Assembly: GCF_000703085.1 (NCBI RefSeq)
Contig: NZ_JNLL01000001.1
Span: forward strand, 1,116,001 to 1,180,000
Length of the DNA: 64,000 bases
Direction: 5' to 3'
Origin: Persephonella sp. KM09-Lau-8
GTDB taxonomy: Bacteria > Aquificota > Aquificia > Aquificales > Hydrogenothermaceae
Shown: piece by piece, positions 1 to 64,000 of the stretch
Layout: the number at the start of each line of letters is the position of its first letter
How positions within the stretch are numbered: the first letter of the stretch is position 1
The notes under the pieces: model-generated
Database searches by the model: none
Seen by the model: the letters and a program-made list of their open reading frames with translations, nothing else
What the model was told of the DNA's origin: nothing
Made by a program: the position numbers and the translations under genes

Positions 1-436
<436 letters not shown>

Positions 437-441
437 AGAAA

Positions 442-1263
442 ATGGGTAAAGACTCGATGCTTAAATTCTATATTATTGGATTATCTATTCTTTCTTTGAC
501 AGCGTTATTTTTAGCCATTAACTCATCATCAGATATAAGAGAAGTAAGGCAACAATTAACAGAAAAAACAAAACAATTAGAAGAAAAAGAAAAAATAATA
601 AAAGAACTTCAGGCGAAAATAGAAGAAAAAAACAAAAAAATAGAAAAACTTGCAAAGGAAAATATAGTTCTGGCAAAAAAACTCAAGCAAATTGAGGAAA
701 AAATAAAAAAAGCAAACAAAACCCTCAGAAGAAAAGGTATAAAAATAAAGCTTCCACAGGGTGGTATCTATGTATCACCTGAAACAGGGAAAAACATTTT
801 AGCTTTTGCAAATACAATGGATAAAAGCATAGAGAAACTCCTCAAAACAATGGCTGATGTGCCAATAGGCGTTCCTTTATACGGAAAAATAACCTCAAGA
901 TTTGGTTATAGAAAAGACCCATTTACACGTAAAAGAGCCTTTCATACAGGTTTAGACCTGAAAGCCAGATATAAGCAACCTGTTTTTGCCACTGCAAATG
1001 GAGTTGTTGAATACGCAGGATGGATGAGAGGATACGGGAAAATAGTTATCATCAGACATAAATATGGATTTAAGACTTATTACGGTCATTTATCAAAAAT
1101 AAGAGTAAAAAAAGGTCAATATGTTAAAGTAGGAAGTGTCATCGGATATGCAGGTAATACAGGAAGATCAACAGGAACACACCTGCATTATGAAATTAGA
1201 AGATACGGAGCTTTAATAAATCCCCTTAGGCTAATGTATCTTAACAGGACAAATTCATTCTGA
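442..1263 (+). CDS. M23-family peptidase with coiled coil (EnvC/NlpD-like LytM protein)
   Basis: Periplasmic LytM-domain protein of 273 aa. An N-terminal hydrophobic segment (about residues 7-27) is a signal anchor. Residues about 28-110 are a Lys/Glu-rich coiled coil, and residues about 140-265 form the peptidase M23 domain. Zinc-ligand motifs are present: HTGLD (H168) and HLHYE (H248, H250), so it may be an active endopeptidase, unlike EnvC or NlpD, which only activate amidases. It starts 5 nt after hemB and its stop overlaps the next ATG by one base (TGATG), so the cluster is probably cotranscribed. An amidase it could work with is at 7422-8531. Confidence 0.88.
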   Translation: MGKDSMLKFYIIGLSILSLTALFLAINSSSDIREVRQQLTEKTKQLEEKEKIIKELQAKIEEKNKKIEKLAKENIVLAKKLKQIEEKIKKANKTLRRKGIKIKLPQGGIYVSPETGKNILAFANTMDKSIEKLLKTMADVPIGVPLYGKITSRFGYRKDPFTRKRAFHTGLDLKARYKQPVFATANGVVEYAGWMRGYGKIVIIRHKYGFKTYYGHLSKIRVKKGQYVKVGSVIGYAGNTGRSTGTHLHYEIRRYGALINPLRLMYLNRTNSF

Positions 1264-2159
1264 TGGAAACCTCAAAAAAACTTGTCTTAATAGATGGGTC
1301 TTCGTATCTATATCGGGCGTTTTACGCCCTTCCACCTCTTACAAGTCCCAAGGGCTTTCCTACAGGAGCCATTTATGGCTTTATTAGAATGCTTTCAAAA
1401 CTTATGAATGAGCTTAACCCTGAATACATAGCTGTTGCCTTTGACCTGCCTGGAAAAACCTTTAGACATGAAGAATACAAAGAATATAAAGCAACCAGAA
1501 AAGAAACCCCCGATGACCTGAAAAAGCAAATTCCTGTATTAAAAGAAATCCTGAAACTATGGGGGATTAAAATCATAGAAATTCCTGGATATGAGGCTGA
1601 TGATATTATTGCAACCCTTGCAAAAAAAGGAAAAGAAAAAGGATTTGAAGTAATTGTAGTAACTCCAGATAAGGACATGATGCAACTTGTAGAAGATGGT
1701 ATTTATATTTTAAATCCAGTGACAGAAGAATTATTTGACAGAGAAAAAGTAAAGAAAAAATACGGAGTTTATCCGGAACAGTTTGTTGATTATCTGGCAA
1801 TAATTGGAGATACTGTAGACAATATTATCGGAGTTCATGGAGTAGGACCTAAAACAGCCCAGAAATTACTTGAAGAGTTTGGAAATATTGAGAATATACT
1901 GAAAAATCTGGATAAATTAAAACACAGAATTCAGGAAGCTTTTAACGAAGCAAAAGACAGACTTGAACAAAACAGATTTTTAGTTAAATTAAAGTCTGAT
2001 ATAAATTTAGAAATTGATATTGAAGACCTGAAGAAAGGAAAAGCTGACTTAATAGCTTTAAAAAACAAATTTGAAGAATTAGGATTTAAATCTTTATTAA
2101 AAGAGATAAGTAAGACGAAAACAGTAGAAAAAATAGGGGAACAAAAGAGCCTATTTTAA
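1263..2159 (+). CDS. Stand-alone 5'-3' exonuclease (N-terminal domain of DNA polymerase I type)
   Basis: A 298-aa flap endonuclease / 5'-3' exonuclease that removes RNA primers and flaps. Visible signatures: SSYLYRAFYALPPL at the N-terminus, YKEYKATR, the metal-binding GYEADDIIATL and VTPDKDMMQLV segments, and the helix-hairpin-helix GDTVDNIIGVHGVGPKTA. It ends after the exonuclease domain with no polymerase domain. The Klenow-like partner is a separate gene at 59270-61024 on the other strand. It overlaps the upstream M23 gene by one base and is followed 10 nt later by nth, giving a DNA-repair cluster. Function is secure; in vivo pairing with PolA is inference. Confidence 0.93.
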   Translation: METSKKLVLIDGSSYLYRAFYALPPLTSPKGFPTGAIYGFIRMLSKLMNELNPEYIAVAFDLPGKTFRHEEYKEYKATRKETPDDLKKQIPVLKEILKLWGIKIIEIPGYEADDIIATLAKKGKEKGFEVIVVTPDKDMMQLVEDGIYILNPVTEELFDREKVKKKYGVYPEQFVDYLAIIGDTVDNIIGVHGVGPKTAQKLLEEFGNIENILKNLDKLKHRIQEAFNEAKDRLEQNRFLVKLKSDINLEIDIEDLKKGKADLIALKNKFEELGFKSLLKEISKTKTVEKIGEQKSLF

Positions 2160-2169
2160 GAAGAGAAAA

Positions 2170-2802
2170 ATGAAAAAAATAACTGAAGAAGAGATTATAA
2201 AAAGACTTAAGAAACATTTTCCAGAGCCATGGATTGATTTAAAATTTGAAAATCCATTCCAACTGCTTGTGGCAACCATTCTCGCTGCACAAGCAACAGA
2301 CAAAAAAGTAAACGAAGTCACAGAAACATTTTTCAAAAAATACCCAGATCCAAAATCTATAGCAGATGCCCCCCTAAAACAGATAGAAGAAGATATCAAA
2401 CAGATAAACTTCTACAAACGGAAAGCTAAACTTCTCAAAGAATGCTGCACTGTGCTGGTTAAAGAGTTTAATGGTATAGTTCCAGACACACTGGAAGATT
2501 TAGTTAAACTTCCTGGAGTAGGTAGAAAGACAGCAAGTGTTATCCTTGTTAATGCCTTCAATAAACCAGCAATAGTAGTTGACACCCATGTCAAAAGAGT
2601 AAGTCAAAGACTTGGTTTAACCAAATCAAATAATCCAGAGAAAATAGAAAAAGACCTTGCTAATTTCTTCTCAAAAGAAAACTGGGTATATATTTCAAAA
2701 GCCCTTGTTCTCTTTGGAAGATACATCTGTAAAGCCAAAAAACCTGAATGTAAAAAATGTTATTTAGTTGATATCTGCCCGTATGAGAATAAAAATCTCT
2801 GA
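2170..2802 (+). CDS. nth: Endonuclease III (DNA glycosylase/AP lyase)
   Basis: Excises oxidised pyrimidines and cleaves AP sites in base-excision repair. The helix-hairpin-helix LPGVGRKTA carries catalytic Lys120, and Asp138 lies in VVDTHVKRV. Both numbers match the E. coli enzyme exactly. Four cysteines (187, 194, 197, 203) with spacing C-x6-C-x2-C-x5-C ligate the 4Fe-4S cluster. Full family length (210 aa). A purine-rich AAGAAGAG sequence just before the ATG serves as ribosome binding site. It sits between the exonuclease gene and nrnA. Confidence 0.96.
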   Translation: MKKITEEEIIKRLKKHFPEPWIDLKFENPFQLLVATILAAQATDKKVNEVTETFFKKYPDPKSIADAPLKQIEEDIKQINFYKRKAKLLKECCTVLVKEFNGIVPDTLEDLVKLPGVGRKTASVILVNAFNKPAIVVDTHVKRVSQRLGLTKSNNPEKIEKDLANFFSKENWVYISKALVLFGRYICKAKKPECKKCYLVDICPYENKNL

Positions 2803-2812
2803 GGTGGCAAAA

Positions 2813-3796
2813 ATGGAAAAAGTGGTTCCAGCGATTGAAAGACTAAAAAGAGAAGAAGGGGAAATCTTACTGGTCACCCATCATAATCCCGATGGAGACG
2901 GTATAGGTAGCATGCTTGCTTTATACCAATTCCTAAAAAAACAGGGAAAAAACGTTAGAATGGCAATGAAAGATGACCTTCCTCAAGTATACGATTTTTT
3001 ACCTTACGCAGATAAAATAGAAAAACTTCCTATAAACCACAAATTTAATCTTGCAGTTATCTTGGATGCAGCAGGAATGTATAGAGCTGATGCTCCTGTT
3101 TATGCAGATGAATATCTAAGAATAGACCACCATATTGGTGGAGTGTTTGAAAGTATAAATGATTATGTTGACCCTTATGCACCTTCAACCACAACAGTGG
3201 TCGGAAGGCTTCTTAAAGCATGGGACGAAAACCTGATTGATAAAGATATTGCAACCTGCCTGTATACTGGACTTATTACTGACACAGGCTCATTTAAACA
3301 TAACATAGTAAATGAAGAAGCTTTTGAATTTGCAAAATATCTGGTGGAAAAAGGAGTAGACCCTTCTTACGTTTCTTCAATGGTATTTGAAAGGAACAAG
3401 CCCCAAACTCTTCAACTTCTAAACAAGGTTCTTTCCACTTTAAAAATGTATGAAGGCGGTAAAATAGCATCTCTTACCGTAAGACAGCAATTTCTTCAAG
3501 AAACAGGAACTACTGAGGAGGATACAGAGGGATTTGTAAACTTTGCCAGAGGTATAGATGGGGTTGAAGTAGCATTTATCATGATAGAAAAACCCGACCA
3601 TCAGACATGGAGAATTTCTATTAGAGGAAAAGGAAATGTAAATGTTCAAAAGGTAGCTGCAAAATGTGGTGGTGGTGGTCATAGAGATGCGGCAGGATGT
3701 AGAATGAAAGGTTCAGAAGAAGAAGTGAGAGAAAAATTAATAAAAGCGATAAAAGAAGAAATGGAAATACAGAAAGAAACTGTTAAAATAAATTAA
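2813..3796 (+). CDS. nrnA: DHH/DHHA1 phosphoesterase, NrnA-like nanoRNase / pAp phosphatase
   Basis: Probably degrades 2-5 nt RNA oligonucleotides and/or dephosphorylates 3'-phosphoadenosine 5'-phosphate. The DHH domain has HHNPDGDGIGS (metal ligands) and RIDHHIGG, and the C-terminal DHHA1 domain has the glycine-rich GGGGHRDAAG substrate-binding motif. An upstream in-frame ATG (2768) lies inside nth. The ATG at 2813 has an AGGTGG ribosome binding site 6-7 nt away and starts right after the nth stop, so it is preferred (327 aa). NrnA versus other DHH members cannot be settled by eye. Confidence 0.88.
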   Translation: MEKVVPAIERLKREEGEILLVTHHNPDGDGIGSMLALYQFLKKQGKNVRMAMKDDLPQVYDFLPYADKIEKLPINHKFNLAVILDAAGMYRADAPVYADEYLRIDHHIGGVFESINDYVDPYAPSTTTVVGRLLKAWDENLIDKDIATCLYTGLITDTGSFKHNIVNEEAFEFAKYLVEKGVDPSYVSSMVFERNKPQTLQLLNKVLSTLKMYEGGKIASLTVRQQFLQETGTTEEDTEGFVNFARGIDGVEVAFIMIEKPDHQTWRISIRGKGNVNVQKVAAKCGGGGHRDAAGCRMKGSEEEVREKLIKAIKEEMEIQKETVKIN

Positions 3797-4106
3797 GCAA
3801 TAACAAAAATTTCTCTTAAGGTTACATGGAAAGTGAATATGATTTTCTTATGAACAGTTTATTTCGGGGGTTGAATTAAATAATAATAGTTATTGATAAG
3901 TTCTGCATTTTAAACAGGAAATATATTTCTGCGTAAGTTAGCTTTTTACAAGAGTTAGCGTGAACATAACAGAAAATATATTCGCATTAATGGAGGTCTG
4001 ATGCAACTTAATACCTCCAGCGAGGATTTGGAAAAATTTTTAAACCTCCGCTAACCCTTGAACCACACTTGCCAAATTAAATTTTTTTACTTAACCTAAT
4101 TAATGA
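3797..4106. other. Gene-free stretch upstream of the CRISPR array (possible leader)
   Basis: 310 bases with no plausible coding frame. AT-rich overall, so it could be the CRISPR leader, which is normally upstream of the first repeat in the orientation used here. It contains an inverted-repeat cluster at 3954-4055, listed separately, and a second copy of GTTAGC at 3937-3942. No tRNA, rRNA or known riboswitch was recognised. Confidence 0.5.
3954..4055 (+). ncRNA. Candidate three-way-junction structured RNA, unknown family
   Basis: Three nested inverted repeats fit one compact fold. The closing stem is GTTAGCG (3954-3960) with CGCTAAC (4049-4055). Inside it is a hairpin GGAGGT (3992-3997) with ACCTCC (4013-4018), and another GAGGATTT (4022-4029) with AAACCTC (4042-4048), which abuts the closing stem with no gap. 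Strand is uncertain, as the pairs are Watson-Crick either way. It ends 51 bp before the first CRISPR repeat. It matches no RNA family I can name; it could be a leader element or an operator cluster. Confidence 0.35.
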
Positions 4107-4338
4107 GTTTTATCTGAACTATATGGGATAGAAAGGTTATCTGTTCAATGCTCCGGGGGAGTGATGTTTTACGGTTTTATCTGAACTATATGGGATAGAA
4201 AGATTCTTGCAATATTAAGAATAAGTGATTATTTAGGGTTGCAGTTTTATCTGAACTATATGGGATAGAAAGACTGTTGATAAACTACCAACAACAGCAG
4301 ACCATAAAGGTTTTATCTGAACTATATGGGATAGAAAG
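4107..4338 (+). CRISPR. Short CRISPR array: four identical 29-bp repeats, three spacers
   Basis: Identical 29-nt repeats at 4107-4135, 4174-4202, 4244-4272 and 4310-4338, starting GTTTTATCTGAAC and ending GGGATAGAAAG. Spacers are 38, 41 and 37 nt. The 3' GAAAG resembles the ATTGAAAS handle of type I repeats, suggesting the + orientation with the leader on the left. A fifth repeat with one change (ACCATA for ACTATA) is at 5076-5104. No cas genes lie in this window, so adaptation and processing must be supplied from elsewhere. I see no match of the spacers to the rest of the window, although I could not search exhaustively. Confidence 0.92.
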
Positions 4339-4629
4339 ACTACAAGGACTGTTAAAAAGATCGTAGAAGATTTCTTAGGTAATGATACAATCTTCACAAA
4401 ATTCAATATAAAGCATTCACTAAAAAAGAAAAAATATTCGTCTTATATTGAATATACTTTGAAACATTATTCAAAATGGTTGCAAGAACCAGATGTGGTT
4501 ATTTTAGATAAAAAGGAAAATGCAATTATTTACTACAGAAAGGTTAGGGATAAATTTACAGGGCTTGTTATCGGAAAAGAAAGTCGTTGTTTTTATACTG
4601 TATTAGTTAAAAAGCAAGATAGAGAGTGA
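4321..4629 (+). pseudogene. 5'-truncated toxin-like ORF running out of CRISPR repeat 4
   Basis: An open frame of 102 codons begins inside the fourth CRISPR repeat, whose last 18 bases would encode TIWDRK after an in-frame TGA at 4318, and ends at TGA 4627-4629. It has no ATG. The first possible starts are TTG 4459 or GTG 4495, within the conserved-looking part (YSKWLQEPDVVI, IIYYRKV, FYTVLVKK). That hydrophobic/aromatic pattern loosely resembles small RelE/barnase-type RNase toxins (DUF4258/PBECR-like), but I am not sure. The stop overlaps the next gene's GTG (GTGA), typical of a coupled pair. Most likely a gene whose 5' end was lost when joined to the array. Confidence 0.45.
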
Positions 4630-4976
4630 AAGATATGAAGTTATCTACAAAAAGTATTGAACTAAAAATTGATAAGGAAGCCTTAGAAGAAGGATTTATT
4701 ACTCTTGAGTCTGATATCGATGGAGAAGAACTTGATGAAGAAACTCTTGAAGAGTTAGAAGACAAATACGGAATTACAGGACAGTTAATCCTTACAAAGG
4801 ATTACAGACTTGTTTATTTAGACCATGCTGTAATTAATCCAGATAACTTAGATAAAACCAAAAAGCTTCCTGTCAAAGGTAGGTATTCAATTCCTGAGCT
4901 TGATATTTTTAGTATGTCTTTTGAAAAAATTATAGAAAACCTTAAGAAATTTCACCAAACATCTCAACTCAAATAG
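4626..4976 (+). CDS. Acidic small protein, possible antitoxin/immunity partner (unknown)
   Basis: 116 aa, family not recognised. Residues about 25-50 are strongly acidic (GEELDEETLEELEDKYG). The rest looks like a small alpha/beta domain (GQLILTKDYRLVYLD, then a helical C-terminus). GTG at 4626 overlaps the stop of the preceding toxin-like frame by 4 nt, suggesting translational coupling; ATG at 4635 is an alternative start. Toxin-antitoxin pairing is inferred only from gene order, overlap and size. It lies between CRISPR repeat 4 and the diverged repeat at 5076, with no promoter of its own that I can see. Confidence 0.6.
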   Translation: MKDMKLSTKSIELKIDKEALEEGFITLESDIDGEELDEETLEELEDKYGITGQLILTKDYRLVYLDHAVINPDNLDKTKKLPVKGRYSIPELDIFSMSFEKIIENLKKFHQTSQLK

Positions 4977-5075
4977 AAAACTTTAGAAGACTTTAGAAAA
5001 CTTTTCGTCATTTTTCAAAAAAATTCCTTATATTAATCTCAAAATAAATTCCGTAAGGTTTTGTATGTATACACT

Positions 5076-5104
5076 GTTTTATCTGAACCATATGGGATAG
5101 AAAG
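5076..5104 (+). repeat. Diverged distal copy of the CRISPR repeat
   Basis: 29 nt matching the array repeat with a single substitution, 737 bp downstream of repeat 4. Terminal repeats at the trailer end of arrays are commonly degenerate, so this may be the original end of the array, with the intervening repeats replaced by the toxin-like gene pair. Confidence 0.85.
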
Positions 5105-5121
5105 GTAATATATTGAAAAAA

Positions 5122-5406
5122 TCAAGATTTTTTGCTATCTGTTCTGGTAGTATCTGATAAATTCTCTTTTTCTTCTAAATTTTCGAAATCCTCCCCATGA
5201 ACTATATATCTCTGGACATCTTTATACATATTCCTGAAACCTGCAGCAAGACCAAAAAAGAAAAATATGATAGTAAGCCATGGAGATGTATTGAAAAATT
5301 TATCAAGATAGTATCCTATTAGAACTCCAACTACAACACCTGATACAAGATGAAGACCTATAGTTCCTATTGAAAAATATTGAGTAATTCCTTTTCTCTT
5401 TGGCAT
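5122..5406 (-). CDS. atpZ: AtpZ/AtpI-type F0F1 ATP synthase accessory membrane protein
   Basis: 94-aa protein with two membrane segments (about residues 14-34 and 42-61) joined by the family motif GYYLDKFFNTSPW, followed by GLAAGFRNMYKDV. This is the AtpZ/AtpI family, which helps assemble or supplies Mg2+ to the ATP synthase. The C-terminal tail is acidic then basic. It is the last gene of the run 39-aa peptide / 86-aa protein / dapB / atpZ, 9 nt after dapB. No ATP synthase structural genes are in the window. Confidence 0.85.
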   Translation of the reverse strand: MPKRKGITQYFSIGTIGLHLVSGVVVGVLIGYYLDKFFNTSPWLTIIFFFFGLAAGFRNMYKDVQRYIVHGEDFENLEEKENLSDTTRTDSKKS

Positions 5407-5415
5407 AAATCCAGA

Positions 5416-6222
5416 TTACTTAAGTCCAAGAACGTCCATCATATCATAAAGACCGGCAGGCTTATCCTTTACCCATTTAGCTGCTTCAACTGCACCTTTT
5501 GCAAAAATATCCCTTGAACCTGCCTTATGGGTAAGCTCTATTCTTTCTCCCATTCCAGCAAATATTACAGTATGCTCGCCAACAACATCACCACCTCTAA
5601 GGGCAAAAACAGCTATTTCATCATCAGGACGACCATTTTCATATATGCCTTCCCTGCCGTAAATAACATTTTTTATTCCTGTTTCTTGTTTAAGAATATC
5701 CACAATTTTAACGGCTGTTCCTGATGGAGCATCTTTTTTGAATCTGTGATGCATTTCTACAACTTCTATATCGTACCCTTTACCTTTTAATGCCTTTGCA
5801 GCTTCCTGAACCAACTTAAATAAAAGATTAACACCAATACTCATATTTGGTGCGAGGACAATTGGAATATCTTTGGATAATTCCTTAATTTCTTTTAGCT
5901 GGTCTTCTGTCCAGCCTGTTGTGCCTATGACCATAGCTTTTTTATTTTTGTCTGCTGCCGCTAACCTTACATGGCCTAAAACGGCCTCTGTATTTCCTGC
6001 AAAGTCTATTATTACATCACCTTTATCAATGATTTTTGCAAGGTCAGACACTATAGGAGCATCTATATTCTCTCCCAGTATGTCCCTTACATTATCATGG
6101 GAGTGAACACAATCCGGGCTCTCAACTCCACCTACTATCTCAACATCTTTGTCCTCAAATGCAAGCTGGGCAATTCTCTGTCCCATTCTGCCCAGTATTC
6201 CAGAGATTATAACCTTTACCAT
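5416..6222 (-). CDS. dapB: 4-hydroxy-tetrahydrodipicolinate reductase
   Basis: NAD(P)H-dependent step of the diaminopimelate/lysine pathway, needed for peptidoglycan. Rossmann motif GILGRMG (residues 8-14), the conserved GTTGW, and the catalytic segment EMHHRFKKDAPSGTA (His158/His159, Lys162/163) are all present. 268 aa is the normal length. It starts one base after the stop of the 86-aa gene upstream, so it is translated as part of that transcript. Confidence 0.97.
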   Translation of the reverse strand: MVKVIISGILGRMGQRIAQLAFEDKDVEIVGGVESPDCVHSHDNVRDILGENIDAPIVSDLAKIIDKGDVIIDFAGNTEAVLGHVRLAAADKNKKAMVIGTTGWTEDQLKEIKELSKDIPIVLAPNMSIGVNLLFKLVQEAAKALKGKGYDIEVVEMHHRFKKDAPSGTAVKIVDILKQETGIKNVIYGREGIYENGRPDDEIAVFALRGGDVVGEHTVIFAGMGERIELTHKAGSRDIFAKGAVEAAKWVKDKPAGLYDMMDVLGLK

Positions 6223-6223
6223 C

Positions 6224-6484
6224 TTAGTTGGCCTGCTCCTCGTCTGGTTTAAATACTACATCAGCTAATTGATTTAGTGCATCATTAACCTGATCTGGTG
6301 GAACAATAAAGGGTGCAACCACAAGGTCTACACCCTCTTTAAACAAATATTTTTTTATTAGGTTTTGTATTTCCTCTATCTGCTCTGGAGTAACATCCTC
6401 TTTTAGAACTTCAAGAGGTTCTTTTTCCGTTACAAAAAAACCAACAAAAGCAAAAGGAAATGCTTTTTTTTCTTCAATAGACAT
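6224..6484 (-). CDS. Conserved-looking 86-aa protein, unknown function
   Basis: Not recognised. No signal peptide or membrane helix. Predicted alpha/beta with the segments AFVGFFVTEKEP, PEQIEEIQNLIKKYL and VDLVVAPFIVPPDQV. The start codon overlaps the stop of the 39-aa membrane peptide (TAATG) and it is followed one base later by dapB, so the three are certainly in one mRNA. Its position suggests a housekeeping role, but nothing in the sequence names one. Confidence 0.65.
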   Translation of the reverse strand: MSIEEKKAFPFAFVGFFVTEKEPLEVLKEDVTPEQIEEIQNLIKKYLFKEGVDLVVAPFIVPPDQVNDALNQLADVVFKPDEEQAN

Positions 6485-6603
6485 TATTTTTCCTTAGTTC
6501 CCATTTTGTACATTATTGTTCCCCAGAGAACCACTAACATAGCAAGCATAAGAACAAATAAAATTACTTCGGCTGGTGGGATTCCTCCGTATGTTGCCTC
6601 CAT
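6484..6603 (-). CDS. 39-aa single-span membrane peptide
   Basis: A small gene on the minus strand: begins MEATYGGIPPAEV, has a hydrophobic segment of about 20 residues rich in Leu/Val/Met (about residues 12-33), and ends YKMGTKEK, so the positive C-terminus is probably cytoplasmic. A strong AAAGGAGGTAA ribosome binding site lies just upstream of the ATG at 6603, and the stop overlaps the next gene's ATG by one base. Those two features make it very likely a real gene. It resembles small respiratory-complex subunits in size and topology, but I cannot assign a family. Confidence 0.75.
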   Translation of the reverse strand: MEATYGGIPPAEVILFVLMLAMLVVLWGTIMYKMGTKEK

Positions 6604-6653
6604 ACCTCTTTACCTCCTTTCCTTTGAATTACTAAATATACTAAATGTATTTT

Positions 6654-7415
6654 TTATAAAAAGCAACTGTTGTATATGATATAAATACCTTCCATAGGAA
6701 GATATCTATCGTAGATATGCTCTACTTTTAACCCTCTGGAAATAATTTCTCCATTACCACCGGTTATAACAAGCTTATGCCTGTATCCATACTCTCTATT
6801 TATCTTTTCAACCATCCCCTCAATAAGTGATAAATATCCAAAATAAATACCTGCCTGAATACTTTCTACTGTTGTCTTTCCTATTATTTTCTCAATATTT
6901 TCTATATTTACCGCTGGTAGTTTTGCTGTTTTTGAAAATAAAGCTTGAATGCTGGCATCTATCCCGGGGAATATTGCTCCCCCCTCATACTCTCCTTTAT
7001 CATTAACTACATCAAAGGTAATTGCTGTTCCAAAGTCTACCACAATTGCTGGTGCTCCGTGTTTTTTGACTGTAGCACAGGCATTAACCAGTCTATCAAT
7101 ACCAACCTCTTCTGGATTTTTATAATTGTTTTTTATTGGAATTTGTATATCTCTGCCTAAAAATAGAACTTCTGCCAGATTTGTTTTTTCCAGAGTTGCA
7201 GCAATTCTCTTTTCAACAACTGGAACAACAGAAGATATAACAAAATGTTTTATTTCAGGAAATTTTTCTATACTTAAAATCTGGTAAAAATCAATATACC
7301 AGTCATCTGTGGTTTTTTGATGGTCAGTTTTTAGTTTGTAGCTTTTTATATTTGATATATCAGTTATAAAACCTATCTCAACAGTGGTATTTCCTATATC
7401 TATGCCTACTATCAT
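6654..7415 (-). CDS. coaX: Type III pantothenate kinase
   Basis: First step of coenzyme A synthesis, phosphorylating pantothenate; ASKHA-fold enzyme. The N-terminal phosphate loop DIGNTTVEIG (residues 6-15), GIDRLVNA (105-112), VDFGTAITFD (126-135) and EGGAIFPGI (144-152) are the conserved CoaX motifs. 253 aa is typical. It lies 6 nt downstream of the amidase gene and is likely cotranscribed with it. Confidence 0.96.
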   Translation of the reverse strand: MIVGIDIGNTTVEIGFITDISNIKSYKLKTDHQKTTDDWYIDFYQILSIEKFPEIKHFVISSVVPVVEKRIAATLEKTNLAEVLFLGRDIQIPIKNNYKNPEEVGIDRLVNACATVKKHGAPAIVVDFGTAITFDVVNDKGEYEGGAIFPGIDASIQALFSKTAKLPAVNIENIEKIIGKTTVESIQAGIYFGYLSLIEGMVEKINREYGYRHKLVITGGNGEIISRGLKVEHIYDRYLPMEGIYIIYNSCFL

Positions 7416-7421
7416 CCACTA

Positions 7422-8531
7422 TTACCTGTAAAAGTAATCAACAATAGCTTCATAAATAGAATAAGCAAAACTATCTAAAAATTCATCATTCCTGAGTAAC
7501 TGAGCATCATGTTTGTCTGTTAAATAAAGTGTCTCTATCAAAACTGATGGGATTCCTGGGGTTTTTAAAACAGCAAAATTAGCACTGTCAATATCCCTGA
7601 AAACAGTAACTTTTCTGAGATGTTTTCTCAGATAATATGCAAAATTTCTTCCTTCCGTCATAGTTGTGCTTATTGCAAGGTCTGCCACTATCCTGTTTAC
7701 AAGAGGATTTGCACTTACTTTAACATATCTTATAACAGCTTTGTTTTCCCTTTGCTCAACCAGACGGGCAAGTTTAGATTTTGCACCTCTGAGGTTTAGA
7801 GTATACACATAAGTTCCTGACTCTGAATGTGTAGGAGATGAGTTGCAATGGATACTGATAAACAGGTCTGCTTTTTTTCGGACTGCTATCACTGTTCTTT
7901 CATATAGACCAACATATCTGTCTGTGTATCTGGTTAGATAAACCTTAAATCTTGGGTCCTGCTCAAGTATCTTTTTAAGTTTTCTGGCTATCTTAAGATT
8001 AACATTTTTTTCCACAAGACCGTTTGCTATGGCTCCCGGGTCTCTCCCTCCATGTCCTGGGTCTATCACAATAATTTTTTTTCTGCTGGAAGGGATGTGT
8101 GTCTTTTGTTTTTTTTCATATTGGACTATTATTTGATAGATTGGGTCATCTTTATATGAGTATGTTTTTACAGGCTTCACAGTTTTTTTATAAAAATCTA
8201 TGACTATCCTGTATGGATTTTTTAAGGTGTGAACTTTGTAATCTTTTATTTTTTTAGTTGTTTCAAATATAAACTCTGTGGAGTTTTTGGAATACAAAAC
8301 ATCCAGACTTTTTATATATCTATTCTTTATTATCCTTTTATTTACCTTACTACTTTTTTCTTTTATTTTGACTGAAAGTATATTCTTTGAAAATTGTTCC
8401 AGACTAAATTTAACAGGTTTATCAGTCTGTAATACAACCCTATAAAAATCCTTATGGTCAGCATGTTTTATTGTTATTGCAAAAGCAACATTAATTGCCA
8501 GCAGAAAAATGACAAATATCTTCTTTAACAT
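7422..8531 (-). CDS. N-acetylmuramoyl-L-alanine amidase (AMIN + Amidase_3)
   Basis: Cell-wall amidase of the AmiABC type. A signal peptide (MLKKIFVIFLLAINVAFA) is followed by an AMIN-like targeting domain (about residues 20-115), a linker, and a C-terminal Amidase_3 domain (about 152-365). Zinc ligands His160 (IDPGHGG), Glu174 (LVEKNVNL) and His228 (FISIHCNSS), and the catalytic VLIETLYLT near the end are present, so it should be active. It likely cuts septal peptidoglycan in the periplasm. The LytM protein at 442-1263 is a possible regulator. Confidence 0.93.
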   Translation of the reverse strand: MLKKIFVIFLLAINVAFAITIKHADHKDFYRVVLQTDKPVKFSLEQFSKNILSVKIKEKSSKVNKRIIKNRYIKSLDVLYSKNSTEFIFETTKKIKDYKVHTLKNPYRIVIDFYKKTVKPVKTYSYKDDPIYQIIVQYEKKQKTHIPSSRKKIIVIDPGHGGRDPGAIANGLVEKNVNLKIARKLKKILEQDPRFKVYLTRYTDRYVGLYERTVIAVRKKADLFISIHCNSSPTHSESGTYVYTLNLRGAKSKLARLVEQRENKAVIRYVKVSANPLVNRIVADLAISTTMTEGRNFAYYLRKHLRKVTVFRDIDSANFAVLKTPGIPSVLIETLYLTDKHDAQLLRNDEFLDSFAYSIYEAIVDYFYR

Positions 8532-8601
8532 CTTTGACCTTTTTATTTTTTCTGGTAATTTTATTTATCGGTAATAAAAATATGTAGCTTAAGGAGATAA
8601 T

Positions 8602-9333
8602 ATGAAACTGGGAGTGAATATAGACCATATTGCAACAATCAGGGAAGCCAGAAAGACTTATGAGCCTGACCCTGTTAAAGGAGCTCTTATTGCACAGGAT
8701 GCCGGAGCTGACCAGATAACATTTCACCTGAGGGAAGACAGAAGGCACATTCAGGATGAAGATGTTATTAGACTAAGATGCACAATTAAAAGAATTCCTC
8801 TTAATATGGAGATGGCTCCAACAGAAGAGATGAAAAATATCGCAATTGATATAAAACCTGAAAGGGTAACTCTTGTTCCTGAAAAGAGAGAGGAGATTAC
8901 CACAGAAGGTGGTCTGGATGTTTCAGGTATGGAGGAATACCTAAAGAGTTTTGTAAAAGAACTTAAAGATAATGGTATAGATGTAGCCCTATTTATTGAC
9001 CCTGAGGAAAACCAGATAGACGCATCACTAAGAGTGGGTGCAGATGCTATTGAGCTACATACAGGGGAGTATGCCAATGCAACTTCTGAAAATCAACAGA
9101 AAAAGGAGTTAGAAAGGCTCAAAAAGGCTGCAAAATATGCAAAGGAAAAAGGTCTAAAGGTTTTTGCCGGTCATGGTCTTACATATACTAATGTTCAGCC
9201 TGTTGCTGCAATAGAGGAAATAGAAGAGCTTAATATAGGACATTCAATAATTGCAAACTCTGTGTTTATGGGTCTGGATGAAGCCGTCAGGAAAATGAAA
9301 AAACTTATTATGGAAGTTAGAAACTCAGAATGA
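8602..9333 (+). CDS. pdxJ: Pyridoxine 5'-phosphate synthase
   Basis: Last step of the DXP-dependent vitamin B6 pathway, joining 1-deoxyxylulose 5-phosphate with aminoacetone phosphate. The N-terminal [38 protein letters not shown] and the C-terminal GHSIIANS motifs are diagnostic. 243 aa, normal length. AAGGAG lies 7 nt upstream of the ATG. Divergent from the amidase gene; its last 9 bases overlap the end of the convergent PAP2 gene. Confidence 0.97.
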
Positions 9334-9882
9334 TATATTAGCGATAAGAATGCCTTTAAGATAATATCCTGCTACTCCTGACAAAAGGCCTATTATAGAA
9401 CCTACCAGAACATCTATAGGAAAATGGGCTCCCATATAAACACGGCCAAAGGCTATCAGTAAGGCATAAATTATGAAAAGCAAGATAATCCACCAGCTAC
9501 CGTAAAAAAGAATAACTCCAAGAAGAGTAAAAGCATAAGCCGCATCAGCAGAGGGAAAACTTTTGAAGCCTACAGGCTCAAGTAAATAAACATCTTCCAA
9601 TAGCTTTGAAGGTCTTTGATGACGGAATGTATATTTTAAAGCAGGCATAAGAATACCGGTTATAAGCAGGGATACTGTAAGGTGTAATAATGCTTCCCAT
9701 TTGCCATAGATATAAAAAAACGGCAGAAAAACAGGAAGAGTATAGCTTTTCCCAAGTCTAAAGTAGTATTTATAAAATTTATCTAAGAACTTATTTCTTT
9801 TGTTGTTTATCGCCCTGAATAACTTCACATTCCATTTTATTCTTAGTTCCCAGTCTGGTGGAATTATTCTTTCTTTAGCCAT
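9325..9882 (-). CDS. PAP2-family membrane phosphatase
   Basis: Six-helix membrane phosphatase, 185 aa. Motif 1 is KYTFRHQRP (Lys83, Arg90), and motif 3 is [16 protein letters not shown] (Arg147, His153, Asp157). Motif 2 reads FPSADAA where the family usually has PSGH, so the second-motif histidine is Asp here; some family members share this variant. Substrate may be undecaprenyl diphosphate, phosphatidyl phosphate, or lipid A phosphate. The last choice is suggested by its place at the end of the envelope-glycan operon. It overlaps the preceding PHP gene by 8 nt. Confidence 0.85.
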
Positions 9883-10951
9883 TTACAACCTCAAAAGGAT
9901 TTGTGATCGCAACAGGTCTAAATCCCAGATAAAGATTTCCAATTTTAAAGTCGTATTCATAAATTTCAAAATGATATAAGCCGCTTTCCTTTGGTTCATA
10001 AGAAAAGCTATCTTCTTTGGTTATAACAACAGGTTGATTGTCTTTTTTTAGAATCTTCAAGGTTTTTTTGTGGTTGAAAGTACAAAATAGTTTAGAATTA
10101 GATGGAAGTTTGTCTCCTGGGAAGTATATATTCCCGTCATACTCTCCCCAGAAATCACCATATTTTTGTTTCAGGGATATATGGAGATTTCCCTGTTTTA
10201 AGGCTCTTAAGACATCAGATTTTTTTCTCAGAGGTTTCAGGGAATAAACCTGATTTACCAGCCATTTAAAGCCTGAGCGATAAGAAGGAATTAAAATTCC
10301 ATGGGTATGCTCCTGATAAACAAGCTTAATATGTAAATCCAGTCCACCTATCATTTTAAGACCTTTTGCCCGTGCAAAATACAACCTGCTCCATTTTTCA
10401 AGGGGAATTAATGCATTCCATTTGTGCAGAATTTTCCATGTTATAGGGAAAATAATGATATTTTTTAACAGGGAAATAATTGATAATGTTTTGTTCCATA
10501 CAACTCCATCTTTTATGTTTATTATTTCATACAGATAATCAGGTCTAAACTCACCTTTCCATTTGTAATGCTCAAACTCAAAGTTGTTGGGATGGGATAT
10601 AACAGGCAGCTCATTTCCGAGTAAAAGGAGTCTTCCTTCCAGTGTATTTTTTTCAATACCTGCAAATATTCTTTCATCCTCAAAATATTTATAGTTATCA
10701 TTATCGTGGTCTGTAACAAATACAAAATCTATATTGTTCTCTTCCATGGCTTTTTTTATGTCTGATGGTTTTCCAAGGGAATCAAAAGAAAACTGGGTAT
10801 GTATATGGGCAATTACATTGTATTTGTAATATTGAGGTTTTTCAGGATTATTTTTCTTAATTTTGTCTTCCAGTAATGAAATCCTTTTAAATGGTCTGAA
10901 TTCCAGATAAAGCAGTATTCCTATAAAAACAACAAGGAATAAATAAAACAA
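9875..10951 (-). CDS. Membrane-anchored PHP-domain metal-dependent hydrolase
   Basis: 358 aa. One N-terminal membrane anchor (about residues 2-20) precedes a PHP domain with the metal motifs HIHTQFSFDS and FVTDHDND, followed by a beta-rich C-terminal region. PHP proteins are usually phosphoesterases. Start is TTG at 10951 with GGAGG four bases upstream; no better start exists. Substrate unknown; its place between an MsbA-type exporter and a PAP2 phosphatase suggests work on an envelope lipid or glycan. Confidence 0.75.
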   Translation of the reverse strand: MFYLFLVVFIGILLYLEFRPFKRISLLEDKIKKNNPEKPQYYKYNVIAHIHTQFSFDSLGKPSDIKKAMEENNIDFVFVTDHDNDNYKYFEDERIFAGIEKNTLEGRLLLLGNELPVISHPNNFEFEHYKWKGEFRPDYLYEIINIKDGVVWNKTLSIISLLKNIIIFPITWKILHKWNALIPLEKWSRLYFARAKGLKMIGGLDLHIKLVYQEHTHGILIPSYRSGFKWLVNQVYSLKPLRKKSDVLRALKQGNLHISLKQKYGDFWGEYDGNIYFPGDKLPSNSKLFCTFNHKKTLKILKKDNQPVVITKEDSFSYEPKESGLYHFEIYEYDFKIGNLYLGFRPVAITNPFEVVNG

Positions 10952-10996
10952 TCTGCCTCCTTTCAGGAAAATTTTCTGGATAATATTCTAACATTA

Positions 10997-12697
10997 TCAG
11001 GATGATATAGTTGAGAACCTGTAAAATACACCTTTTTGTTTCAGTAGTTCTTCTTTTGTTCCTTCTTCAACAATCTGACCTCCTTCTATTACAATCACTT
11101 TATCTGTGATATCCAGTAGTTTGAGTCTATGAGTTATTATAATTACAGTTCTGTCCTCAAAGTGTTTTTCTATCTCTTCCATTATATATTCTTCTGTTTC
11201 AACATCTAAAGCTGATGTTCCTTCATCTACAATCAGAATATCCGGATTTTTCAGGAATATACGGGCTATTGCTATTCTCTGTCTTTCTCCACCAGAAAGC
11301 CTTGAACCTTTTTCACCTAAAACAGTATCAAGACCATTCTCCAGCTTAAATGCAAAATCTGCTCTGGCTTTTTTCAGGGCTTCAATTAATTCTTCTTCTG
11401 TGGCATCAGGTTTGGCAACAAGCAGGTTATTTCTAAGTGTATCGTTAAATATTATTACCTCCTGGGAAACCATACCTATTTTATCCCTGAGGGAAGACAG
11501 AGAATATTCTCTAAGTTCATGATTATCTATTAAAACCTTTCCTTCATATTCGGTAATCAATGCAGGTAATATTTTAACCAGTGTTGATTTACCTGAGCCT
11601 GTTGGACCAACAATGCCTATATTTTCACCTTTACGTATAATCAGATTTATATTTTTCAGGATTTGATTTCCATCTATAGAAAGGGAAACATTCTGATACT
11701 GAATCTTATCTTTTAGACCTGAAAATTCTATTCCCTTATCTTTCTCCTGAGGTAGATTTAAAACTTCTAACAGACGGTCTATAACAGGACTTAAAGCTTT
11801 TACATTAACAGCTCCCCTCTGGAATGCCTGTAAAGAATTTACCAGAATAAATACACCACCTAAAAATGAGAAAAAATCTCCAGGAGTAAGGTCTCCGTTT
11901 ATGATTCTAATCCCACCATAAAATATAATTCCAGCTGTAGCTGTGTAAGCTATTATCTCAACAGTTGAAAGGTATATAGTTTCATAGAATTTGTTTTTCT
12001 TTTGTCTCTCATACAGTCTTTCATTGATTTTATTGAAAATATGAAGGAAGATTTTTTTCTTAAAGAGTTTTACAACCTCTATTCCAGACAAAATCTGGCT
12101 AAGATGGTGTATATACTCTCCTATACTTTCCTGAACCTTTCTGGAGTATTTTTTCCTTTTTTCTCCAAAATGATCTAATGCCCATGCTAGAAAAGGCACT
12201 ATCAGAACAAAAATAAGAAATAATTTCCAGTCTCTATATATAAGAACTGCACATATACCAATTATTGTGAATGCCTCTGTTATTATATTTGTTGAAACAC
12301 GGGATATAATTTCTCCAAATTTCTCTATATCAGAAACAGCCCTTCCGATTAAATCACCAGGTGTGTATTTTCTAAAAACTGAAGGTGAAGCATTTAGAAT
12401 TTTTTCATACACCTTAAATCTTAAATCCCGAGAGGCTTTATATATAACAAGGGGCATACCGTAATCTTTTATGATAAATCCTACTTGTTTAAGAATTGCA
12501 AGGATAATTAAAACAACAATTACAAAAATCAGCTTTTCATAGCTTTTTGCGATAAATACATCATCAACAACATTTTTTACGATATAGGCAAGCCCGGTTA
12601 GTGCAACTGATTCAAATAAAGAACCACCTATAGCCAGAAGTTTTAGCTTTAAATACGGTTTATAAACCTCTAAAACAAACTTTAGATGTTTGTTCAT
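10997..12697 (-). CDS. MsbA-type ABC exporter (fused membrane and ATPase domains)
   Basis: 566 aa: six membrane helices (about 1-310) then an ATPase domain with Walker A GPTGSGKST, signature LSGGERQRIAIAR, Walker B ILIVDEGTSALD (catalytic Glu kept; the usual Ala after it is Gly) and H-loop ITHR. Half-transporters of this type flip lipid A-core or other lipid-linked compounds and act as homodimers. Its start is one base within the stop of the GT39 gene upstream. The neighbours (two ArnT-like enzymes, GT9, PAP2) make LPS or related lipid transport the likely job. Confidence 0.88.
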   Translation of the reverse strand: MNKHLKFVLEVYKPYLKLKLLAIGGSLFESVALTGLAYIVKNVVDDVFIAKSYEKLIFVIVVLIILAILKQVGFIIKDYGMPLVIYKASRDLRFKVYEKILNASPSVFRKYTPGDLIGRAVSDIEKFGEIISRVSTNIITEAFTIIGICAVLIYRDWKLFLIFVLIVPFLAWALDHFGEKRKKYSRKVQESIGEYIHHLSQILSGIEVVKLFKKKIFLHIFNKINERLYERQKKNKFYETIYLSTVEIIAYTATAGIIFYGGIRIINGDLTPGDFFSFLGGVFILVNSLQAFQRGAVNVKALSPVIDRLLEVLNLPQEKDKGIEFSGLKDKIQYQNVSLSIDGNQILKNINLIIRKGENIGIVGPTGSGKSTLVKILPALITEYEGKVLIDNHELREYSLSSLRDKIGMVSQEVIIFNDTLRNNLLVAKPDATEEELIEALKKARADFAFKLENGLDTVLGEKGSRLSGGERQRIAIARIFLKNPDILIVDEGTSALDVETEEYIMEEIEKHFEDRTVIIITHRLKLLDITDKVIVIEGGQIVEEGTKEELLKQKGVFYRFSTISS

Positions 12698-14175
12698 CAG
12701 TATCCTTTTATTTTCTCCTGATTTAGTTTAATAAAATCCTCAAGCACATATATATGTATTGTTCGGTATTTCCAGCCACGATAAATAATATCATAAGTGT
12801 AATGGGCTTTGACCCTTTTAAAAGACTGTCTTACTTTTTTGGGCAATCCCCAGCGGGAAACATAAACACCTGTGTATCCTTTTCCTTCAAACTGCTTTAG
12901 ACCTGGCCATAAATCAAACTGGTTCATCCTCCTGTTTATAACTACTGAGTAGATACGTGGATGACCATCCATATAGAACCACAGTTCTGAGGCTATATGA
13001 TAGCTTTCTGAAAAAACAAAATATTTTTCAGTTTTGAGATTTTTTGTTATCTGGGAAACTTTTTTACCGAGACCCTCCCAGCCTACAAGCCTGTGTAGAG
13101 GGTCAATCTTAGGTGGATAAATTTTGCTTAATCCTATTTTATCTATATAGAATGGGTAAAAAAGCGTAAAAATTAGCCACAGGGATAGTAAAAATCCTGC
13201 TATAAAGGATTTGAACCATTTTTTAGTGTATATAAAATAAGCCGTCAAAATATAGAGGGTCGCATAACCAAATGCCGGCCAGTTAGCCTCAATATTTTTC
13301 TTTCTTGCTATATAAAGAAAAATTAGAAATACGAAAACAGGAAATATCCATAAATAAAAAATTCTGTGGTCTTTTCTTAACTTAAAACCCCTGTAAACTG
13401 CATAGGCAAAAAACGGAAATAAAAAAATAGAGTTTAAACCTATCTGGGAGGCTAAATAATTTCCGATATACTCCAGAGATTTATTAAAGGATACACTCTT
13501 TTTAACACCCTCCAGATTTAAAACATGCTTGAATGTTACAAAATCATGCTGAAAATTCCACCATATAACAGGGATTGTAAATGTAGAGGCAACTAAAATG
13601 GAGATATAAAACCATTTTTCTCTAAATATTTCCCTTTTATAAAAAAAGAGATAAATCAAAGCAGGAGGAAGGAATAAGACCACAAGAAATTTTGACAAAA
13701 ATGCAAGACCGGCAGATATCCCGGTTAGTATCCATAAAACAGGTTTATTTTCCTGTGTAGCTTTAAAAAATAGATAAATTGTTAAAAGCCAGAAAAGTGC
13801 AAGGGGTGCATCTGTCAGGAATATATAACTGCCTATTTGATAAACAGGAACAGCAACTATAAAAACAGATGAGAAAAATGCCAGATTTTCATCTTTGAAT
13901 AATTCTTTTGTAAAGAGATAAACAACAATTCCAATTAAAAATCCAATTAAAATGGCGTTTATCCGAACTCCAAGCTCTGTATCTCCCAAAATTGAGGTTG
14001 AGATAAAATTCATATAGGCAATCAGTGGAGGCTTTGAGTAATAGCATAAATCCAGATTTTTAGACCATACCCAGTATTGTGCCTCTTCTGTAGCAAGGTC
14101 AGTTATGTTCAAAATAGTGTAAAAAACCTTAAGTATAACAATTATCAAATGAACAGCTATAATACGATATATCAT
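12697..14175 (-). CDS. ArnT-like GT39-family membrane glycosyltransferase (copy 1)
   Basis: 492 aa with about ten to twelve membrane helices and the first-loop acidic signature TEEAQYWVW followed by YYSKPPLIAYM, typical of the PMT/ArnT superfamily that transfers sugars from polyprenyl-phosphate donors in the periplasm. A soluble C-terminal domain follows (about residues 340-492). Overlaps the second GT39 gene by 4 nt. It may decorate lipid A or a glycan; donor and acceptor cannot be told from sequence. Confidence 0.85.
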   Translation of the reverse strand: MIYRIIAVHLIIVILKVFYTILNITDLATEEAQYWVWSKNLDLCYYSKPPLIAYMNFISTSILGDTELGVRINAILIGFLIGIVVYLFTKELFKDENLAFFSSVFIVAVPVYQIGSYIFLTDAPLALFWLLTIYLFFKATQENKPVLWILTGISAGLAFLSKFLVVLFLPPALIYLFFYKREIFREKWFYISILVASTFTIPVIWWNFQHDFVTFKHVLNLEGVKKSVSFNKSLEYIGNYLASQIGLNSIFLFPFFAYAVYRGFKLRKDHRIFYLWIFPVFVFLIFLYIARKKNIEANWPAFGYATLYILTAYFIYTKKWFKSFIAGFLLSLWLIFTLFYPFYIDKIGLSKIYPPKIDPLHRLVGWEGLGKKVSQITKNLKTEKYFVFSESYHIASELWFYMDGHPRIYSVVINRRMNQFDLWPGLKQFEGKGYTGVYVSRWGLPKKVRQSFKRVKAHYTYDIIYRGWKYRTIHIYVLEDFIKLNQEKIKGY

Positions 14176-15605
14176 TTTTCCCTTTGGTAGAGCCTGATAA
14201 TATCATTTTTAATTCTAAATTCGCCTATAATAGTAGCATCCTGTTTTTTATTGCAACTTATGAAATACTTCCAATTGGGTTTTAACTTCTCTGAAGTTAT
14301 TAGGTTATCCGTCATAATATCAAGATAAAAAATAACTCCTTTATGAACTATGCAATCAGAAGCTATCTTATCGTATCCAGATTTATCTATAAGTTTAATC
14401 ATCTCTTGGCTTATATGAATGTAATGTCCCTTTTTTTGGGTTTCATAAGGGAAATAAAAGAGACCTATCAGAATACGAGTAATAAATGTAAAAGCTATAA
14501 TACCAACTAAAATCTTGTATACTCTTTCTCTTCCCAAAGACACAAAGAAATAAGTAAAGAAAATAGCGATTATAGGCATAAGTGGAAGAATATATCTTCC
14601 TCTTGCTCCTGCAGAAATCCAATAAGGTAAATAATTTATAAAGAAAACTAAAACAAGAACGGATAGAGTTTTATTTGGTTTCAATCTGCCCTTTATATTT
14701 CTTATATTTGCAAGTAGAAAAGCAAAAAATACAAAACTTATTAGAAGTGTTTGTTTAAGATTTAAAACGGGATAAAAAAGTAAATGGCTAAAAAATTTAG
14801 TGAAATCTTTAGATTGTTGAATTCTTCCAAAACTTTCATCCCAGAGAACCGATAAATACTGAACAGGATGAAGAAGATTTATAATCCATAAACCAATAGG
14901 AATTACTCCTACAATTATGGAAACAACACTACCAATTAGTAATTTTTGGGAAAACTGTTTTTTAAAAATATAAAACATCACCAAAGCAAAATAAGTTGCT
15001 CCCCAAAAAACAAAAGCAGGAAAGCCTTTTAATAAGAAAGCTAATCCAGTCAAAAATCCAGACAAACCAAAATAAATAAAAGATTTTTTTTCAAAAGCAA
15101 TTATTAAAAAAAAGATAAGAGAAATTACAATAAGAGTTAGAGTCATATCTATTTCTACAAGAAAACCATACCAAAAAGCAACATCAATAAAACTAAGAAA
15201 AATCACGGAAGACAACAAAGCTGGAGTTGTTTCATAAAAAATATAATTTTTTGAGAACCAAAAGATTATTAAAGCAGTTAAAAATGTGGCTAAAATAGAT
15301 ACAATTCTTCCTGTAAATTTATCCCAACCAAATATTGTAGAAGAGACTAAAATAAGCCAGTTTATTAAAGGTGGTTTCCTATAATATTCTTCTCCTAAAT
15401 AAGTAGGCTGAGCAAAATTATTTTGATAATCCATTTCATAAGCCATCACAAGACGTGTAGGCTCCTCGCCTCTAAATCTATATTCTGCAGTTCCTATAAA
15501 AAGAGAAAAAATTCCGATTCCAAACAGGACAAATAAAATACCTTTTAGCCTATAAAAGAAAGCATACTGTCCATTACCATTTGAGGAGTTATATCCATAA
15601 GACAT
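14172..15605 (-). CDS. ArnT-like GT39-family membrane glycosyltransferase (copy 2)
   Basis: 477 aa, polytopic, same superfamily as the gene after it but clearly diverged: the first-loop motif is RGEEPTRLVMA with YYRKPPLINWL. The only ATG at 15605 makes it overlap the upstream GT9 gene by 61 nt, more than is usual. No good internal start was seen before the first membrane helix, so the overlap may be genuine or the start may be an unrecognised rare codon. AT-rich relative to its neighbours. Confidence 0.82.
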   Translation of the reverse strand: MSYGYNSSNGNGQYAFFYRLKGILFVLFGIGIFSLFIGTAEYRFRGEEPTRLVMAYEMDYQNNFAQPTYLGEEYYRKPPLINWLILVSSTIFGWDKFTGRIVSILATFLTALIIFWFSKNYIFYETTPALLSSVIFLSFIDVAFWYGFLVEIDMTLTLIVISLIFFLIIAFEKKSFIYFGLSGFLTGLAFLLKGFPAFVFWGATYFALVMFYIFKKQFSQKLLIGSVVSIIVGVIPIGLWIINLLHPVQYLSVLWDESFGRIQQSKDFTKFFSHLLFYPVLNLKQTLLISFVFFAFLLANIRNIKGRLKPNKTLSVLVLVFFINYLPYWISAGARGRYILPLMPIIAIFFTYFFVSLGRERVYKILVGIIAFTFITRILIGLFYFPYETQKKGHYIHISQEMIKLIDKSGYDKIASDCIVHKGVIFYLDIMTDNLITSEKLKPNWKYFISCNKKQDATIIGEFRIKNDIIRLYQREK

Positions 15606-16495
15606 TTATAGTCACCTCTTTTGCAAGTTCTGCTACTGCAAAATTTACAATCCAACTCGACGTTTACTATTTTTATACTTTCGTAATTTGGAGGTTTCCA
15701 AAATGGATAACCACCAACTATTACTGTAGCTGATTTTCTTAATCCAACTGCAAGATGGTAAGGTAAACTTTCCACAGATAAAAGATGTTGAGAATAATAT
15801 ATTAACGCTCCAAATTCTCTTATACTTGAAGAAGAAAAAATAAGTGGAGCAGAAGCAAGAACAACTTTTTTGTTTAAATCGTTCTGTAAAATATCTATTA
15901 CCTGCGAAACAAGATTTTGTGGTATATCTTTCGTTTTCCATAAACCCTTTGGTGCTATAAGTATAAATTCATTGGGATTCAATCTATTCTGTTCTAAAAA
16001 TTTTTCAATTTTTTGTTTTATTTCGTGTGATATGTGATAAACAAGTAAAGTTTCACCTATATATTGTTTTACATCTATACCAAGTTTTGTAAGTAAATAA
16101 ATTCTGTCCCAAAAAACATAACCAGTTCTAATGAAATTGACAAAATCTGTATATACCAAAAGAACCAAATATTTTTCCGAATTTTTCTTTCTCAAAAAAA
16201 TTTTATTTTTAGCTTTAGCAAACTTTACACGATAGTAAGCATCTCCAATAGCCCATGTATCAATTAGATAATCATACTCATACCTACGTAAAATTTTTAT
16301 GTCAGAAAATAACTTGCCAGTATATAAGATAAACTCATCAATATTCTTATTATCAAGAAGCATTTCTTTTGTTACAGGTGTAGTATAGAAGCCAACAAAA
16401 CTATCTGGAAGATGTTTTTTTATTATATCTGCTAAAGCAGAAGTAAAAAATATATCTCCAAGAGATATAGGTTGAAAAAGTAGGATCTTAGGCAT
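15545..16495 (-). CDS. Glycosyltransferase family 9 (heptosyltransferase-like)
   Basis: 316 aa. N-terminal QPISLGDIFFTSAL is the GT9 acceptor-domain signature, and the C-terminal domain has FILIAPKGLWKTK and LLSVESLPYHLAVGL, equivalent to the nucleotide-sugar-binding part of heptosyltransferases. Near the end a cysteine cluster (CKFCSSRTCKRGDYKCL) is unusual. Likely acts in LPS core synthesis; consistent with rfaE1 and kdsA elsewhere in the window. Its ATG overlaps the hemC stop by one base (TAATG). Confidence 0.82.
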   Translation of the reverse strand: MPKILLFQPISLGDIFFTSALADIIKKHLPDSFVGFYTTPVTKEMLLDNKNIDEFILYTGKLFSDIKILRRYEYDYLIDTWAIGDAYYRVKFAKAKNKIFLRKKNSEKYLVLLVYTDFVNFIRTGYVFWDRIYLLTKLGIDVKQYIGETLLVYHISHEIKQKIEKFLEQNRLNPNEFILIAPKGLWKTKDIPQNLVSQVIDILQNDLNKKVVLASAPLIFSSSSIREFGALIYYSQHLLSVESLPYHLAVGLRKSATVIVGGYPFWKPPNYESIKIVNVELDCKFCSSRTCKRGDYKCLMDITPQMVMDSMLSFIG

Positions 16496-17421
16496 TATCT
16501 ATGCTCCTTATAAATTTCCTCTAAAACCTCTTTTGCTCCGGCGTTAAGTAATTTTTCAGCAAGGATTTTGCCTATTTCCTCTGCGTCTTCAGGGTTCCCT
16601 TCAAGGCTGTCTTTGAAAATTCTGTTTCCCTCAAGGTCAGACACAAAGCCTGTTATTTTCAGCTTTCCATTTTTTATCTCGCTATAAGCAGCAAGGGGAA
16701 CCTGACAACCACCTTCAAGGGTTTTTAGAAATGCCCTTTCGGCTTTTGCTCTTAATTCACTTTCCTTATGGTTCAGGACAGAAACAATTCGTTTAGTCTC
16801 CTCATCATCAAGTCTTGCCTCTATCCCTAAAAATCCCTGTGCAACGGCAGGTATCATATAGTCAGGCTCAAAAATCTGTTTAACTTTATTTTCAAGTCCA
16901 AGCCGCTTTAATCCTGCATAAGCAAGGATTATTCCATCATACTGACCTTCTTCAAGTTTTCTTATTCTGGTATCAACATTTCCACGGAGGTCTTTTATAA
17001 CAAGATCTTTTCTTTTTTCTAAAATCTGGGCTTTTCTTCTAAGGGAGCTTGTTCCAAGCACAGCTCCAGAAGGCATTTCATCAAGGGAATTGTATTTCAC
17101 TGATAAAAACGCATCTCTTGGGTCTTCCCTTTCGGTTATTGCAACAAGACCAAGTCCTTCAGGAAAGTATGTAGGAACATCCTTTAGAGAGTGAACAGCA
17201 ATATCTATCTCATTTCTGAGCATTGCTTCTTCTATTTCTTTAACAAACAAACCTTTACCTCCAACCTTTGCCAGTGGAACATCAAGTATTTTGTCTCCTT
17301 TAGTGGTAATTTTCACCAGCTCTATATCAAGGTCAGGAAAATGCTTTTTTAGCTGAGAAGCAACATAATTTGCCTGCCACAAAGCAAGTTTACTTTTTCT
17401 GGTGCCAATTCTAATTTTCAA
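16495..17421 (-). CDS. hemC: Hydroxymethylbilane synthase (porphobilinogen deaminase)
   Basis: Polymerises four porphobilinogen units to hydroxymethylbilane. Motifs: RIGTRKSKLALWQA at the N-terminus, the substrate-site arginines in GTSSLRRKAQ and LRGNVDTR, and Cys in LEGGCQVPLAAY, which carries the dipyrromethane cofactor. 308 aa, normal. It heads the envelope-glycan run, so heme and LPS genes share a transcript. Confidence 0.97.
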   Translation of the reverse strand: MKIRIGTRKSKLALWQANYVASQLKKHFPDLDIELVKITTKGDKILDVPLAKVGGKGLFVKEIEEAMLRNEIDIAVHSLKDVPTYFPEGLGLVAITEREDPRDAFLSVKYNSLDEMPSGAVLGTSSLRRKAQILEKRKDLVIKDLRGNVDTRIRKLEEGQYDGIILAYAGLKRLGLENKVKQIFEPDYMIPAVAQGFLGIEARLDDEETKRIVSVLNHKESELRAKAERAFLKTLEGGCQVPLAAYSEIKNGKLKITGFVSDLEGNRIFKDSLEGNPEDAEEIGKILAEKLLNAGAKEVLEEIYKEHR

Positions 17422-17489
17422 TAGCTATCCCCACAATGAGTTTTTAATCTCAAGTATTATAGCTTTTATACTCAATATCAGGCAAATAC

Positions 17490-17517
17490 TATCATCAATT
17501 TTTGATAATAGCTATCA
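17490..17517. promoter_or_regulatory. Repeated TATCA/TGATA half-sites between hemC and the pilus locus
   Basis: TATCA at 17490-17494, TGATA at 17503-17507 and TATCA at 17513-17517 form two overlapping inverted repeats (8-nt and 5-nt gaps). They lie in the divergent gap upstream of both hemC and the InsA-like gene, where an operator would be expected. No regulator is identified. AT-richness makes chance occurrence possible. Confidence 0.3.
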
Positions 17518-17585
17518 TTAATAATTTTTTAGATGTAAATTAATAACACCCATAAAATTATTAAAGGGGGGTGGACTTCTATCTG

Positions 17586-17867
17586 ATGGCTAAAAATAAC
17601 ACAATAAAATGCCCTAATTGTAATTCAACAAATTGCGTTAAAAATGGTAAAGTAAACGGCAGACAGACCTATCTATGTAAAGAATGTTATTCAAGGTTTT
17701 TAGTAGAAAGGAATAAAAAAAGATATCCACCAAGTTTAAAAAAAGAAGCAATTAAATTATACAAAGAGGGTAAAACTTTGACGGAAATCGCAAATATACT
17801 AAATATAAAAGTTCAAACCGTTCATTACTGGATTAAACATAAATCATCAAATTTGGAAAATAATTGA
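17586..17867 (+). CDS. InsA-like zinc-ribbon/HTH protein, orphan from IS1-type elements
   Basis: 93 aa. The N-terminal zinc ribbon has C-x2-C ... C-x2-C (CPNCNSTNCVKNG and YLCKECYSRF), followed by a helix-turn-helix (LTEIANILNIKVQTVHYWIK). This is the InsA architecture of IS1-family transposons, but no InsB catalytic gene and no terminal repeats are visible. A run of six Gs followed by TGG 10-15 nt upstream could act as ribosome binding site; ATG at 17586 is preferred over GTG at 17571. Because it sits alone just upstream of a pilus operon it could be a domesticated DNA-binding regulator, or merely an IS remnant. Confidence 0.75.
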   Translation: MAKNNTIKCPNCNSTNCVKNGKVNGRQTYLCKECYSRFLVERNKKRYPPSLKKEAIKLYKEGKTLTEIANILNIKVQTVHYWIKHKSSNLENN

Positions 17868-17944
17868 CAGTAAGAGGGGGTGAAGTTTAATTTTTTAGTA
17901 AGAAAGAAAAAATAATAATTAATTATTAATTTTTAATAATGCTA

Positions 17945-17967
17945 ATTAATCCCCCGGGGGAGTTAAT
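17945..17967. promoter_or_regulatory. GC-rich palindrome before the pilus operon
   Basis: CCCCCGGGGG (17951-17960) flanked by ATTAAT and AGTTAAT makes a nearly perfect inverted repeat in an otherwise AT-only gap, 24 bp before the first pilin ATG. It could be an operator for the adjacent zinc-finger protein or a stem in the pilin leader. Short G5-G6 runs also occur at 17565-17571 and about 17876. Confidence 0.4.
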
Positions 17968-17990
17968 AATAACAAAGGGAGGTAAAAACC

Positions 17991-18422
17991 ATGAAAAAAT
18001 TAGTAATTGCAGGTCTCACAGCTACAGTAATCCCATTTGCTGCTATGGCTGGAACAGATTCTGATAGTTTCACAATTACCGCAACAGTTTCTCCTTATTG
18101 TGAGGTGACATCTCCAGCAGGAGACATTTCAGTCAGCTACAATCCTTATGACGATACTGATGTTACCACTACAGCCACAACAGGATTTAACTGTGTAGAA
18201 GGAACAAGTTATTCTATAACTGTAACTGCACCATCGGCTCTTACAAGCACTGATACTACAGATACCTTATCAATCAATGTAAGCCCAACATCTGGTTCCG
18301 GAACAGATAGCAATGGTATGGAAGGAGCAGAAAGCTTTACTATGAATATAACAATTCCAGCTGGACAGGATGTAGCAGTTGGAACATATTCAGGAACCGT
18401 AACAGTAGATATAAGCTACTAA
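17991..18422 (+). CDS. Spore-coat-U-domain pilin, probable major subunit
   Basis: 143 aa: signal peptide ending FAAMAG, then a small Ser/Thr-rich beta domain with two cysteines (Cys at PYCEV and NCVEG) and the typical C-terminal edge VAVGTYSGTVTVDISY. This is the SCPU family of chaperone-usher pilins. GGGAGG ribosome binding site 8 nt upstream. First gene of the operon and directly followed by a terminator-like hairpin, so it should be the most abundant product. Lacks any anchor; assembled by the downstream chaperone and usher. Confidence 0.9.
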   Translation: MKKLVIAGLTATVIPFAAMAGTDSDSFTITATVSPYCEVTSPAGDISVSYNPYDDTDVTTTATTGFNCVEGTSYSITVTAPSALTSTDTTDTLSINVSPTSGSGTDSNGMEGAESFTMNITIPAGQDVAVGTYSGTVTVDISY

Positions 18423-18430
18423 AATCAGGG

Positions 18431-18456
18431 AGGGGTAGGCATATCTACCCCTTTTT
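18431..18456 (+). terminator. Intrinsic terminator/attenuator after the first pilin gene
   Basis: Perfect 8-bp stem AGGGGTAG (18431-18438) / CTACCCCT (18445-18452) with a 6-nt loop, followed directly by TTTTT. It lies between the first and second pilin genes inside the operon, so partial termination would raise the first pilin relative to the chaperone, usher and other pilins. Confidence 0.85.
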
Positions 18457-18473
18457 AATGTGAGGTGAGAACA

Positions 18474-18962
18474 ATGAAAAGAAAAATAATAGCCTCAATT
18501 TTAGGGGTAGGGGTTGTATGGAGTGGATCTGTTGCAGAGGGAACTGCAACAGATAGTTACACAGTAGAAGCAACTGTATCCCCTTATTGTGAAATACTTT
18601 CTTTATCTGATGTGTCTATCTCTTATAATCCTTATAGACCTTCGGTAACATCGGAACCAGCAAGTTTTTCTTTTAAATGTGTAAAAGGAACAAATTTCCA
18701 GATATCAGCGACCAGTGCAAATGGTGGATATCTGGTAAAGACAGATGATCCAGATGAAAAAATTGCTTACTCGCTGGGAGCTTATGTCCAATACGCATCT
18801 TCAACTGCCTTTAGCTCAGACATATTTACCACCTCTTTAAGTGCTACAGCCGAAACAAAAGAGCCTCCAGTAGCAGCTTTAAGATTTACAAATATACCGT
18901 CAGGTCAGAATGTAAGTGTAGGAACTTATACAGATACAGTCACACTTACAATAACATATTGA
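18474..18962 (+). CDS. Spore-coat-U-domain pilin, second subunit
   Basis: 162 aa, signal peptide followed by an SCPU domain clearly paralogous to the first pilin: TDSYTVEATVSPYCEI and ISYNPY parallel the first gene's motifs, and the C-terminus GQNVSVGTYTDTVTLTITY is nearly the same. GAGGTG lies 6 nt before ATG 18474; an in-frame GTG at 18465 is within that ribosome binding site and is rejected. Probably a minor shaft or adaptor subunit. Confidence 0.88.
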   Translation: MKRKIIASILGVGVVWSGSVAEGTATDSYTVEATVSPYCEILSLSDVSISYNPYRPSVTSEPASFSFKCVKGTNFQISATSANGGYLVKTDDPDEKIAYSLGAYVQYASSTAFSSDIFTTSLSATAETKEPPVAALRFTNIPSGQNVSVGTYTDTVTLTITY

Positions 18963-18987
18963 ATAAGGATGGGAGGGTGTTTAATTA

Positions 18988-19752
18988 ATGGAAACCACTA
19001 AAAAAACTTTTTTCATCCTCCTTCCCCTTTTTTTCTTTCTTATAAATGGGGCTTTTGCCCTTGATTTTTCTATACAGCCAATAAGGATTTATATGTCTGC
19101 TGAAAAAAATACCGCTGTATTTAAGATTGAAAATCTAACAGAGAAAAAGACAATAACCGTAGAAACGGAAGTTAAGGAATGGGATCAGGATGAAAATGGA
19201 AAGTTTATCTTAAAAGAGACAGAAGATTTAATCGTTGTTCCTCCATATATAGAACTTGAGCCAAGACAAAAACAGCTTGTTAAACTGGCTTATTTAGGGT
19301 CGTTTGATGGAAAAATTCAAAAAACATATCGTTTAATAGTAAAACAGATTCCTCAAGAGATAAAACCGGAAAAAAATCCTAAAAAAATTAAAACTGCTAT
19401 TCAGATTGTTTTGCACGTAAGCGTTCCTGTTTTTGTTAATCCTCCTGGAGTAGATATTTCTTATGATTTAGACATAACTCCTGTATATAAAGGTAAGGAC
19501 AAAATAGTTCTCGATATAAAAAATAAAGGTAACGGATTTACACGGATAATTAATGTTCAATGTTTTAAAGGAGATAAAGAAATATATAACAAAGATTATG
19601 CATTTTACATCCTTCCACAAAAAGAGGTTAAGTTTATCATAAAGAAATTTACAAATGAAAACGGTAAATCTACTGTGGCACAATTCGAAGAAATACCAGA
19701 TAAAATAAAAATCACACTTGAAGATGGCAAAGAGATTTCTATTAATCTTTAG
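18988..19752 (+). CDS. PapD-like periplasmic pilus chaperone
   Basis: 254 aa. Signal peptide to about residue 24 (GAFA), then two Ig-like domains: first with IQPIRIYMSAEKNTAVFKIEN and EPRQKQLVKLAYLG, second starting near ISYDLDITPVYKG. It binds SCPU pilins in the periplasm and hands them to the usher. GGGAGGG lies about 11 nt upstream of the ATG. Its last 29 nt overlap the true start of the usher gene. Confidence 0.88.
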   Translation: METTKKTFFILLPLFFFLINGAFALDFSIQPIRIYMSAEKNTAVFKIENLTEKKTITVETEVKEWDQDENGKFILKETEDLIVVPPYIELEPRQKQLVKLAYLGSFDGKIQKTYRLIVKQIPQEIKPEKNPKKIKTAIQIVLHVSVPVFVNPPGVDISYDLDITPVYKGKDKIVLDIKNKGNGFTRIINVQCFKGDKEIYNKDYAFYILPQKEVKFIIKKFTNENGKSTVAQFEEIPDKIKITLEDGKEISINL

Positions 19753-22068
19753 TCTGCTTATCTTTACCCAGTCGGCTGCAATCTCAGCAGAAAAAGGCCT
19801 GAAACTTTACATATTAGGGTTATATGTAAATAACATATATCTCGGCGATTCTATTGTATATATTAAAAAAAAAGTTTGTATGTAAAACAGTCAGAACTTA
19901 AACGGATTGGCCTTACAAAAATACCTCCTAATGTTACTAAACTTATCAAAAAACAACCTTACGTATGTATCACATGCATAAAAGGAGTAGAAATTGATAT
20001 AAACTATAATCTTCTTACAGCTAATATAAAAGTGCCTCCTGAATACTTTTCCCAAAAAAAAGTAGAGATTAAAAGAAGAAAAATAACTCCTGTGGAAAGT
20101 AATGGATGGTTTATAGAATATGATTCTTTGTATTCTAAATATTCTACCCACAATGAATTAAGAACAAAACTCAATTTTAATTACTTTTTTTCAAATAAAA
20201 ACTTTTACACAGATTTTGTCCATTATTCCGATCAAAATGAAAATAAGCTTATACGTCTGGATTCTATGCTACGTATAGATGACGTGCCTAATATAAGAGA
20301 GATTGATATTGGAGATATATACCTCCAAAACTCTATATGGAATTACTATTTACGGGTTGGCGGTTTTAGAATAGGCACAAATTATGATCTGAGACCAGAT
20401 ATTATTACTTATCCTTTACCGGATTTTTCCGGAAAGATAGCCGTTCCATCATCGATTGATATTTTTGTGGAAAATGCTAAGGTCTTTTCCCAGAATCTAA
20501 AACCGGGTCCTTTTGAAATAAGAGATATTCCTGTAATAACTCCTGAAGGAAATATAAGAGTTGTTATAAGAGATGTATTAGGAAGAGAAAAAATTGTTGA
20601 AATTCCTTACGCAACAGATAGAAATCTGTTAAAAAAAGGCCTAAAAGATTACTTTTTTACAGCAGGATTCTTGAGAAAGGATTATTTAAACAAAAGTTTT
20701 GATTATTCTAAATTTGTCATTAACAGTGAATACAGAAAAGGGCTTACTGATAATCTGACTGGAGGTTTTAGCTTTTATCTTCAGGGATTAGATGGATTAA
20801 ATACAGGATTTGGAATTTATTACTTATTGGGCAAGTTTGGTTTAATATCTCCAAATCTTTCCTTTTCTTATGACAAAAAGAAATCCTCAACGGGTTTCCA
20901 GTATGGTATAACCTACTCTAAAAATCTCAGATTTTTGAGACTTAGACTTTCTGCAATAAAAAGTTCAGATAATTTCTTTATGCCTTCAAATGTTTATGGT
21001 CAACCGAAGGATTATTATAATGCTCTTGTTGGATTTAGACTATTTAAGTTTGGTTTTCTAAACTTTTCTTACATAAAAAGAACCTACTTTGATCATCCGG
21101 ATTCAACTAATATAAATGTTTCTTATTCTAAAAACTTATTCAAACGAATAAATGTATCACTATCGTACAACATGTATAAATCAGAAACAAATAATAAATC
21201 TTTCCGTTTTTCTATAAACATACCTATTGGGAAATCATATTACTCAAGCCTGAATTACCAAAAAAATGAAAATCAAACTAAATACTCGCTTAGCATTAAC
21301 CAACGATACAACCCATTTGATAAATTCTCTTTCAAAGGAAGGATAGAGAAAACACAGGAATATAACAATATTTATGTAGATTTAAGTTATAATGCCAAAT
21401 ATGCAACAGTATACTCTGAAATTTCTTATTCTTCAGGATTTGATAACTCTCTATCTTATAGAATAGGACTGCAGGGAAGTCTTGTCCGTTTAGGAGGTAA
21501 ATTTTTCCTCCGAAGAGCCGTTCAGGATAGCTTTGGCATAGTAAAAATAGAGCCACCTATTAAAAATGCAAAAGTGTTAGTCAATAACAGGTATGCTGGG
21601 AAAACAGATAAAGAAGGCACGTTATTCATCCCAACCTTTTATCCGTATTATCCAAATGAAGTATCAATAGACCCTTCAAGCCTTAATGTTAAAACATATA
21701 TTGATAAGAATGTTGTTACATTTGTGCCTTATAAAAATCATGGATATCTCATAAAATTCAAAGCAGAGCAGATGAATTCTGTTAGATTAAAAATAAAATT
21801 CCCTGATGGAACTTTTCCTGAACCTGGAACACATTTTTATGTAGACGGCAAAAAGGTGGGAATTATAGGTTATAAAGGCAAAGCATTCATTGAAAACATT
21901 TCAGTGGGAGAACATACAGCAACTATTGATTACGGTTATACAGGATGTAGTTTTAAAATAAAAATAACAAAAGATATTATAAAGAAAGTAGTTCCATATA
22001 TCGGGGAGTATATATGCAGGCCTATTAAGGAGGGAAAAAATGAAGATAGTAAAAATAATATTGATTAG
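19724..22068 (+). CDS. Outer-membrane fimbrial usher, frame-interrupted at an A9 tract
   Basis: FimD/PapC-type pore that assembles the pilus. ATG at 19724 gives a signal peptide (MAKRFLLIF... to about residue 22) and the start of the usher N-domain (LYILGLYVNNIYLGDSIVYI), but this frame meets TAA at 19883-19885. The rest (plug, beta-barrel, C-terminal domains) continues in the -1 frame to 22068. The switch point is nine consecutive As at 19865-19873; ten As, or a -1 slip there, would give an intact protein of about 781 aa reading IKKKSLYVKQSELKRIGL. No other disruption was seen. It could be phase variation, slippage decoding, or a sequencing error. Low GC. Confidence 0.85.
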
Positions 22069-22519
22069 TTTGTTAATATTAATAGAATCTTTTGCAAAAG
22101 AGCATAATTTCAATAATAGTGGAAGTTGTTATGCTCAGATAGAAGATATATCATTTGGAGTTTACAATCCTTTCGACCGCATAGTCAAAAGAACATATGC
22201 AACTTTAAGAGTTGTGTGTAACTCTAAGAATAATATATCTTTTACAGTTAAAGTGTTAGGTGGAAATAGTAGTAATCCAGCCAAAAGGTATCTTTATTCT
22301 GCATCTTCCGGTGGAAAACTTTATTACAACTTATTCTATAGAAACTGTATACTTGGAGATGGAACTCAAAACACTTGTGTAATTTCAGGAATGACAAGAT
22401 GTGGAAGGAAACATTTCAGTGAAAGAAGATTCTGTATAGTTGGCGTAATACCCCCTATGCAAAATGTTCCTGTAGCAGATGATTATCAGGATCATCTTAC
22501 TGTGATTATAGAGTATTAA
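22040..22519 (+). CDS. Spore-coat-U-domain protein, possible pilus tip subunit
   Basis: 159 aa with signal peptide (to about residue 19). The SCPU features ISFGVYNPFD, two early cysteines and the terminal VPVADDYQDHLTVIIEY are present, with four further cysteines in the second half (FYRNCILG, NTCVISGMTRC, RRFCIVG) not found in the other two pilins. Last gene of the operon, overlapping the usher C-terminus by 29 nt with AGGAGG upstream. Position and extra disulfides suggest a tip or adhesin role; inference. Confidence 0.8.
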   Translation: MKIVKIILISLLILIESFAKEHNFNNSGSCYAQIEDISFGVYNPFDRIVKRTYATLRVVCNSKNNISFTVKVLGGNSSNPAKRYLYSASSGGKLYYNLFYRNCILGDGTQNTCVISGMTRCGRKHFSERRFCIVGVIPPMQNVPVADDYQDHLTVIIEY

Positions 22520-23547
22520 AGAATATGCCAGCTTTTGGGGATAAATATTCTTTCGTAAGTTTTTAGGGCAAATCTGTCTGTCATACCTGCAACATAATCA
22601 ACAGCTGCCTGCTTAGGCTCATATTCCCCCCATAGCTCCAGATATTTCTGGTAATACGGAATTTCTTCATAATGCTCCACAAAATATTCATATAAAGCCC
22701 TTACTATTCCTTTTCCTTTTTCCAGCTCATCAACAACAGGTTTTGCAAGATAAACATTATCAAATAACCACTGCCTAAGGTCATACATAGCTTTATATAT
22801 CTTCTCATCCATTACAATATGCTGGTAGTTATTTTCAATTGTTGAGTAGATTACACTTTTTACTATGGTTGAAATTCTTTCAGATTTTGTTTCACCTAAG
22901 ATTTTTTTTATGTCAGAAGGTATATCATTTTCATCTATCAAACGGGCTCTCATTGCGTCCTCAAGGTCGTGGTTTATATAGGCTATTTTGTCTGCAAGTC
23001 TTATTATTTCTCCTTCAAGGGTTTTTGGCATATTTCCTTCCGCTATAAGTGGAGAATTACCTTTACTATGCTTTAATATTCCATCTTTCACCTCTTCAGT
23101 AAGGTTAAGCCCTCTGCCTTCATTTGCTAATTTTTCCACAACCCTAAGGCTTTGTCTGGCATGATGGTATGAAGCCCCTTCCTTCAAGATAAACTCCCCT
23201 GCATGTCCAAAAGGAGTATGCCCAAGGTCATGTCCAAGGGCTATTGCTTCCACAAGGTCTTCATTAAGGCGTAATGCTTTTGCTATTGTTCTACCTATCT
23301 GGGCTACTTCTAATGTATGGGTCATTCGTGTTCTGTAGTGGTCACCTTCAGGGGATAAAAAAACCTGTGTTTTATGTTTTAATCTGCGGAATGCCTTTGA
23401 ATGAAGAATTCTATCCCTGTCTCTCTGGAATTTTGTTCTAAGGTCACATTCTTTTTCTTCTTTTTCCCTTTTTGCCTCTCTGCTTTTGGCAGCAGAAGGA
23501 TGTAAAAACTGGTATTCTAACTCTTCTAATTGCTCTCTTATATTCAT
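22516..23547 (-). CDS. dgt: Deoxyguanosinetriphosphate triphosphohydrolase-like HD protein
   Basis: Hydrolyses dNTPs to nucleoside and triphosphate. HD-domain residues: the TRMTHTLEVAQIGR histidine, the HDLGHTPFGHAGE pair, and the later LADKIAYINHD aspartate. 343 aa from ATG 23547, which has AAGGTG 4 nt upstream; a GTG two codons earlier is less likely. Belongs to the shorter type 2 subfamily. Convergent with the pilus operon, sharing four bases with it. Confidence 0.93.
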   Translation of the reverse strand: MNIREQLEELEYQFLHPSAAKSREAKREKEEKECDLRTKFQRDRDRILHSKAFRRLKHKTQVFLSPEGDHYRTRMTHTLEVAQIGRTIAKALRLNEDLVEAIALGHDLGHTPFGHAGEFILKEGASYHHARQSLRVVEKLANEGRGLNLTEEVKDGILKHSKGNSPLIAEGNMPKTLEGEIIRLADKIAYINHDLEDAMRARLIDENDIPSDIKKILGETKSERISTIVKSVIYSTIENNYQHIVMDEKIYKAMYDLRQWLFDNVYLAKPVVDELEKGKGIVRALYEYFVEHYEEIPYYQKYLELWGEYEPKQAAVDYVAGMTDRFALKTYERIFIPKSWHIL

Positions 23548-23600
23548 TTTCACCTTTTTGGGTTATATTTATTTTGATACTACTTTTTCGGAGGCTTAAA

Positions 23601-24074
23601 GTGAAAAATATAGTATTAGGTTTAATTTTGGCAATATTTGTAATTACAGGAATATCAACTGCTAAAGATATTGAGAAACTCTATTTTTATGATTTAAATG
23701 GTAAAAAGGTCAGTGTGGCAAGTTTTAAAGGAAAACCTACTGTGCTTGTATTCTGGCAACTACACTGTCTGGGATGTGAAAGGGAACTTCCTGAGGTATC
23801 AGAACTGGCAAAGGAATATAAAGACAAAGTGAGATTTTATGCGGTTGTTATAAATACAAGGGACATACTGACAATTGAAGAGAAAAAAAGGGAGTGGGGA
23901 TTTGACCTACCGGTACTGATTTCTGACTACAAAACAATGGTTGCATTTAATATATTTGGTACGCCAACAACTATTGTTCTGGACAAAAACTTGAAAATAA
24001 AAGCCAGATTTATGGGTGCAGGTAAAGTAAAATTCTTAAAAAAAGTTTTAGATAGACTTACAAAAAGTAAATAA
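23601..24074 (+). CDS. Exported TlpA-like thioredoxin-fold protein
   Basis: 157 aa. GTG start at 23601 with GGAGG 6 nt upstream, giving a signal anchor (residues 2-19) then a thioredoxin fold with the redox motif CLGC (Cys56, Cys59) in VFWQLHCLGCERELPE and cis-Pro in GTPTTIV. Probably reduces periplasmic disulfides, for example in cytochrome c maturation, which the cbb3 operon in this window would need. Partner unknown. Confidence 0.85.
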   Translation: MKNIVLGLILAIFVITGISTAKDIEKLYFYDLNGKKVSVASFKGKPTVLVFWQLHCLGCERELPEVSELAKEYKDKVRFYAVVINTRDILTIEEKKREWGFDLPVLISDYKTMVAFNIFGTPTTIVLDKNLKIKARFMGAGKVKFLKKVLDRLTKSK

Positions 24075-24141
24075 ACAAAATTCAAAGCATGACATATATT
24101 TTCTATACAAAATTTTAAATCCCAATGAAAATAAAATTGGT

Positions 24142-24147
24142 TATAAT
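24142..24147 (+). promoter_or_regulatory. Consensus -10 element upstream of the receptor-channel gene
   Basis: TATAAT 26 bp before the GTG at 24173, in a 98-bp AT-rich gap. No matching -35 sequence at 16-18 bp spacing was seen, so this is a weak promoter call. It would give the gene its own transcript. Confidence 0.4.
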
Positions 24148-24172
24148 GTTTTAGATTTAATAATTTATAAAG

Positions 24173-26317
24173 GTGTTTATAAATAATAAAAGTGAAAATA
24201 TCAAAAAACCTGCAATACTATTATTAATATTTCTCATTTGTGTAAGTGTTTTTTCTTTTTTTATATGGAAATATAATCTAAATTCTGCAACATATAAAGG
24301 TCAAGATTACGTAGTTTTAGTTATAACCAATTATTCTTATAAAAATAAACCAAAAGGTTACAATTTAAGGAAAATAAATAAAAAAGCACAAAACAAAATT
24401 GAAAGATTCGTAAAACAAAACCTTAAAAATGTCAAAATAATCTGGATAGATTATCCAGAGGAAGCACGAAAAAAAAGTTCTCCAAAAGGTCAAAAACTAT
24501 ATAAGCAATTTCGGAAAAAACTCCAAACTATTATTAAAAAATATAAATCCAGACTTATACTTGTGGTCGATGGCACAATTTCAAAAACAGCACAGGATAC
24601 TCTTGATATTATTCCTCCTGAAATTCCAGTTTGGACAGGGGCTTCAAGTAAAGACGCCAACTCAAAATTTAAAGGCAAGGAGATATTCTCTACAGCTGCA
24701 TCTCCTTTTTACTCAAAAGCTTATTTCATACTTAAAGCTATAGAACTTTTAAATCTCAAAGGGATTGTTTTTATCTTAAGTGATCAACAAAAAGATTCTC
24801 CCTATTCTTATTCAATTAAAGAAGCCCTTGAAAAAAGTAATGATATAAAAAATCATAAGATATCTTTAATAACTGTAAAGAAAAGCTCTTTTGAAAAAGA
24901 GGAAAAATTCATATTACAAAATAATAATCTTAAAAATTACTTATGGGTTCTCGGAATCGGAGATTCTTCTAATGCAATGTATGAATTCTATAAAAATTAT
25001 TTAGAGGGAAGGAAGTTAAATGTAATGTTTATTTATTTTAGCTCCTCATTATACGACAAAGAATTTGCAAATGAAGACAATATATTTTTTATAAGTTCTC
25101 ATTTAAACAGAAAAAATCCTTTTGATTATTCATATCTTGGGGGAAAAGTTCTTTCTCTTTGTAACTATAATATCAAGTGTGTTCATTCTTATGACTATAA
25201 TTGGAGAAATTTTTTCAATAGAATTTCAATTATTTTGGATAAAAAAATCTCCTCATTAATTAAAAGTCAAAAAAGTGTCACAGAAATAAGAACAGTTATA
25301 CGTAAAAAAATCAAAAAAAGTTCACTATACCATCCTTTTGTAGATAAAATAACCCAAGAAATTTATGTTGCTTATCCATACAATACTAAAAAAGGATTAA
25401 CTATTTATTATAATGGCATCTATCCTTGGCTTGTAAATAGATATTTAATAAAGGTAAAAAATAATAAAAGAGAATTATTTGAAAAACAAGTGGTATGTCT
25501 TTATGTGGATCCCAGTAACAGATACGAATGTAATAAAGTAGTCCCTGTAGTGTATATAGAACCTTTCATAAGAAAGATAAATATACTTTCTCTCTCAACA
25601 GATAAAGCTGTTATAGAGATGTTAGTCAAGCTAAGATATTTAAAAACTTCAAATAACAATTTTGAAATTGGTAAAAACATTGACATAAGCACATCTGTTG
25701 AATTCGTAGGAGAACGTTCTATCTCACAGATTTCTGCAAGGGAATATAAAGATTATATAGAAAAGCTCTATGACGTTAGGTTAATTGCTCCAGTTAGAGG
25801 CAATTTATTTTCTTTTCCTTTTAATAAAGCATGGATTGATATTGAATTTTTCCCAAAAAATTTTAAGGAAAATCCCTTTTTAATTCAGATATTATCTTCT
25901 TACGAACCTTTTGAAAGTCAAAATATATCTTCAAATTGGAAAATTACCAATTGGTTTTCCTCTTCTTCCAAAAAAGTTTTAATTTCTGAAAATATTCCCT
26001 ATATAGGGTATAGATATTACTTTTCCATTCAATTAGAGAGGTTAAATCCTTATCAAATTTTATTTAAATATTTTGCTCCTGCACTAATTATTACATTGGT
26101 AGGGTTAATTGCTGCTTATTACATTATAAGATACGGTAGAAGTCATATAGATTTCATTGATATCTTAAATGGGGTTATTCTTGGAATAATTTCTATTTAT
26201 TTCATATTTAGTTTATTGGTTTCAATAAGTAATCTAATTTTCATGGATGTTGTATTTTTTATACTTGTTCTCTTTATGAGTATCATATTGGTATATGCGA
26301 TTTTCAGATTAAAATAA
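24173..26317 (+). CDS. Periplasmic-binding domain fused to a pentameric ligand-gated channel-like domain
   Basis: 714 aa. Residues 13-32 form a signal anchor. Residues about 45-345 look like a type 1 periplasmic-binding fold (alternating strands and helices, LNLKGIVFILSDQQKDSPYS, LWVLGIGDSSNA). Residues about 455-625 resemble the extracellular beta-sandwich of Cys-loop/GLIC-type channels, with PFNKAWIDIEFFP and NWKITNWFSS at the expected places. Then come helices at 630-652 (directly after RYYFSIQLERLNPYQ, as M1 is in channels), 662-684 and 690-711. A fourth helix is missing. GTG start is uncertain. Fusions of these two modules are known in prokaryotes. Assignment rests on pattern recognition. 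Very AT-rich, monocistronic. Confidence 0.6.
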   Translation: MFINNKSENIKKPAILLLIFLICVSVFSFFIWKYNLNSATYKGQDYVVLVITNYSYKNKPKGYNLRKINKKAQNKIERFVKQNLKNVKIIWIDYPEEARKKSSPKGQKLYKQFRKKLQTIIKKYKSRLILVVDGTISKTAQDTLDIIPPEIPVWTGASSKDANSKFKGKEIFSTAASPFYSKAYFILKAIELLNLKGIVFILSDQQKDSPYSYSIKEALEKSNDIKNHKISLITVKKSSFEKEEKFILQNNNLKNYLWVLGIGDSSNAMYEFYKNYLEGRKLNVMFIYFSSSLYDKEFANEDNIFFISSHLNRKNPFDYSYLGGKVLSLCNYNIKCVHSYDYNWRNFFNRISIILDKKISSLIKSQKSVTEIRTVIRKKIKKSSLYHPFVDKITQEIYVAYPYNTKKGLTIYYNGIYPWLVNRYLIKVKNNKRELFEKQVVCLYVDPSNRYECNKVVPVVYIEPFIRKINILSLSTDKAVIEMLVKLRYLKTSNNNFEIGKNIDISTSVEFVGERSISQISAREYKDYIEKLYDVRLIAPVRGNLFSFPFNKAWIDIEFFPKNFKENPFLIQILSSYEPFESQNISSNWKITNWFSSSSKKVLISENIPYIGYRYYFSIQLERLNPYQILFKYFAPALIITLVGLIAAYYIIRYGRSHIDFIDILNGVILGIISIYFIFSLLVSISNLIFMDVVFFILVLFMSIILVYAIFRLK

Positions 26318-26340
26318 AAATAAACTAACTATCCATATTT

Positions 26341-27024
26341 TTAAGCTGAAAGAATTGATTTAAGTATATAAAGTCCGTCTTCGCTGCCTAAAATACTTTC
26401 TGATGCCCTTTCAGGGTGAGGCATAAGCCCGAAAACATTTTTGTTTTTATTGCATATACCGGCTATATTTGAAAGTGAGCCGTTTGGATTTGCATCTTCA
26501 GTTATATTTCCAAATTCATCACAATATCTGAGGATAATCTGGTCATTATCTTCCATCTCTTTTAATGTATTTTCATCAACGAAATAATTTCCATCATGAT
26601 GGGCTATAGGTATTTTTAATATCTGTCCATCTTCACACTGGTTTGTAAATGGAGTGTTGCTATTTTCAACCCTGAGATATTGTGGTTTACACACAAATTT
26701 TCCATGTATATTTGGCATCAAAGCTCCAGGAAGTAGATGTGCTTCTGTTAAGATTTGAAAGCCATTACATATTCCTATAACAAGTCCACCTTTATCAGCA
26801 AACTCTTTAACGGCAGCAGTTAAAGGTGTGTGAGCTGCCAGTGTTCCAGGTCTAAGATAATCCCCAAAAGAAAATCCACCAGGGAGAATAATACAGTCAT
26901 AGCCTTCTATATCGGTCTGTCTGTAATCTATAAAATCAACCTCTTCCTTAAGGACATCTCGGATAACCCTGTATGTATCATAATCACAGTTTGAACCTGG
27001 ATAAACAGCAACACCGAATTTCAA
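26341..27024 (-). CDS. purQ: Phosphoribosylformylglycinamidine synthase, glutaminase subunit
   Basis: Supplies ammonia to PurL for the fourth step of purine synthesis. Class I glutamine amidotransferase: nucleophile Cys in IGICNGFQIL, and the His/Glu pair in MPHPERASE. N-terminal VAVYPGSNCDYDT is PurQ-specific. 227 aa, normal. Two bases after purS; purL is not in the window. Confidence 0.97.
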   Translation of the reverse strand: MKFGVAVYPGSNCDYDTYRVIRDVLKEEVDFIDYRQTDIEGYDCIILPGGFSFGDYLRPGTLAAHTPLTAAVKEFADKGGLVIGICNGFQILTEAHLLPGALMPNIHGKFVCKPQYLRVENSNTPFTNQCEDGQILKIPIAHHDGNYFVDENTLKEMEDNDQIILRYCDEFGNITEDANPNGSLSNIAGICNKNKNVFGLMPHPERASESILGSEDGLYILKSILSA

Positions 27025-27026
27025 TC

Positions 27027-27275
27027 TCAGTCCTCCACCACTTCAAATTCGTAATCTTCTATAATTTCATTTACAAGGGCTTTTTTGGCCATTTCTTTAG
27101 CTTCTTCTATTGCTTTTTCTTTATCAGAATGCTGGACATAAACTTCTATATATTTTCCTACCTTAACATCCTTTACATCTGAAAAACCAAGGCTTCTGAG
27201 ATTTTCAGCAACAGCTCTTCCCTGTGGGTCTAAAACTCCTTTTCTTGGTTTTATAAAGAATTTTATAAGCATCAA
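27027..27275 (-). CDS. purS: Phosphoribosylformylglycinamidine synthase subunit PurS
   Basis: 82-aa structural subunit that bridges PurQ and PurL in the Gram-positive-type complex. Motifs KPRKGVLDPQGRAV, LGFSDVKDVKVGKYIEV, and a C-terminal VNEIIEDYEFEV strand are typical. Either of two adjacent ATGs (27275, 27272) may be used. Directly upstream of purQ. Confidence 0.95.
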   Translation of the reverse strand: MMLIKFFIKPRKGVLDPQGRAVAENLRSLGFSDVKDVKVGKYIEVYVQHSDKEKAIEEAKEMAKKALVNEIIEDYEFEVVED

Positions 27276-27313
27276 ACACCCCGTTAGTTTTTTTGCTACA
27301 AATATAATAACTT

Positions 27314-28270
27314 TTAGTCAGGTATTAATTCAAGAAGAGTTTCAGGTGGAACAGCAGCCGTTCCAATTTCACCAACTACATAACTTGCAGCATAATTGGC
27401 CAGTGATGCTGCCTCTTCCCATGTGGCACCACTGACCTTTGCCAGTGCAAGAACTGCAATAACAGTATCTCCAGCACCTGTAACATCAAAAACCTTTCTG
27501 GCTTTTGCTGGAATTCTGATTACTTTATTTTCTGTAAATAAGGCCATTCCCTCTGCTCCAAGGGTTATAAGCAGGTCTTTTATATCAAGTTCCTTTAGGA
27601 TTTGTTTTCCCACTTCTTCAACAGGAATATCCTTCTCAGCTTTAACACACTGGTAAGCCTCATTTCTATTAGGTGTCATTGTGGTGATATTTTTATACAG
27701 ATAAAAGTTTGATGGTTTAGGGTCAACAAATACAGGCTTTCCTGTGCTTTTGAGGTAATCCATAATTTCCTTTGTAATCACCCCTTTTCCGTAGTCAGAA
27801 ACAATAACAGCATCTATCTGGTTTATTATCTGATTAATCTTATCTATAAGTTTAGAGGATATATCTTCTGGAAGTTTGTCTTTGCTTTCTTTATCTATTC
27901 TAAGCAATTGCTGGCTTACGGCTATTATTCTGGTTTTTTCTGTTGTGGGTCTGTTTTTATCAATGATATTTACAGGTTTTATATTTTTTTCTAAAAGGAG
28001 CCTTTCAAGGAGTTTTCCATTTTCATCCTGTCCAATAACACCGGAAATATAAGAGGAAGCTCCCAGTGTGGATATATTCCATGCAACATTTGATGCACCA
28101 CCGGGGTTGTAGGTTTCTTTTTTTACTTCAACTACAGGAACAGGAGCTTCAGGTGAAATTCTTTCAACCTCACCCCATACATATTTATCTAAAATCAGGT
28201 CTCCAACTATCAGAATAGATTTTTCAGGGAATTTTTGTATTATTTCCTTTGCCCGCTTTTTTGTAATCAA
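27314..28270 (-). CDS. rfaE1: D-beta-D-heptose 7-phosphate kinase (RfaE domain I)
   Basis: PfkB-family kinase making heptose 1,7-bisphosphate for LPS inner-core heptose. Shows ILVGDLILDKYVWGEV, NPGGASNVAWN near the N-terminus and the DVTGAGDTVIA anion-hole/catalytic Asp motif near the C-terminus. 318 aa, lacking the adenylyltransferase half found in bifunctional HldE, so that must be a separate gene. Fits the GT9 heptosyltransferase-like gene and kdsA. Confidence 0.93.
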   Translation of the reverse strand: MITKKRAKEIIQKFPEKSILIVGDLILDKYVWGEVERISPEAPVPVVEVKKETYNPGGASNVAWNISTLGASSYISGVIGQDENGKLLERLLLEKNIKPVNIIDKNRPTTEKTRIIAVSQQLLRIDKESKDKLPEDISSKLIDKINQIINQIDAVIVSDYGKGVITKEIMDYLKSTGKPVFVDPKPSNFYLYKNITTMTPNRNEAYQCVKAEKDIPVEEVGKQILKELDIKDLLITLGAEGMALFTENKVIRIPAKARKVFDVTGAGDTVIAVLALAKVSGATWEEAASLANYAASYVVGEIGTAAVPPETLLELIPD

Positions 28271-28292
28271 CTTTCACCTTTAAAGCTGTGTT

Positions 28293-29327
28293 TTATGGAA
28301 AGAGTATAGATGTATCAGACAGATTTTTTAAAATATATTCTTCATCTCTGTCTGTCATAAGGTTAAAATTTTGAACTGCTTGTGTTGATGCACCTTTTCC
28401 AAGATTATCAATTGCAGTTATAACAACTGCCTGTCCTGTTCTTTCATCTTTGTCAACATAGATATCGCAGTAGTTAGAACCAACAACATTTTTTATCTGT
28501 GGAGGAGTATCACAAAATCTTATAAACGGTTCATATCTATACTCAAGCCTGTATAGTTCTATAAGCTGTTGTTTAGAAAGATTTGTTTTATAGATAACTG
28601 TTGATATCATTCCTCTGGAAACAGGCAAAATATGTGGAGTAAATCTTACAGTTATAGATTCTCCATAAACATTTTTTAAAATATCTTCCATCTCAGGTAT
28701 GTGCCTGTGCTTTATCGGGGAATATGCATAAGCATTTCCAAAAGCTTCAGGGTAATGAAATTGCTGTTTTAAACTTCTGCCTGCACCTGATATACCTGAA
28801 AGGGCATTTACCACAACATTATTTTCTGTAATTACTTTTTCTTTTACTGCAGGGTATAAAGCAAGTAATGTTGCTGTAGGATAACAGCCGGGATTCGCAA
28901 CAATATCTGCTTCTCTTATCTGTTCTCTGTATATTTCAGGTAAACCGTAAGCAGCTTTAAGAAGAATATCAGGATATTTATGCTCAAATCCGTAATATTC
29001 AGGATAAGCTGCAGGATTTTTTATTCTGTATGCAGCAGATAAATCTATTACTTTTTTATTTTTTTCTAAAAGTTTTTTCACCAGTTCCACAGATGGTTCA
29101 TGGGGAAGGCACAAAAAATAAAAATCTGAGGCTTCAATGTCTGTCTCCTCAGAAAATATAAGGTCTTTTAGTTTTGATGATGAAAAATTGGGAAATACTT
29201 CCTGTAATTTTTTGCCGGTAAATTGACGGGAAACAATCTGATTTATTTCTATATCTGGATAAAGTTGCAGGACTCTAAGGAGCTCTATACCTGTATATCC
29301 TGAAGCACCAACAATGGCAATTTTCAT
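28293..29327 (-). CDS. argC: N-acetyl-gamma-glutamyl-phosphate reductase
   Basis: Third step of arginine synthesis. Rossmann GASGYTGIEL at the N-terminus, catalytic Cys in ANPGCYPTATLL, and the later HRHIPEME histidine. 344 aa, normal for the type 1 enzyme. 22 nt upstream of rfaE1 in the same direction, so these may be cotranscribed. Confidence 0.96.
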   Translation of the reverse strand: MKIAIVGASGYTGIELLRVLQLYPDIEINQIVSRQFTGKKLQEVFPNFSSSKLKDLIFSEETDIEASDFYFLCLPHEPSVELVKKLLEKNKKVIDLSAAYRIKNPAAYPEYYGFEHKYPDILLKAAYGLPEIYREQIREADIVANPGCYPTATLLALYPAVKEKVITENNVVVNALSGISGAGRSLKQQFHYPEAFGNAYAYSPIKHRHIPEMEDILKNVYGESITVRFTPHILPVSRGMISTVIYKTNLSKQQLIELYRLEYRYEPFIRFCDTPPQIKNVVGSNYCDIYVDKDERTGQAVVITAIDNLGKGASTQAVQNFNLMTDRDEEYILKNLSDTSILFP

Positions 29328-29389
29328 AAATTGAAACTCCGGAGTTTTATATTAAACATATTCGGTAAAAGGGCAATCTTAAATAAGAA

Positions 29390-29410
29390 GGGGGAGTATA
29401 TCCCCCATAA
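29390..29410 (-). terminator. Terminator after rplM-rpsI
   Basis: GGGGGA (29390-29395) and TCCCCC (29401-29406) form a GC-only stem with a 5-nt loop; read on the minus strand it is followed by TTCTTATTT. It lies just downstream of rpsI. Confidence 0.75.
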
Positions 29411-29419
29411 AAGAGTATA

Positions 29420-29848
29420 TTAACGCTTAGACCATCTGTATTTGGCTCTTGCACCCATTTGAGCGTATTTCTTTCTTTCTTTAATTCTTGCATCCCTTGT
29501 AAGAAGTCCTGCCGATTTAAGGGATGGTCTGAATTCTGGATTGTATTCTAAAAGTGCTTTTGCAATACCATACATTATAGCTTCAGCCTGTGCTGGCTTT
29601 CCACTACCTTTTACAGTTGCATAAACATCAAATTTTCCAAGTGTTTCTGTAACAACAAAAGGTCTGTTTATTTTTTCTATAAGGATATCCCTTTCAAAAT
29701 ACTCTTTTCCTTCCCATTCCTTTCCAGAAGAACTTTTAACATAAAGCTTTCCTTCACCTGGGAAAATCCATACCCTTGCTACAGCTTCTTTTCTTCTTCC
29801 TGTTCCGTATTTGGCAACCTTTGGGTCTATTTTCACTATCTCAGCCAA
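29420..29848 (-). CDS. rpsI: 30S ribosomal protein S9
   Basis: Small-subunit protein whose C-terminal tail reaches the P-site tRNA. TGRRKEAVARVW at the N-terminus, GGKPAQAEA-like SGKPAQAEAI, and the invariant C-terminal KYRWSKR tail with LTRDARIKERKKYAQMGAR before it. 142 aa. Conventional rplM-rpsI pair. Confidence 0.98.
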   Translation of the reverse strand: MAEIVKIDPKVAKYGTGRRKEAVARVWIFPGEGKLYVKSSSGKEWEGKEYFERDILIEKINRPFVVTETLGKFDVYATVKGSGKPAQAEAIMYGIAKALLEYNPEFRPSLKSAGLLTRDARIKERKKYAQMGARAKYRWSKR

Positions 29849-29866
29849 GGTTTATACCTCCATCCT

Positions 29867-30319
29867 TTAAAAGTTTTTCCAGAGAGCTGTAAGCTCTTCA
29901 AGATTTTTTGGGTTTTGAGCATGGTGTTTATGCTCATTTCCTGTGTAAACTTTTAATCTTTTCATATATCTTTTCTGGAGTTTGTTTTTAGGAAGCATTC
30001 TTTCTACAGCCAATCTAATCACTTCTTCAGGTTTATGTTCAAGCATCCATTGGAGAGTTCTTACTCTAAGACCACCTGGTCTGTGGGTGTGGTACTGATA
30101 AAGTTTATCTGTGAGTTTTTTACCTGTAACCTGAATTTTATCTGCATTAAGAACTATAACGAAATCGCCAACATCAACATCAGGCTGGAAGTAAGGCTTG
30201 TGTTTGCCTCTTAAAACATTTGCAATAAGTGTTGCAAGTCTTCCAAGGTTTTTTCCTGTAGCATCAATTACATACCAATCTCTTTTAACATCCTCTTTGC
30301 GAACGTGATATGTTTTCAT
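29867..30319 (-). CDS. rplM: 50S ribosomal protein L13
   Basis: Large-subunit assembly protein. Motifs WYVIDATGKNLGRLAT, GDFVIVLNADKI, YQYHTHRPGGL and RMLPKNKLQ are all family-typical. 150 aa. GGAGG upstream, and a clear promoter at 30362-30390. First gene of the rplM-rpsI operon. Confidence 0.98.
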   Translation of the reverse strand: MKTYHVRKEDVKRDWYVIDATGKNLGRLATLIANVLRGKHKPYFQPDVDVGDFVIVLNADKIQVTGKKLTDKLYQYHTHRPGGLRVRTLQWMLEHKPEEVIRLAVERMLPKNKLQKRYMKRLKVYTGNEHKHHAQNPKNLEELTALWKNF

Positions 30320-30361
30320 TATCCTCCTCTTTCTTCTTAAGTATTGTCTAACAAGTCAAAA

Positions 30362-30390
30362 ATTATTACATATTAAGGACTTTTTGTCAA
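30362..30390 (-). promoter_or_regulatory. Sigma-70-type promoter for rplM-rpsI
   Basis: On the minus strand, TTGACA (complement of 30385-30390) is followed after 17 bp by AATAAT (30362-30367), or after 16 bp by TAATAA. It overlaps nothing but the gap between hpf and rplM and gives a leader of about 35 nt. Confidence 0.65.
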
Positions 30391-30954
30391 TTATGTCCCA
30401 GGAACTATAACCCCGTAGTTTCCTGCTTTTTTTCTGTAAATTACATTAATCTCTCCTGTTTCTGCATTTCTAAATGGTAGGAAGAATGCTCCAGTTTCCT
30501 CAAGAACCATTAGAGCATCCTCAACAGTAAGGGGTTTTTCAAGAGGCATTGGCTCCTGAACGATTAAAGGTCTCTCTATGCTTTCTTCCTGTGGCATTTG
30601 TTGTTTAAGTTTTTCTGCCCTTGCAAGTCTTCTTGCTTCCTCTTTTCTTCGGCTTTTAAGGCGGACAAGCTGTCTTTCAACTTCATCTATCACAAAATCT
30701 ATAGCTGAATAAAGGTCATTACTTTCTTCCCAGGCATGGATCACACCGCCACCGGGGGTATTGAAATATATGTCTATATCAACTCTGTTTCTGTGTCTAT
30801 GTTTTTCGAATGAATAGGTAACCCTTACATTAACAGAATCATCTGCAACATCAATGTCTTTAATGTAGGGTTTTAGCCTTTCAAGTTTGTGCTCTGTGTA
30901 ACTTTTGATAAATTCAGTAACATCAATATTCTTTCCTACATGTTCTACCTTCAT
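30391..30954 (-). CDS. hpf: Ribosome hibernation-promoting factor, long form
   Basis: 187 aa: N-terminal S30AE domain (VEHVGKNIDVTEFIKSY, later DSVNVRVTYSFEKHRHR) and a C-terminal dimerisation domain (VDALMVLEETGAFFLPFRNAETGEINVIYRK-type, seen in pieces), as in long HPF that dimerises 70S ribosomes to inactive 100S particles. Overlaps the rpoN stop by 4 nt, a linkage seen in many Gram-negative genomes. Confidence 0.94.
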   Translation of the reverse strand: MKVEHVGKNIDVTEFIKSYTEHKLERLKPYIKDIDVADDSVNVRVTYSFEKHRHRNRVDIDIYFNTPGGGVIHAWEESNDLYSAIDFVIDEVERQLVRLKSRRKEEARRLARAEKLKQQMPQEESIERPLIVQEPMPLEKPLTVEDALMVLEETGAFFLPFRNAETGEINVIYRKKAGNYGVIVPGT

Positions 30955-32249
30955 CTTCCTATCCTCCTTGTTCTTGAATCTGGTATATTTAACTGCTCTC
31001 TATATTTTGTTACTGTTCGTCTTGCAACATTTATTCCCTGACTTTTTAAAATATTTGCTATTTTCTGGTCGCTGAGGGGTTTTTTCTTATCCTCTTTTTT
31101 TATAAGCTCAGCAATCAAATATTTTACTTTTTCTGCTGATACATCTCCACTAGAAGATGAAAGTTTCGTTGAGAAAAATGCTTTAAGTGGAACTACTCCA
31201 GATGGTAGCTGGGCATATTTGCCAGATACTATTCTGCTGACTGTAGATTCGTGAAGGCCTACTTCATTGGCAACATCTTTTAAAATAAGAGGTTTCAGAT
31301 ACTCCTTCCCTTTTCTTACAAAATCTGCCTGATAATTTACAAGAAATTCTGCTATTTTTTTGAGATTTTCTCTTCTTTGTTCTATTCCTTTTATTATTCC
31401 TACTGCCCTTTGTAGTTTTTCTTCAAGGAATTTTCTGGTTTCCTCAGGAAGCGTTTTGTCCGATATAAGTTTTTTGTAATCTGTGGTAAGTTTTAGTTTA
31501 GGTATACCTTTTTCATTAATCTGTATTTCAAAACTGTTTCCGTTATCATATACATAGATATCAGGTTCAATATAAGTTGTTATTTCTTCAGAGAAGGAAT
31601 AAGTAGGATAGGGCTTTAATGTTTTTATATTAGAGAGTATATAATCTATCTGGTCTTCTGGGTATTTTTGCTTAAGTTTTTCAGGGTAAGGGATTTCTTC
31701 AAAATGCTGATAGATAATTTCCTTCGCCAGTTGGTCATTTCCAAATGTCTCAGAGTATTGAGCCCAAAGGCTCTCTTTGATATCGATGGCACCTATACCT
31801 GTAGGTTCAAGCTTCATAAACTCCTGTCTTGTTTCTTCAACAAGGGAAACCGGAAGGTTGAGTTTGCTTGCAATTTCTTCAACTGGTATATCTAAAAGAC
31901 CTTTTTCATTGAGATTTCCTGCTATTTCTTTTGCTATTTCTTTCTTTTTTCCTTCAAATTCAAGCTCAATCTGAAATTCAAGGAGTTCAAGAAGGTCAGG
32001 TTTATGGACTAATCTGTTAGATAATTTTCTTTCTTCATCTTCATCATAATATTTTGATAAATCTTTTATTGGTTCATATTCAGGCTCTAATACCTGTATT
32101 TCTTCAAGGAATGGATTTTCTTCAAGCTCCTGTCTAATGGTCTCCTGAAGCTCCAACTTAGGTAAAACTAATAAAGCAAGCTGTTGCTTCAGGCTTACTG
32201 TTAAAACTAACCTATTTTGAAGCTTTACCTGTATAGTTGTTTTAAGCAT
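30951..32249 (-). CDS. rpoN: RNA polymerase sigma-54 factor
   Basis: 432 aa. Gln/Leu-rich region I ([19 protein letters not shown]), acidic region II, core-binding region, HTH ([16 protein letters not shown]) and the C-terminal RpoN box [12 protein letters not shown]. Needs bacterial enhancer-binding ATPases for open-complex formation. In the cluster pyrF-rpoN-hpf. I found no convincing GG-N10-GC sigma-54 promoter in the gaps of this window. Confidence 0.97.
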
Positions 32250-32925
32250 TATTTATTCTATTTAAGATTTCTTCTATAGCTTTTTTTCTATCTTCTGCTT
32301 TTAATATTGGTCTGCCAACAACCAGTATATCTGCTCCCTGAGATACAGCAAATTCAGGGGTTGCTATTCTGGTCTGGTCATCTGTTTTAGAGGTTGTAAG
32401 TCTTATTCCCGGGGTTACAGCTATAAAATTTCCTATTTGTTCTTTAAGTTTTTTTACTTCAAATGGAGATGAGACAATACCATCTATTCCTGTATCCACT
32501 GCAGTTTTTGCCAGTTTAAGTGCAAGTTCTTCAAGTGTATATTTTGAGCCTATATAGTTGATATATTCTTCAGAATGGCTGGTGAGAATAGTTACCCCAA
32601 GAAGTTTTAGATTTGAACTTTGTTTTGCTTCGGCAGCAGCCTTTAGCATCTCTTCTCCACCAAGAGTGTGAACTGTGAGATAATCAACATTTAAAGAAAT
32701 GGCAGATTTTACACCATTAAAAACTGTATTTGGAATATCATGTAGTTTCAAATCCAAAAAGACCTCAAAGCCAATATCTTTTATTTTTTGGACAAGGCTT
32801 TTTCCTTCTTTTATAAACAGTTGGTATCCTACTTTTATTATGATGTTATAGCCTTTTATGTCTTCTAATATTTTCAGAGCTTCCTGTGATTCAGGAACAT
32901 CAAGAGCTAAGGCAAGTCTCCCCAC
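32242..32925 (-). CDS. pyrF: Orotidine 5'-phosphate decarboxylase
   Basis: Last step of UMP synthesis. Active-site [12 protein letters not shown]-terminal [11 protein letters not shown], and phosphate-binding VGRPI near the C-terminus. 227 aa. A promoter lies upstream at 32967-32995, and the stop overlaps the rpoN start by 8 nt. Confidence 0.97.
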
Positions 32926-32966
32926 GATATCTCCTTATACAATTTTTATACCAAATTTTAATTTTA

Positions 32967-32995
32967 ATAATAGTGTAAGCCTGAGGAATTTTCAA
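32967..32995 (-). promoter_or_regulatory. Sigma-70-type promoter for pyrF-rpoN-hpf
   Basis: On the minus strand TTGAAA (32990-32995), 17-bp spacer, TATTAT (32967-32972), about 41 bp before the pyrF ATG. The -35 element overlaps the last codons of the upstream uracil-DNA glycosylase gene. Confidence 0.6.
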
Positions 32996-33642
32996 TCTGT
33001 ATAGGCAAGTTCAATTGCCTTTTTGATATCCTCAAATAGTGTTATTTCGGCATTGGGATTTCTGAGAACATAGGCAGGGTGATAGGTTAGATAGAGGAGT
33101 TTCCCATTCCAGTTTATTACCGAACCCCTTTCTTTTGTTATTGCGACTTGCCTTCCAAGAAATGCCCTTGCTGCAGTAGCCCCAAGTAAACATAAAACCT
33201 TTGGATTAATAATCTGAAGCTGCCTTTCAAGGTATGGAAAACAAGCTTCCATCTCCCATGGAGTAGGAGTTCTGTTGTTTGGTGGTCTGCATTTACAGAT
33301 ATTTGTTATATAGAATTCTTCCCTTTTATGACCTGTGGCTTCTATTAGTCTTGTTAGCAGTTTTCCTGCTCTCCCAACAAAAGGCCTTCCCTGCTTATCT
33401 TCGTCCCCTCCTGGAGCTTCTCCTATAAACATTAATTTTGCTTCTGGATTTCCTTCACCTAAAACTGCCTGTGTTCTGCTTTGATAAAGGTCACATTTTT
33501 TACATTCCTGAATCTCTTTATTTATTTTTTCAAGCTCTTTTATTTTTTCTTCAATACTATTTTTCATTTCCCTCTCCGTGTATATATATTCGTATCCAAG
33601 TTCCTGCAGGATTTTAAGATGTTTTTTTAGTTGTTCATTCAT
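32992..33642 (-). CDS. Family 4 uracil-DNA glycosylase (4Fe-4S)
   Basis: Thermophile-type UDG removing uracil from deaminated DNA. 216 aa. The Cys pair C47-x2-C50, with Cys118 and Cys134, makes the iron-sulfur site; motif A is [17 protein letters not shown] and motif B is [11 protein letters not shown]-terminal 40 residues are a helical extension. Overlaps the radA stop by 4 nt. Two DNA-repair genes in tandem. Confidence 0.94.
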
Positions 33643-34979
33643 TTTAATGCCTCAACAGCTTGCTGTATATTTTTTACTTTTATCAGATTTTTATTATTCA
33701 TATCTATATTTGCAGGGACAACTATTTTTGTGAAACCAAATTTTTCTGCCTCTTTAATCCTATGCTCTGTGTAGTAAACAGACCTTACCTCTCCGGTCAA
33801 ACCCAATTCTCCAAAAGCCACAAGATTTTCCGGAACAGGTGTATTTCTCAGGGATGATATTATAGCAAGGGCTACAGGTAAATCTGCAGCTGGTTCTTTT
33901 ATGTCTATTCCCCCTACAATGTTTACAAATATATCCCTGTCTTTGAGAAATATTCCCAGCTCCTTTTCAAGGATTGCTGTTATTATAGAGAGCCTGTTTA
34001 TATCAAATCCCTGTGTTTTTCGCTGGGGAACAGCATAAACTGTTTTTGAAACAAGTGCCTGAATTTCAACTAAAACAGGCTTTGAACCCTCTGTAAATGG
34101 AAATATAACACTTCCCGGCTTGCCCTGAGGTCTTTCGGCAAGGAAAAATGAAGAAGGGTCTGCAACTTCTTTGAGACCTTTTTCTTCCATTGAAAATACA
34201 GATAGCTCTCCTGCAGCTCCAAATCTGTTTTTTATGATTTTCAAAACCCTGTAGGCATGTCCCCTTTCTCCTTCAAACTGTGCAACAGTATCAACTATAT
34301 GCTCTAAGACTTTAGGACCTGCTATACTTCCTTCTTTGGTTACCTGACCTACCAAGACAACAGGAATACTTTTTTGTTTAGCAATCTCTGTAAGTCTTCC
34401 GCTGACTTCCCTTACCTGTGATACTGAGCCTGCTATAGATTCCAGCTGTGTGGAGTAAATTGTCTGGACAGAGTCCACGATAACAAAGTCTGGTTTTTCA
34501 GTTTCTATGGTGTCTATAATATTTTCAAGGATATTTTCAGACAGTATAATCAGATTATCTTTTAATGCCTGAATTCTTTCCCCTCTCAGATAGACCTGAT
34601 GGGCAGATTCTTCTCCTGTAACATAAAGAACCTTTGAACTATCTGCCATATTAGAGGATATCTGGAGTAAAAGTGTGGATTTTCCTATTCCCGGCTCACC
34701 TGAGATAAGAATAACCTGCCCTTTGACAATACCACCTCCAAGGGCTTCATCGAGGGTCTTTATACCTGTTGAAATCCTTTCATACTTTTCTTCAATTTTT
34801 GCTTTTGTAATAGGAACTGGCCTTGAATATTCTTTCTTTTCAGGTCTAAATGATTTATTGGAACTCTTTTTTTCTTCAACAAGGCTGTTCCAGCTGCCGC
34901 ATACTGAACATCTTCCTGACCATGTGGGAAATGTTGCACCACACTCATTACATACATAAATGGTTTTCTTTTTTGCCAT
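33639..34979 (-). CDS. radA: DNA repair protein RadA (Sms)
   Basis: 446 aa. N-terminal C4 zinc finger (Cys10, Cys13, Cys24, Cys27), RecA-like ATPase with Walker A GEPGIGKST and Walker B FVIVDSVQTI, the RadA signature KNRFG, and the C-terminal Lon-like domain. A DnaB-type helicase that extends D-loops in recombination. A 9-bp inverted repeat lies 7 bp upstream of its ATG. Confidence 0.97.
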   Translation of the reverse strand: MAKKKTIYVCNECGATFPTWSGRCSVCGSWNSLVEEKKSSNKSFRPEKKEYSRPVPITKAKIEEKYERISTGIKTLDEALGGGIVKGQVILISGEPGIGKSTLLLQISSNMADSSKVLYVTGEESAHQVYLRGERIQALKDNLIILSENILENIIDTIETEKPDFVIVDSVQTIYSTQLESIAGSVSQVREVSGRLTEIAKQKSIPVVLVGQVTKEGSIAGPKVLEHIVDTVAQFEGERGHAYRVLKIIKNRFGAAGELSVFSMEEKGLKEVADPSSFFLAERPQGKPGSVIFPFTEGSKPVLVEIQALVSKTVYAVPQRKTQGFDINRLSIITAILEKELGIFLKDRDIFVNIVGGIDIKEPAADLPVALAIISSLRNTPVPENLVAFGELGLTGEVRSVYYTEHRIKEAEKFGFTKIVVPANIDMNNKNLIKVKNIQQAVEALK

Positions 34980-34986
34980 CTGCTGT

Positions 34987-35008
34987 CCTGTTAAATGGAT
35001 TTAACAGG
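34987..35008. promoter_or_regulatory. Perfect 9-bp inverted repeat immediately before radA
   Basis: CCTGTTAAA (34987-34995), a 4-nt gap, TTTAACAGG (35000-35008), with another TTTAACA at 35011-35017. On the radA strand it ends 7 nt before the ATG, so as RNA it would sequester the ribosome binding site, and as DNA it could be a repressor operator. Confidence 0.5.
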
Positions 35009-35044
35009 AATTTAACATAAATCATTTTTGAAATAAAGCAACTC

Positions 35045-35461
35045 TCAGTATTCAATCAAATCTTCCTTCATGTTCAGGATTTTTATTCCCTGTTCTGAAG
35101 ATATAAATTCTTTAATTGCCCAGTTTAGTTTGTAAAGTTCTCTTTCTGGATTTGCACGTTTGAAAAAAGATAATATTGTGCTTTTGTTAATCAGTTTATA
35201 CCCTGTAAGAATTTTCCAGGCAAGCATACTTTCTCCTACTTCCTGTGCATCTTTCCATATACTCTGGATCTTAATATAGAGCACCATATCTTCCTTTGGA
35301 ATTGTTAATTGCCAGCTAAACTCTTTTTTCTCAAGTTTTGGAGAAAATCCTTTCCTTGATAAGCCTATCATCAGCCAGTTGGCAACACTTTTCCCCAGAG
35401 TACCGTCTGTGGATTCTTCATTCCAGACATTAAATCTGTTTGATTCAATTAAGATTTCCAT
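35045..35461 (-). CDS. Unknown 138-aa cytoplasmic protein
   Basis: Not recognised. Begins MEILIESNRFNVWNEES and contains GKSVANWLMIGLSRKGFSP and WKILTGYKLINKSTILSFF; no signal, membrane helix or cysteine motif. Looks like a globular alpha/beta protein. It stands alone between rnhA and radA with short gaps on both sides. Confidence 0.6.
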   Translation of the reverse strand: MEILIESNRFNVWNEESTDGTLGKSVANWLMIGLSRKGFSPKLEKKEFSWQLTIPKEDMVLYIKIQSIWKDAQEVGESMLAWKILTGYKLINKSTILSFFKRANPERELYKLNWAIKEFISSEQGIKILNMKEDLIEY

Positions 35462-35505
35462 AATCTCCCCCGACTAATAATCCATTATTATGATAAAAGT
35501 ATAAC

Positions 35506-35943
35506 TTATTTTGAGAATTTTTGTGCTTCTTCTTTTGCTATTTTGTCGCAGAGCTCATTTTCTCTATGTCCTGCGTGAGCTTTAACCCAGATTGGATTGA
35601 CCTTATGTTTTTGTAACAGGTTATAAATTTCCTCCCACATTTTTCTGTGGGCTATCTCTTTTTTGGAAGCATTCTTCCAGTTATTTTTTTGCCAGTTGTA
35701 AATCCATTCTGATATGGCTTTGATTACATACTGGGAATCTGAGTATAAATCTACTTCACAGGGCTCTTTAAGGGCTTTTAATCCTTCCAGAACAGCTCTT
35801 ATTTCCATCTCATTATTAGTAGTTTCTGCTTTGCCCCCTTTAAGAATTTTTTCATGTTTATTGTATCTAAGCAAAGCACACCATCCCCCTGGACCTGGAT
35901 TACCAAGGGATGACCCATCTGTAAAAATTTGAACCTTTTTCAT
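35506..35943 (-). CDS. rnhA: Ribonuclease HI
   Basis: Degrades the RNA strand of RNA-DNA hybrids. Catalytic carboxylates in IFTDGSSLGNPGPGGW, MEIRAVLEGL, LYSDSQYVI and ENELCDKIA; basic handle present (WQKNNWKNASKKEI). ATG 35943 has AGGATGG 6 nt upstream and is preferred; another ATG at 35952 overlaps the TonB stop. 145 aa. Confidence 0.95.
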   Translation of the reverse strand: MKKVQIFTDGSSLGNPGPGGWCALLRYNKHEKILKGGKAETTNNEMEIRAVLEGLKALKEPCEVDLYSDSQYVIKAISEWIYNWQKNNWKNASKKEIAHRKMWEEIYNLLQKHKVNPIWVKAHAGHRENELCDKIAKEEAQKFSK

Positions 35944-35945
35944 CT

Positions 35946-36839
35946 TTACCATCCTATTATTTCAAAAGTTACAGGTAATTCTACTGTTAAATCTCCCTTT
36001 GGTGGTTTTTTTCTATATTTTTTTGCAAATAGGGGAACATATTTTTTGATTATTTTAACTGCCCCTTTATCAAGGACACTGTAATTACTGCTTTCTACTA
36101 TTTTTATGGAATTCTCATCCACTGAACCATCTGCTTTTATAGTAAATCTAACGACCAGTGAACCCTCTATTCTTAATCTTTTTGCCATAGGCGGATATAA
36201 ATCTTTTCTTCTGGCAAGCTCATTCAGATATTCTTGAAGGGCTCTTATATATGCCTGAATGTCCTCATCTGTCTTTTTTTCTTCTTTTTCTTCTTCTTTT
36301 CCATGTTGATATATCAGTTCTTTTCCTTTTAAAGAAGACAGATCAAAAGTTTGGTTTTGTGTGACATTTGTATCCTCTTCTACTGTAGTTGTTTCAGGCT
36401 CAGGTGGTTCTACAGGTGGTTTTGTTTCCTTTTTCTCAGGTTGGGGCTGTGGTTTTAAGACAGGTTTAGGTTTCGGCTTTGGCTTAGGCTTTGGTTTCTT
36501 GACCGGTTTTGGCTTAGGTTTTGGTGGTTTCGGCTTAGGTTTCTTCGGCTTTGGTTTAGGTTTTACAGGTTTTGGTTTTGGTTTAGGTTTCGGCTTAGGT
36601 GCAGGTTTGGGCTTAATTACCTTTTTTTCTTTTTTTCCAGATGGGATTTTCTTTTTGGGCTTTGGAACAGCATTTTTTTTCTTTTCTGGTTTCAGGATAT
36701 TTATATAAACAATTTTTTTCTTTTCGACTGGTTTTTCCGGAGATTTTATATTTGCAAGAACAAGAAATATAAGACCATGCAGAATAATAGATATTCCCAG
36801 TCCTATTAATAAAATCTTTGTATCGCTAAATTTTTTCAA
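35946..36839 (-). CDS. TonB-family energy-transducing protein with long Lys-Pro spacer
   Basis: 297 aa. N-terminal membrane anchor (about residues 11-30), a very long Lys-Pro repeat region (about residues 50-150, runs of KPKP and KPVKPK), an acidic stretch, and a C-terminal TonB domain (about 215-297; PPMAKRLRIEGSLVVRFTIKADG in part, SSNYSVLDKGAVKII). The rigid spacer crosses the periplasm. Overlaps exbD by 4 nt. The reverse strand of the repeat gives a false Gly-Phe-rich frame. Confidence 0.9.
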   Translation of the reverse strand: MKKFSDTKILLIGLGISIILHGLIFLVLANIKSPEKPVEKKKIVYINILKPEKKKNAVPKPKKKIPSGKKEKKVIKPKPAPKPKPKPKPKPVKPKPKPKKPKPKPPKPKPKPVKKPKPKPKPKPKPVLKPQPQPEKKETKPPVEPPEPETTTVEEDTNVTQNQTFDLSSLKGKELIYQHGKEEEKEEKKTDEDIQAYIRALQEYLNELARRKDLYPPMAKRLRIEGSLVVRFTIKADGSVDENSIKIVESSNYSVLDKGAVKIIKKYVPLFAKKYRKKPPKGDLTVELPVTFEIIGW

Positions 36840-37243
36840 TTTAGTTTTGAGGTTTCTATTGTGTATTTTTCAAGGCCTAAATCGCGGCAAATATCTATAA
36901 CAGATACAACTTTCTGGAAAGGCGTATCCCGGTCAGCTCTGAGAACAATAACAGGCTTTTTTTCTTTTATAAAAGATGCCAATTCCTTTCTTAAACTGGA
37001 TATATCAATCTGTTTACTGTCTATATAAATTGTTCCATCTTTTTTTATGGTTATTATTACTTTTTTCTCAGTCAGTTCCTTTGCTTCTGAGGTTTTTGCC
37101 TGGGGAAGATTAAGGGGAATTTTACCTTCTACTATAAATGTGGCTGTTGCCAGAAAAATTATTAAAACAACCAGTATTATGTCCACAAAGGGAGTCATAT
37201 TTATTTCGGATATCTCTTTGTCTTCATCATCTATAAGTTTCAT
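36836..37243 (-). CDS. exbD: ExbD/TolR-type biopolymer transport protein
   Basis: 135 aa, one membrane helix (about residues 18-38) containing the proton-relevant Asp in EINMTPFVDIILVVLIIFL, then a periplasmic domain (VVLRADRDTPFQKVV). Works with ExbB and the following TonB-like protein to drive outer-membrane transport; Tol function is an alternative. Confidence 0.92.
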   Translation of the reverse strand: MKLIDDEDKEISEINMTPFVDIILVVLIIFLATATFIVEGKIPLNLPQAKTSEAKELTEKKVIITIKKDGTIYIDSKQIDISSLRKELASFIKEKKPVIVLRADRDTPFQKVVSVIDICRDLGLEKYTIETSKLN

Positions 37244-37719
37244 TATTCCTCCAGTTCAACAGGTAAATTCTTTTTGTATTCATATATAAGAAGTATTTTC
37301 TTTACTCTTCTTACAAAATAGTTATAAGCAATAACAGAAGGAATGGCCACAAACAATCCCATTGCTGTCGCCACAAGAGCTTCAGATATACCTTCCATAA
37401 CAACTCTTACCCCAAATTCAGAAGCACGTCCAAGGTCATGAAAGGCCTGAATAATACCAAGAACAGTCCCAAAAAGGCCTATAAAAGGAGCATTATTACC
37501 AAATGTGGCTAATATTCCAAGTCTTTTTTCAAGGGCAAGTTTAAGAGAAATCGGGTCGTAATCCATCATATTTTTTTCTATTCTGGGAATTGCTATCAGC
37601 CTCTCTATTACAACTGCAACTCCCACAACACTCATCAGAATTAGAAGATACAGGACAGGTGTCTCACCAATTAAGGCCAGTTTAAGAAAAAACTCTGTTA
37701 TGTTCACACTCTTCTCCAT
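37243..37719 (-). CDS. exbB: ExbB/TolQ-type proton channel protein
   Basis: MotA/TolQ/ExbB family, three membrane helices, with the conserved LATFGNNAPFIGLFGTVLGI and ATAMGLFVAIPSVIAYN motifs. ATG 37719 is preferred (158 aa). An in-frame TTG at 37758 has no ribosome binding site and falls in the -35 box of a good promoter. ATG 37719 also has no ribosome binding site, and the promoter places the transcript start only about 5 nt before it, so the mRNA is probably leaderless. Confidence 0.9.
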   Translation of the reverse strand: MEKSVNITEFFLKLALIGETPVLYLLILMSVVGVAVVIERLIAIPRIEKNMMDYDPISLKLALEKRLGILATFGNNAPFIGLFGTVLGIIQAFHDLGRASEFGVRVVMEGISEALVATAMGLFVAIPSVIAYNYFVRRVKKILLIYEYKKNLPVELEE

Positions 37720-37730
37720 ATTGGTTTCGT

Positions 37731-39416
<1,686 letters not shown>

Positions 39417-39430
<14 letters not shown>

Positions 39431-40091
39431 AGTAGTGTACAACTTTCCCTTTAGAAGGTTTATACATAATATCAAGTAAAAACCAGCCTGTTATAAATCC
39501 ACCTATATGGGCATACCATGCAACTCCACCTACGTTTGGAGGGACTATCATAGCGAACAAAACCTGAATAAAAAACCAGTATCCTATAAAAAACCAGGCA
39601 GGCAGAACAAAGATAAAAAATATAAAAGGAGGAATTACAGTTAAAACCTTTGCTTCAGGATAAAGCTTAATATATGCAGCAAGGACTCCACTTATAGCAC
39701 CTGAAGCTCCAACCATAGGTATAAAATAGCTACCTGCAGATAAACTTATTATTGATTGGGTTAAAGCTGCTCCCACACCAGACAGGAGATAAAAAATTAT
39801 AAATTTGAACTTTCCAAGTGCATCCTCCACATTATTACCAAATATCCATAAGAAAAGCATATTTCCAAACAAATGTGCAAAACTACCGTGTAAAAACATT
39901 GAAGTGAAGATCTTATCAAATCTAAAATGAAGCAGATCTATAGGTAATAACCCATACTGATGAATAAATAACTCAAACTTTTGAGGAGGTAAAGTGGCCT
40001 CATAAAGATAAATCACTGTATTTAGAATAATAAGCAAAACCGTGATTATAGGAAAAGTTCTTGTTGGAATATTATCCTTTATAGGAATCAT
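39417..40091 (-). CDS. Rhomboid-family intramembrane serine protease
   Basis: 224 aa, about six membrane helices. Catalytic Ser130 in GASGAISG and His195 in AHIGGFITG; His73 and Asn77 in HLFGNM form the oxyanion site. So it should be active. Substrate unknown. Its leader contains the C-rich transcript and terminator at 40132-40190, and GGGGA serves as ribosome binding site. Converges on the lipoprotein gene with a 14-nt overlap. Confidence 0.93.
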
Positions 40092-40131
40092 TTTGTATCC
40101 CCGACTTTTTTAAAAATAATATCACATAAAA

Positions 40132-40190
40132 ATAAAAAAGGAGGCTCCATTGCAGAGCCTCAGAATTTTGGGGGAGGGAGGGGGGAGGTG
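40132..40190 (-). ncRNA. ~60-nt C-rich RNA with anti-Shine-Dalgarno 5' end (sRNA or leader attenuator)
   Basis: Predicted transcript on the minus strand from the promoter at 40197-40225 to a terminator. The 5' end reads CACCUCC, as in the 3' tail of 16S rRNA, followed by CCCCUCCCUCCCCC, then AAAA, then a 7-bp hairpin GAGGCTC/GAGCCTC (40155-40161 with 40141-40147) and a T-rich run (40139-40128). The C-rich part is unpaired. It may act in trans on GGAGG sites, such as those of the cco operon upstream, or as an attenuator for the rhomboid gene 40 nt further on. Confidence 0.55.
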
Positions 40191-40196
40191 TTTATT

Positions 40197-40225
40197 AATA
40201 TAAATCTTCTATATTAATTTGTCAA
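40197..40225 (-). promoter_or_regulatory. Consensus sigma-70 promoter for the C-rich RNA
   Basis: On the minus strand TTGACA (40220-40225), a 17-bp spacer, TATATT (40197-40202). The best match to the consensus seen in the window. Predicted start at 40189-40191. Confidence 0.75.
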
Positions 40226-40465
40226 CTTTTTTAATAAATTTCTAATTTTTATAGCAGTATAGGCTTTTTAAAAGTAAGTAAATAAAAACATACCCAATAA
40301 ACAGAAATAAGATTAAGGTAAGAGAATATTAGGTAATAAAAAAATTAAAAGACGTTAATATAACTGATAGTTTCAAAAATGTTCAGAATATAAGACTTGC
40401 AATAAAAAAAGGGGCTTTAAAAGCCCCTTTTAAAAAGTTGAAATCTGTTTTAAAAGATAGATTAA
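40226..40465. other. Gap between the C-rich RNA promoter and the oxidase operon
   Basis: 240 bases, strongly AT-rich, no open frame of note. It contains only the bidirectional terminator at 40404-40431 near its right end. Confidence 0.6.
40404..40431. terminator. Bidirectional terminator after the cbb3 oxidase operon
   Basis: GGGGCTT (40411-40417) and AAGCCCC (40421-40427) form a 7-bp stem flanked by a run of As on the left and Ts on the right, so it can terminate transcripts from either strand. On the minus strand it closes the oxidase operon. Confidence 0.85.
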
Positions 40466-40690
40466 TTACTCTCTCATTAACTCTCTAAGCCAGATATATT
40501 TATCAGCTGCCTCTGGCCCTTTTCCTATAACATCAAGCCAGCCAAGGAAATCAGGAATCCAGTCAAAAACAATATAAGCAACCGTGAAGAGAATATATCC
40601 TATCCAGAACAACATCCACCATGTTGGAACAGCATCTGTCATATATGTAATCTTATCAACTGCTTTCGTATTTTCTAAGTGTGAAGCCAT
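40466..40690 (-). CDS. Stand-alone CcoP N-terminal (FixP_N-like) membrane subunit
   Basis: 74 aa with one clear membrane helix (about residues 25-44). The motif DAVPTWWMLFWIGYILF closely parallels the N-terminus of CcoP/FixP (NPLPRWWLWLFYGTI type), but no heme-binding CxxCH follows. The heme part of a CcoP is encoded by the first gene of the operon (43191-43967). So this looks like a split CcoP. Start overlaps the preceding stop by one base. Confidence 0.7.
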   Translation of the reverse strand: MASHLENTKAVDKITYMTDAVPTWWMLFWIGYILFTVAYIVFDWIPDFLGWLDVIGKGPEAADKYIWLRELMRE

Positions 40691-40986
40691 CAGTACTTAC
40701 CTCCTTCTTTTTCTGCTTTTACTATTTCTTCTTCTAACTCTAAAATTTCATATTTTGGCCCCTCTATATCTTTGAAATCTCCTTTCATATAAGAATAAAT
40801 GAAAAGAGCTAACCATCCTGTTAAAGCAACTATATAAGCTATTACTTCTACAAGGAAGCCCTTAAGTTCAGAACCTGACATACCAGCTTCAAGGTATGCA
40901 ACTGTTCTTGTTGCAATAATAGTTCCTACTACAAAAAGAAATATAAAAAGTATCAAAAGTGCCACTGTCTTTTGGCTTATTCTCAT
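40690..40986 (-). CDS. Small two-helix oxidase subunit, CcoQ-like at its C-terminus
   Basis: 98 aa, membrane helices at about residues 8-28 and 45-66, then GDFKDIEGPKYEILELEEE. The second helix plus acidic tail resembles CcoQ/FixQ, which stabilises the cbb3 complex; the first helix is extra. GGAGG ribosome binding site 8 nt upstream. A terminator-like hairpin separates it from ccoO. Family assignment tentative. Confidence 0.6.
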   Translation of the reverse strand: MRISQKTVALLILFIFLFVVGTIIATRTVAYLEAGMSGSELKGFLVEVIAYIVALTGWLALFIYSYMKGDFKDIEGPKYEILELEEEIVKAEKEGGKY

Positions 40987-41000
40987 CGTTTTACCTCCAT

Positions 41001-41039
41001 TTTCTCCATAATGGAGAAAAATGGGGCATTAGCCCCATT
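41001..41039 (-). terminator. Terminator-like hairpins between ccoO and the small subunits
   Basis: On the minus strand, AATGGGGC/GCCCCATT (41020-41039, 4-nt loop) is followed by TTTTT, and next to it TTTCTCCAT/ATGGAGAAA (41001-41019) forms a second stem reaching towards the ribosome binding site of the next gene. The first overlaps the ccoO stop codon. Likely attenuates expression of the two small genes. Confidence 0.6.
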
Positions 41040-41769
41040 ATTTTTCAGCAGTTTCAATTCTGAAGCTCTTTGGAGGTTTTACTTCCCAGCTTCCAAGCCA
41101 CATTACATAAGTGAGAAGAGCAAAACCTCTTACGTTTGGAATAATATTTCCGTCTTTATCCTTTTCGAAAAACCATGGATATCCAGGCATATTTGTTCCT
41201 GGAGAAGTACTTGCAGGGTCGTAAAGGTGAGCAACCTGCCATCCTACGTTGTGAACAGCAGCTTCTCTAATCAGGTCTGGTCCAACCCTTTTTGTTCCCC
41301 AGAGAACAGGAGCTTGAAGTTCGTTGTTGTATTCTGATGGATAAGATACTGTATTAGATACTCCTGGGATACCAAATCTCAGGGTTTCGTTAGACACCGG
41401 TCTTACCATCTGAGAGTGGCAGTTCCAGCATCCTTCAGCAACATACCATCTGTGTCCTATTCTGAGGGCTTTAGCCAGTGTTTTACCGTTAGGTTTACAA
41501 TCCTTAATTACTTCAGTTGCTCCGCTAAAAGCTTCTGTATATTCACACAGCTTTTTAAATGTTTCAGGATAATATCTTGCAAGTTTATTGAAATCAGACC
41601 ATGCTGTCGTGTTTTTAGCTATAGCTTCAGCTGCCAGGTCTTCAACAGTTTTCTTAGGTATATCTTTTAGAACAAACATAGGCAGAGCCCAAGATATAAA
41701 GTCAGCAAACAGGAAGAATATAATTCCTGCTACTAACGCTACAAATGAAAAACGTTCCATCTTACCCAT
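41038..41769 (-). CDS. ccoO: cbb3-type cytochrome c oxidase subunit II (mono-heme)
   Basis: 243 aa. N-terminal membrane anchor (about residues 9-30), long periplasmic region, heme c site CWNCHSQMVRP (CxxCH) and an axial Met candidate in GTNMPGYPWFF. Typical CcoO pattern including YVAEGCWNCHSQ. Passes electrons to CcoN. GGAGG ribosome binding site; 14 nt after ccoN. Confidence 0.95.
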   Translation of the reverse strand: MGKMERFSFVALVAGIIFFLFADFISWALPMFVLKDIPKKTVEDLAAEAIAKNTTAWSDFNKLARYYPETFKKLCEYTEAFSGATEVIKDCKPNGKTLAKALRIGHRWYVAEGCWNCHSQMVRPVSNETLRFGIPGVSNTVSYPSEYNNELQAPVLWGTKRVGPDLIREAAVHNVGWQVAHLYDPASTSPGTNMPGYPWFFEKDKDGNIIPNVRGFALLTYVMWLGSWEVKPPKSFRIETAEK

Positions 41770-41783
41770 TACACTTTACCTCC

Positions 41784-43178
41784 TTATACTTCTCTGAGCT
41801 CTGCTGTAAGACCAGCTTTAGCTGTAGCAGTTTTGTAGAAGTTCAGAGCATACATGAACAGTCCTGTAAGCATCATTATTCCAGCTATAGATCTGAAGTA
41901 CCAGAATGGCTTAGAGAAGTTTACAGAGTCAATCCATGGGTTAAGTCCAATCCAGTCAAATCCTTGAACAAGACCACCAGCTGTAAGGTCAAAGAACATT
42001 GCCAGAACTCCAATCATAAGGAGCCAGTAAGCACCTTCAGAAAGTCCTTTTGAGTACATGGTTTCTTTTCCAAACAGTCTTGGCCATACATACTCAGCCA
42101 TTCCAAGAACCCACAGACCGAATGTTCCAAACATGATTAAGTGAGCGTGTCCTGTTACCCAGTCAGTAAAGTGGATTACTTTTTGGAATGTGAGTGTTAC
42201 GTGGAACGCACACTGGAAGCAAGTAATCCAGTAAAAGATAGCTCCTGTATACATATATCTTAATGGAACATTGTATTTGAGCTGTTCTGCAGAACCTCTG
42301 AGTGTCATCATGAAGTTAATCAGAACAGATGTTACAGCGAACTCAACCGCAACTGTTGCGAATACTGCAGAGTATTGTGCAAACATTGGTATTGGTGACC
42401 ACAGGAAGTGGTGAACACCATTCATTGGATAGAAGAATGCAAGTCCCCAGAAACCAAGAAGTGATAATCCGTGAGACCACATTGGCTTTTTCATAATAAC
42501 TGGTACGAAGTAATACATTAATCCCCAAGCAACTGGTGTAACGTAAAGTCCAACAAGGTCATGGATAAATGTTGACTGAACAGCACCTGCTCCAGAACCT
42601 ACAGACCAGAATCTTGGGATCAGGTTACCCATGAACACAACAAGTGGTGTCCATACAAGCATAGCAGCAATATACCAACCAGAAACGTAAAGTGGACCTC
42701 TTTGTGAAGCCTTATAAAGTGGAGCACCAAACTGCATTAAAGCAAGTAATAGCCAGAATACAATTATTGGGTCTAACCACCAAGGAGTTTCACCCCATTC
42801 AACGTTATCAGCCATTCCAAGGAAGAGAATAGCTACAACAGTTATAAGAACAGCTGCTTGAAGTGCGATGAACATAAACCATCCAAGAGCATCACTTAAA
42901 ATTCTGTATCCAGTAAATCTTGGAACTGCCCAGTATAAAAGTCCTGTAAACATGTTAACCAGGAATCCATAAGCAGCACCAGCTGTGTGTATCATTCTAA
43001 TTCTTCCAGGAGAGAGAAACTCTATTCCTGGAAATGGATAAACACCGTCAAGTTGAAGAGAATATAAGAATCCCATTAAACCAACGATGATGAAGAAAAC
43101 CAAACCCATTGCCACATGAGCTTTTACAAGCCCATAGTTGACAAGGTTTTGAAGTTCTTGTGTATTATTAGCTGCCAT
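41784..43178 (-). CDS. ccoN: cbb3-type cytochrome c oxidase catalytic subunit I
   Basis: 464 aa, twelve membrane helices. Low-spin heme His64 (MIHTAGA), CuB ligands His206 and His256/His257, the cross-linked Tyr250 placed exactly six residues before the His pair as in cbb3 enzymes, and heme ligands His344/His346 (TGHAHLIMFG). All catalytic residues are kept, so it is a functional O2 reductase. Oxidises cytochrome c under low oxygen and pumps protons. Confidence 0.95.
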   Translation of the reverse strand: MAANNTQELQNLVNYGLVKAHVAMGLVFFIIVGLMGFLYSLQLDGVYPFPGIEFLSPGRIRMIHTAGAAYGFLVNMFTGLLYWAVPRFTGYRILSDALGWFMFIALQAAVLITVVAILFLGMADNVEWGETPWWLDPIIVFWLLLALMQFGAPLYKASQRGPLYVSGWYIAAMLVWTPLVVFMGNLIPRFWSVGSGAGAVQSTFIHDLVGLYVTPVAWGLMYYFVPVIMKKPMWSHGLSLLGFWGLAFFYPMNGVHHFLWSPIPMFAQYSAVFATVAVEFAVTSVLINFMMTLRGSAEQLKYNVPLRYMYTGAIFYWITCFQCAFHVTLTFQKVIHFTDWVTGHAHLIMFGTFGLWVLGMAEYVWPRLFGKETMYSKGLSEGAYWLLMIGVLAMFFDLTAGGLVQGFDWIGLNPWIDSVNFSKPFWYFRSIAGIMMLTGLFMYALNFYKTATAKAGLTAELREV

Positions 43179-43190
43179 TTTTCACCCTCC

Positions 43191-43967
43191 TTATTTCTGT
43201 TTGTTCATAAGGTAAGCAATGTAAGAAACAAGTGCCCATCTATCTCTTTCTGAGAGGTGTCCAAATGCTGGCATTGGAGAACCTTCAAGTCCAACTGTAA
43301 GAACTCTAAATGTATCCTCTGGATCTGGACCAGCTGCTCTTACTGGATATGTAAGGTCTGTTGGAGGGACTGGCAATGTTGTTGCTACAGGACCATCTCC
43401 TGCTCCCTGCTCACCGTGACATGCTGTACAGTTTTGAGCATAAAGTTCTTTTCCTCTCTGGATTAACTCTGGAGAACCAAAGTCTGCAGGTCTTTTGATT
43501 TCTTTGTAAACCGATTGACATTTTTCTGGATCAGGTTGTCCTTTTTCCCACTTATCTCTTGCAAAAGTTTTGATATAAGCAATTACAGCTCTTTTCTGAA
43601 CTTCAGGAACAAGTTTGAATGATGGCATTGGTGTTTGTGGGAGACCCCAGTTTAGAACATGAAGTAAATCCTCATCTGTTGGTAAACATCCTTCAGGTGT
43701 AGACTTCCATCTGAAAACTGCAGTGTGAAAGTTAGGTGGTTTGTCTTTGAAGAATTTTGCAGCCTGAGTATTACCATCCCCGTTAACGCCGTGACATCCA
43801 ACACAGAACTTGTTGTAGACCTTTCTTCCTGCCTCTTCCTGCGCAGTTAAATCTTTTGTTTTCTTAGCCTGTGCCGGTTTAGATGAGTAAACATGCAACA
43901 GGCCGTAAATGAATAGTGCCGGGAAGAAGAAGAACAGGATCCATTTGACGGCCGTGTTTTCTCCCAT
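43191..43967 (-). CDS. Membrane-anchored di-heme cytochrome c (CcoP-like heme module)
   Basis: 258 aa. N-terminal helix (about residues 9-27), then two cytochrome c domains with CVGCH and CTACH and axial Met candidates in TPMPSF and SPMPAFGH. Similar to the heme part of CcoP, but with its own anchor and placed first in the operon instead of last. Strong TAGGAGGT ribosome binding site. It probably delivers electrons to CcoO/CcoN. Confidence 0.88.
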   Translation of the reverse strand: MGENTAVKWILFFFFPALFIYGLLHVYSSKPAQAKKTKDLTAQEEAGRKVYNKFCVGCHGVNGDGNTQAAKFFKDKPPNFHTAVFRWKSTPEGCLPTDEDLLHVLNWGLPQTPMPSFKLVPEVQKRAVIAYIKTFARDKWEKGQPDPEKCQSVYKEIKRPADFGSPELIQRGKELYAQNCTACHGEQGAGDGPVATTLPVPPTDLTYPVRAAGPDPEDTFRVLTVGLEGSPMPAFGHLSERDRWALVSYIAYLMNKQK

Positions 43968-44052
43968 GAGATTACCTCCTAAAATATTTGAAAAGATATT
44001 TTACACCATTTCACAAATTTTTCACAGTTTTTTCCTGCTGGGACCCCTCTCC

Positions 44053-44706
44053 TTAGAATATTGGATTTTGTATTATTTCGGAGAATCTATTGAATTTGAA
44101 AACCCTCTTACCCTCCATCATATTTTCTTCTAACATTGATTTGAGCTGCCCTGTTGAAAAAATTATATCACTATATTGACATGCGTCAAGATCTGTAATC
44201 CCGTCTCCTGCATATAATTTTAAACTATAATTTCTATAGTAATTTTCCATTATGTATGGTTTACATATACCACAATTTCTTTTGCATTTCTCCCCGCATC
44301 TATATATAAATTTAACATCCATTTTTTCTTTGTGAAGAGATATTCTATTACAGTATATATGTGCTATTTTATCCAGATAACTCTCCAGCAATGGATAAAT
44401 ATATAGGTCTACTCCTCCACTTAAAACAACAAAAGGAATATTTTTTCTGTTTAAAAATTCTAAGAACTCCGAAAAACCTTCTCTGAGCTTTATATTTTCT
44501 TTAACCCACTGGACTATTTCATCTTTTTTATGGGATGGTATAAGCTGGAACATCTGACGAATTCCAATATCTATATCTATTTTTCCTGAGAATAAATCTT
44601 TCTGGATTTTTTTGTATTCTGGTGGGGCAAATTCAGCCATTATGGCATCAATAACATCCTGTTCTGTTATTGTTCCATCAAAATCGGAGAAAAATATAGC
44701 TGACAT
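44053..44706 (-). CDS. mtnX: MtnX-like HAD phosphatase
   Basis: 217 aa. HAD motif I DFDGTIT (Asp8, Asp10), motif II VVLSGG, motif III/IV GDGITDLDACQ. The cysteine cluster CGEKCKRNCGICKP before motif III matches the CxxC-rich insertion of MtnX, which dephosphorylates the enol intermediate of methionine salvage. It follows the RuBisCO-like gene by one base, the same pairing as mtnW-mtnX in Bacillus. Specificity here is uncertain because that partner lacks its catalytic lysines. Confidence 0.78.
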   Translation of the reverse strand: MSAIFFSDFDGTITEQDVIDAIMAEFAPPEYKKIQKDLFSGKIDIDIGIRQMFQLIPSHKKDEIVQWVKENIKLREGFSEFLEFLNRKNIPFVVLSGGVDLYIYPLLESYLDKIAHIYCNRISLHKEKMDVKFIYRCGEKCKRNCGICKPYIMENYYRNYSLKLYAGDGITDLDACQYSDIIFSTGQLKSMLEENMMEGKRVFKFNRFSEIIQNPIF

Positions 44707-44707
44707 T

Positions 44708-45862
44708 TTATTTGAACTCTTTCAATTCTTTACTTAGTGATTTACATTCTTCCAAGGAGATACTATTTACTACACAGTTTAAAGTATCAAAATAGGCTTT
44801 TGCTCCTGCTGTAATTCCTGCTTTGTGCTTTTGGTAACTGTTTCCAATATCAATTGCAACAAGATTTCCAAAGTCTTCAAAGATTTTATACAGGTCTTGT
44901 GGATAGATGTTTCCATATAATACAGGATAAACAGGTTTTATATTTTCAAAATCTTCTCTGAGACTTTCTGCTATCTCAACAGATTTAAAATGGGGAATAT
45001 TTTTGTATCTGTAAGGAGAAGGTATTAAGACCATATCTCCCCCAGAAAGTCTGGTTAATTTCCCAAAAAGTAAGTCTGGCTGAATACCAAAATCATCATT
45101 TTCGAAAAAGAATGATGGATAAGATAGATTAAGGATAAGTCCAATTTCAAATTTTTCTGATAAATACCTTACCGTTTCAAATCCCAGTGGGAAAAGATTT
45201 AAAACAAATATTCTTATATGTCTTTGAACGGCAAAATTTATTTTATTTTCAATCTCTTCTAAATTTCCAGATAGAAATGGGGCATAGATTATTTTCCTTG
45301 AATGTTTTTCCTGTAGTTTGGCTTTTAGCTGTGAAATATATTCAATTCTGCTCTCAAATGGTGCAAATCCTTCATTAAAGAATAGCTCATCTTCTCTGAC
45401 AATATCTATCCCACCATCAATAAGGCTTTCAAATATCTGCCCTATCTCTTCCTTTTTAAGTCCTACAGCTGGACGAATTGTTGATATTAACGGAGGTCTG
45501 TGATGGATTTCTAAATAGTCCTGTATGCCCTTTATTCCGTAATTTGCACCTTTAAAATGGTCAAGAAATGCTGGTGGAAAATCTATATCAATCAGTTTTA
45601 TACGGTAAGGCAAAATCATCTCACCATAAGTAAGAGATAAAATTGAGTATAAATCATGTCTAAACAGGGAAACAGGAAACTGAACTTTGAATAAAACTTT
45701 ATAAACTTTCAGGTCTGTATCATAAAAATCTTCAACCTCTCTTAGCTTTACAGGGAGAGGTGTTCTGGAAAGGGACAAAAAGTCAATAATTTTATTTACT
45801 TCCTGCTGAGGCTGGATTTTTTCTGTAGAAGTGAGCAGATAAGTAGCCTCTATATAGTTCAT
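44708..45862 (-). CDS. RuBisCO-like protein (MtnW-related) with key lysines replaced by Arg
   Basis: 384 aa with both RuBisCO large-subunit domains. The MtnW pattern is plain: GGIDIVREDELFFNEGFAPFE parallels MtnW's GGVDLIKDDEIFF, and GKLTRLSGGDMVLIPSPY matches too. But the lysine that is carbamylated to bind Mg2+ is Arg156, and the first-loop catalytic lysine is Arg130 (STIRPAVGL). Asp158 and Glu159 remain. The glycine-rich phosphate-binding GGGxHGHP is NSYQKHKAG. It therefore is unlikely to enolise by the usual mechanism. Next to mtnX; no other methionine-salvage gene is here. Confidence 0.82.
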   Translation of the reverse strand: MNYIEATYLLTSTEKIQPQQEVNKIIDFLSLSRTPLPVKLREVEDFYDTDLKVYKVLFKVQFPVSLFRHDLYSILSLTYGEMILPYRIKLIDIDFPPAFLDHFKGANYGIKGIQDYLEIHHRPPLISTIRPAVGLKKEEIGQIFESLIDGGIDIVREDELFFNEGFAPFESRIEYISQLKAKLQEKHSRKIIYAPFLSGNLEEIENKINFAVQRHIRIFVLNLFPLGFETVRYLSEKFEIGLILNLSYPSFFFENDDFGIQPDLLFGKLTRLSGGDMVLIPSPYRYKNIPHFKSVEIAESLREDFENIKPVYPVLYGNIYPQDLYKIFEDFGNLVAIDIGNSYQKHKAGITAGAKAYFDTLNCVVNSISLEECKSLSKELKEFK

Positions 45863-45871
45863 TTTTCACCC

Positions 45872-46192
45872 TTATACTTCTTTTATTGTATTGTAAACCT
45901 CAATAACCGGATGTCCTGCAAACCACTCTCTTGGTGGAGGATTTTCATGGGCTTTTCTGAATGCCTCACTTTCTGTATATTTCTTTAACGCTTCCATACT
46001 TTCCCAGTAAGTTGCAATAATAAATGTATTATTCTGATTATTGGGTGGAAAGTTAACAGGCTCAAGAAGATTCATTTTTATAAATCCTTCCTGCTCTGTC
46101 AATCCCTTTTCTCCAAATCTTTCAAGGGCATATTCCTTAAACTGCTCCCTGTATTCTGGATTAATCGGAAATTTTGTGAATACTACTACCAT
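45872..46192 (-). CDS. ABM-fold protein (antibiotic biosynthesis monooxygenase / IsdG-like superfamily)
   Basis: 106 aa ferredoxin-like fold: FTKFPINPEYREQFKEYAL, then ATYWESMEALKKYTESEAFRKAHEN, the usual ABM signature. Related to heme-degrading HmoA/IsdG, but the function cannot be told from sequence. Lies 9 nt before the RuBisCO-like gene and 10 nt after the M3 peptidase gene, so it is in the same transcript. Confidence 0.75.
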   Translation of the reverse strand: MVVVFTKFPINPEYREQFKEYALERFGEKGLTEQEGFIKMNLLEPVNFPPNNQNNTFIIATYWESMEALKKYTESEAFRKAHENPPPREWFAGHPVIEVYNTIKEV

Positions 46193-46202
46193 TTCTACCT
46201 CC

Positions 46203-48191
46203 TTAGCTGTATTTTATTCCGCTTAGTTTCAGCAGTGCATCTGTGTCAGGTTCTCTGCCTGCAAAGTTTTTGAACAGTTCCATTGCAGGTCTGCTACCAC
46301 CTTTAGTTAAAATTTCTTCATAAAAACTTTCTGCCACATCATCGTTGTATATGCCGTTATCCACAAACATAAAGTAAGCATCAGCAGATAAAACTTCTGC
46401 CCATTTGTAGCTGTAATAACCGGCTGCATATCCACCGGCAAATATATGGCTAAAACTCCACTGGAATTTGTTGTATTCTGGTGGTTTTATAACTGATACC
46501 TCTTCCCTGACTTTATTAAGTATTTCCTGAACATCTTTTGCAGTATATCTGTCCATATGTATGAGCATATCAAATATTGCAAACTCCAGCTGACGAACCA
46601 TTGCCATTGCAGATAAGAAGTTTTTGGCATTTTTTAGCCTGTCTATCATATCTTCTGGAATAGGTTCTCCTGTTTTGTAATGGAATGCAAATGTTTTTAA
46701 GACAGATGGTTCATAGGCAAATTGTTCAAGAAACTGGGATGGAAATTCCACAGCATCCCATTCAACACCTGCTATTCCGCTTACAAAAGGTTCTCTTACT
46801 TTGCTTACAAGATGGTGAAGTGCATGCCCCATTTCATGAAAAAGTGTCTCCACATCATAGGGTCTAAGAAGGGATGGTGTATCTTCTGTGGCAGGCGAAA
46901 AGTTGGCAACAATAAATGCAACTGGTTTTATAACATTTCCTTCTTCATCTTCGTGGTGTGCCACCCACTCATCCATCCAGGCTCCATCTCTTTTCCCTTC
47001 CCTTGCCTCAAGGTCAAGATAAAGTCTGCCTATTAACTCACTGTTTTTGTAAATATGATAAACATTAACAGATGGATGCCATACAGGAACGTTCACTTCC
47101 TCAAATTCCAGTTTGAATAGTTTGTTAAGAAAATCAAAAAGACCTTTGATTACCCGATTTTTCTCAAAATAAGGTTTGTATTCCTCATCATTTACATTGT
47201 ATTTTTCTTTTTTGAGTTTTTCTGCGTAGTACGAAAAATCATAAGCCTGCAGGTCGTCTTTTAGGCCTAACTTTTTAGCGTAGTTGTTTAATTCTTCATA
47301 TTCCTTTTCAGCCTGAGGCTTGCTTTTTCTGGCAAGATCATAAAGAAAATCCAAAACCTGAGATGGAGATTGTGCCATTTTTGTGGCAAGGGAAAGCTCT
47401 GCATAGTTGTTAAATCCAAGAAGTTTTGCCTTTTCATATCTTAGAGCAAGAATTTCTTCAAGGATTTTATCATTTTCAGGGGCTCTTGTTACATAAGCCC
47501 TGTATAATTCTTCCCTTTTTTCCCTGTTTGAACCATAGGTCATATATGCTATATAAGATGGCTGGTGCAGGGTAAATCTGTAAACTATTTTTCCATCTCT
47601 TTCCTGCTGTGCTGCTTTAAGCTCTGTTTCTGGCAGTTCTTTTACATCTTCGTAGTCTTCAATAATCATCTCATAGCTGTCGGTGGCATTGAGAAGGTTC
47701 TGGGCAAACTGGTTTTGTAGCTGGGAGAGTTTGATGTTTATCTGTTTGACTTTTTCCCTTTTTTCACCTTTTAGATTTACACCGGATAGCTCAAAATCTC
47801 TTATAGCATCTTCAAGAACTTTTCTTTGCTCTTGATTAAGTGTGTTCTTTTCTTTCTCGTATATTTCTTTGAAGGCTTTGTAAAGCTCCTCATTCTGTCC
47901 CAGTTCTGTGTAATATTCGGTTATAACAGGTAGTAGTGCCGTATAAACTTCCTGTGTTTTTGGAGAGTTTTTAACATAGTTTAGATGGGAAATAGGGGAG
48001 AATAAAATCCCCAGTTTTACATGCATAAGCTGATATGGTTTTACAAAGTTCTGGTATGTTTTGTTTTCTATTTTTAAAAGCTGCTGCAGTTTTTCTTTAT
48101 TCTGTTTTATCTGATTTAAAACTAATTCTTTCTGCTGGTCTAAGTTTTCATCATTTATGGTAAATTCGGGAAATACTGCTGCCATTAACAC
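46203..48191 (-). CDS. prlC: M3-family oligopeptidase (oligopeptidase A-like)
   Basis: 662 aa cytosolic zinc metallopeptidase degrading short peptides. Zinc motif HEMGHALHH with the downstream Glu in the family's GVEWDAVEFPSQFLEQF, and the C-terminal FSHIFAGGYAAGYYSYKWAEVL. Full length. Starts 3 nt after the 110-aa gene, in the long minus-strand run. Confidence 0.93.
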   Translation of the reverse strand: MLMAAVFPEFTINDENLDQQKELVLNQIKQNKEKLQQLLKIENKTYQNFVKPYQLMHVKLGILFSPISHLNYVKNSPKTQEVYTALLPVITEYYTELGQNEELYKAFKEIYEKEKNTLNQEQRKVLEDAIRDFELSGVNLKGEKREKVKQINIKLSQLQNQFAQNLLNATDSYEMIIEDYEDVKELPETELKAAQQERDGKIVYRFTLHQPSYIAYMTYGSNREKREELYRAYVTRAPENDKILEEILALRYEKAKLLGFNNYAELSLATKMAQSPSQVLDFLYDLARKSKPQAEKEYEELNNYAKKLGLKDDLQAYDFSYYAEKLKKEKYNVNDEEYKPYFEKNRVIKGLFDFLNKLFKLEFEEVNVPVWHPSVNVYHIYKNSELIGRLYLDLEAREGKRDGAWMDEWVAHHEDEEGNVIKPVAFIVANFSPATEDTPSLLRPYDVETLFHEMGHALHHLVSKVREPFVSGIAGVEWDAVEFPSQFLEQFAYEPSVLKTFAFHYKTGEPIPEDMIDRLKNAKNFLSAMAMVRQLEFAIFDMLIHMDRYTAKDVQEILNKVREEVSVIKPPEYNKFQWSFSHIFAGGYAAGYYSYKWAEVLSADAYFMFVDNGIYNDDVAESFYEEILTKGGSRPAMELFKNFAGREPDTDALLKLSGIKYS

Positions 48192-48194
48192 CTC

Positions 48195-48527
48195 CTATTG
48201 TTTTTCAATTTCTTCTTTTATATCCTCATATTGCTTGTATTCTTCACTTTGAAGAACATCGGTTATGAAACGGTCAATATCTTCTTTTTCAAGGAATGTT
48301 CCTGTTAAAAGTCTGCCTGTATATCGGTTGTTCTTGATTTCCCAGAACATATAGAATTCTGGATATTTTTCTTTAATCTTTCTGTAGGCAACTCCATATT
48401 TGCTGTCTTTTAAAGGATTTTGTTCAAGGAAAAAGTGATTATCTGCAACATTAATCTTGTAAAGAAGTGCTCCTGTTTTGGTCTTGACCAGTTCCAGCTC
48501 AATGTCCCATTGTTTTATTTGTTCCAT
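48195..48527 (-). CDS. Unknown 110-aa protein
   Basis: Not recognised. Small alpha/beta protein, no signal or membrane segment; segments WDIELELVKTKTGALLYKI, FFLEQNPLKDSKYG and FWEIKNNRYTGRLLTGTF. Sits between pyrD and the M3 peptidase, closely spaced with both. Confidence 0.6.
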   Translation of the reverse strand: MEQIKQWDIELELVKTKTGALLYKINVADNHFFLEQNPLKDSKYGVAYRKIKEKYPEFYMFWEIKNNRYTGRLLTGTFLEKEDIDRFITDVLQSEEYKQYEDIKEEIEKQ

Positions 48528-48549
48528 CTCTCATGCCCTCCATTTTTGT

Positions 48550-49506
48550 TTATCTAATTTTTAATTTATGTGCTTTTCCTGTAAGCTCAAGGATATGGGA
48601 ATATCCTTTTTTATTTATGTGTTGTTGAAGGCCATCAATTACCTTCAATGGTGCATACGGGTCATAAAAGTTTGCCGTTCCTATCTGAACAGCAACAGCA
48701 CCTGCAAGTATATGCTGGAGGGCATCCTGTGCAGTAGTTATCCCGCCTACTCCTATTATTGGGACAGAAGCTCCAAATTTTTCATAAACCTGATAAATCA
48801 TTCTAACGGCCACTGGCAAGATAGCAGGGCCTGAGAGACCTCCTGTCTTCATTGCTATAATAGGTTCCTCTTTTTCCACATCTATTGCCATTCCAAGCAG
48901 TGTATTTATCAGGACAAGGCCATCTGCTTTTGCTTCAATACATGCCTGTGCAGTTTCTGTTATATCTGTGATGTTCGGGCTGAGTTTTACCATTAATGGT
49001 TTTGAGGTGGTATTTTTCAGCTTTTTTACAAGGGAATACAGGGTTTCCGGGTCTGAGCCAAAGGCTATACCACCTTTTTTAACATTAGGGCATGAAACGT
49101 TTAGTTCTAAGGCATGAACTCCGTCTGTTTTGTCCAGAAATTCTGCAACTTTTAGGTATTCTTCTTCATCCTCACCAAACACATTTGCAATAATAACAGT
49201 ATCGTATTCTCTGAGTTTAGGAAGTATATTTTCTGCAAAATATTTAACTCCCGGATTTTGAAGACCTATAGAGTTAAGCATTCCACATGGAGTTTCCACT
49301 ATACGCTGGGGTGGATTTCCCTCACGGGATCTATAAGAAAGTCCTTTAACGACAACCGCACCTAATTTGCTTATATCATAAAGGTTTTCTGCAACTTCCA
49401 GTCCATAGGAAAAGCATCCTGAAGCAGTCCAGACAGGATTTTTGAACTTTATACCAAAAAGTTCAAAAGAAAGTGGTGTATCAAGAGGCTTTACTGGACT
49501 TTCCAA
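48550..49506 (-). CDS. pyrD: Dihydroorotate dehydrogenase, class 1B catalytic subunit
   Basis: Oxidises dihydroorotate to orotate with FMN. Class 1 signatures: [15 protein letters not shown], catalytic Cys in [21 protein letters not shown], and [12 protein letters not shown] with AVQIGTANF for FMN. TTG 49506 has AAGGAG 6-7 nt upstream and is preferred (about 318 aa); TTG 49533 is the alternative. The iron-sulfur partner PyrK is not in the window. Confidence 0.93.
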
Positions 49507-49540
49507 GTTGCTCTCCTTTTCTTTTTTTCTCAATTATAGC

Positions 49541-50599
49541 TTATTTAAATGAGAATTTTATTATTTTAGATAGAAATGCTGGAAAATCTTTTGCTATCTC
49601 TATACGGGGTAGTTTTTGTAGGTTTTGTCCTTTTCTGATAATATCTTTTTCTGTTGTAAATGAAGCATCGTATATCTCAGAGGCGATATCTACCAATGTT
49701 TCGTCGTAATGGCCAAATGGATAGGAAAAAAATCTGACTTTTTCTCCTATCATCTCTTCCAGCTCTTGTTTTGCCTCTGTAAGTTCTTTTTTGACTCTTT
49801 CTCTTCTTTTTTCCTCTGTTTCAAAATCAAGAAATGAACGGAAGTTTGTATATAGTTCTTCTTTTAATTCCTCTTTCCAGTTTTTCCTGTTGAAAAAACA
49901 TTCCCCAAGGGAATTTATAAACTCTTTTACTTCTTTTTTTAAATATCCTCTTCTCACTGCCAGATTATTTCTATCAGGAAAAAGTGGGTATCCGATTTTA
50001 GGCTCATCAAGTTGTGAAAAATCTGTTGAGTATCCGTAAGCGTATATATTACTCCAGTGTCCATTTTCTCCGTCATAAAAGTCTATTATTTCTTCTGAGT
50101 AAAAAACTTTTGCATGAACTTTTGCATGTCCGTATATATCAAAAACATCCTTCATTGCATTAAGTTCAGTTATAGATAGAAAGTCCTCTGACCTACCTGT
50201 TGACAAAAATTCATAATTGGCTTCGGCCATTGTTTTTGGTTTATGGAGCTGGGATTTGGAAACTTTTCCCTGCCAGTAATCCTCAAGGGTAGGCCTTTTT
50301 ATATCTTCTTTTATTATTCTGGAACTGATTGGGAATATGGTTGCTTTTAGACCAAGCTGTTTTAAAACAGGATAGGCATAAACATAGTTATCCAGATAAC
50401 CATCATCAAAGGATATTACAACAGAGGGTTTATCAGGCCATTTGTCTGTGGTTAAGTATTCATAAACATCCTCAAGGGTTATTACATTAAAATGCTCTTT
50501 TAGAATAGACATCTCCCATTTGAATGTGGAAACAGCTTTTGAGTGCCCCCATCTGGGAAGTATTTTATGGTAGAAGATAATAAACACATTATTTTTCAT
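49541..50599 (-). CDS. Polysaccharide deacetylase-family protein
   Basis: About 352 aa. NodB-type domain: VVISFDDGYLDNY (metal/catalytic Asp pair) and the later RFFSYPFGHYDE. An insertion of about 120 residues (roughly 120-240), partly Lys/Glu-rich, separates the motifs. ATG 50599 with GAGGA upstream is preferred over TTG 50614. Overlaps the GT4 gene by 11 nt. Probably removes N- or O-acetyl groups from an envelope glycan; no signal peptide, so action may be cytoplasmic. Confidence 0.82.
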   Translation of the reverse strand: MKNNVFIIFYHKILPRWGHSKAVSTFKWEMSILKEHFNVITLEDVYEYLTTDKWPDKPSVVISFDDGYLDNYVYAYPVLKQLGLKATIFPISSRIIKEDIKRPTLEDYWQGKVSKSQLHKPKTMAEANYEFLSTGRSEDFLSITELNAMKDVFDIYGHAKVHAKVFYSEEIIDFYDGENGHWSNIYAYGYSTDFSQLDEPKIGYPLFPDRNNLAVRRGYLKKEVKEFINSLGECFFNRKNWKEELKEELYTNFRSFLDFETEEKRRERVKKELTEAKQELEEMIGEKVRFFSYPFGHYDETLVDIASEIYDASFTTEKDIIRKGQNLQKLPRIEIAKDFPAFLSKIIKFSFK

Positions 50600-51671
50600 G
50601 TAGCATTTCCTCAAATAGTTTTATGTATTTCTGGGTTGTGTTTTTTATAGAGTAGTTTTGTGCTGTTTTTATGGCATTTTCAGATATCTCTTTGTATTTA
50701 TCTTCAGGAAGATTTACCATTTCTCTCATTTTCTTCCCAAGTACCTCAAAATCTCCTACAGGAACAGAAAATCCATTATAACCATCTATTAGATACTCAT
50801 CTATACCACCTGCAAGTGTTGATAAAACCACTTTACCAGTGGCCATAGCTTGAAGCAGAGCCCCTGCTATACCTTCAAGATATGATGACAGAACAAAATA
50901 ATCTGCTGCATTTAAAAGCTGTGGCACATCTGTTCTAAATCCGAGTCCGATAACCCTGTCAGAAATTCCTGAAGCATTTTTATCTGTATCTTTTCCTACC
51001 AGAACAAGAATAGCATCTTTTATATCTGCTTTTAAAAATGTTTCTATCAGCTTATCCTGCCCTTTAACCTCAGGATTCCAGTTGGCAACATTTATAAATA
51101 TCTTCTTGTCTAACGGTAATCCAAGGGATTTCCTGAGTACCTGTTTTTTTTCCGGTTCAGGTTTAAATCTATCAAGGTCTATACCACTTTCTATGGTTAC
51201 AAGTTTTTCAGGGAGGAAATTATTTTCCCTGAGATACTTTTCCACATTTTTTGAAACAACAACAATTTTGTCTGCTGCAGAATATTTAAGGTATTTTGAA
51301 AGTGCCGAAGGAAGTCTGCCGGAACGCTTTACATTTATTATTTTAGGCTTTGTTTTAAGAAAAATCTTGGCTATCCTTACATAATCAAATGCATGGGGAG
51401 AGTTTCCTATAACAATATCAAATCTGTTTTCATCTATAATTTTGATTAGCCTTTTGTAGTTTTCCCATCTGTATCTGGCATTTTTTATGTGATTCTCAAA
51501 ATAATGGATAGGAACATTATAAGGTTTTAGCTTTTTTACCATCTCTTCATATTGAAAGGAGAGAGCAATATGGACATCTACCCCTGCTTTTTTTAGCTCC
51601 CTTGTAGTCAGATAAACCTGTTCCTTTGTTCCACCCCAACCGTATCCATCAACAACCTGAAGGATTTTCAA
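50589..51671 (-). CDS. Family 4 glycosyltransferase
   Basis: 360 aa GT-B enzyme. N-terminal VVDGYGWGGTKEQVYLTTREL acceptor-site motif, and the C-terminal donor site SSYLEGIAGALLQAMATGK with the EX7E-like arrangement. Likely acts in LPS or surface polysaccharide synthesis with the deacetylase after it. First gene of the long minus-strand run. Confidence 0.88.
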   Translation of the reverse strand: MKILQVVDGYGWGGTKEQVYLTTRELKKAGVDVHIALSFQYEEMVKKLKPYNVPIHYFENHIKNARYRWENYKRLIKIIDENRFDIVIGNSPHAFDYVRIAKIFLKTKPKIINVKRSGRLPSALSKYLKYSAADKIVVVSKNVEKYLRENNFLPEKLVTIESGIDLDRFKPEPEKKQVLRKSLGLPLDKKIFINVANWNPEVKGQDKLIETFLKADIKDAILVLVGKDTDKNASGISDRVIGLGFRTDVPQLLNAADYFVLSSYLEGIAGALLQAMATGKVVLSTLAGGIDEYLIDGYNGFSVPVGDFEVLGKKMREMVNLPEDKYKEISENAIKTAQNYSIKNTTQKYIKLFEEMLHEK

Positions 51672-51693
51672 AATCTAACCTCTGTTTAAGTGT

Positions 51694-51699
51694 TATAAT
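51694..51699 (+). promoter_or_regulatory. Extended -10 promoter for the epimerase gene
   Basis: TATAAT with a TG one base before it (TGTTATAAT), 35 bp upstream of the ATG at 51734; no -35 needed for this type. Lies in the divergent gap with the GT4 gene. Confidence 0.6.
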
Positions 51700-51733
51700 T
51701 TATAGGTTTTCAAATTATATCAGGAGCAGGTAA

Positions 51734-52741
51734 ATGCAAGCAAAAGGGACACAGACCATTCTTGTAACAGGTGCAGCAGGGTTTATAGGCTGGAGAACAG
51801 CAAGATTTCTACTTGAAAGTGGCTTCAAGGTTGTCGGAATAGACAATATGAACAACTACTATGATGTCCGCTTAAAGGAATGGAGAAAAAAAGACCTTGA
51901 AAAGTATGAAAATTTCAGATTTTTTGAGGTTGATATAGAAAATTTAGGAGCTTTAAGGGTTCTGTTTGATAATTTTGATTTTGATGCTGTTTTAAACCTT
52001 GCGGCAAGGGCTGGTGTCAGGTATTCAATGGAAAACCCCCATGTATATCTCCAGACTAATGCTCAGGGAACATTAAATCTTCTTGAGATGATGAAAGAAA
52101 AAGGCATTAAAAAGATGGTGCTCGCTTCCACTTCTTCCCTTTATGCAGGACAACCTATGCCCTTTAAAGAAACTCTCCCTGTAAACACCCCAATATCTCC
52201 TTATGCAGCATCAAAAAAAGCTGCAGAAGTAATGGCTTATACATATCATCATCTTTATGATATGGATATTACCGTTGTTAGATATTTTACCGTTTATGGT
52301 CCTGCCGGAAGACCGGATATGAGTATTTTTAGATTTATTAAATGGATAGATGAAGGCACCCCTATAAAGCTGTTTGGAGATGGCTCACAGGCAAGGGATT
52401 TTACCTATGTGGATGATATTGCAAAGGGAACAATACTGGCAATGAAGCCTTTAGGATACGAAATCATAAATCTGGGTGGTGGGAAAAATCCTATATCCTT
52501 AAAAACGATAATTGAAAAAATAGAAAACCTACTTGGTAAAAAAGCAAAAATAGAATATAAACCATTCCATAAAGCCGATATGAAGGAAACCTGGGCAGAT
52601 ATTGAAAAAGCAGAACAGCTCCTTGGATGGAAACCTGAAATAGATATAGATGAGGGACTTAAAAGAACTGTTGAATGGTATCTGGAAAACAAAGACTGGC
52701 TGAAGGATATAAGATTAGAAGAGGGTGTCCAGAATATTTAA
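51734..52741 (+). CDS. NAD-dependent nucleotide-sugar epimerase (UDP-glucuronate 4-epimerase type)
   Basis: 335 aa extended SDR. NAD motif GAAGFIGWRTARFL, catalytic ASTSSLY and YAASKKAAE (Tyr-x3-Lys), and GGGKNPISL. The overall pattern fits UDP-glucuronate or UDP-glucose 4-epimerase; VRYFTVYGPAGRPDMS favours the glucuronate group. Supplies sugars for the glycans made by the adjacent genes. Confidence 0.88.
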   Translation: MQAKGTQTILVTGAAGFIGWRTARFLLESGFKVVGIDNMNNYYDVRLKEWRKKDLEKYENFRFFEVDIENLGALRVLFDNFDFDAVLNLAARAGVRYSMENPHVYLQTNAQGTLNLLEMMKEKGIKKMVLASTSSLYAGQPMPFKETLPVNTPISPYAASKKAAEVMAYTYHHLYDMDITVVRYFTVYGPAGRPDMSIFRFIKWIDEGTPIKLFGDGSQARDFTYVDDIAKGTILAMKPLGYEIINLGGGKNPISLKTIIEKIENLLGKKAKIEYKPFHKADMKETWADIEKAEQLLGWKPEIDIDEGLKRTVEWYLENKDWLKDIRLEEGVQNI

Positions 52742-52757
52742 TCTGTCTGCTCAAATT

Positions 52758-52781
52758 TGCCTAACAAAGCTTTGTTAGGCA
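52758..52781. terminator. Perfect 24-nt palindrome after the epimerase gene
   Basis: TGCCTAACAAAG (52758-52769) followed by its exact complement (52770-52781). Located 17 nt after the epimerase stop. Stem is strong but not followed by a clean T run, so terminator function is likely rather than certain; a protein-binding palindrome is the alternative. Confidence 0.5.
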
Positions 52782-53071
52782 CCCTTCTAAAATCCTTTTA
52801 TTTACGTCATTAAAAATCTATTGCAAAGTAATAACTCTGAAACGAAATTAATAGTGAAGACAGACGTTAGTAGAAATGTCTTCAGATAATCTAAAAAATC
52901 TCACATTCTCTACCAACGCCTGCCTTCAAAACTCATAAAAGAGGTGATGAAGGCTCATCTCAAAAGTCAAGAGAAAAAACAAAAACCATAAACTGGTGAG
53001 AGAAAAGTCACAATATTAAAGGTTTCCACAATTCAGGCTTTCTCTTCACCAATATAAAGGAGGGCTTTACA
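52782..53071. other. Structured gap before the SBBP-repeat gene
   Basis: About 290 bases without a plausible gene. It holds several inverted repeats: GAAGACA/TGTCTTC (52856-52883), the longer stem at 52858-52925, GATGA/TCATC (about 52952-52965), and GGTGAGAGAAA with TTTCTCTTCACC (about 52995-53052). A good AAAGGAGGG ribosome binding site for the next gene lies at its end. Confidence 0.6.
52858..52925 (-). ncRNA. Possible structured RNA, 20-bp imperfect stem
   Basis: 52858-52878 and 52904-52925 are near-perfect inverted repeats (AGACAGACGTTAGTAG against CTACCAACGCCTGCCT) with one bulge. Three A-C mismatches on the plus strand become G-U pairs if the minus strand is the RNA, so every position pairs there. 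That asymmetry suggests a minus-strand RNA. No family recognised. Confidence 0.4.
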
Positions 53072-55579
53072 ATGAAAGCCAGAACAAAATTTACCTACTT
53101 TCTGATTATGTTTTTCTCCTTTTTTCTGTTTGAAAATGCTTTATCAACAGTGAAACAAAATGTTCAATTTTCAGCTGAGAAAAAGAAAGAGGTATGTAAG
53201 GAATTAAACAAAATCGTCATCCCATTTATTGAAAATCAGGGTCAAATTTCCAAAGAAGTTCTGTTCTATGCAAAAACATTTGGAGGAACTGTATTTGTAA
53301 CACAAAAAGGTGAAATAGTCTATAACCTACCATCAAAAGATATGAAAATTACTGTTATCAGGGAAACCTTACTTAATTCAAAAACAAACTTCGTTCAAGG
53401 ATTGGAAAAAGCAAAAGCAAAAGTTAATTACTTTATCGGTAATGATAAGAAAAAATGGAAAACAGGTATCCCAACATATAATCTTGTGAGCTTAGGAGAA
53501 GTGTACAAAGGTATTGAACTGAAGTTAAAAGCCCACGGAAATAATATTGAAAAGCTGTTTTTCATAAAACCGGGTTCAGAAGTCAGTCAGATTAAACTAA
53601 AAATCGATGGAGCAAAAAATTTAAGAATTGATAAACAAGGACATCTGGAAGTTGAAACACAGCTTGGAATAGTTAAATTTACAAAACCAGTGGCTTTTCA
53701 GGAAATAAACGGTAAAAAGGTAAAAGTAGCAGTAGAATATCAAATTCTTTCAAAAAATAGCTATTCTTTTAAAGTTGGGAAGTATGATAAAAAGAAAGAA
53801 TTAATCATAGACCCTCTTTTAGCCTCAACTTATCTTGGAGGTAGTGATTCAGACAGATTAACTGCAATAGTTCTTGACTCTTCTGGAAATGTAATCGTTG
53901 CAGGTTGGAGTATGAGTTCAGATTACTTTATTTATGGTGGCACAGCATATAATGCTAACGGAGACGTCGTTGTTACAAAATTAACAAATGATTTAAGAGT
54001 TGTGTTAGGTTCAACATTTATAGGTGGGAGTAACGATGAAAAAGCATTTGCTTTAGCTATTGATTCTTCTGATAATGTTTTTGTTACAGGATATACATAT
54101 TCTACTGATTATCCTATGGCAGGAACTCCTTATGATAATTCACCCAATGGTTATAGAGATATTTTCCTAACAAAATTATCTAATGATTTAGGAAATATAA
54201 CAGCTTCAACTTACATAGGTGGTGCTAATACACAAGATGTTGCTTACGGAATAGCCATTGATTCTTCTGATAATGTATTTATTACAGGTTATGCAGATGG
54301 AATAATAGATTATCCAACAACAGCTGGTGCTTATGATCCAACTCCAAAAACAACATTTTGGCCTTATTATGAAACTATAGTTTCAAAGTTTTCAAATGAT
54401 TTAAGCCAGCTTTTAGCTTCAACTTATCTAAGTGGAAATGATCCTAACGAAGTGGATGAACAAAAAGGGAAAGCTATAACAATAGACAGTTCTGGAAATA
54501 TTTACATAGTAGGATATTCTGGAAATGCAGACTATCCAACAACTGCAGGAGCATATGACAGTTCATATAATGGTGGATTTGATGCGGTTGTATCTGTTCT
54601 GAGCAATGATTTGTCATCTTTGATAGCTTCTACATTTATCGGAAGTCAGGGAAACGATGTAGCAAACGGAATTGCCCTTGACACCTCTGGAAATATTTAC
54701 ATTACAGGATATACAAATAACAGTAACTACCCTGTAACAACAGGAGCAACATTAAAAGGTGCGAGAGATATTATAGTTTCAAAATTATCTAACAATTTAA
54801 AACAACTTTTGGCTTCAACTGTGCTTGGTAGCAGAGGAAATGACAGAGGTTATGCAATTGCAGTAGATTCGTCAGATAACGTTTATGTTACAGGCTATGC
54901 TGGTAATTTTGATTATCCAACAACAGAAGGTGAATATTTTAATAATGCAGATGTAGTTGTTACAAAACTTGATAGTAATCTTTCAAATATTTTAGCTTCA
55001 AGATTTTTAGGTGGCTGGGATTATGAAGAAGCATCTGCAATTGTTCTTGATTCCTCTAACAACATATATATTGCAGGCTATACAAAATCTGCAAATTACC
55101 CAACAACTTCGAGAGCTTTTGAGTATTATTACAATGGCGGAAGTTTTGATGGTTTTGTTTCTAAATTAGATTTAACAACATATTCATTAACGATTAATAA
55201 ATCAGGCTCTGGAGCCGGAATTGTAATTGATTCTGAATCTGGAATTTATTGTGGAAATGATTGTAATGAAAGTTATACACCTTCCACAGAAGTTAAACTT
55301 TATGCTTTCATAGATGCCGATTCAAAATTTTCAGGCTGGGGCGGAGATTGTTCATCCTGCGGTTCGTTTTCTACCTGTAGGATTACAATAGACTCTAACA
55401 AGGTATGTTCTGCCTCTTTTGAAAGCACAACAAAGGAAGAAGCTACCACCGGTGATAGTGGTGGAGACGGAGGATGTTCTATGGCATCAAACCCTGTAAG
55501 TTTACAATCTGCCTTAGTAAATATCTTTATCTGGTTGACCGCTTTTGGAGTGTTTTTTATAAGAAAGTTTAGAAATTAA
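53072..55579 (+). CDS. Secreted SBBP beta-propeller-repeat protein with C-terminal sorting-like tail
   Basis: 835 aa. Signal peptide (to about residue 25), then a DUF7948-type domain (FIENQGQISKEVLFYAK... about 45-245), then about eight SBBP repeats (about 250-700) each with the pattern VTGYT-x-S-x-DYPTT. Next come a Cys-rich InlB-B-repeat-like module (FSGWGGDCSSCGSF) and, last, GGCSMAS + membrane helix + RKFRN. The last part is the three-piece layout of CTERM sorting signals with a cysteine. Probably a surface-exposed or lipid-linked outer protein. Ligand unknown. Confidence 0.85.
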   Translation: MKARTKFTYFLIMFFSFFLFENALSTVKQNVQFSAEKKKEVCKELNKIVIPFIENQGQISKEVLFYAKTFGGTVFVTQKGEIVYNLPSKDMKITVIRETLLNSKTNFVQGLEKAKAKVNYFIGNDKKKWKTGIPTYNLVSLGEVYKGIELKLKAHGNNIEKLFFIKPGSEVSQIKLKIDGAKNLRIDKQGHLEVETQLGIVKFTKPVAFQEINGKKVKVAVEYQILSKNSYSFKVGKYDKKKELIIDPLLASTYLGGSDSDRLTAIVLDSSGNVIVAGWSMSSDYFIYGGTAYNANGDVVVTKLTNDLRVVLGSTFIGGSNDEKAFALAIDSSDNVFVTGYTYSTDYPMAGTPYDNSPNGYRDIFLTKLSNDLGNITASTYIGGANTQDVAYGIAIDSSDNVFITGYADGIIDYPTTAGAYDPTPKTTFWPYYETIVSKFSNDLSQLLASTYLSGNDPNEVDEQKGKAITIDSSGNIYIVGYSGNADYPTTAGAYDSSYNGGFDAVVSVLSNDLSSLIASTFIGSQGNDVANGIALDTSGNIYITGYTNNSNYPVTTGATLKGARDIIVSKLSNNLKQLLASTVLGSRGNDRGYAIAVDSSDNVYVTGYAGNFDYPTTEGEYFNNADVVVTKLDSNLSNILASRFLGGWDYEEASAIVLDSSNNIYIAGYTKSANYPTTSRAFEYYYNGGSFDGFVSKLDLTTYSLTINKSGSGAGIVIDSESGIYCGNDCNESYTPSTEVKLYAFIDADSKFSGWGGDCSSCGSFSTCRITIDSNKVCSASFESTTKEEATTGDSGGDGGCSMASNPVSLQSALVNIFIWLTAFGVFFIRKFRN

Positions 55580-55586
55580 ATTCATT

Positions 55587-55608
55587 GGGGCTGAAAAGCC
55601 CCTTTTTT
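55587..55608. terminator. Terminator between the SBBP gene and recO
   Basis: GGGGCT (55587-55592), GAAA loop, AGCCCC (55597-55602), then six Ts. Ends the SBBP transcript; it overlaps the recO stop codon on the opposite strand. Confidence 0.88.
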
Positions 55609-56293
55609 ATAGATTTTTAGATAAATAATCTTTCAGAAAATTCTCAAGTTTAGGTGTGGAAATAGGCTTTAGCTTGTTTAGGCTCTGGAATTTTATATTT
55701 TTTAGGAGTCTTAGATTTTTAATATCATTATAAGTTAATGTATCTCTTTTTTTAGAACATTTCTTGCAAACAACCCCACCTTCATTTATTGATAAAAAGC
55801 CGTAATTATACTGGTTTATTTTTGTAGAACATCTAACACACTGGTTGAGCTCAGGATAAATACCAGACAGGTAAATCAGCTTAGCCAGAAAATTTAGACG
55901 GAAAAGGTCTGTATCTATATCAGTCGTAAGATAATAAAGGCTTTTTTTCAGTAAGATAAAAACTTTTTCATCTGGGAAAATTACATACTTGTTAAAAATA
56001 TTAAGAATTTCAAACCCGGTTTTTAGTTTGTTTATATCCTTTGCTATCTCAAGGCCAAGACTTTTTGAACGGTCTAATTCCTTTATAAAAAACTTTTCTT
56101 TTCTTTTGAAATATACCCCATAAAACCAGGAGAAAGGCTCCGTTGCATGTAAAAAAGGAGATTTTAAAAGCTGTCCTTTTGGGATATAGATATTTTCTTT
56201 CCCATACTTGCGGAAATAAACAGTTATAGAAAGGTCATAATCCCCTGCCAGCGATTTCCTTAAAACTATTCCTTCATCTTTTACAAACTCCAT
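55607..56293 (-). CDS. recO: DNA repair protein RecO
   Basis: 228 aa. N-terminal OB-fold (DEGIVLRKSLAGDYDLSITVYFRKYG), helical middle, and a four-Cys zinc motif (CVRCSTKI ... GGVVCKKC). Annealing and RecA-loading mediator in the RecFOR route. Sequence is divergent and AT-rich, but the family architecture is clear. Confidence 0.88.
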   Translation of the reverse strand: MEFVKDEGIVLRKSLAGDYDLSITVYFRKYGKENIYIPKGQLLKSPFLHATEPFSWFYGVYFKRKEKFFIKELDRSKSLGLEIAKDINKLKTGFEILNIFNKYVIFPDEKVFILLKKSLYYLTTDIDTDLFRLNFLAKLIYLSGIYPELNQCVRCSTKINQYNYGFLSINEGGVVCKKCSKKRDTLTYNDIKNLRLLKNIKFQSLNKLKPISTPKLENFLKDYLSKNL

Positions 56294-56406
56294 ATAACCA
56301 ATTTATCCATATATACTAAGAAAATCAAAAATATGTTCACAATCATAAACAGGTTAATTATTTTTATACAGAGTTATTAATAAAATCTGACTTTCAGGAG
56401 AAAGTT

Positions 56407-58113
56407 ATGGAAATATCAAGAAGAAAGCTTCTACAAACCTCAATTATGCTCTCTATGGCCGGATTTACAGGATTAAAACTCCCTGTCTATGCAGCAGATA
56501 GGGGCATTACAGTAGCAAACAGAAAAGAAACGGAAAACACCGTTGAGTATGAACTGGTAATAAAAAAACAAACCCTATCTATCGGAAACAGAGAGGGAAT
56601 GCCCATTACCATAAACAATAATTTTCCTGCACCCCTTATAAGATTAAAAGAGGGGAAATGGGCAATTATCAAGGTTTATAACGAAATGAATGAACCTACC
56701 TCAATCCACTGGCATGGTCTTATAATCCCCAATGAGATGGACGGTGTTCCGGGACTGACCTTTGACGGAATTCCGCCAAAAAGCAGTTTTACATATAAAT
56801 TCCCTGTTGTTCAATCTGGAACATACTGGTATCACAGCCACACCGGTTTGCAGGAACAGCTTGGTTTGTATGGGCCTCTTATTTTAGACCCAAAAGAACC
56901 AGAACCATTTGAGTATGACAGGGAGTATGTGATTGTTTTATCAGACTGGACATTTGAAGACCCTTATGATGTCTTAATGCATCTAAAAAAATGGGATGGA
57001 TATTATAACTATCACAAAAGAACCATCTCAGACCTTTTAAGAGACATAAAAGAAAAAGGCTTTCAAAGAACCATTAGAGAAAGGTCTATGTGGGCAAAAA
57101 TGAGAATGAGTTCCCGGGATATAGCCGACATAACAGGTGTAACATATACATATCTTATGAACGGGAAAACAGCTGAGGAAAATCCTGAATTTCTATTTAA
57201 CCCCGGTGAAAAAGTCCGCCTGAGATTTATAAATGCCTCTGCTGCAACATATTTTGATGTCCGTATCCCTGGCCTAAAAATGAAAGTGGTTCAGGCAGAT
57301 GGCCAGAATATTCAACCTGTTGTAGTTGATGAGTTTAGAATAGCGATAGCAGAAACATATGATGTGATTGTTCAGCCTGATAAAAATGCTTATACCATTT
57401 TTGCAGAAACAATGGATAGAAGCGGTTATACAAGGGGAACACTAACATATAAAAAAGGTTTGTCTGCTCCGGTTCCTTCCCAAAGACCACCTGCAGAAAG
57501 AGGAATGAAGGCAATGGGAGGAATGCATCATCATATGGGGCATATGAAAGACATGAAAATGATGGATAGATGCGGAGATTGTAAGCCTATGATGATACCT
57601 GATAGCTTCGGAGTTGATGCGGCAATGATAAATAAAAATCCAGTATGCAGATTAAATGAAGCCGGAGTTGGACTGGAGAAGGTTCAACACAGAGTTTTAA
57701 CTTACTCTGACCTAAAAAGCCTCCAACCTCATCCTGACAGAAAACCGGTTAGACAGATAGATATCCATCTAACAGGAAATATGGAAAGATTTATCTGGAA
57801 GATGTATTCCTATGATGGAAAAAAGCTAACGGATAAATTTGAGATACCTATCAAAGCAAAACTAAATGAAAGAATAAAAATAATGTTTATAAACCATACA
57901 ATGATGGATCACCCTATGCACTTACACGGTATGTGGATGTATCTCCAGAATGGAAACGGAGAGTTTAACCCCAGAAAACATACAATAAATCTCAAACCTG
58001 GTGAAAAGGTCTGTGTAGAAATAGATAATGACGCCATAGGAAATTGGGCATTCCACTGCCACATCCTTTATCACATGCATACAGGTATGTTTAGAGTTCT
58101 GCAAGTCTGTTAA
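56407..58113 (+). CDS. copA: CopA-type multicopper oxidase, Tat-exported
   Basis: 568 aa. Tat-type signal with SRRKLLQ at residues 4-10. Cupredoxin copper ligands: HWHG (about residue 101), WYHSH (about 145), HPMHLHG and HCHILYHMHTGM near the C-terminus, so type 1, 2 and 3 sites are complete. A Met/His-rich segment (MGGMHHHMGHMKDMKMM, about residues 365-385) is typical of copper-tolerance enzymes that oxidise Cu(I) in the periplasm. GGAGAAAG ribosome binding site. Paired with copB. Confidence 0.93.
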   Translation: MEISRRKLLQTSIMLSMAGFTGLKLPVYAADRGITVANRKETENTVEYELVIKKQTLSIGNREGMPITINNNFPAPLIRLKEGKWAIIKVYNEMNEPTSIHWHGLIIPNEMDGVPGLTFDGIPPKSSFTYKFPVVQSGTYWYHSHTGLQEQLGLYGPLILDPKEPEPFEYDREYVIVLSDWTFEDPYDVLMHLKKWDGYYNYHKRTISDLLRDIKEKGFQRTIRERSMWAKMRMSSRDIADITGVTYTYLMNGKTAEENPEFLFNPGEKVRLRFINASAATYFDVRIPGLKMKVVQADGQNIQPVVVDEFRIAIAETYDVIVQPDKNAYTIFAETMDRSGYTRGTLTYKKGLSAPVPSQRPPAERGMKAMGGMHHHMGHMKDMKMMDRCGDCKPMMIPDSFGVDAAMINKNPVCRLNEAGVGLEKVQHRVLTYSDLKSLQPHPDRKPVRQIDIHLTGNMERFIWKMYSYDGKKLTDKFEIPIKAKLNERIKIMFINHTMMDHPMHLHGMWMYLQNGNGEFNPRKHTINLKPGEKVCVEIDNDAIGNWAFHCHILYHMHTGMFRVLQVC

Positions 58114-58123
58114 GGAGGAAATT

Positions 58124-58861
58124 ATGTTTAAAAAAAGTTTAATTACCGGATTATTAATAACCTCTTTTGTGTATGCTCAGGAGAAAAAATGTAATCTATA
58201 CCCTATCAAGCCTATGGAACCAATTTATTACGGACAGCTGCTTTTTGACAGAATTGAGTATACGATTGATAACGGCCATAGAGTAGATTATGAGATTACA
58301 GGCTGGTATGGTGGAGATTACCAGAAAGTATGGCTGGAAATGGAAGGAGAACACAATGTTAATGCAGGGAGCGGAGATATTGAAAATTTAGACCTGCTTT
58401 ATGGTAAAGCTATATCTCCTTTCTGGGATTTCAGAATTGGTGCAGGATATACAGGTTCTTATAAATCTGATGGTGGAAACAGGAGTGTGGCTGTTGTTGG
58501 TTTAAAAGGACTGGCACCGTATATGTTTGAGGTGGATACAAACTTAAGGCTCACAACAAAAGGAGAGTTTTATGGGGATTTTGAGGCAGAATATGATATA
58601 TGGCTTACCCAGAGAATGGCTCTGCAACCTAAATTTGATACAACATTTTCTTTCTCAAAGATTGAAGAAATAGGAATAGGTTCTGGCATAAATGATATTA
58701 ATCTAAGTTTGAGGCTCAGATATGAGGTAAAAAGGGAGATTGCCCCTTATGTAGGTATTTCTTATACAAGGCTATATGGTCAGACAAAAAGTTTAGCCAA
58801 ATCAGAAGGAGAAAAAATAGAATACACTGATATAATAGCTGGCATTAGGATATGGTTCTGA
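58124..58861 (+). CDS. copB: CopB-type copper resistance outer-membrane protein
   Basis: 245 aa. Signal peptide (to about residue 18), then alternating beta strands of an outer-membrane barrel (GWYGGDYQKVWLEMEGE, LLYGKAISPFWDFRIGAGY, and the C-terminal IIAGIRIWF ending in Phe). The PcoB/CopB family; lacks the long Met-rich N-terminal region of the classical protein. Starts 10 nt after copA with AGGAGG. Confidence 0.9.
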   Translation: MFKKSLITGLLITSFVYAQEKKCNLYPIKPMEPIYYGQLLFDRIEYTIDNGHRVDYEITGWYGGDYQKVWLEMEGEHNVNAGSGDIENLDLLYGKAISPFWDFRIGAGYTGSYKSDGGNRSVAVVGLKGLAPYMFEVDTNLRLTTKGEFYGDFEAEYDIWLTQRMALQPKFDTTFSFSKIEEIGIGSGINDINLSLRLRYEVKREIAPYVGISYTRLYGQTKSLAKSEGEKIEYTDIIAGIRIWF

Positions 58862-58902
58862 ATATTTTATAATTGTTAAAAAAACAAAAATACAGGAGAA
58901 AA

Positions 58903-59268
58903 ATGAAAAGATTAGTGCCAGTATTAGTTATTCTGATTGCCCTTTTTTCAGCGGCCTGTAAAAGAATAGATAACTCAAACCCAGATGATATGCTTTTAAC
59001 AGCAGTCCAGCTTGGAGATATTGACAGGGTAAGACTGGCAATCGCAAAAGGTGCCAATCTTAATTATCAGGATGAAAATGGAGGGACAGCATTACACTGG
59101 GCAGTATTTTACGGATATAAAGATATAGTCCAGTTATTGCTGATGCAGGGTGCAGACCCATTAATAAAAGATAAAGACGGGATAACTCCCATAGATGTTG
59201 CCAGAATAAATAATAAAAAGGAAATGTTAAAATTACTGGAAAAGTATGTAAAGAAGAAAAAAGAATAA
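58903..59268 (+). CDS. Ankyrin-repeat lipoprotein
   Basis: 121 aa. Lipobox FSAAC in the signal peptide (Cys about residue 19), then about three ankyrin repeats (DRVRLAIAKGANLNYQDENGGTALHWA-like spacing, then DIVQLLLMQGADP and GITPIDVARI) and a Lys-rich tail. ATG 58903 with AGGAG is preferred over TTG 58873. 41 nt after copB, so it may be cotranscribed with the copper genes; link to copper is inference only. Confidence 0.82.
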   Translation: MKRLVPVLVILIALFSAACKRIDNSNPDDMLLTAVQLGDIDRVRLAIAKGANLNYQDENGGTALHWAVFYGYKDIVQLLLMQGADPLIKDKDGITPIDVARINNKKEMLKLLEKYVKKKKE

Positions 59269-59269
59269 A

Positions 59270-61024
59270 CTACTTTTCAGCCCAGCTTTCCACTGCTTCT
59301 GCCTCAAACTCAACAGGAACTTTCTTAAGGAGTATCTTCCCTGAACGGAGCATACTTTCTGATAGTACATCTTTTGCCTTCTGTGCATCTTCCTCTTTTA
59401 CATCAACCACAATCTCATCATGAATTAGGTTTACTATATGCGCATCAAGGCCGTCCTTTAGTTTTCCAAAAAATACAACTGCCATTTTTAGCATATCGCT
59501 GCCTGTGGCCTGTATCGGAAAATTAACCGCCTCTGTAAATCTATTTACAACCATTCTCCTGCCAAGCAGGGAATAAACAACAATGGTGTGTTTTTTAGAA
59601 AGCTCCTCTTTTACCTTTTCATGCCATTTTTTAAACCCGGAATATACCTCAAAAAATCTTTCGTGGAACTTCTGGGCTTCTCTAAGGGTTATATCTATTC
59701 CGTAGTTATTTTTTGCATACTCCATAAGGGATTTTGGAGATATACCATAAATAAGACCAAAATTTATAGCTTTTGCCATCTGTCTTTCTTCCTTGGTTAT
59801 CTCTTCATATTCCTTTCCAAGAATAAGGGAGGCTGTAAACCTGTGGAGGTCTTTTCCTTCCGAAAAAGCCTTTATCATTGTTTCATCATTAACATACTCG
59901 GCGGCTATTCTTAGCTCTATTTGTGAGTAATCTGCAACTATAAGCTTTCTACCTGGATGTGCTTTAAATAATTTTCTAAGCTCTCTTGTTATATTCTGGA
60001 GGTTTGGACGGGAAGAAGCCATTCTTCCTGTAGGTGCCCCAATCTGCTTAAACTCACTGTAAATTCTGCCATTTCTAAGATGGGAACTAAGCTCCTTTAA
60101 TTTATCAAGGGTTTTTTTCTCGGAACGTATCTCCAGAAGTTCTTTTACCTCAGGTCTGTCAATATACTGTCTTAATGCACTATCCTGCGAGGATAAAGAG
60201 CCTTTCTGTGTTCTTGGCAGTTTGAGGCCTACTTTGTTTGTTAGCCATGCTGTTACCTTTTGAGGTGAGAAAGGGTCAACACCATGCTTTCTATAAAAGG
60301 ATATATACTTTCTCTGGTAATCCTGGGATACCTGTTGGAGCATTTTTTTCAACTCATTTTCATCAACAGGCATACCTGTAAGCTCTATCTGGGCAAGCTG
60401 GGGCACAAATGCCATCTCAACAACTGCAACAGCATTATCAAGGGAAAATGTTTTGTGTATTTCTCCTGAGGCTTTATGGGGAGTTTTTATGCTGTTAAGC
60501 CTGCCCCTGAGTATAGGGAAAATCTCACGGAGAATATCAACATCCTTTGCTGCATAATCAAGCTGCTCCTGTGATAAATCCCTTAATCCCCATGCCGATG
60601 CCTGCTGGCTTTTGTCTAAATGGTTTTCTGTAAGACGGTAGCTTACAGCCTGTAATGAATGCTTTTCCCCTTCATGCTCAGAAAGAAGCTGGGAGGCAAT
60701 CATCGTATCAAAAACTATCTGAGGGAAAATATCAAAGTTTGTTTTAAGAAACTTTATATCAAATTTAAGGTTGTGTCCTATAATGCCTTTTTGTTCCAGC
60801 AGTGGTTTTAAATATTTAGCAAATTCAGGAATAAGAAACATATCATACAGGAATATCTCATTATAGTTGCCTATCTGAACAAGGCGAATTTTATCTGAGA
60901 AAAAATCAATATCTTTAAAGGATTTTACGGCAACTTCCGTATCCAGAAATAGATATTTATCTTTTTCAAAAGCTTTTAGACTTTCTACTGCCTCATCTAA
61001 GGAAAATATGTAGCTATATTTCAT
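59270..61024 (-). CDS. polA: DNA polymerase I, Klenow-type (3'-5' exonuclease + polymerase)
   Basis: 584 aa without the 5'-3' exonuclease domain. Proofreading residues are intact: FLDTEVA (Exo I), GHNLKFD (Exo II) and YAAKDVD (Exo III). Polymerase motifs: DYSQIELRIA (A), RQMAKAINFGLIYG (B) and HDEIVVDV (C). ATG 61024 follows the UPF0145 stop by one base; an upstream TTG is less likely. The missing nuclease is the gene at 1263-2159. This is the arrangement known in Aquifex. Confidence 0.96.
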   Translation of the reverse strand: MKYSYIFSLDEAVESLKAFEKDKYLFLDTEVAVKSFKDIDFFSDKIRLVQIGNYNEIFLYDMFLIPEFAKYLKPLLEQKGIIGHNLKFDIKFLKTNFDIFPQIVFDTMIASQLLSEHEGEKHSLQAVSYRLTENHLDKSQQASAWGLRDLSQEQLDYAAKDVDILREIFPILRGRLNSIKTPHKASGEIHKTFSLDNAVAVVEMAFVPQLAQIELTGMPVDENELKKMLQQVSQDYQRKYISFYRKHGVDPFSPQKVTAWLTNKVGLKLPRTQKGSLSSQDSALRQYIDRPEVKELLEIRSEKKTLDKLKELSSHLRNGRIYSEFKQIGAPTGRMASSRPNLQNITRELRKLFKAHPGRKLIVADYSQIELRIAAEYVNDETMIKAFSEGKDLHRFTASLILGKEYEEITKEERQMAKAINFGLIYGISPKSLMEYAKNNYGIDITLREAQKFHERFFEVYSGFKKWHEKVKEELSKKHTIVVYSLLGRRMVVNRFTEAVNFPIQATGSDMLKMAVVFFGKLKDGLDAHIVNLIHDEIVVDVKEEDAQKAKDVLSESMLRSGKILLKKVPVEFEAEAVESWAEK

Positions 61025-61025
61025 T

Positions 61026-61337
61026 CTACTCAACTACTACCGCTGTCCCCCATACAGAAATCATAAGCATAGATTCATACATTTCGTAAGAAAAGTTTAT
61101 ACCTATAACTGCGTTTGCTCCTTTTTCTGCAGCCTGTTCCTGTAGTTCTTCAAGCAGTTTTTGTCTGTATTTGTTTAATTCTTTTTCATAGGAACGGGTT
61201 CTGCCGCCTAAAAAATCCCTTATACTTGCAAACAAATCCCTTATTACATTTACCCCTATAACTGCCTCGGCAGCGACAATACCTTTGTATTCCTTTATCT
61301 GTCTGCCTGATATTGTGTCTGTTGTGGTTAAAATCAT
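61026..61337 (-). CDS. UPF0145 (YbjQ-like) protein
   Basis: 103 aa. Pattern TTTDTISGRQIKEYKGIVAAEAVIG, GANAVIGI and the final SVWGTAVVVE are characteristic of YbjQ/UPF0145, which forms pentamers and has no settled function. Overlaps the preceding gene by 4 nt (ATGA) and precedes polA. Confidence 0.88.
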   Translation of the reverse strand: MILTTTDTISGRQIKEYKGIVAAEAVIGVNVIRDLFASIRDFLGGRTRSYEKELNKYRQKLLEELQEQAAEKGANAVIGINFSYEMYESMLMISVWGTAVVVE

Positions 61338-61918
61338 TTTATTTCACCGTAATTTATAAATACTGCTCCTTTTTCAAGCATCTGGTTTATAGCCTTTTCT
61401 ATATCTCCTTTATTTACCTCTACTCCTTTTATTGCATCTTCAAGGACAAATACCTGATAGCCAAGATTTAGTCCGCCTAAAACAGTGTTTTTAACGCAGT
61501 AGTCTGTAGCAACCCCACAGACAAAAAGCCTTTTTATTCCCCTTTCTTTAAGAAGCTGGTCTAAAATAGTTCCCTGAAAACCTGAATATGCATCAAAATC
61601 CCTTGATGTTCCTTTTGAGATAATAAATTTGTTGTCCAGTGGTATTTTAAGTTCTGGATGGAATTTTGCCCCTTCTGTATCCTGAACACAATGGGGAGGC
61701 CATATACCACCATGTCCTTTAAATGATATATGGTCTACCGGATGCCAGTCCCGTGTAAAATAAACAGGATTTCCTCTGTCTGCAAAAAGCTGTATATACT
61801 GGTTTAAAACAGGAATAATCTTATCTCCGTCTGGAACAGGCAAAGCTCCTCCTGGCATAAAATCATTTTGCATATCAACAACTATAAGGGCATCAAAATC
61901 ATTTATTTTTAGCTTCAT
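61334..61918 (-). CDS. pncA: Nicotinamidase-like isochorismatase-family hydrolase
   Basis: 194 aa. Catalytic Asp in VVDMQNDFMPGGALPVPDG, the metal-site DWHPVDHISF, the lysine in PELKIP/FIISKGT, and nucleophile Cys in VCGVATDYCVKNT (AxDYCV pattern), so nicotinamidase is the best call. Recycles nicotinamide to nicotinate for NAD. Confidence 0.88.
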   Translation of the reverse strand: MKLKINDFDALIVVDMQNDFMPGGALPVPDGDKIIPVLNQYIQLFADRGNPVYFTRDWHPVDHISFKGHGGIWPPHCVQDTEGAKFHPELKIPLDNKFIISKGTSRDFDAYSGFQGTILDQLLKERGIKRLFVCGVATDYCVKNTVLGGLNLGYQVFVLEDAIKGVEVNKGDIEKAINQMLEKGAVFINYGEIK

Positions 61919-61930
61919 GGTCGTTGTCCT

Positions 61931-62281
61931 CTACTCGTTTTCTTCTTCTACTTCTTTACAATTTATGCAAAGTTTAGCAATTGGTCTTGCCTTTAATCTT
62001 TCGTATGGAATTTCTGCACCGCACATCTCACATATTCCATAAGTGCCATACTCTATTTTTTGAAGGGTCATCTCTATTCTTTTTAAAACTTTTCTATCTC
62101 TATCAAGGTTTCTCAGCATAACAAGTCTGCCTGCTTCTGCGTCGGCTCTATCAATCTCATCTCCACCTTCATAGGAAAGGGGCTCTCCAACATTTTCCTG
62201 AGTTTCACTCAGGAGTTTTTCCCTCCATTCTAAAAGTGTCTGCTTTAGCTCTTCAATCTGTTCAGGTGTTAAATGTTTCAT
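61931..62281 (-). CDS. DksA/TraR-family zinc-finger protein
   Basis: 116 aa. N-terminal coiled-coil region (LKQTLLEWREKLLSE), GGDEIDRADAEAGR near the tip (DxxDxA-like: DRADAE), and a C-terminal C4 zinc finger (CEMCGAEIPYERLKARP, then CINC). Binds RNA polymerase secondary channel and, with ppGpp, adjusts rRNA and amino-acid promoters. Located between aroD and the nicotinamidase gene. Confidence 0.9.
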   Translation of the reverse strand: MKHLTPEQIEELKQTLLEWREKLLSETQENVGEPLSYEGGDEIDRADAEAGRLVMLRNLDRDRKVLKRIEMTLQKIEYGTYGICEMCGAEIPYERLKARPIAKLCINCKEVEEENE

Positions 62282-62283
62282 CT

Positions 62284-62970
62284 TTAACTCCTTAATCCAT
62301 AAAATTTAAGCTCTTCAATAAGCTTAGAGGCCTCAATCTGTCCAGGAGCAAAGGACTGGCCTATGTAGGTATAAGTCAGTATAGACCCAAAGAAAAATCC
62401 TGCAACCCTTGTTATTTTCCCTTCTTCTCCCATTCCTATAGCAACAAGCTTTTTATCTCTATTTTTTGCAGTTACACATAATATACGGCTTACATCCTCG
62501 TGGCTATTTACCTTGAAGGCATATTTGATAATATCAGGGGATAAAGCAGCTGCTTTATCTATTATTCCCTGAATTTCCTCTTCAGTTGGAGTTTTCTCAA
62601 AATCATGGTAAGAAACAAGGGAAAGTTTACCTTCATCTTTTGCTATTTCTATCACTTTTTGGTTTATAGAGGTTGAGGTAAGTTCTATATCCAGTATGTC
62701 AGAGTATTCAACAACTGCCTCAAATATCTTTATCCTTTCTTCATCAGGTATTGCTTTTCCACCTTCTTGCTCAGACCTGACAGTTGCTATTATCCCAAGG
62801 TCGTATTTTTTTACAAATCTGGCCTTTTCCAGAATGTAATCTATCTCAAGATTAGAAAACTGGTCTATTCTAAGCTCAACCATATCTATCTTTTTATCAA
62901 CTGCTACAGGAACGATATGCTCAAGATTTTCATCGCTTACAGGCAACACAACAAGTGGATAATTTCCCAT
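62284..62970 (-). CDS. aroD: Type I 3-dehydroquinate dehydratase
   Basis: 228 aa. Class I enzyme with substrate loop IDMVELRIDQF, TVRSEQEGGK (Arg), SYHDFEKTP (His) and Schiff-base Lys in DIIKYAFKVNS. C-terminal IGMGEEGKITRVAGFFFGS fits. Third step of the shikimate pathway. Ends 2 nt before the DksA-like gene. Confidence 0.95.
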   Translation of the reverse strand: MGNYPLVVLPVSDENLEHIVPVAVDKKIDMVELRIDQFSNLEIDYILEKARFVKKYDLGIIATVRSEQEGGKAIPDEERIKIFEAVVEYSDILDIELTSTSINQKVIEIAKDEGKLSLVSYHDFEKTPTEEEIQGIIDKAAALSPDIIKYAFKVNSHEDVSRILCVTAKNRDKKLVAIGMGEEGKITRVAGFFFGSILTYTYIGQSFAPGQIEASKLIEELKFYGLRS

Positions 62971-63018
62971 TTTCCCCTCCTTTCTTGGAATAGGAAAATT
63001 TTAACATGAAGGGGAAAA

Positions 63019-64000
63019 TCATTTAACACTGAGGCTGAATATTGGTAAAAGGGTTGCAAATACAAAGAAGCCGATTACAACTGAAAGGAGTATTAAAACA
63101 GCAGGCTCCAGATAACTGAGAAATATTGTGATTAATCTGTCTGTTTGTTTTCTGTATATCTGGGATATCAGACCCAGCATCTTTTCCAGCTGTCCTGTTT
63201 CTTCCCCTATTTTTATAAGCTGGATGCTATTTTCAGGTAGCAGTTTATATTTTTCAAGAAGCTGTGAAAGGGATTTTCCTTTTGTTATTTCCTTTGCGAC
63301 AGTATCAAAATCCTTTTTTAAAACAGCATTGTTTATTGTTTCATTGGCAATCTGTATAGCTCTATCAAGTGTAAGTCCTCCTTTTAGTAAAAGGGACATG
63401 GTGTTACTCCATGTGAGATAGATTGTATATAAATGAACCTTTTTGAAAAATGGAATTCTCAGTTTTAGGCTGTCTATCATCTCTTTTGTTATAAATTTTT
63501 TATAGCCTAAAAATCCAAGAATAATAAGAACTGGAGAAACCTTCAGAAAAATAGATGTGAGTTTTGATAGATAAACAACAATTTTTGTAAGGGTGGGAAG
63601 TTCTTTGCCAAACTGGGCATATATTTTGGTGATAGTTGGAACAACGAAGTTCATTATTATAATTACGGAAACAAAAGCCACAATAATGACAACAACAGGA
63701 TAAATCAGGGCGTTTAGGATTTTTCTTTTGAACTCTTCCTGTTTTTCTATAAATTCTGATGCTGATAGAAATACTTTGTCCAGTGCACCTGAGGTTTCCC
63801 CTGCCCTAATCATCTCAACAAGAAATTTCGGGAAAACACCTGTCTTATCAAAAGCATCTGCAATGCTACTTCCTTCCTGAATATACTCTCTGGCAGAAAG
63901 AAGGGTGTCCTTTAAAACAGGATTTTCCAGCTGTCTGGACAAAATATCAAATATCTGGGTAATATGGACATTTCTTTCAAGGAGAATTCCTATCTCATAT
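63019..64000 (-). CDS. gspF: Type II secretion / type IV pilus inner-membrane protein GspF, 3' part
   Basis: The frame stays open to the right edge (upstream residues read YEIGILLERNVHITQIF), so the start lies beyond the window; about 326 residues are visible. Typical F-domain segments: LVEMIRAGETSGALDKV with three membrane helices (near VVVIIVAFVSVIIIMNF, FLKVSPVLIILGFLGY and the C-terminal LEPAVLILLSVVIGFF), and a second copy around QLIKIGEETGQLEKM. Platform of a type II secretion or type IV pilus machine. Confidence 0.93.
   Translation of the reverse strand, partial: YEIGILLERNVHITQIFDILSRQLENPVLKDTLLSAREYIQEGSSIADAFDKTGVFPKFLVEMIRAGETSGALDKVFLSASEFIEKQEEFKRKILNALIYPVVVIIVAFVSVIIIMNFVVPTITKIYAQFGKELPTLTKIVVYLSKLTSIFLKVSPVLIILGFLGYKKFITKEMIDSLKLRIPFFKKVHLYTIYLTWSNTMSLLLKGGLTLDRAIQIANETINNAVLKKDFDTVAKEITKGKSLSQLLEKYKLLPENSIQLIKIGEETGQLEKMLGLISQIYRKQTDRLITIFLSYLEPAVLILLSVVIGFFVFATLLPIFSLSVK

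Follow-up and report, generated by a model that had tools for sequence, protein, structure and literature searches.

A putative receptor gene of Persephonella encoding a periplasmic domain and a pLGIC-like body that ends after three membrane helices

A 64,000-nucleotide stretch of the genome of Persephonella sp. KM09-Lau-8, a thermophilic vent bacterium, (the window) contains a gene for a protein whose C-terminal body is supported, by structural modelling and by sequence comparison, as a member of the pentameric ligand-gated ion channel (pLGIC) fold and a very distant cousin of the animal neurotransmitter-gated channels. The protein and its relatives in two phyla end after the third membrane helix. 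Fusions of type 1 periplasmic-binding (PBP-I) domains to pLGICs have been known since 2004; the novelty is a conserved, naturally M4-less lineage, and no description of a natural M4-less pLGIC was found in the open-access literature. The best explanation, which we consider reasonably likely, is a receptor that faces the periplasm and is based on a divergent three-helix pLGIC module with a ligand-driven pore.

The gene, its relatives and its genomic setting

The open reading frame was uninterrupted over 714 codons from a GTG start, the exact position of which is slightly uncertain because an AAAGG Shine-Dalgarno-like run abuts the GTG. The product has a hydrophobic segment near its N-terminus (residues 8-36), from which some 590 residues outside the cytoplasm lead to three C-terminal helices (Table 1). 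The gene stood alone, 98 bp downstream of a same-strand tlpA-like thioredoxin gene (ending at 24074) and convergent with the next gene, purQ (26341-27024). At 26.3%, its GC content lay below that of the window (34.5%) and of the genes around it (31-37%); the lone position and the base composition both bore out the initial annotation, which had described a single-gene, AT-rich unit. Elsewhere in the window (19876-22519, + strand) lay a pair of surface-fibre genes of the chaperone-usher-like kind, the first for an outer-membrane usher (PF00577, E 5e-46) and the second for an SCPU subunit of the spore-coat-U type (PF05229, E 4e-12); the pair was also present in the Persephonella genome G006.

Table 1. 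Features of the receptor gene and its product, with positions in the window
Feature	Position	Strand	Basis
Gene for 714-aa M4-less pLGIC-like receptor	24173..26317	+	Open reading frame and translation; full-length relatives in G006, G013, G136 and G187
Inserted stretch, missing from five other Persephonella genomes, where tlpA and purQ are neighbours	24072..26334		BLAST against G006, G004, G009, G005 and G011
N-terminal hydrophobic anchor (residues 8-36)	24194..24280	+	Hydropathy and sequences; cleavage state by eye
Alpha/beta domain on the periplasmic side (residues 45-380), probably two-lobed and PBP-I-like	24305..25312	+	Element order in AlphaFold2 model
pLGIC-like beta-sandwich (about residues 456-625)	25538..26047	+	AlphaFold2 model of residues 383-714; Foldseek matches all pLGICs
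Pro-loop F-P-F-N (residues 548-551); FPFD or FPYD in relatives	25814..25825	+	Alignment; table 1 of Jaiteh 2016
Invariant Trp589, equivalent of beta-9 core Trp (GLIC W160)	25937..25939	+	Alignment
Invariant pre-M1 Arg623 (GLIC R192)	26039..26041	+	Alignment
Helix M1 (residues 627-654) with invariant Pro636	26051..26134	+	AlphaFold2; alignment
Helix M2, predicted pore-lining (residues 658-682); conservation peak 670-689	26144..26218	+	AlphaFold2, conservation, polarity
Helix M3 (residues 685-713), after loop with invariant Asp692; protein ends, no M4	26225..26314	+	AlphaFold2; no downstream transmembrane segment

Among 136 genomes of the phylum to which the window belongs, 4 carried the gene, the window genome in one copy; so did 2 of 399 sampled genomes from the order of G136, a Campylobacterales MAG. 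A genome of the same genus (G001) carried a 98% identical copy that was interrupted by a contig end and kept the same C-terminal end. A 667-aa protein about 27-30% identical to the window protein was encoded in two further Persephonella genomes (G006 and the MAG G013), and relatives of 656 aa and 660 aa were encoded at locus L022 of G136 and at L025 of G187, whose family is also that of G136. The comparison drew on five full-length sequences and spanned two phyla (L004 and L003/L023 being nearly identical); full-length copies were 24-70% identical. With full-length relatives in two phyla, the reading frame is not a chance one. Matches to residues 424-504 in many Persephonella genomes were traced to a DEAD-box helicase, and those to residues 644-705 in G006 and G013 to a 66-aa membrane protein; both were discarded as chance.

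Nothing was found by BLAST between tlpA and purQ in five other Persephonella genomes, and the flanks of this site in G006 were 89-96% identical in DNA to those of the window. Either the window carries a 2.26-kb single-gene insertion, or the other Persephonella would share a clean loss. In G006 a divergent receptor copy was located between queC and a rhodanese gene, and no conserved operon was found around the receptor gene in Persephonella. In its C-terminal part the window protein shared 35-36% identity with the proteins from Campylobacterales and 27.5% with that of its congener; exchange between phyla is therefore suggested, and the gene was apparently acquired horizontally. Plasmids and viral contigs yielded no relatives of the receptor; a GLIC query of the plasmids also yielded none, so the plasmid collection is uninformative in this respect.

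The channel-like body and the missing helix

Residues 383-714 were modelled with AlphaFold2 from three sequences, giving, at modest confidence (pLDDT 62.8, TM-score about 0.5), a beta-sandwich followed by helices at fragment positions 245-272, 276-300 and 303-331. When this model was compared with the PDB using Foldseek, 1108 matches were obtained at E<=0.001, the top 50 of which were all pLGICs (E 1.1e-10 to 1.4e-9, 240-300 columns). The full-length model, although poor (pLDDT 46.5), again matched only pLGICs, DeCLIC (9fth and 9eva) among them. Profile alignment with hhalign against GLIC and ELIC, the sequences of which were 100% identical to the PDB chains, gave E 0.0012 over 151 columns with FPFN placed on FPFD and M1 on M1, whereas reversed-sequence and wrong-domain controls gave E 0.24-0.55. 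No significant match to the window protein was found in Pfam (Neur_chan_LBD and Neur_chan_memb included), NCBIfam or PDB sequences, and PDB sequence searches with the window protein, its relatives and three alignments returned nothing credible. The relative in G136 had a weak, sub-threshold match to PF02931 (16 bits, E 0.0059 in a search of one genome), which covered model positions 127-215 of 216 and stopped where TM1 begins.

Seven positions are conserved across 561 pLGICs (Jaiteh 2016, PMC4795631). F548, P549, W589, R623 and P636 were invariant in all five members, P549 being the Pro-loop proline. At the acidic position of the [F/Y]PxD motif, where 93% of pLGICs have D and 3% have E (Jaiteh 2016, PMC4795631), four members had D and the window protein had N551, so that six of the seven hallmarks were present in four members and, strictly counted, five in the window protein (N for D). 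The seventh, a proline in the M2-M3 loop, was absent from all five members in the alignment; it is found in 88% of pLGICs and is not absolute (Jaiteh 2016, PMC4795631). Spacing between the hallmarks was 39-40 residues from Pro to Trp (40-41 in GLIC and ELIC), 34-46 from Trp to Arg (32-38) and 13 from Arg to Pro (12), the Trp of the window protein being W589 as placed by the alignment. The same pattern occurred in 172 of 50,000 shuffles of the window C-terminus (0.34%), and in 12 of 50,000 shuffles of the L022 C-terminus (0.02%). Of the 57 stop-to-stop frames in the window that span 150 aa or more, the receptor frame was the only one to show it; the landmark pattern exceeds chance.

The initial annotation had read this region as a pLGIC-like body ending after three helices, on the landmarks PFN, NWKI and LER, which were located at residues 549-551, 588-591 and 621-623. 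That reading was supported by the Foldseek matches, the hallmark residues, the hhalign register, the weak PF02931 match and the five shared ends. As to the checks proposed with it, a channel-family profile match in the C-terminal third was obtained in sub-threshold form from a relative and not from the window protein, and the predicted structure had the expected beta-sandwich and three helices, with pLGICs alone in the Foldseek top 50. An unrelated three-helix membrane sensor that merely resembles a pLGIC would explain why no curated family matches, and low-complexity helices can produce false similarity; this origin is nevertheless very improbable: the structural matches, over 240-300 columns, are to pLGICs without exception, the hallmark residues stand at the distances usual in the family, and the profile alignment, which was run beside negative controls, falls into the same register.

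By hydropathy, hydrophobic C-terminal segments covered residues 627-655 and 657-714, and all five proteins ended 0-9 residues past the third helix. The missing helix is identified as M4 because the beta-sandwich runs straight into a helix carrying the conserved Arg and Pro, that is, M1. A separate downstream gene or a frameshift encoding M4 was sought at the five loci, and no transmembrane segment was found before the next gene in any frame. The only strong transmembrane segments farther downstream were rejected as M4, since they belonged to a DUF218 gene at L025 and to the signal peptide of the rhodanese gene at L004. A four-helix membrane core is stereotypic of pLGICs (Tasneem 2004, PMC549065) and is the pLGIC build (Jaiteh 2016, PMC4795631); with three helices in all five members, the family is therefore described as a divergent three-helix lineage related to pLGICs and not as a canonical pLGIC.

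A decayed or truncated pLGIC gene that recently lost its M4-coding end would be in keeping with the AT-rich composition (26.3% GC) and the lineage-specific insertion. This account is hardly credible, and the conserved C-terminal ends largely refute it: in two phyla, full-length copies with 24-70% identity stop at the same point, as does that in G001, the frame is intact over 714 codons, and no M4 lies downstream in any frame.

The most conserved 20-residue stretch of the protein was 670-689, comprising M2 and its end, with an identity of 0.73 compared with a mean of 0.24. Such conservation fits a functional helix; it would be expected of a pore helix and is not diagnostic of one. M2 was unusually hydrophobic, with 4 polar residues in 22 compared with 8-9 in ELIC and GLIC, and had no obvious basic 0' residue. 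Conduction is uncertain because of these two features and the missing M2-M3 proline.

The N-terminal region and the Campylobacterales partner gene

The N-terminal segment of the Persephonella proteins had a long hydrophobic core and appeared uncleaved (residues 8-36 in the window protein, 4-31 in L004). The Campylobacterales N-termini, judged by eye, were short and signal-peptide-like, ending VYA-DE or IYA-NE. The initial annotation had the anchor add an extra membrane pass, which fits the Persephonella copies; in those of Campylobacterales the segment looks like a cleavable signal peptide. Since these M4-less Campylobacterales copies have signal-peptide-like starts, loss of M4 would be independent of the anchor. 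The uncleaved Persephonella anchor could instead replace M4 by packing on M1 and M3, producing a rearranged four-helix subunit; its long hydrophobic core and its direction, inside to outside as in M4 (topology inferred from charges), would suit that role. Such a replacement is improbable, as the anchor is poorly conserved (0.19) and the Campylobacterales homologues also do without M4 while beginning with short signal-peptide-like segments.

Beyond the anchor, alternating beta and alpha elements were present at residues 46-173 of the full-length AlphaFold2 model, in which confidence was low beyond residue 155 and pLDDT was <50 over 170-435. Searches of the N-terminal domain against Pfam, PDB and PF04392 gave no significant match. 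Its best Pfam match, with the domain taken alone (24302-25312 in the window), was DUF7447 (PF24239; E 4.6e-4), which was under the cut-off and was not seen in the relatives. ABC_sub_bind (PF04392) was rejected as the identity of the domain, hhalign having aligned 34 columns only (E 0.016) with no in-gene match in the relatives' genomes. From its element order the domain is quite probably PBP-I-like. The type 1 periplasmic-binding domain put forward in the initial annotation is thus plausible from the partial alpha/beta lobe in the model, whereas no sequence test for it reached significance; the channel body and the missing M4 are more solid than the PBP-I label.

In both Campylobacterales loci the receptor gene started 16 bp inside the end of a second gene. 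The secreted products of these partner genes (258-279 aa) were 60% identical to each other and gave in-register matches to NMT1_3 (E 1.7e-4) and to TRAP_TAXI (E 0.0064), both below the curated cut-offs; these weak matches suggest a TAXI-like periplasmic protein of the PBP-II type. No TRAP transporter genes were found beside the partner, and no TAXI partner was found anywhere in the Persephonella genomes. Operonic PBP-II genes have been reported beside some bacterial pLGICs, and a role in chemoreception was suggested (Tasneem 2004, PMC549065).

In G136, genes for an MCP signalling protein and a CheW-domain protein (L022:737-3992) lay directly upstream of the TAXI-like/receptor pair, a neighbourhood not kept in G187, and a small TerB-like protein was encoded directly downstream of the receptor gene (L022:6950-7294). 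In G187, a small protein judged by eye to be TerB-like was encoded about 2 kb from the receptor gene on the opposite strand (L026:11021-11371), and the TAXI-like gene was adjoined by a gene (L026:4647-6020, - strand) for a protein made up of repeats that are some 24 residues long and nearly identical (DNSLKKDKDVVLAAVKNNGDALQYA).

Proposed mechanism and comparison with known systems

In the favoured receptor, an N-terminal membrane anchor would be followed by a periplasmic sensor domain of two lobes, then by the pLGIC beta-sandwich and finally by helices M1, M2 and M3 only. We infer that the subunits most likely assemble as a ring, probably a pentamer, and that ligand binding in the sensor domain would rearrange the beta-sandwich; in Campylobacterales the ligand would perhaps be delivered through contact with the co-encoded TAXI-like binding protein. 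The junction of Pro-loop and pre-M1 Arg would pass the change to M2, so that a narrow hydrophobic pore conducting ions opens or closes. With M4 lost, M1 and M3 alone would close the membrane-facing surface. The inorganic or vent-specific ligand put forward in the initial annotation is a guess. For the fuller proposition, that a pLGIC-derived lineage spread horizontally between vent-associated Aquificota and Campylobacterota and forms functional ligand-gated pores from M1-M3 alone, the chances are put slightly below even.

The main rival, which we regard as rather unlikely, is a non-conducting receptor, in which a pLGIC-derived scaffold without M4 and without pore polarity senses ligands and signals via protein contacts. 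The hydrophobic M2, the absence of the M2-M3 proline from all members, the lack of M4 and the MCP and CheW genes just upstream in the G136 locus are in its favour. However, the protein has no cytoplasmic output domain, its C-terminus lying within a few residues of M3; M2 is its most conserved stretch, as expected of a pore helix though not diagnostic; and G187 does not share the MCP neighbourhood.

M4 is described as having an important part in lipid sensing and in the assembly of pLGICs (PMC9116227); how well its loss is tolerated varies greatly from receptor to receptor (PMC9260303). A lineage always without M4 is a natural test of the role of this helix and of the smallest helix set for a ligand-gated pore; functional three-helix pores would show that nature can dispense with M4. 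For structural studies, a thermophile's homologue may also offer a stable protein. The family further shows an arrangement predicted in 2004, in which a channel-like module would receive its input from a periplasmic sensor domain and from a binding protein encoded beside it; no characterised example was found.

The closest described architecture is that of the ART-LGICs, bacterial pLGICs from Magnetospirillum and Bradyrhizobium that are fused to PBP-I domains (Tasneem 2004, PMC549065) and confirm that, as had been noted at the outset, such fusions were already described. The receptor resembles them in its signal or anchor segment, putative N-terminal periplasmic-binding-like domain, pLGIC ligand-binding domain and C-terminal membrane helices. 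The ART-LGICs have a four-helix core and were found by sequence profiles, whereas the present family has M1-M3 only, lacks the M2-M3 proline and escapes profiles; with three helices and a putative PBP-I identity, it stands outside the 2004 fusion class of PBP-I plus a four-helix core. As in some bacterial pLGICs, the Campylobacterales relatives share an operon with a gene for a stand-alone PBP-II-type (TAXI-like) protein. Compared with TAXI/NMT1-like proteins, this partner matches in register but below the cut-offs, is without TRAP genes and is absent from Persephonella. DeCLIC of Desulfofustis (PMC9897478, PMC12664993) likewise carries a large periplasmic N-terminal domain on a pLGIC, but that domain comprises two jelly-roll lobes, not an alpha/beta fold, and the channel has four helices. 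With GLIC and ELIC, to which it is about 15% identical pairwise where the sequences align, the receptor shares a Cys-less Pro-loop, the beta-9 Trp, the pre-M1 Arg and the M1 Pro at near-identical spacing, and the lack of a large intracellular domain; GLIC and ELIC differ in that both possess M4, the M2-M3 proline and an M2 with a polar face, and neither has an N-terminal sensor domain.

Follow-up and report, generated by a model that had tools for sequence, protein, structure and literature searches.

In the 64,000-nucleotide stretch of Persephonella sp. KM09-Lau-8 DNA analysed here (the window), a short C-rich unit on the minus strand is almost certainly a real, conserved RNA gene, and by its sequence it belongs to a phylum-wide Aquificota RNA family with a C-rich core, a covarying GC hairpin and a T-rich tail. 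We take it for a real gene rather than a product of chance because it recurs in the genus and in the phylum, because its hairpin covaries and because its core is nearly invariant. Two Aquifex aeolicus members of the family correspond to RNAs for which experimental detection has been published. The short stand-alone C-rich RNA that a preliminary description of this DNA had proposed is supported by conservation, covariation, the A. aeolicus RNAs and complementary Shine-Dalgarno (SD) sequences that are conserved in a candidate target operon. The explanation taken as a whole, namely a phylum-wide stand-alone small RNA that would block SD sites, with members answering to different sensors and serving respiratory choice, is one that we favour with modest confidence.

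Anatomy of the transcript unit

The unit has the parts that the preliminary description gave it (Table 1): the near-perfect promoter TTGACA-17-TATATT stands at 40225-40197 on the minus strand, the near-pure C/U tract at 40188-40170, and the hairpin with its following T run at 40161-40134, and the terminator of the cbb3-side operon was rightly placed about 180 bp upstream of the promoter (40431-40407). The promoter scores 11/12 and ranks first among 17 promoter-like sites in a 4.5 kb region, where 15.9 were expected; as this count is at chance level, the promoter alone is no proof, and it is conservation that carries the proof. Since promoter matches are not rare in such AT-rich DNA, the anatomy taken alone is likewise weak evidence. 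The 5' end of the predicted small RNA (RNA A) is placed from the promoter, 7 nt after the -10 hexamer. In the minimum-energy fold of RNA A the C/U tract is unpaired, and the C-rich seed is predicted to be unpaired in RNA A and in the RNA of the second copy (RNA B) alike. A coding ORF was rejected as the identity of 40134-40190, since no ORF of at least 80 aa, the length limit of the ORF listing, covers that span.

Table 1. Coordinates of the transcript unit, its neighbours and the second copy (window positions unless a contig is given)
Feature	Position	Strand	Remark
Transcript unit, type A	40225-40134	minus	promoter, C/U tract, hairpin, T run
-35 hexamer TTGACA	40220-40225	minus	TTGAC[AT] read in 12/12 Persephonella type A loci
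-10 hexamer TATATT	40197-40202	minus	17-nt spacer from -35
Predicted small RNA type A (RNA A), about 57 nt	40134-40190	minus	5' end predicted, 3' end at the T run
Single-stranded C/U tract (seed) CCTCCCCCCTCCCTCCCCC	40170-40188	minus	CA directly before the tract
Terminator hairpin GAGGCTCTGCAATGGAGCCTC, GCAAU loop	40141-40161	minus	
Intrinsic terminator tail, C and six T (CTTTTTT)	40134-40140	minus	
Rhomboid protease gene, downstream neighbour	39420-40091	minus	outside the RNA; Pfam PF01694, E 1.8e-33
Terminator of cbb3-side operon, upstream	40407-40431	minus	
Second copy, type B (own genome)	G000:C1:1583027-1583091		after topA

Conservation and the RNA family

A DNA search of 61 genomes (our own included) gave matches in 31 at E<=0.01, the weakest of them being short AT-rich chance matches; they cover 12 of the 14 Persephonella genomes and several other genera of the family. 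When the loci were read side by side, promoter, tract and hairpin were found to be kept while the flanks vary. The tract CCTCCCCCCTCCCTCCCCC is identical at 10 of 12 genus loci, with one C more at L012 and a shorter form at L013. Among 24 aligned copies, hand-chosen and trimmed, 99.5% of the hairpin cells are paired, six of the eight pairs are altered on both sides, and in three of five measures no shuffle reaches the observed value.

The covariance model R1 scores our own type A copy, which is itself included in the model, at 87.2 bits (E 3.9e-20). At E<=0.1 it matches 39 of 41 genomes of the family, 35 of them at E<=1e-4 by hand count; across Aquificota, matches are found in 107 of 136 genomes at the loose threshold of E<=0.1 and, again by hand count, in 77 at E<=1e-4 (35 from f1, 35 from f2 and 7 from f5, our family labels). 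Forty places, mostly R1 matches, were read individually, and six were set aside as chance or too weak: L073 and L074 have the hairpin only, L072 and L104 a weak tract, L106 is poly-C and L107 is weak. A GTDB scan for the core followed by a T run named at least 115 stretches; among those listed, R1 reaches E<1e-4 in 27 of 28 with an Aquificota title, L186 being the one missed, and in 0 of 87 others. The Aquificota titles so listed belong to Hydrogenothermaceae, Aquificaceae and Desulfurobacteriaceae.

Across three families the core CCCCCTCCCTCC is nearly invariant, and the element kept throughout the phylum is CCCCCUCCCUCC, in which the positions of both U are fixed, rather than the 16S-like CACCUCC. 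At the loci already read, which are no random sample, the pattern CCCCC[T]CCCTCC[CT]C occurs in 11/12 type A loci of the genus, 6/9 type A loci elsewhere in the family, 10/12 loci of f2, 7/7 of f5 and 12/12 of type B, so that it is incomplete in some groups.

We rejected a known Rfam family as the identity of the unit: at the gathering score, an Rfam 15 scan of the whole window returned only four CRISPR-DR43 matches, lying elsewhere, and the stretches L287, L252, L037, L253 and L254 gave 0 matches. The four CRISPR-DR43 direct repeats occupy window positions 4107-4338 on the minus strand.

Other C-rich units came to light during the reading. Several genomes of the family hold a third unit rich in C/U, which has a hairpin and a T run and in which CTCATGG is followed by CCTCC motifs (L071, 1499-1568, minus; L096, 1405-1465, minus; L099, 1408-1468, plus). 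Desulfurobacteriaceae stretches L089 and L186 hold a second, different C-rich unit with a weak model score. In two Persephonella genomes (L352, 1108-1159, minus, and L326) a C-rich stretch with a C-rich terminator loop is flanked by genes that we presume from their translations to be nrdD-like and nrdG-like. Near position 1500 of L118 lies GGAGGGAGGGGGATACCCCCTTTTTT, which looks like a terminator and could pair with the core through its complementary 5' half.

Members in Aquifex aeolicus

Genome G065, which we take to be Aquifex aeolicus VF5, carries its tmRNA and SRP RNA at the published A. aeolicus positions. For the two RNAs discussed below, Aae-65/n68 and n75, Willkomm 2005 is reportedly a further paper. 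The R1 match at 989759-989823 (plus) falls within n68/Aae-65 (989704-989840), for which 476/756 cDNA reads are given (Lechner 2014, PMC4227106); n68 starts 8 nt past a TATAAT that is preceded by TTGACA. The complement of the core located a second place, 1169032-1169054, within n75 (1168974-1169071), which the phylum-wide R1 search with its stricter filters had missed; with filters off, the minus strand of n75 matches at E 1.7e-8 and shows the same plan as the family. Northern signals were obtained for n75 on both strands, and the authors call its polarity unclear (PMC4227106); the C-rich strand is the likely one. As far as the accessible part of that paper goes, n68 and n75 are neither linked to each other nor described as C-rich regulators (PMC4227106).

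By model, tract, hairpin and tail both detected RNAs are homologues of RNA A, although by their published boundaries they are about 98-137 nt long with a leader before the tract, whereas RNA A has about 57 nt and bears the tract at its 5' end. The n68 leader, moreover, contains GGAGG/GGGAG, with which the tract of the same RNA could pair. It is for A. aeolicus only that a discrete transcript of the family has been published. The family thereby unites two orphan A. aeolicus RNAs and supplies a model for annotation. An Hfq of known structure has been described for A. aeolicus (PMC5379935).

The second copy and its possible sensors

The second copy in the own genome, type B, follows a gene that we take from its translation to be topA. 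Upstream of type B, 11 of 17 rows show a perfect (8/8) TGATN4ATCA box, and a -10-like hexamer (TATATT, TAAATT or TATAAT) lies at 30 to 35 from the box centre in 14 of these 17 rows, which include close relatives and for which the start site is a predicted one; L036 and L068 give no fit to a CRP/FNR-type box by the same score. Class II CRP/FNR promoters have a characteristic spacing between box and -10, and the CRP/FNR-like box of type B sits, with its -10, at the class II position (-41.5). Because of this spacing, the CRP/FNR-like box was preferred to a Fur box, which had also been considered for type B. Three HTH_Crp_2 proteins of the own genome lie above the cut-off, a domain that also matches in all 14 control genomes, and the best of the three is CRP/FNR-like without a named equivalog. 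A CRP/FNR regulator of this genome lies at G000:C1:990941. No operator is visible at the type A promoter, and no Fur box was seen at either the A or the B promoter of our own genome. The Desulfurobacteriaceae copies L084-L087, L109, L110, L137, L161 and L174 carry TGAGAACTATTATTA, TGATAACTATTATTA or similar over the -10, which by eye resembles a Fur/PerR box.

Probable pairing with Shine-Dalgarno sites

Most likely the RNA acts in trans, its C tract pairing with G-rich SD sites, and, as far as sequence can tell, pairing of this kind is quite probably its main mode of action. The tract would pair with the G-rich SDs (GGGGAGGGAG and similar) of selected mRNAs, block ribosome entry and so switch the target genes off.

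Within the own genome, GGGAGG 2-10 nt before ATG occurs 77 times against 42 for the reversed pattern, an approximately 2-fold excess that ordinary SD use also explains. Six genomes showed no genome-wide excess of core complements over the reversed pattern, and the GGGRGGGG listing consists mostly of coding and rRNA sites. Among GGGGAGG sites of six genomes one gene recurs across genera, that of an oxidase subunit II, a 196-aa membrane cupredoxin-like protein with a weak CoxB match, followed by a COX1-family gene (subunit I); 12 of 41 family genomes carry it. Counting G-U pairs, its leader offers a pairing run with the core of at least 7 in 12/12 and at least 8 in 9/12 carriers, and the subunit I leader one of at least 7 in 10/12, reaching 11 in G015; the background among window genes is at least 7 in 5/61 and at least 8 in 0/61. 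In the own genome the subunit II duplex is computed at -20.2 and -18.6 with RNAs A and B, respectively, vs -14.9 for the 16S tail. This heme-copper oxidase operon (subunits II and I, distinct from cbb3) appears to be the best target candidate; as it was found from a pattern list by seeking such sites, it is a lead only, the background control being post hoc, and judged by these sites it has about an even chance of being a true target.

Other candidates fared less uniformly. A lipase-like gene has the SD GGGGAGGGAG or GGAGGGAGG in five of eight carriers, no site in the other three, and is absent from our own genome. A DUF481 gene seemed conserved in two genera, failed across the family and was dropped. 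In two sister species, genes for HU, an OmpA-like protein and a PG_binding lipoprotein have GGGGAGG SDs. The preliminary description had singled out the cbb3 operon; the duplex of RNA A with the leader of its COX1 gene has -13.9 kcal/mol vs -13.2 for the 16S tail, too close for a special target, and RNA B reaches -22.1 there through a gapped helix. What remains of the proposed pairing with GGAGG sites is pairing with G-rich SDs; a special role of cbb3 is not supported, and general titration is unlikely.

A further partner may lie before a copD-like gene, where a G-rich transcript candidate with the promoter TTGACT-17-TATTCT occupies about 1188990-1189110 (plus) of G000:C1, equal to about 1490-1610 of L254. 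Its TTGAGGGAGGGGGGTA is identical in G006 amid differing flanks, so that 12 nt perfectly complementary to the C tract are kept in two species, and the duplex of RNA A with TTGAGGGAGGGGGGTA is computed at -29.5 kcal/mol. Stretches of G009 and G015 yielded neither the candidate nor the copD-like gene. From its sequence it may be a sponge, a target leader or a separate RNA.

Alternative explanations

The C tract might instead be a protein site, the RNA titrating or guiding a binder of C-rich RNA (Rho, a cold-shock or a KH protein), with pairing secondary. Rho classically binds poly(C), and the near-pure C tract, unpaired in the fold, is kept across families; yet both U of CCCCCUCCCUCC are fixed in three families, beyond the needs of a loose C-binder, and one operon shows conserved complementary SDs, so that we regard this reading as unlikely.

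The unit might also act in cis, as a 5' leader of the rhomboid gene or as its attenuator, with conditional read-through; in favour of this, the gene starts 43 nt past the T run and lies downstream of type A at 16 of 21 loci. We give it little chance, since 4 of the 21 type A loci, in two genera, have no rhomboid gene there (at L014, a further locus, a contig end cuts the view), type B follows topA, and the A. aeolicus members are located elsewhere.

Very improbable, in our judgement, is a general anti-SD mimic, an RNA copying the 16S 3' tail and lowering translation globally. The likeness on which it builds is real: as our own 16S 3' end reads GGATCACCTCCTTT, CACCTCC is a true 7-nt match to it, just as the preliminary description had claimed. 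As a key element, however, CACCUCC does not hold: it is confined to Persephonella and lost outside the genus (TCCCTCC, CCCCC), while the phylum retains CCCCCUCCCUCC, and the kept C5-U-C3-U-CC core is without counterpart in 16S. The conserved part being the C core and not CACCUCC, a general anti-SD decoy is unlikely.

A DNA element, in which a G-quadruplex of the G-rich template strand (plus strand GGGGGAGGGAGGGGGGAGG) controls transcription or recombination, has next to no probability, given the covarying hairpin and promoter-to-terminator anatomy, which indicate an RNA product, and the RNAs detected in A. aeolicus; the own copy has four G2 tracts but no four G3 tracts, which leaves of the quadruplex in the preliminary description only a two-quartet or bulged candidate.

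A possible shared-seed regulon

Returning to pairing with SD sites, the main candidate target would be the heme-copper oxidase operon with its CoxB-like subunit II and COX1-family subunit I; the members would respond to different sensors (a CRP/FNR-family activator in the case of type B), and the regulon would help to choose between respiratory enzymes. More tentatively, and with some doubt, we suggest a phylum-wide regulon in which several small RNAs use one C seed of 12-14 nt while their sensors differ (a CRP/FNR-like one for type B, possibly a Fur/PerR-like box in Desulfurobacteriaceae), the seed being matched by the oxidase SDs and by the possible sponge before the copD-like gene. If true, few antisense seeds known in bacteria would be as deeply conserved as this one, and it would work in thermophiles. 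An unpaired C seed facing G-rich SDs offers a plausible route for antisense control at high temperature. How small RNAs regulate genes in deep-branching thermophiles has received little study, and the family names testable targets; our literature searches yielded a paper on ncRNAs of Aquificales and none on C-rich regulators there.

Comparison with known small RNAs

FnrS of E. coli is a small RNA under an FNR-family activator, and it is Hfq-dependent and has a seed that is not C-rich. An FNR-family activator is thus common to FnrS and, as a proposal, to type B.

The parallel with Firmicutes UCCC-type RNAs that the preliminary description had drawn is apt for the mechanism, whereas kinship finds no support, the host being one of the Aquificota and Rfam giving no match; the likeness of RoxS/RsaE and IsrR to RNA A would accordingly be one of analogous mechanism. 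In RoxS/RsaE of Bacillus and Staphylococcus a C-rich region pairs with mRNA, under redox control (Rex) and in the service of NAD balance (PMC5419742), and for RoxS an RNA sponge is known (PMC8216469). These RNAs belong to another phylum, and RNA A has one long tract at its 5' end. In staphylococci, single-stranded C-rich regions of the Fur-controlled IsrR lower translation of nitrate-respiration enzymes (PMC9410917). IsrR shares unpaired C-rich regions with RNA A, but has three of them, and differs in its Fur control from our own A and B units with their lack of a visible Fur box. LhrC of Listeria has five copies under one two-component system, whose redundant CU-rich sites impede translation (PMC4132741). 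Like LhrC, the Aquificota family has several copies per genome; the LhrC copies, however, obey a single two-component system, whereas the Aquificota paralogues stand under different promoters.
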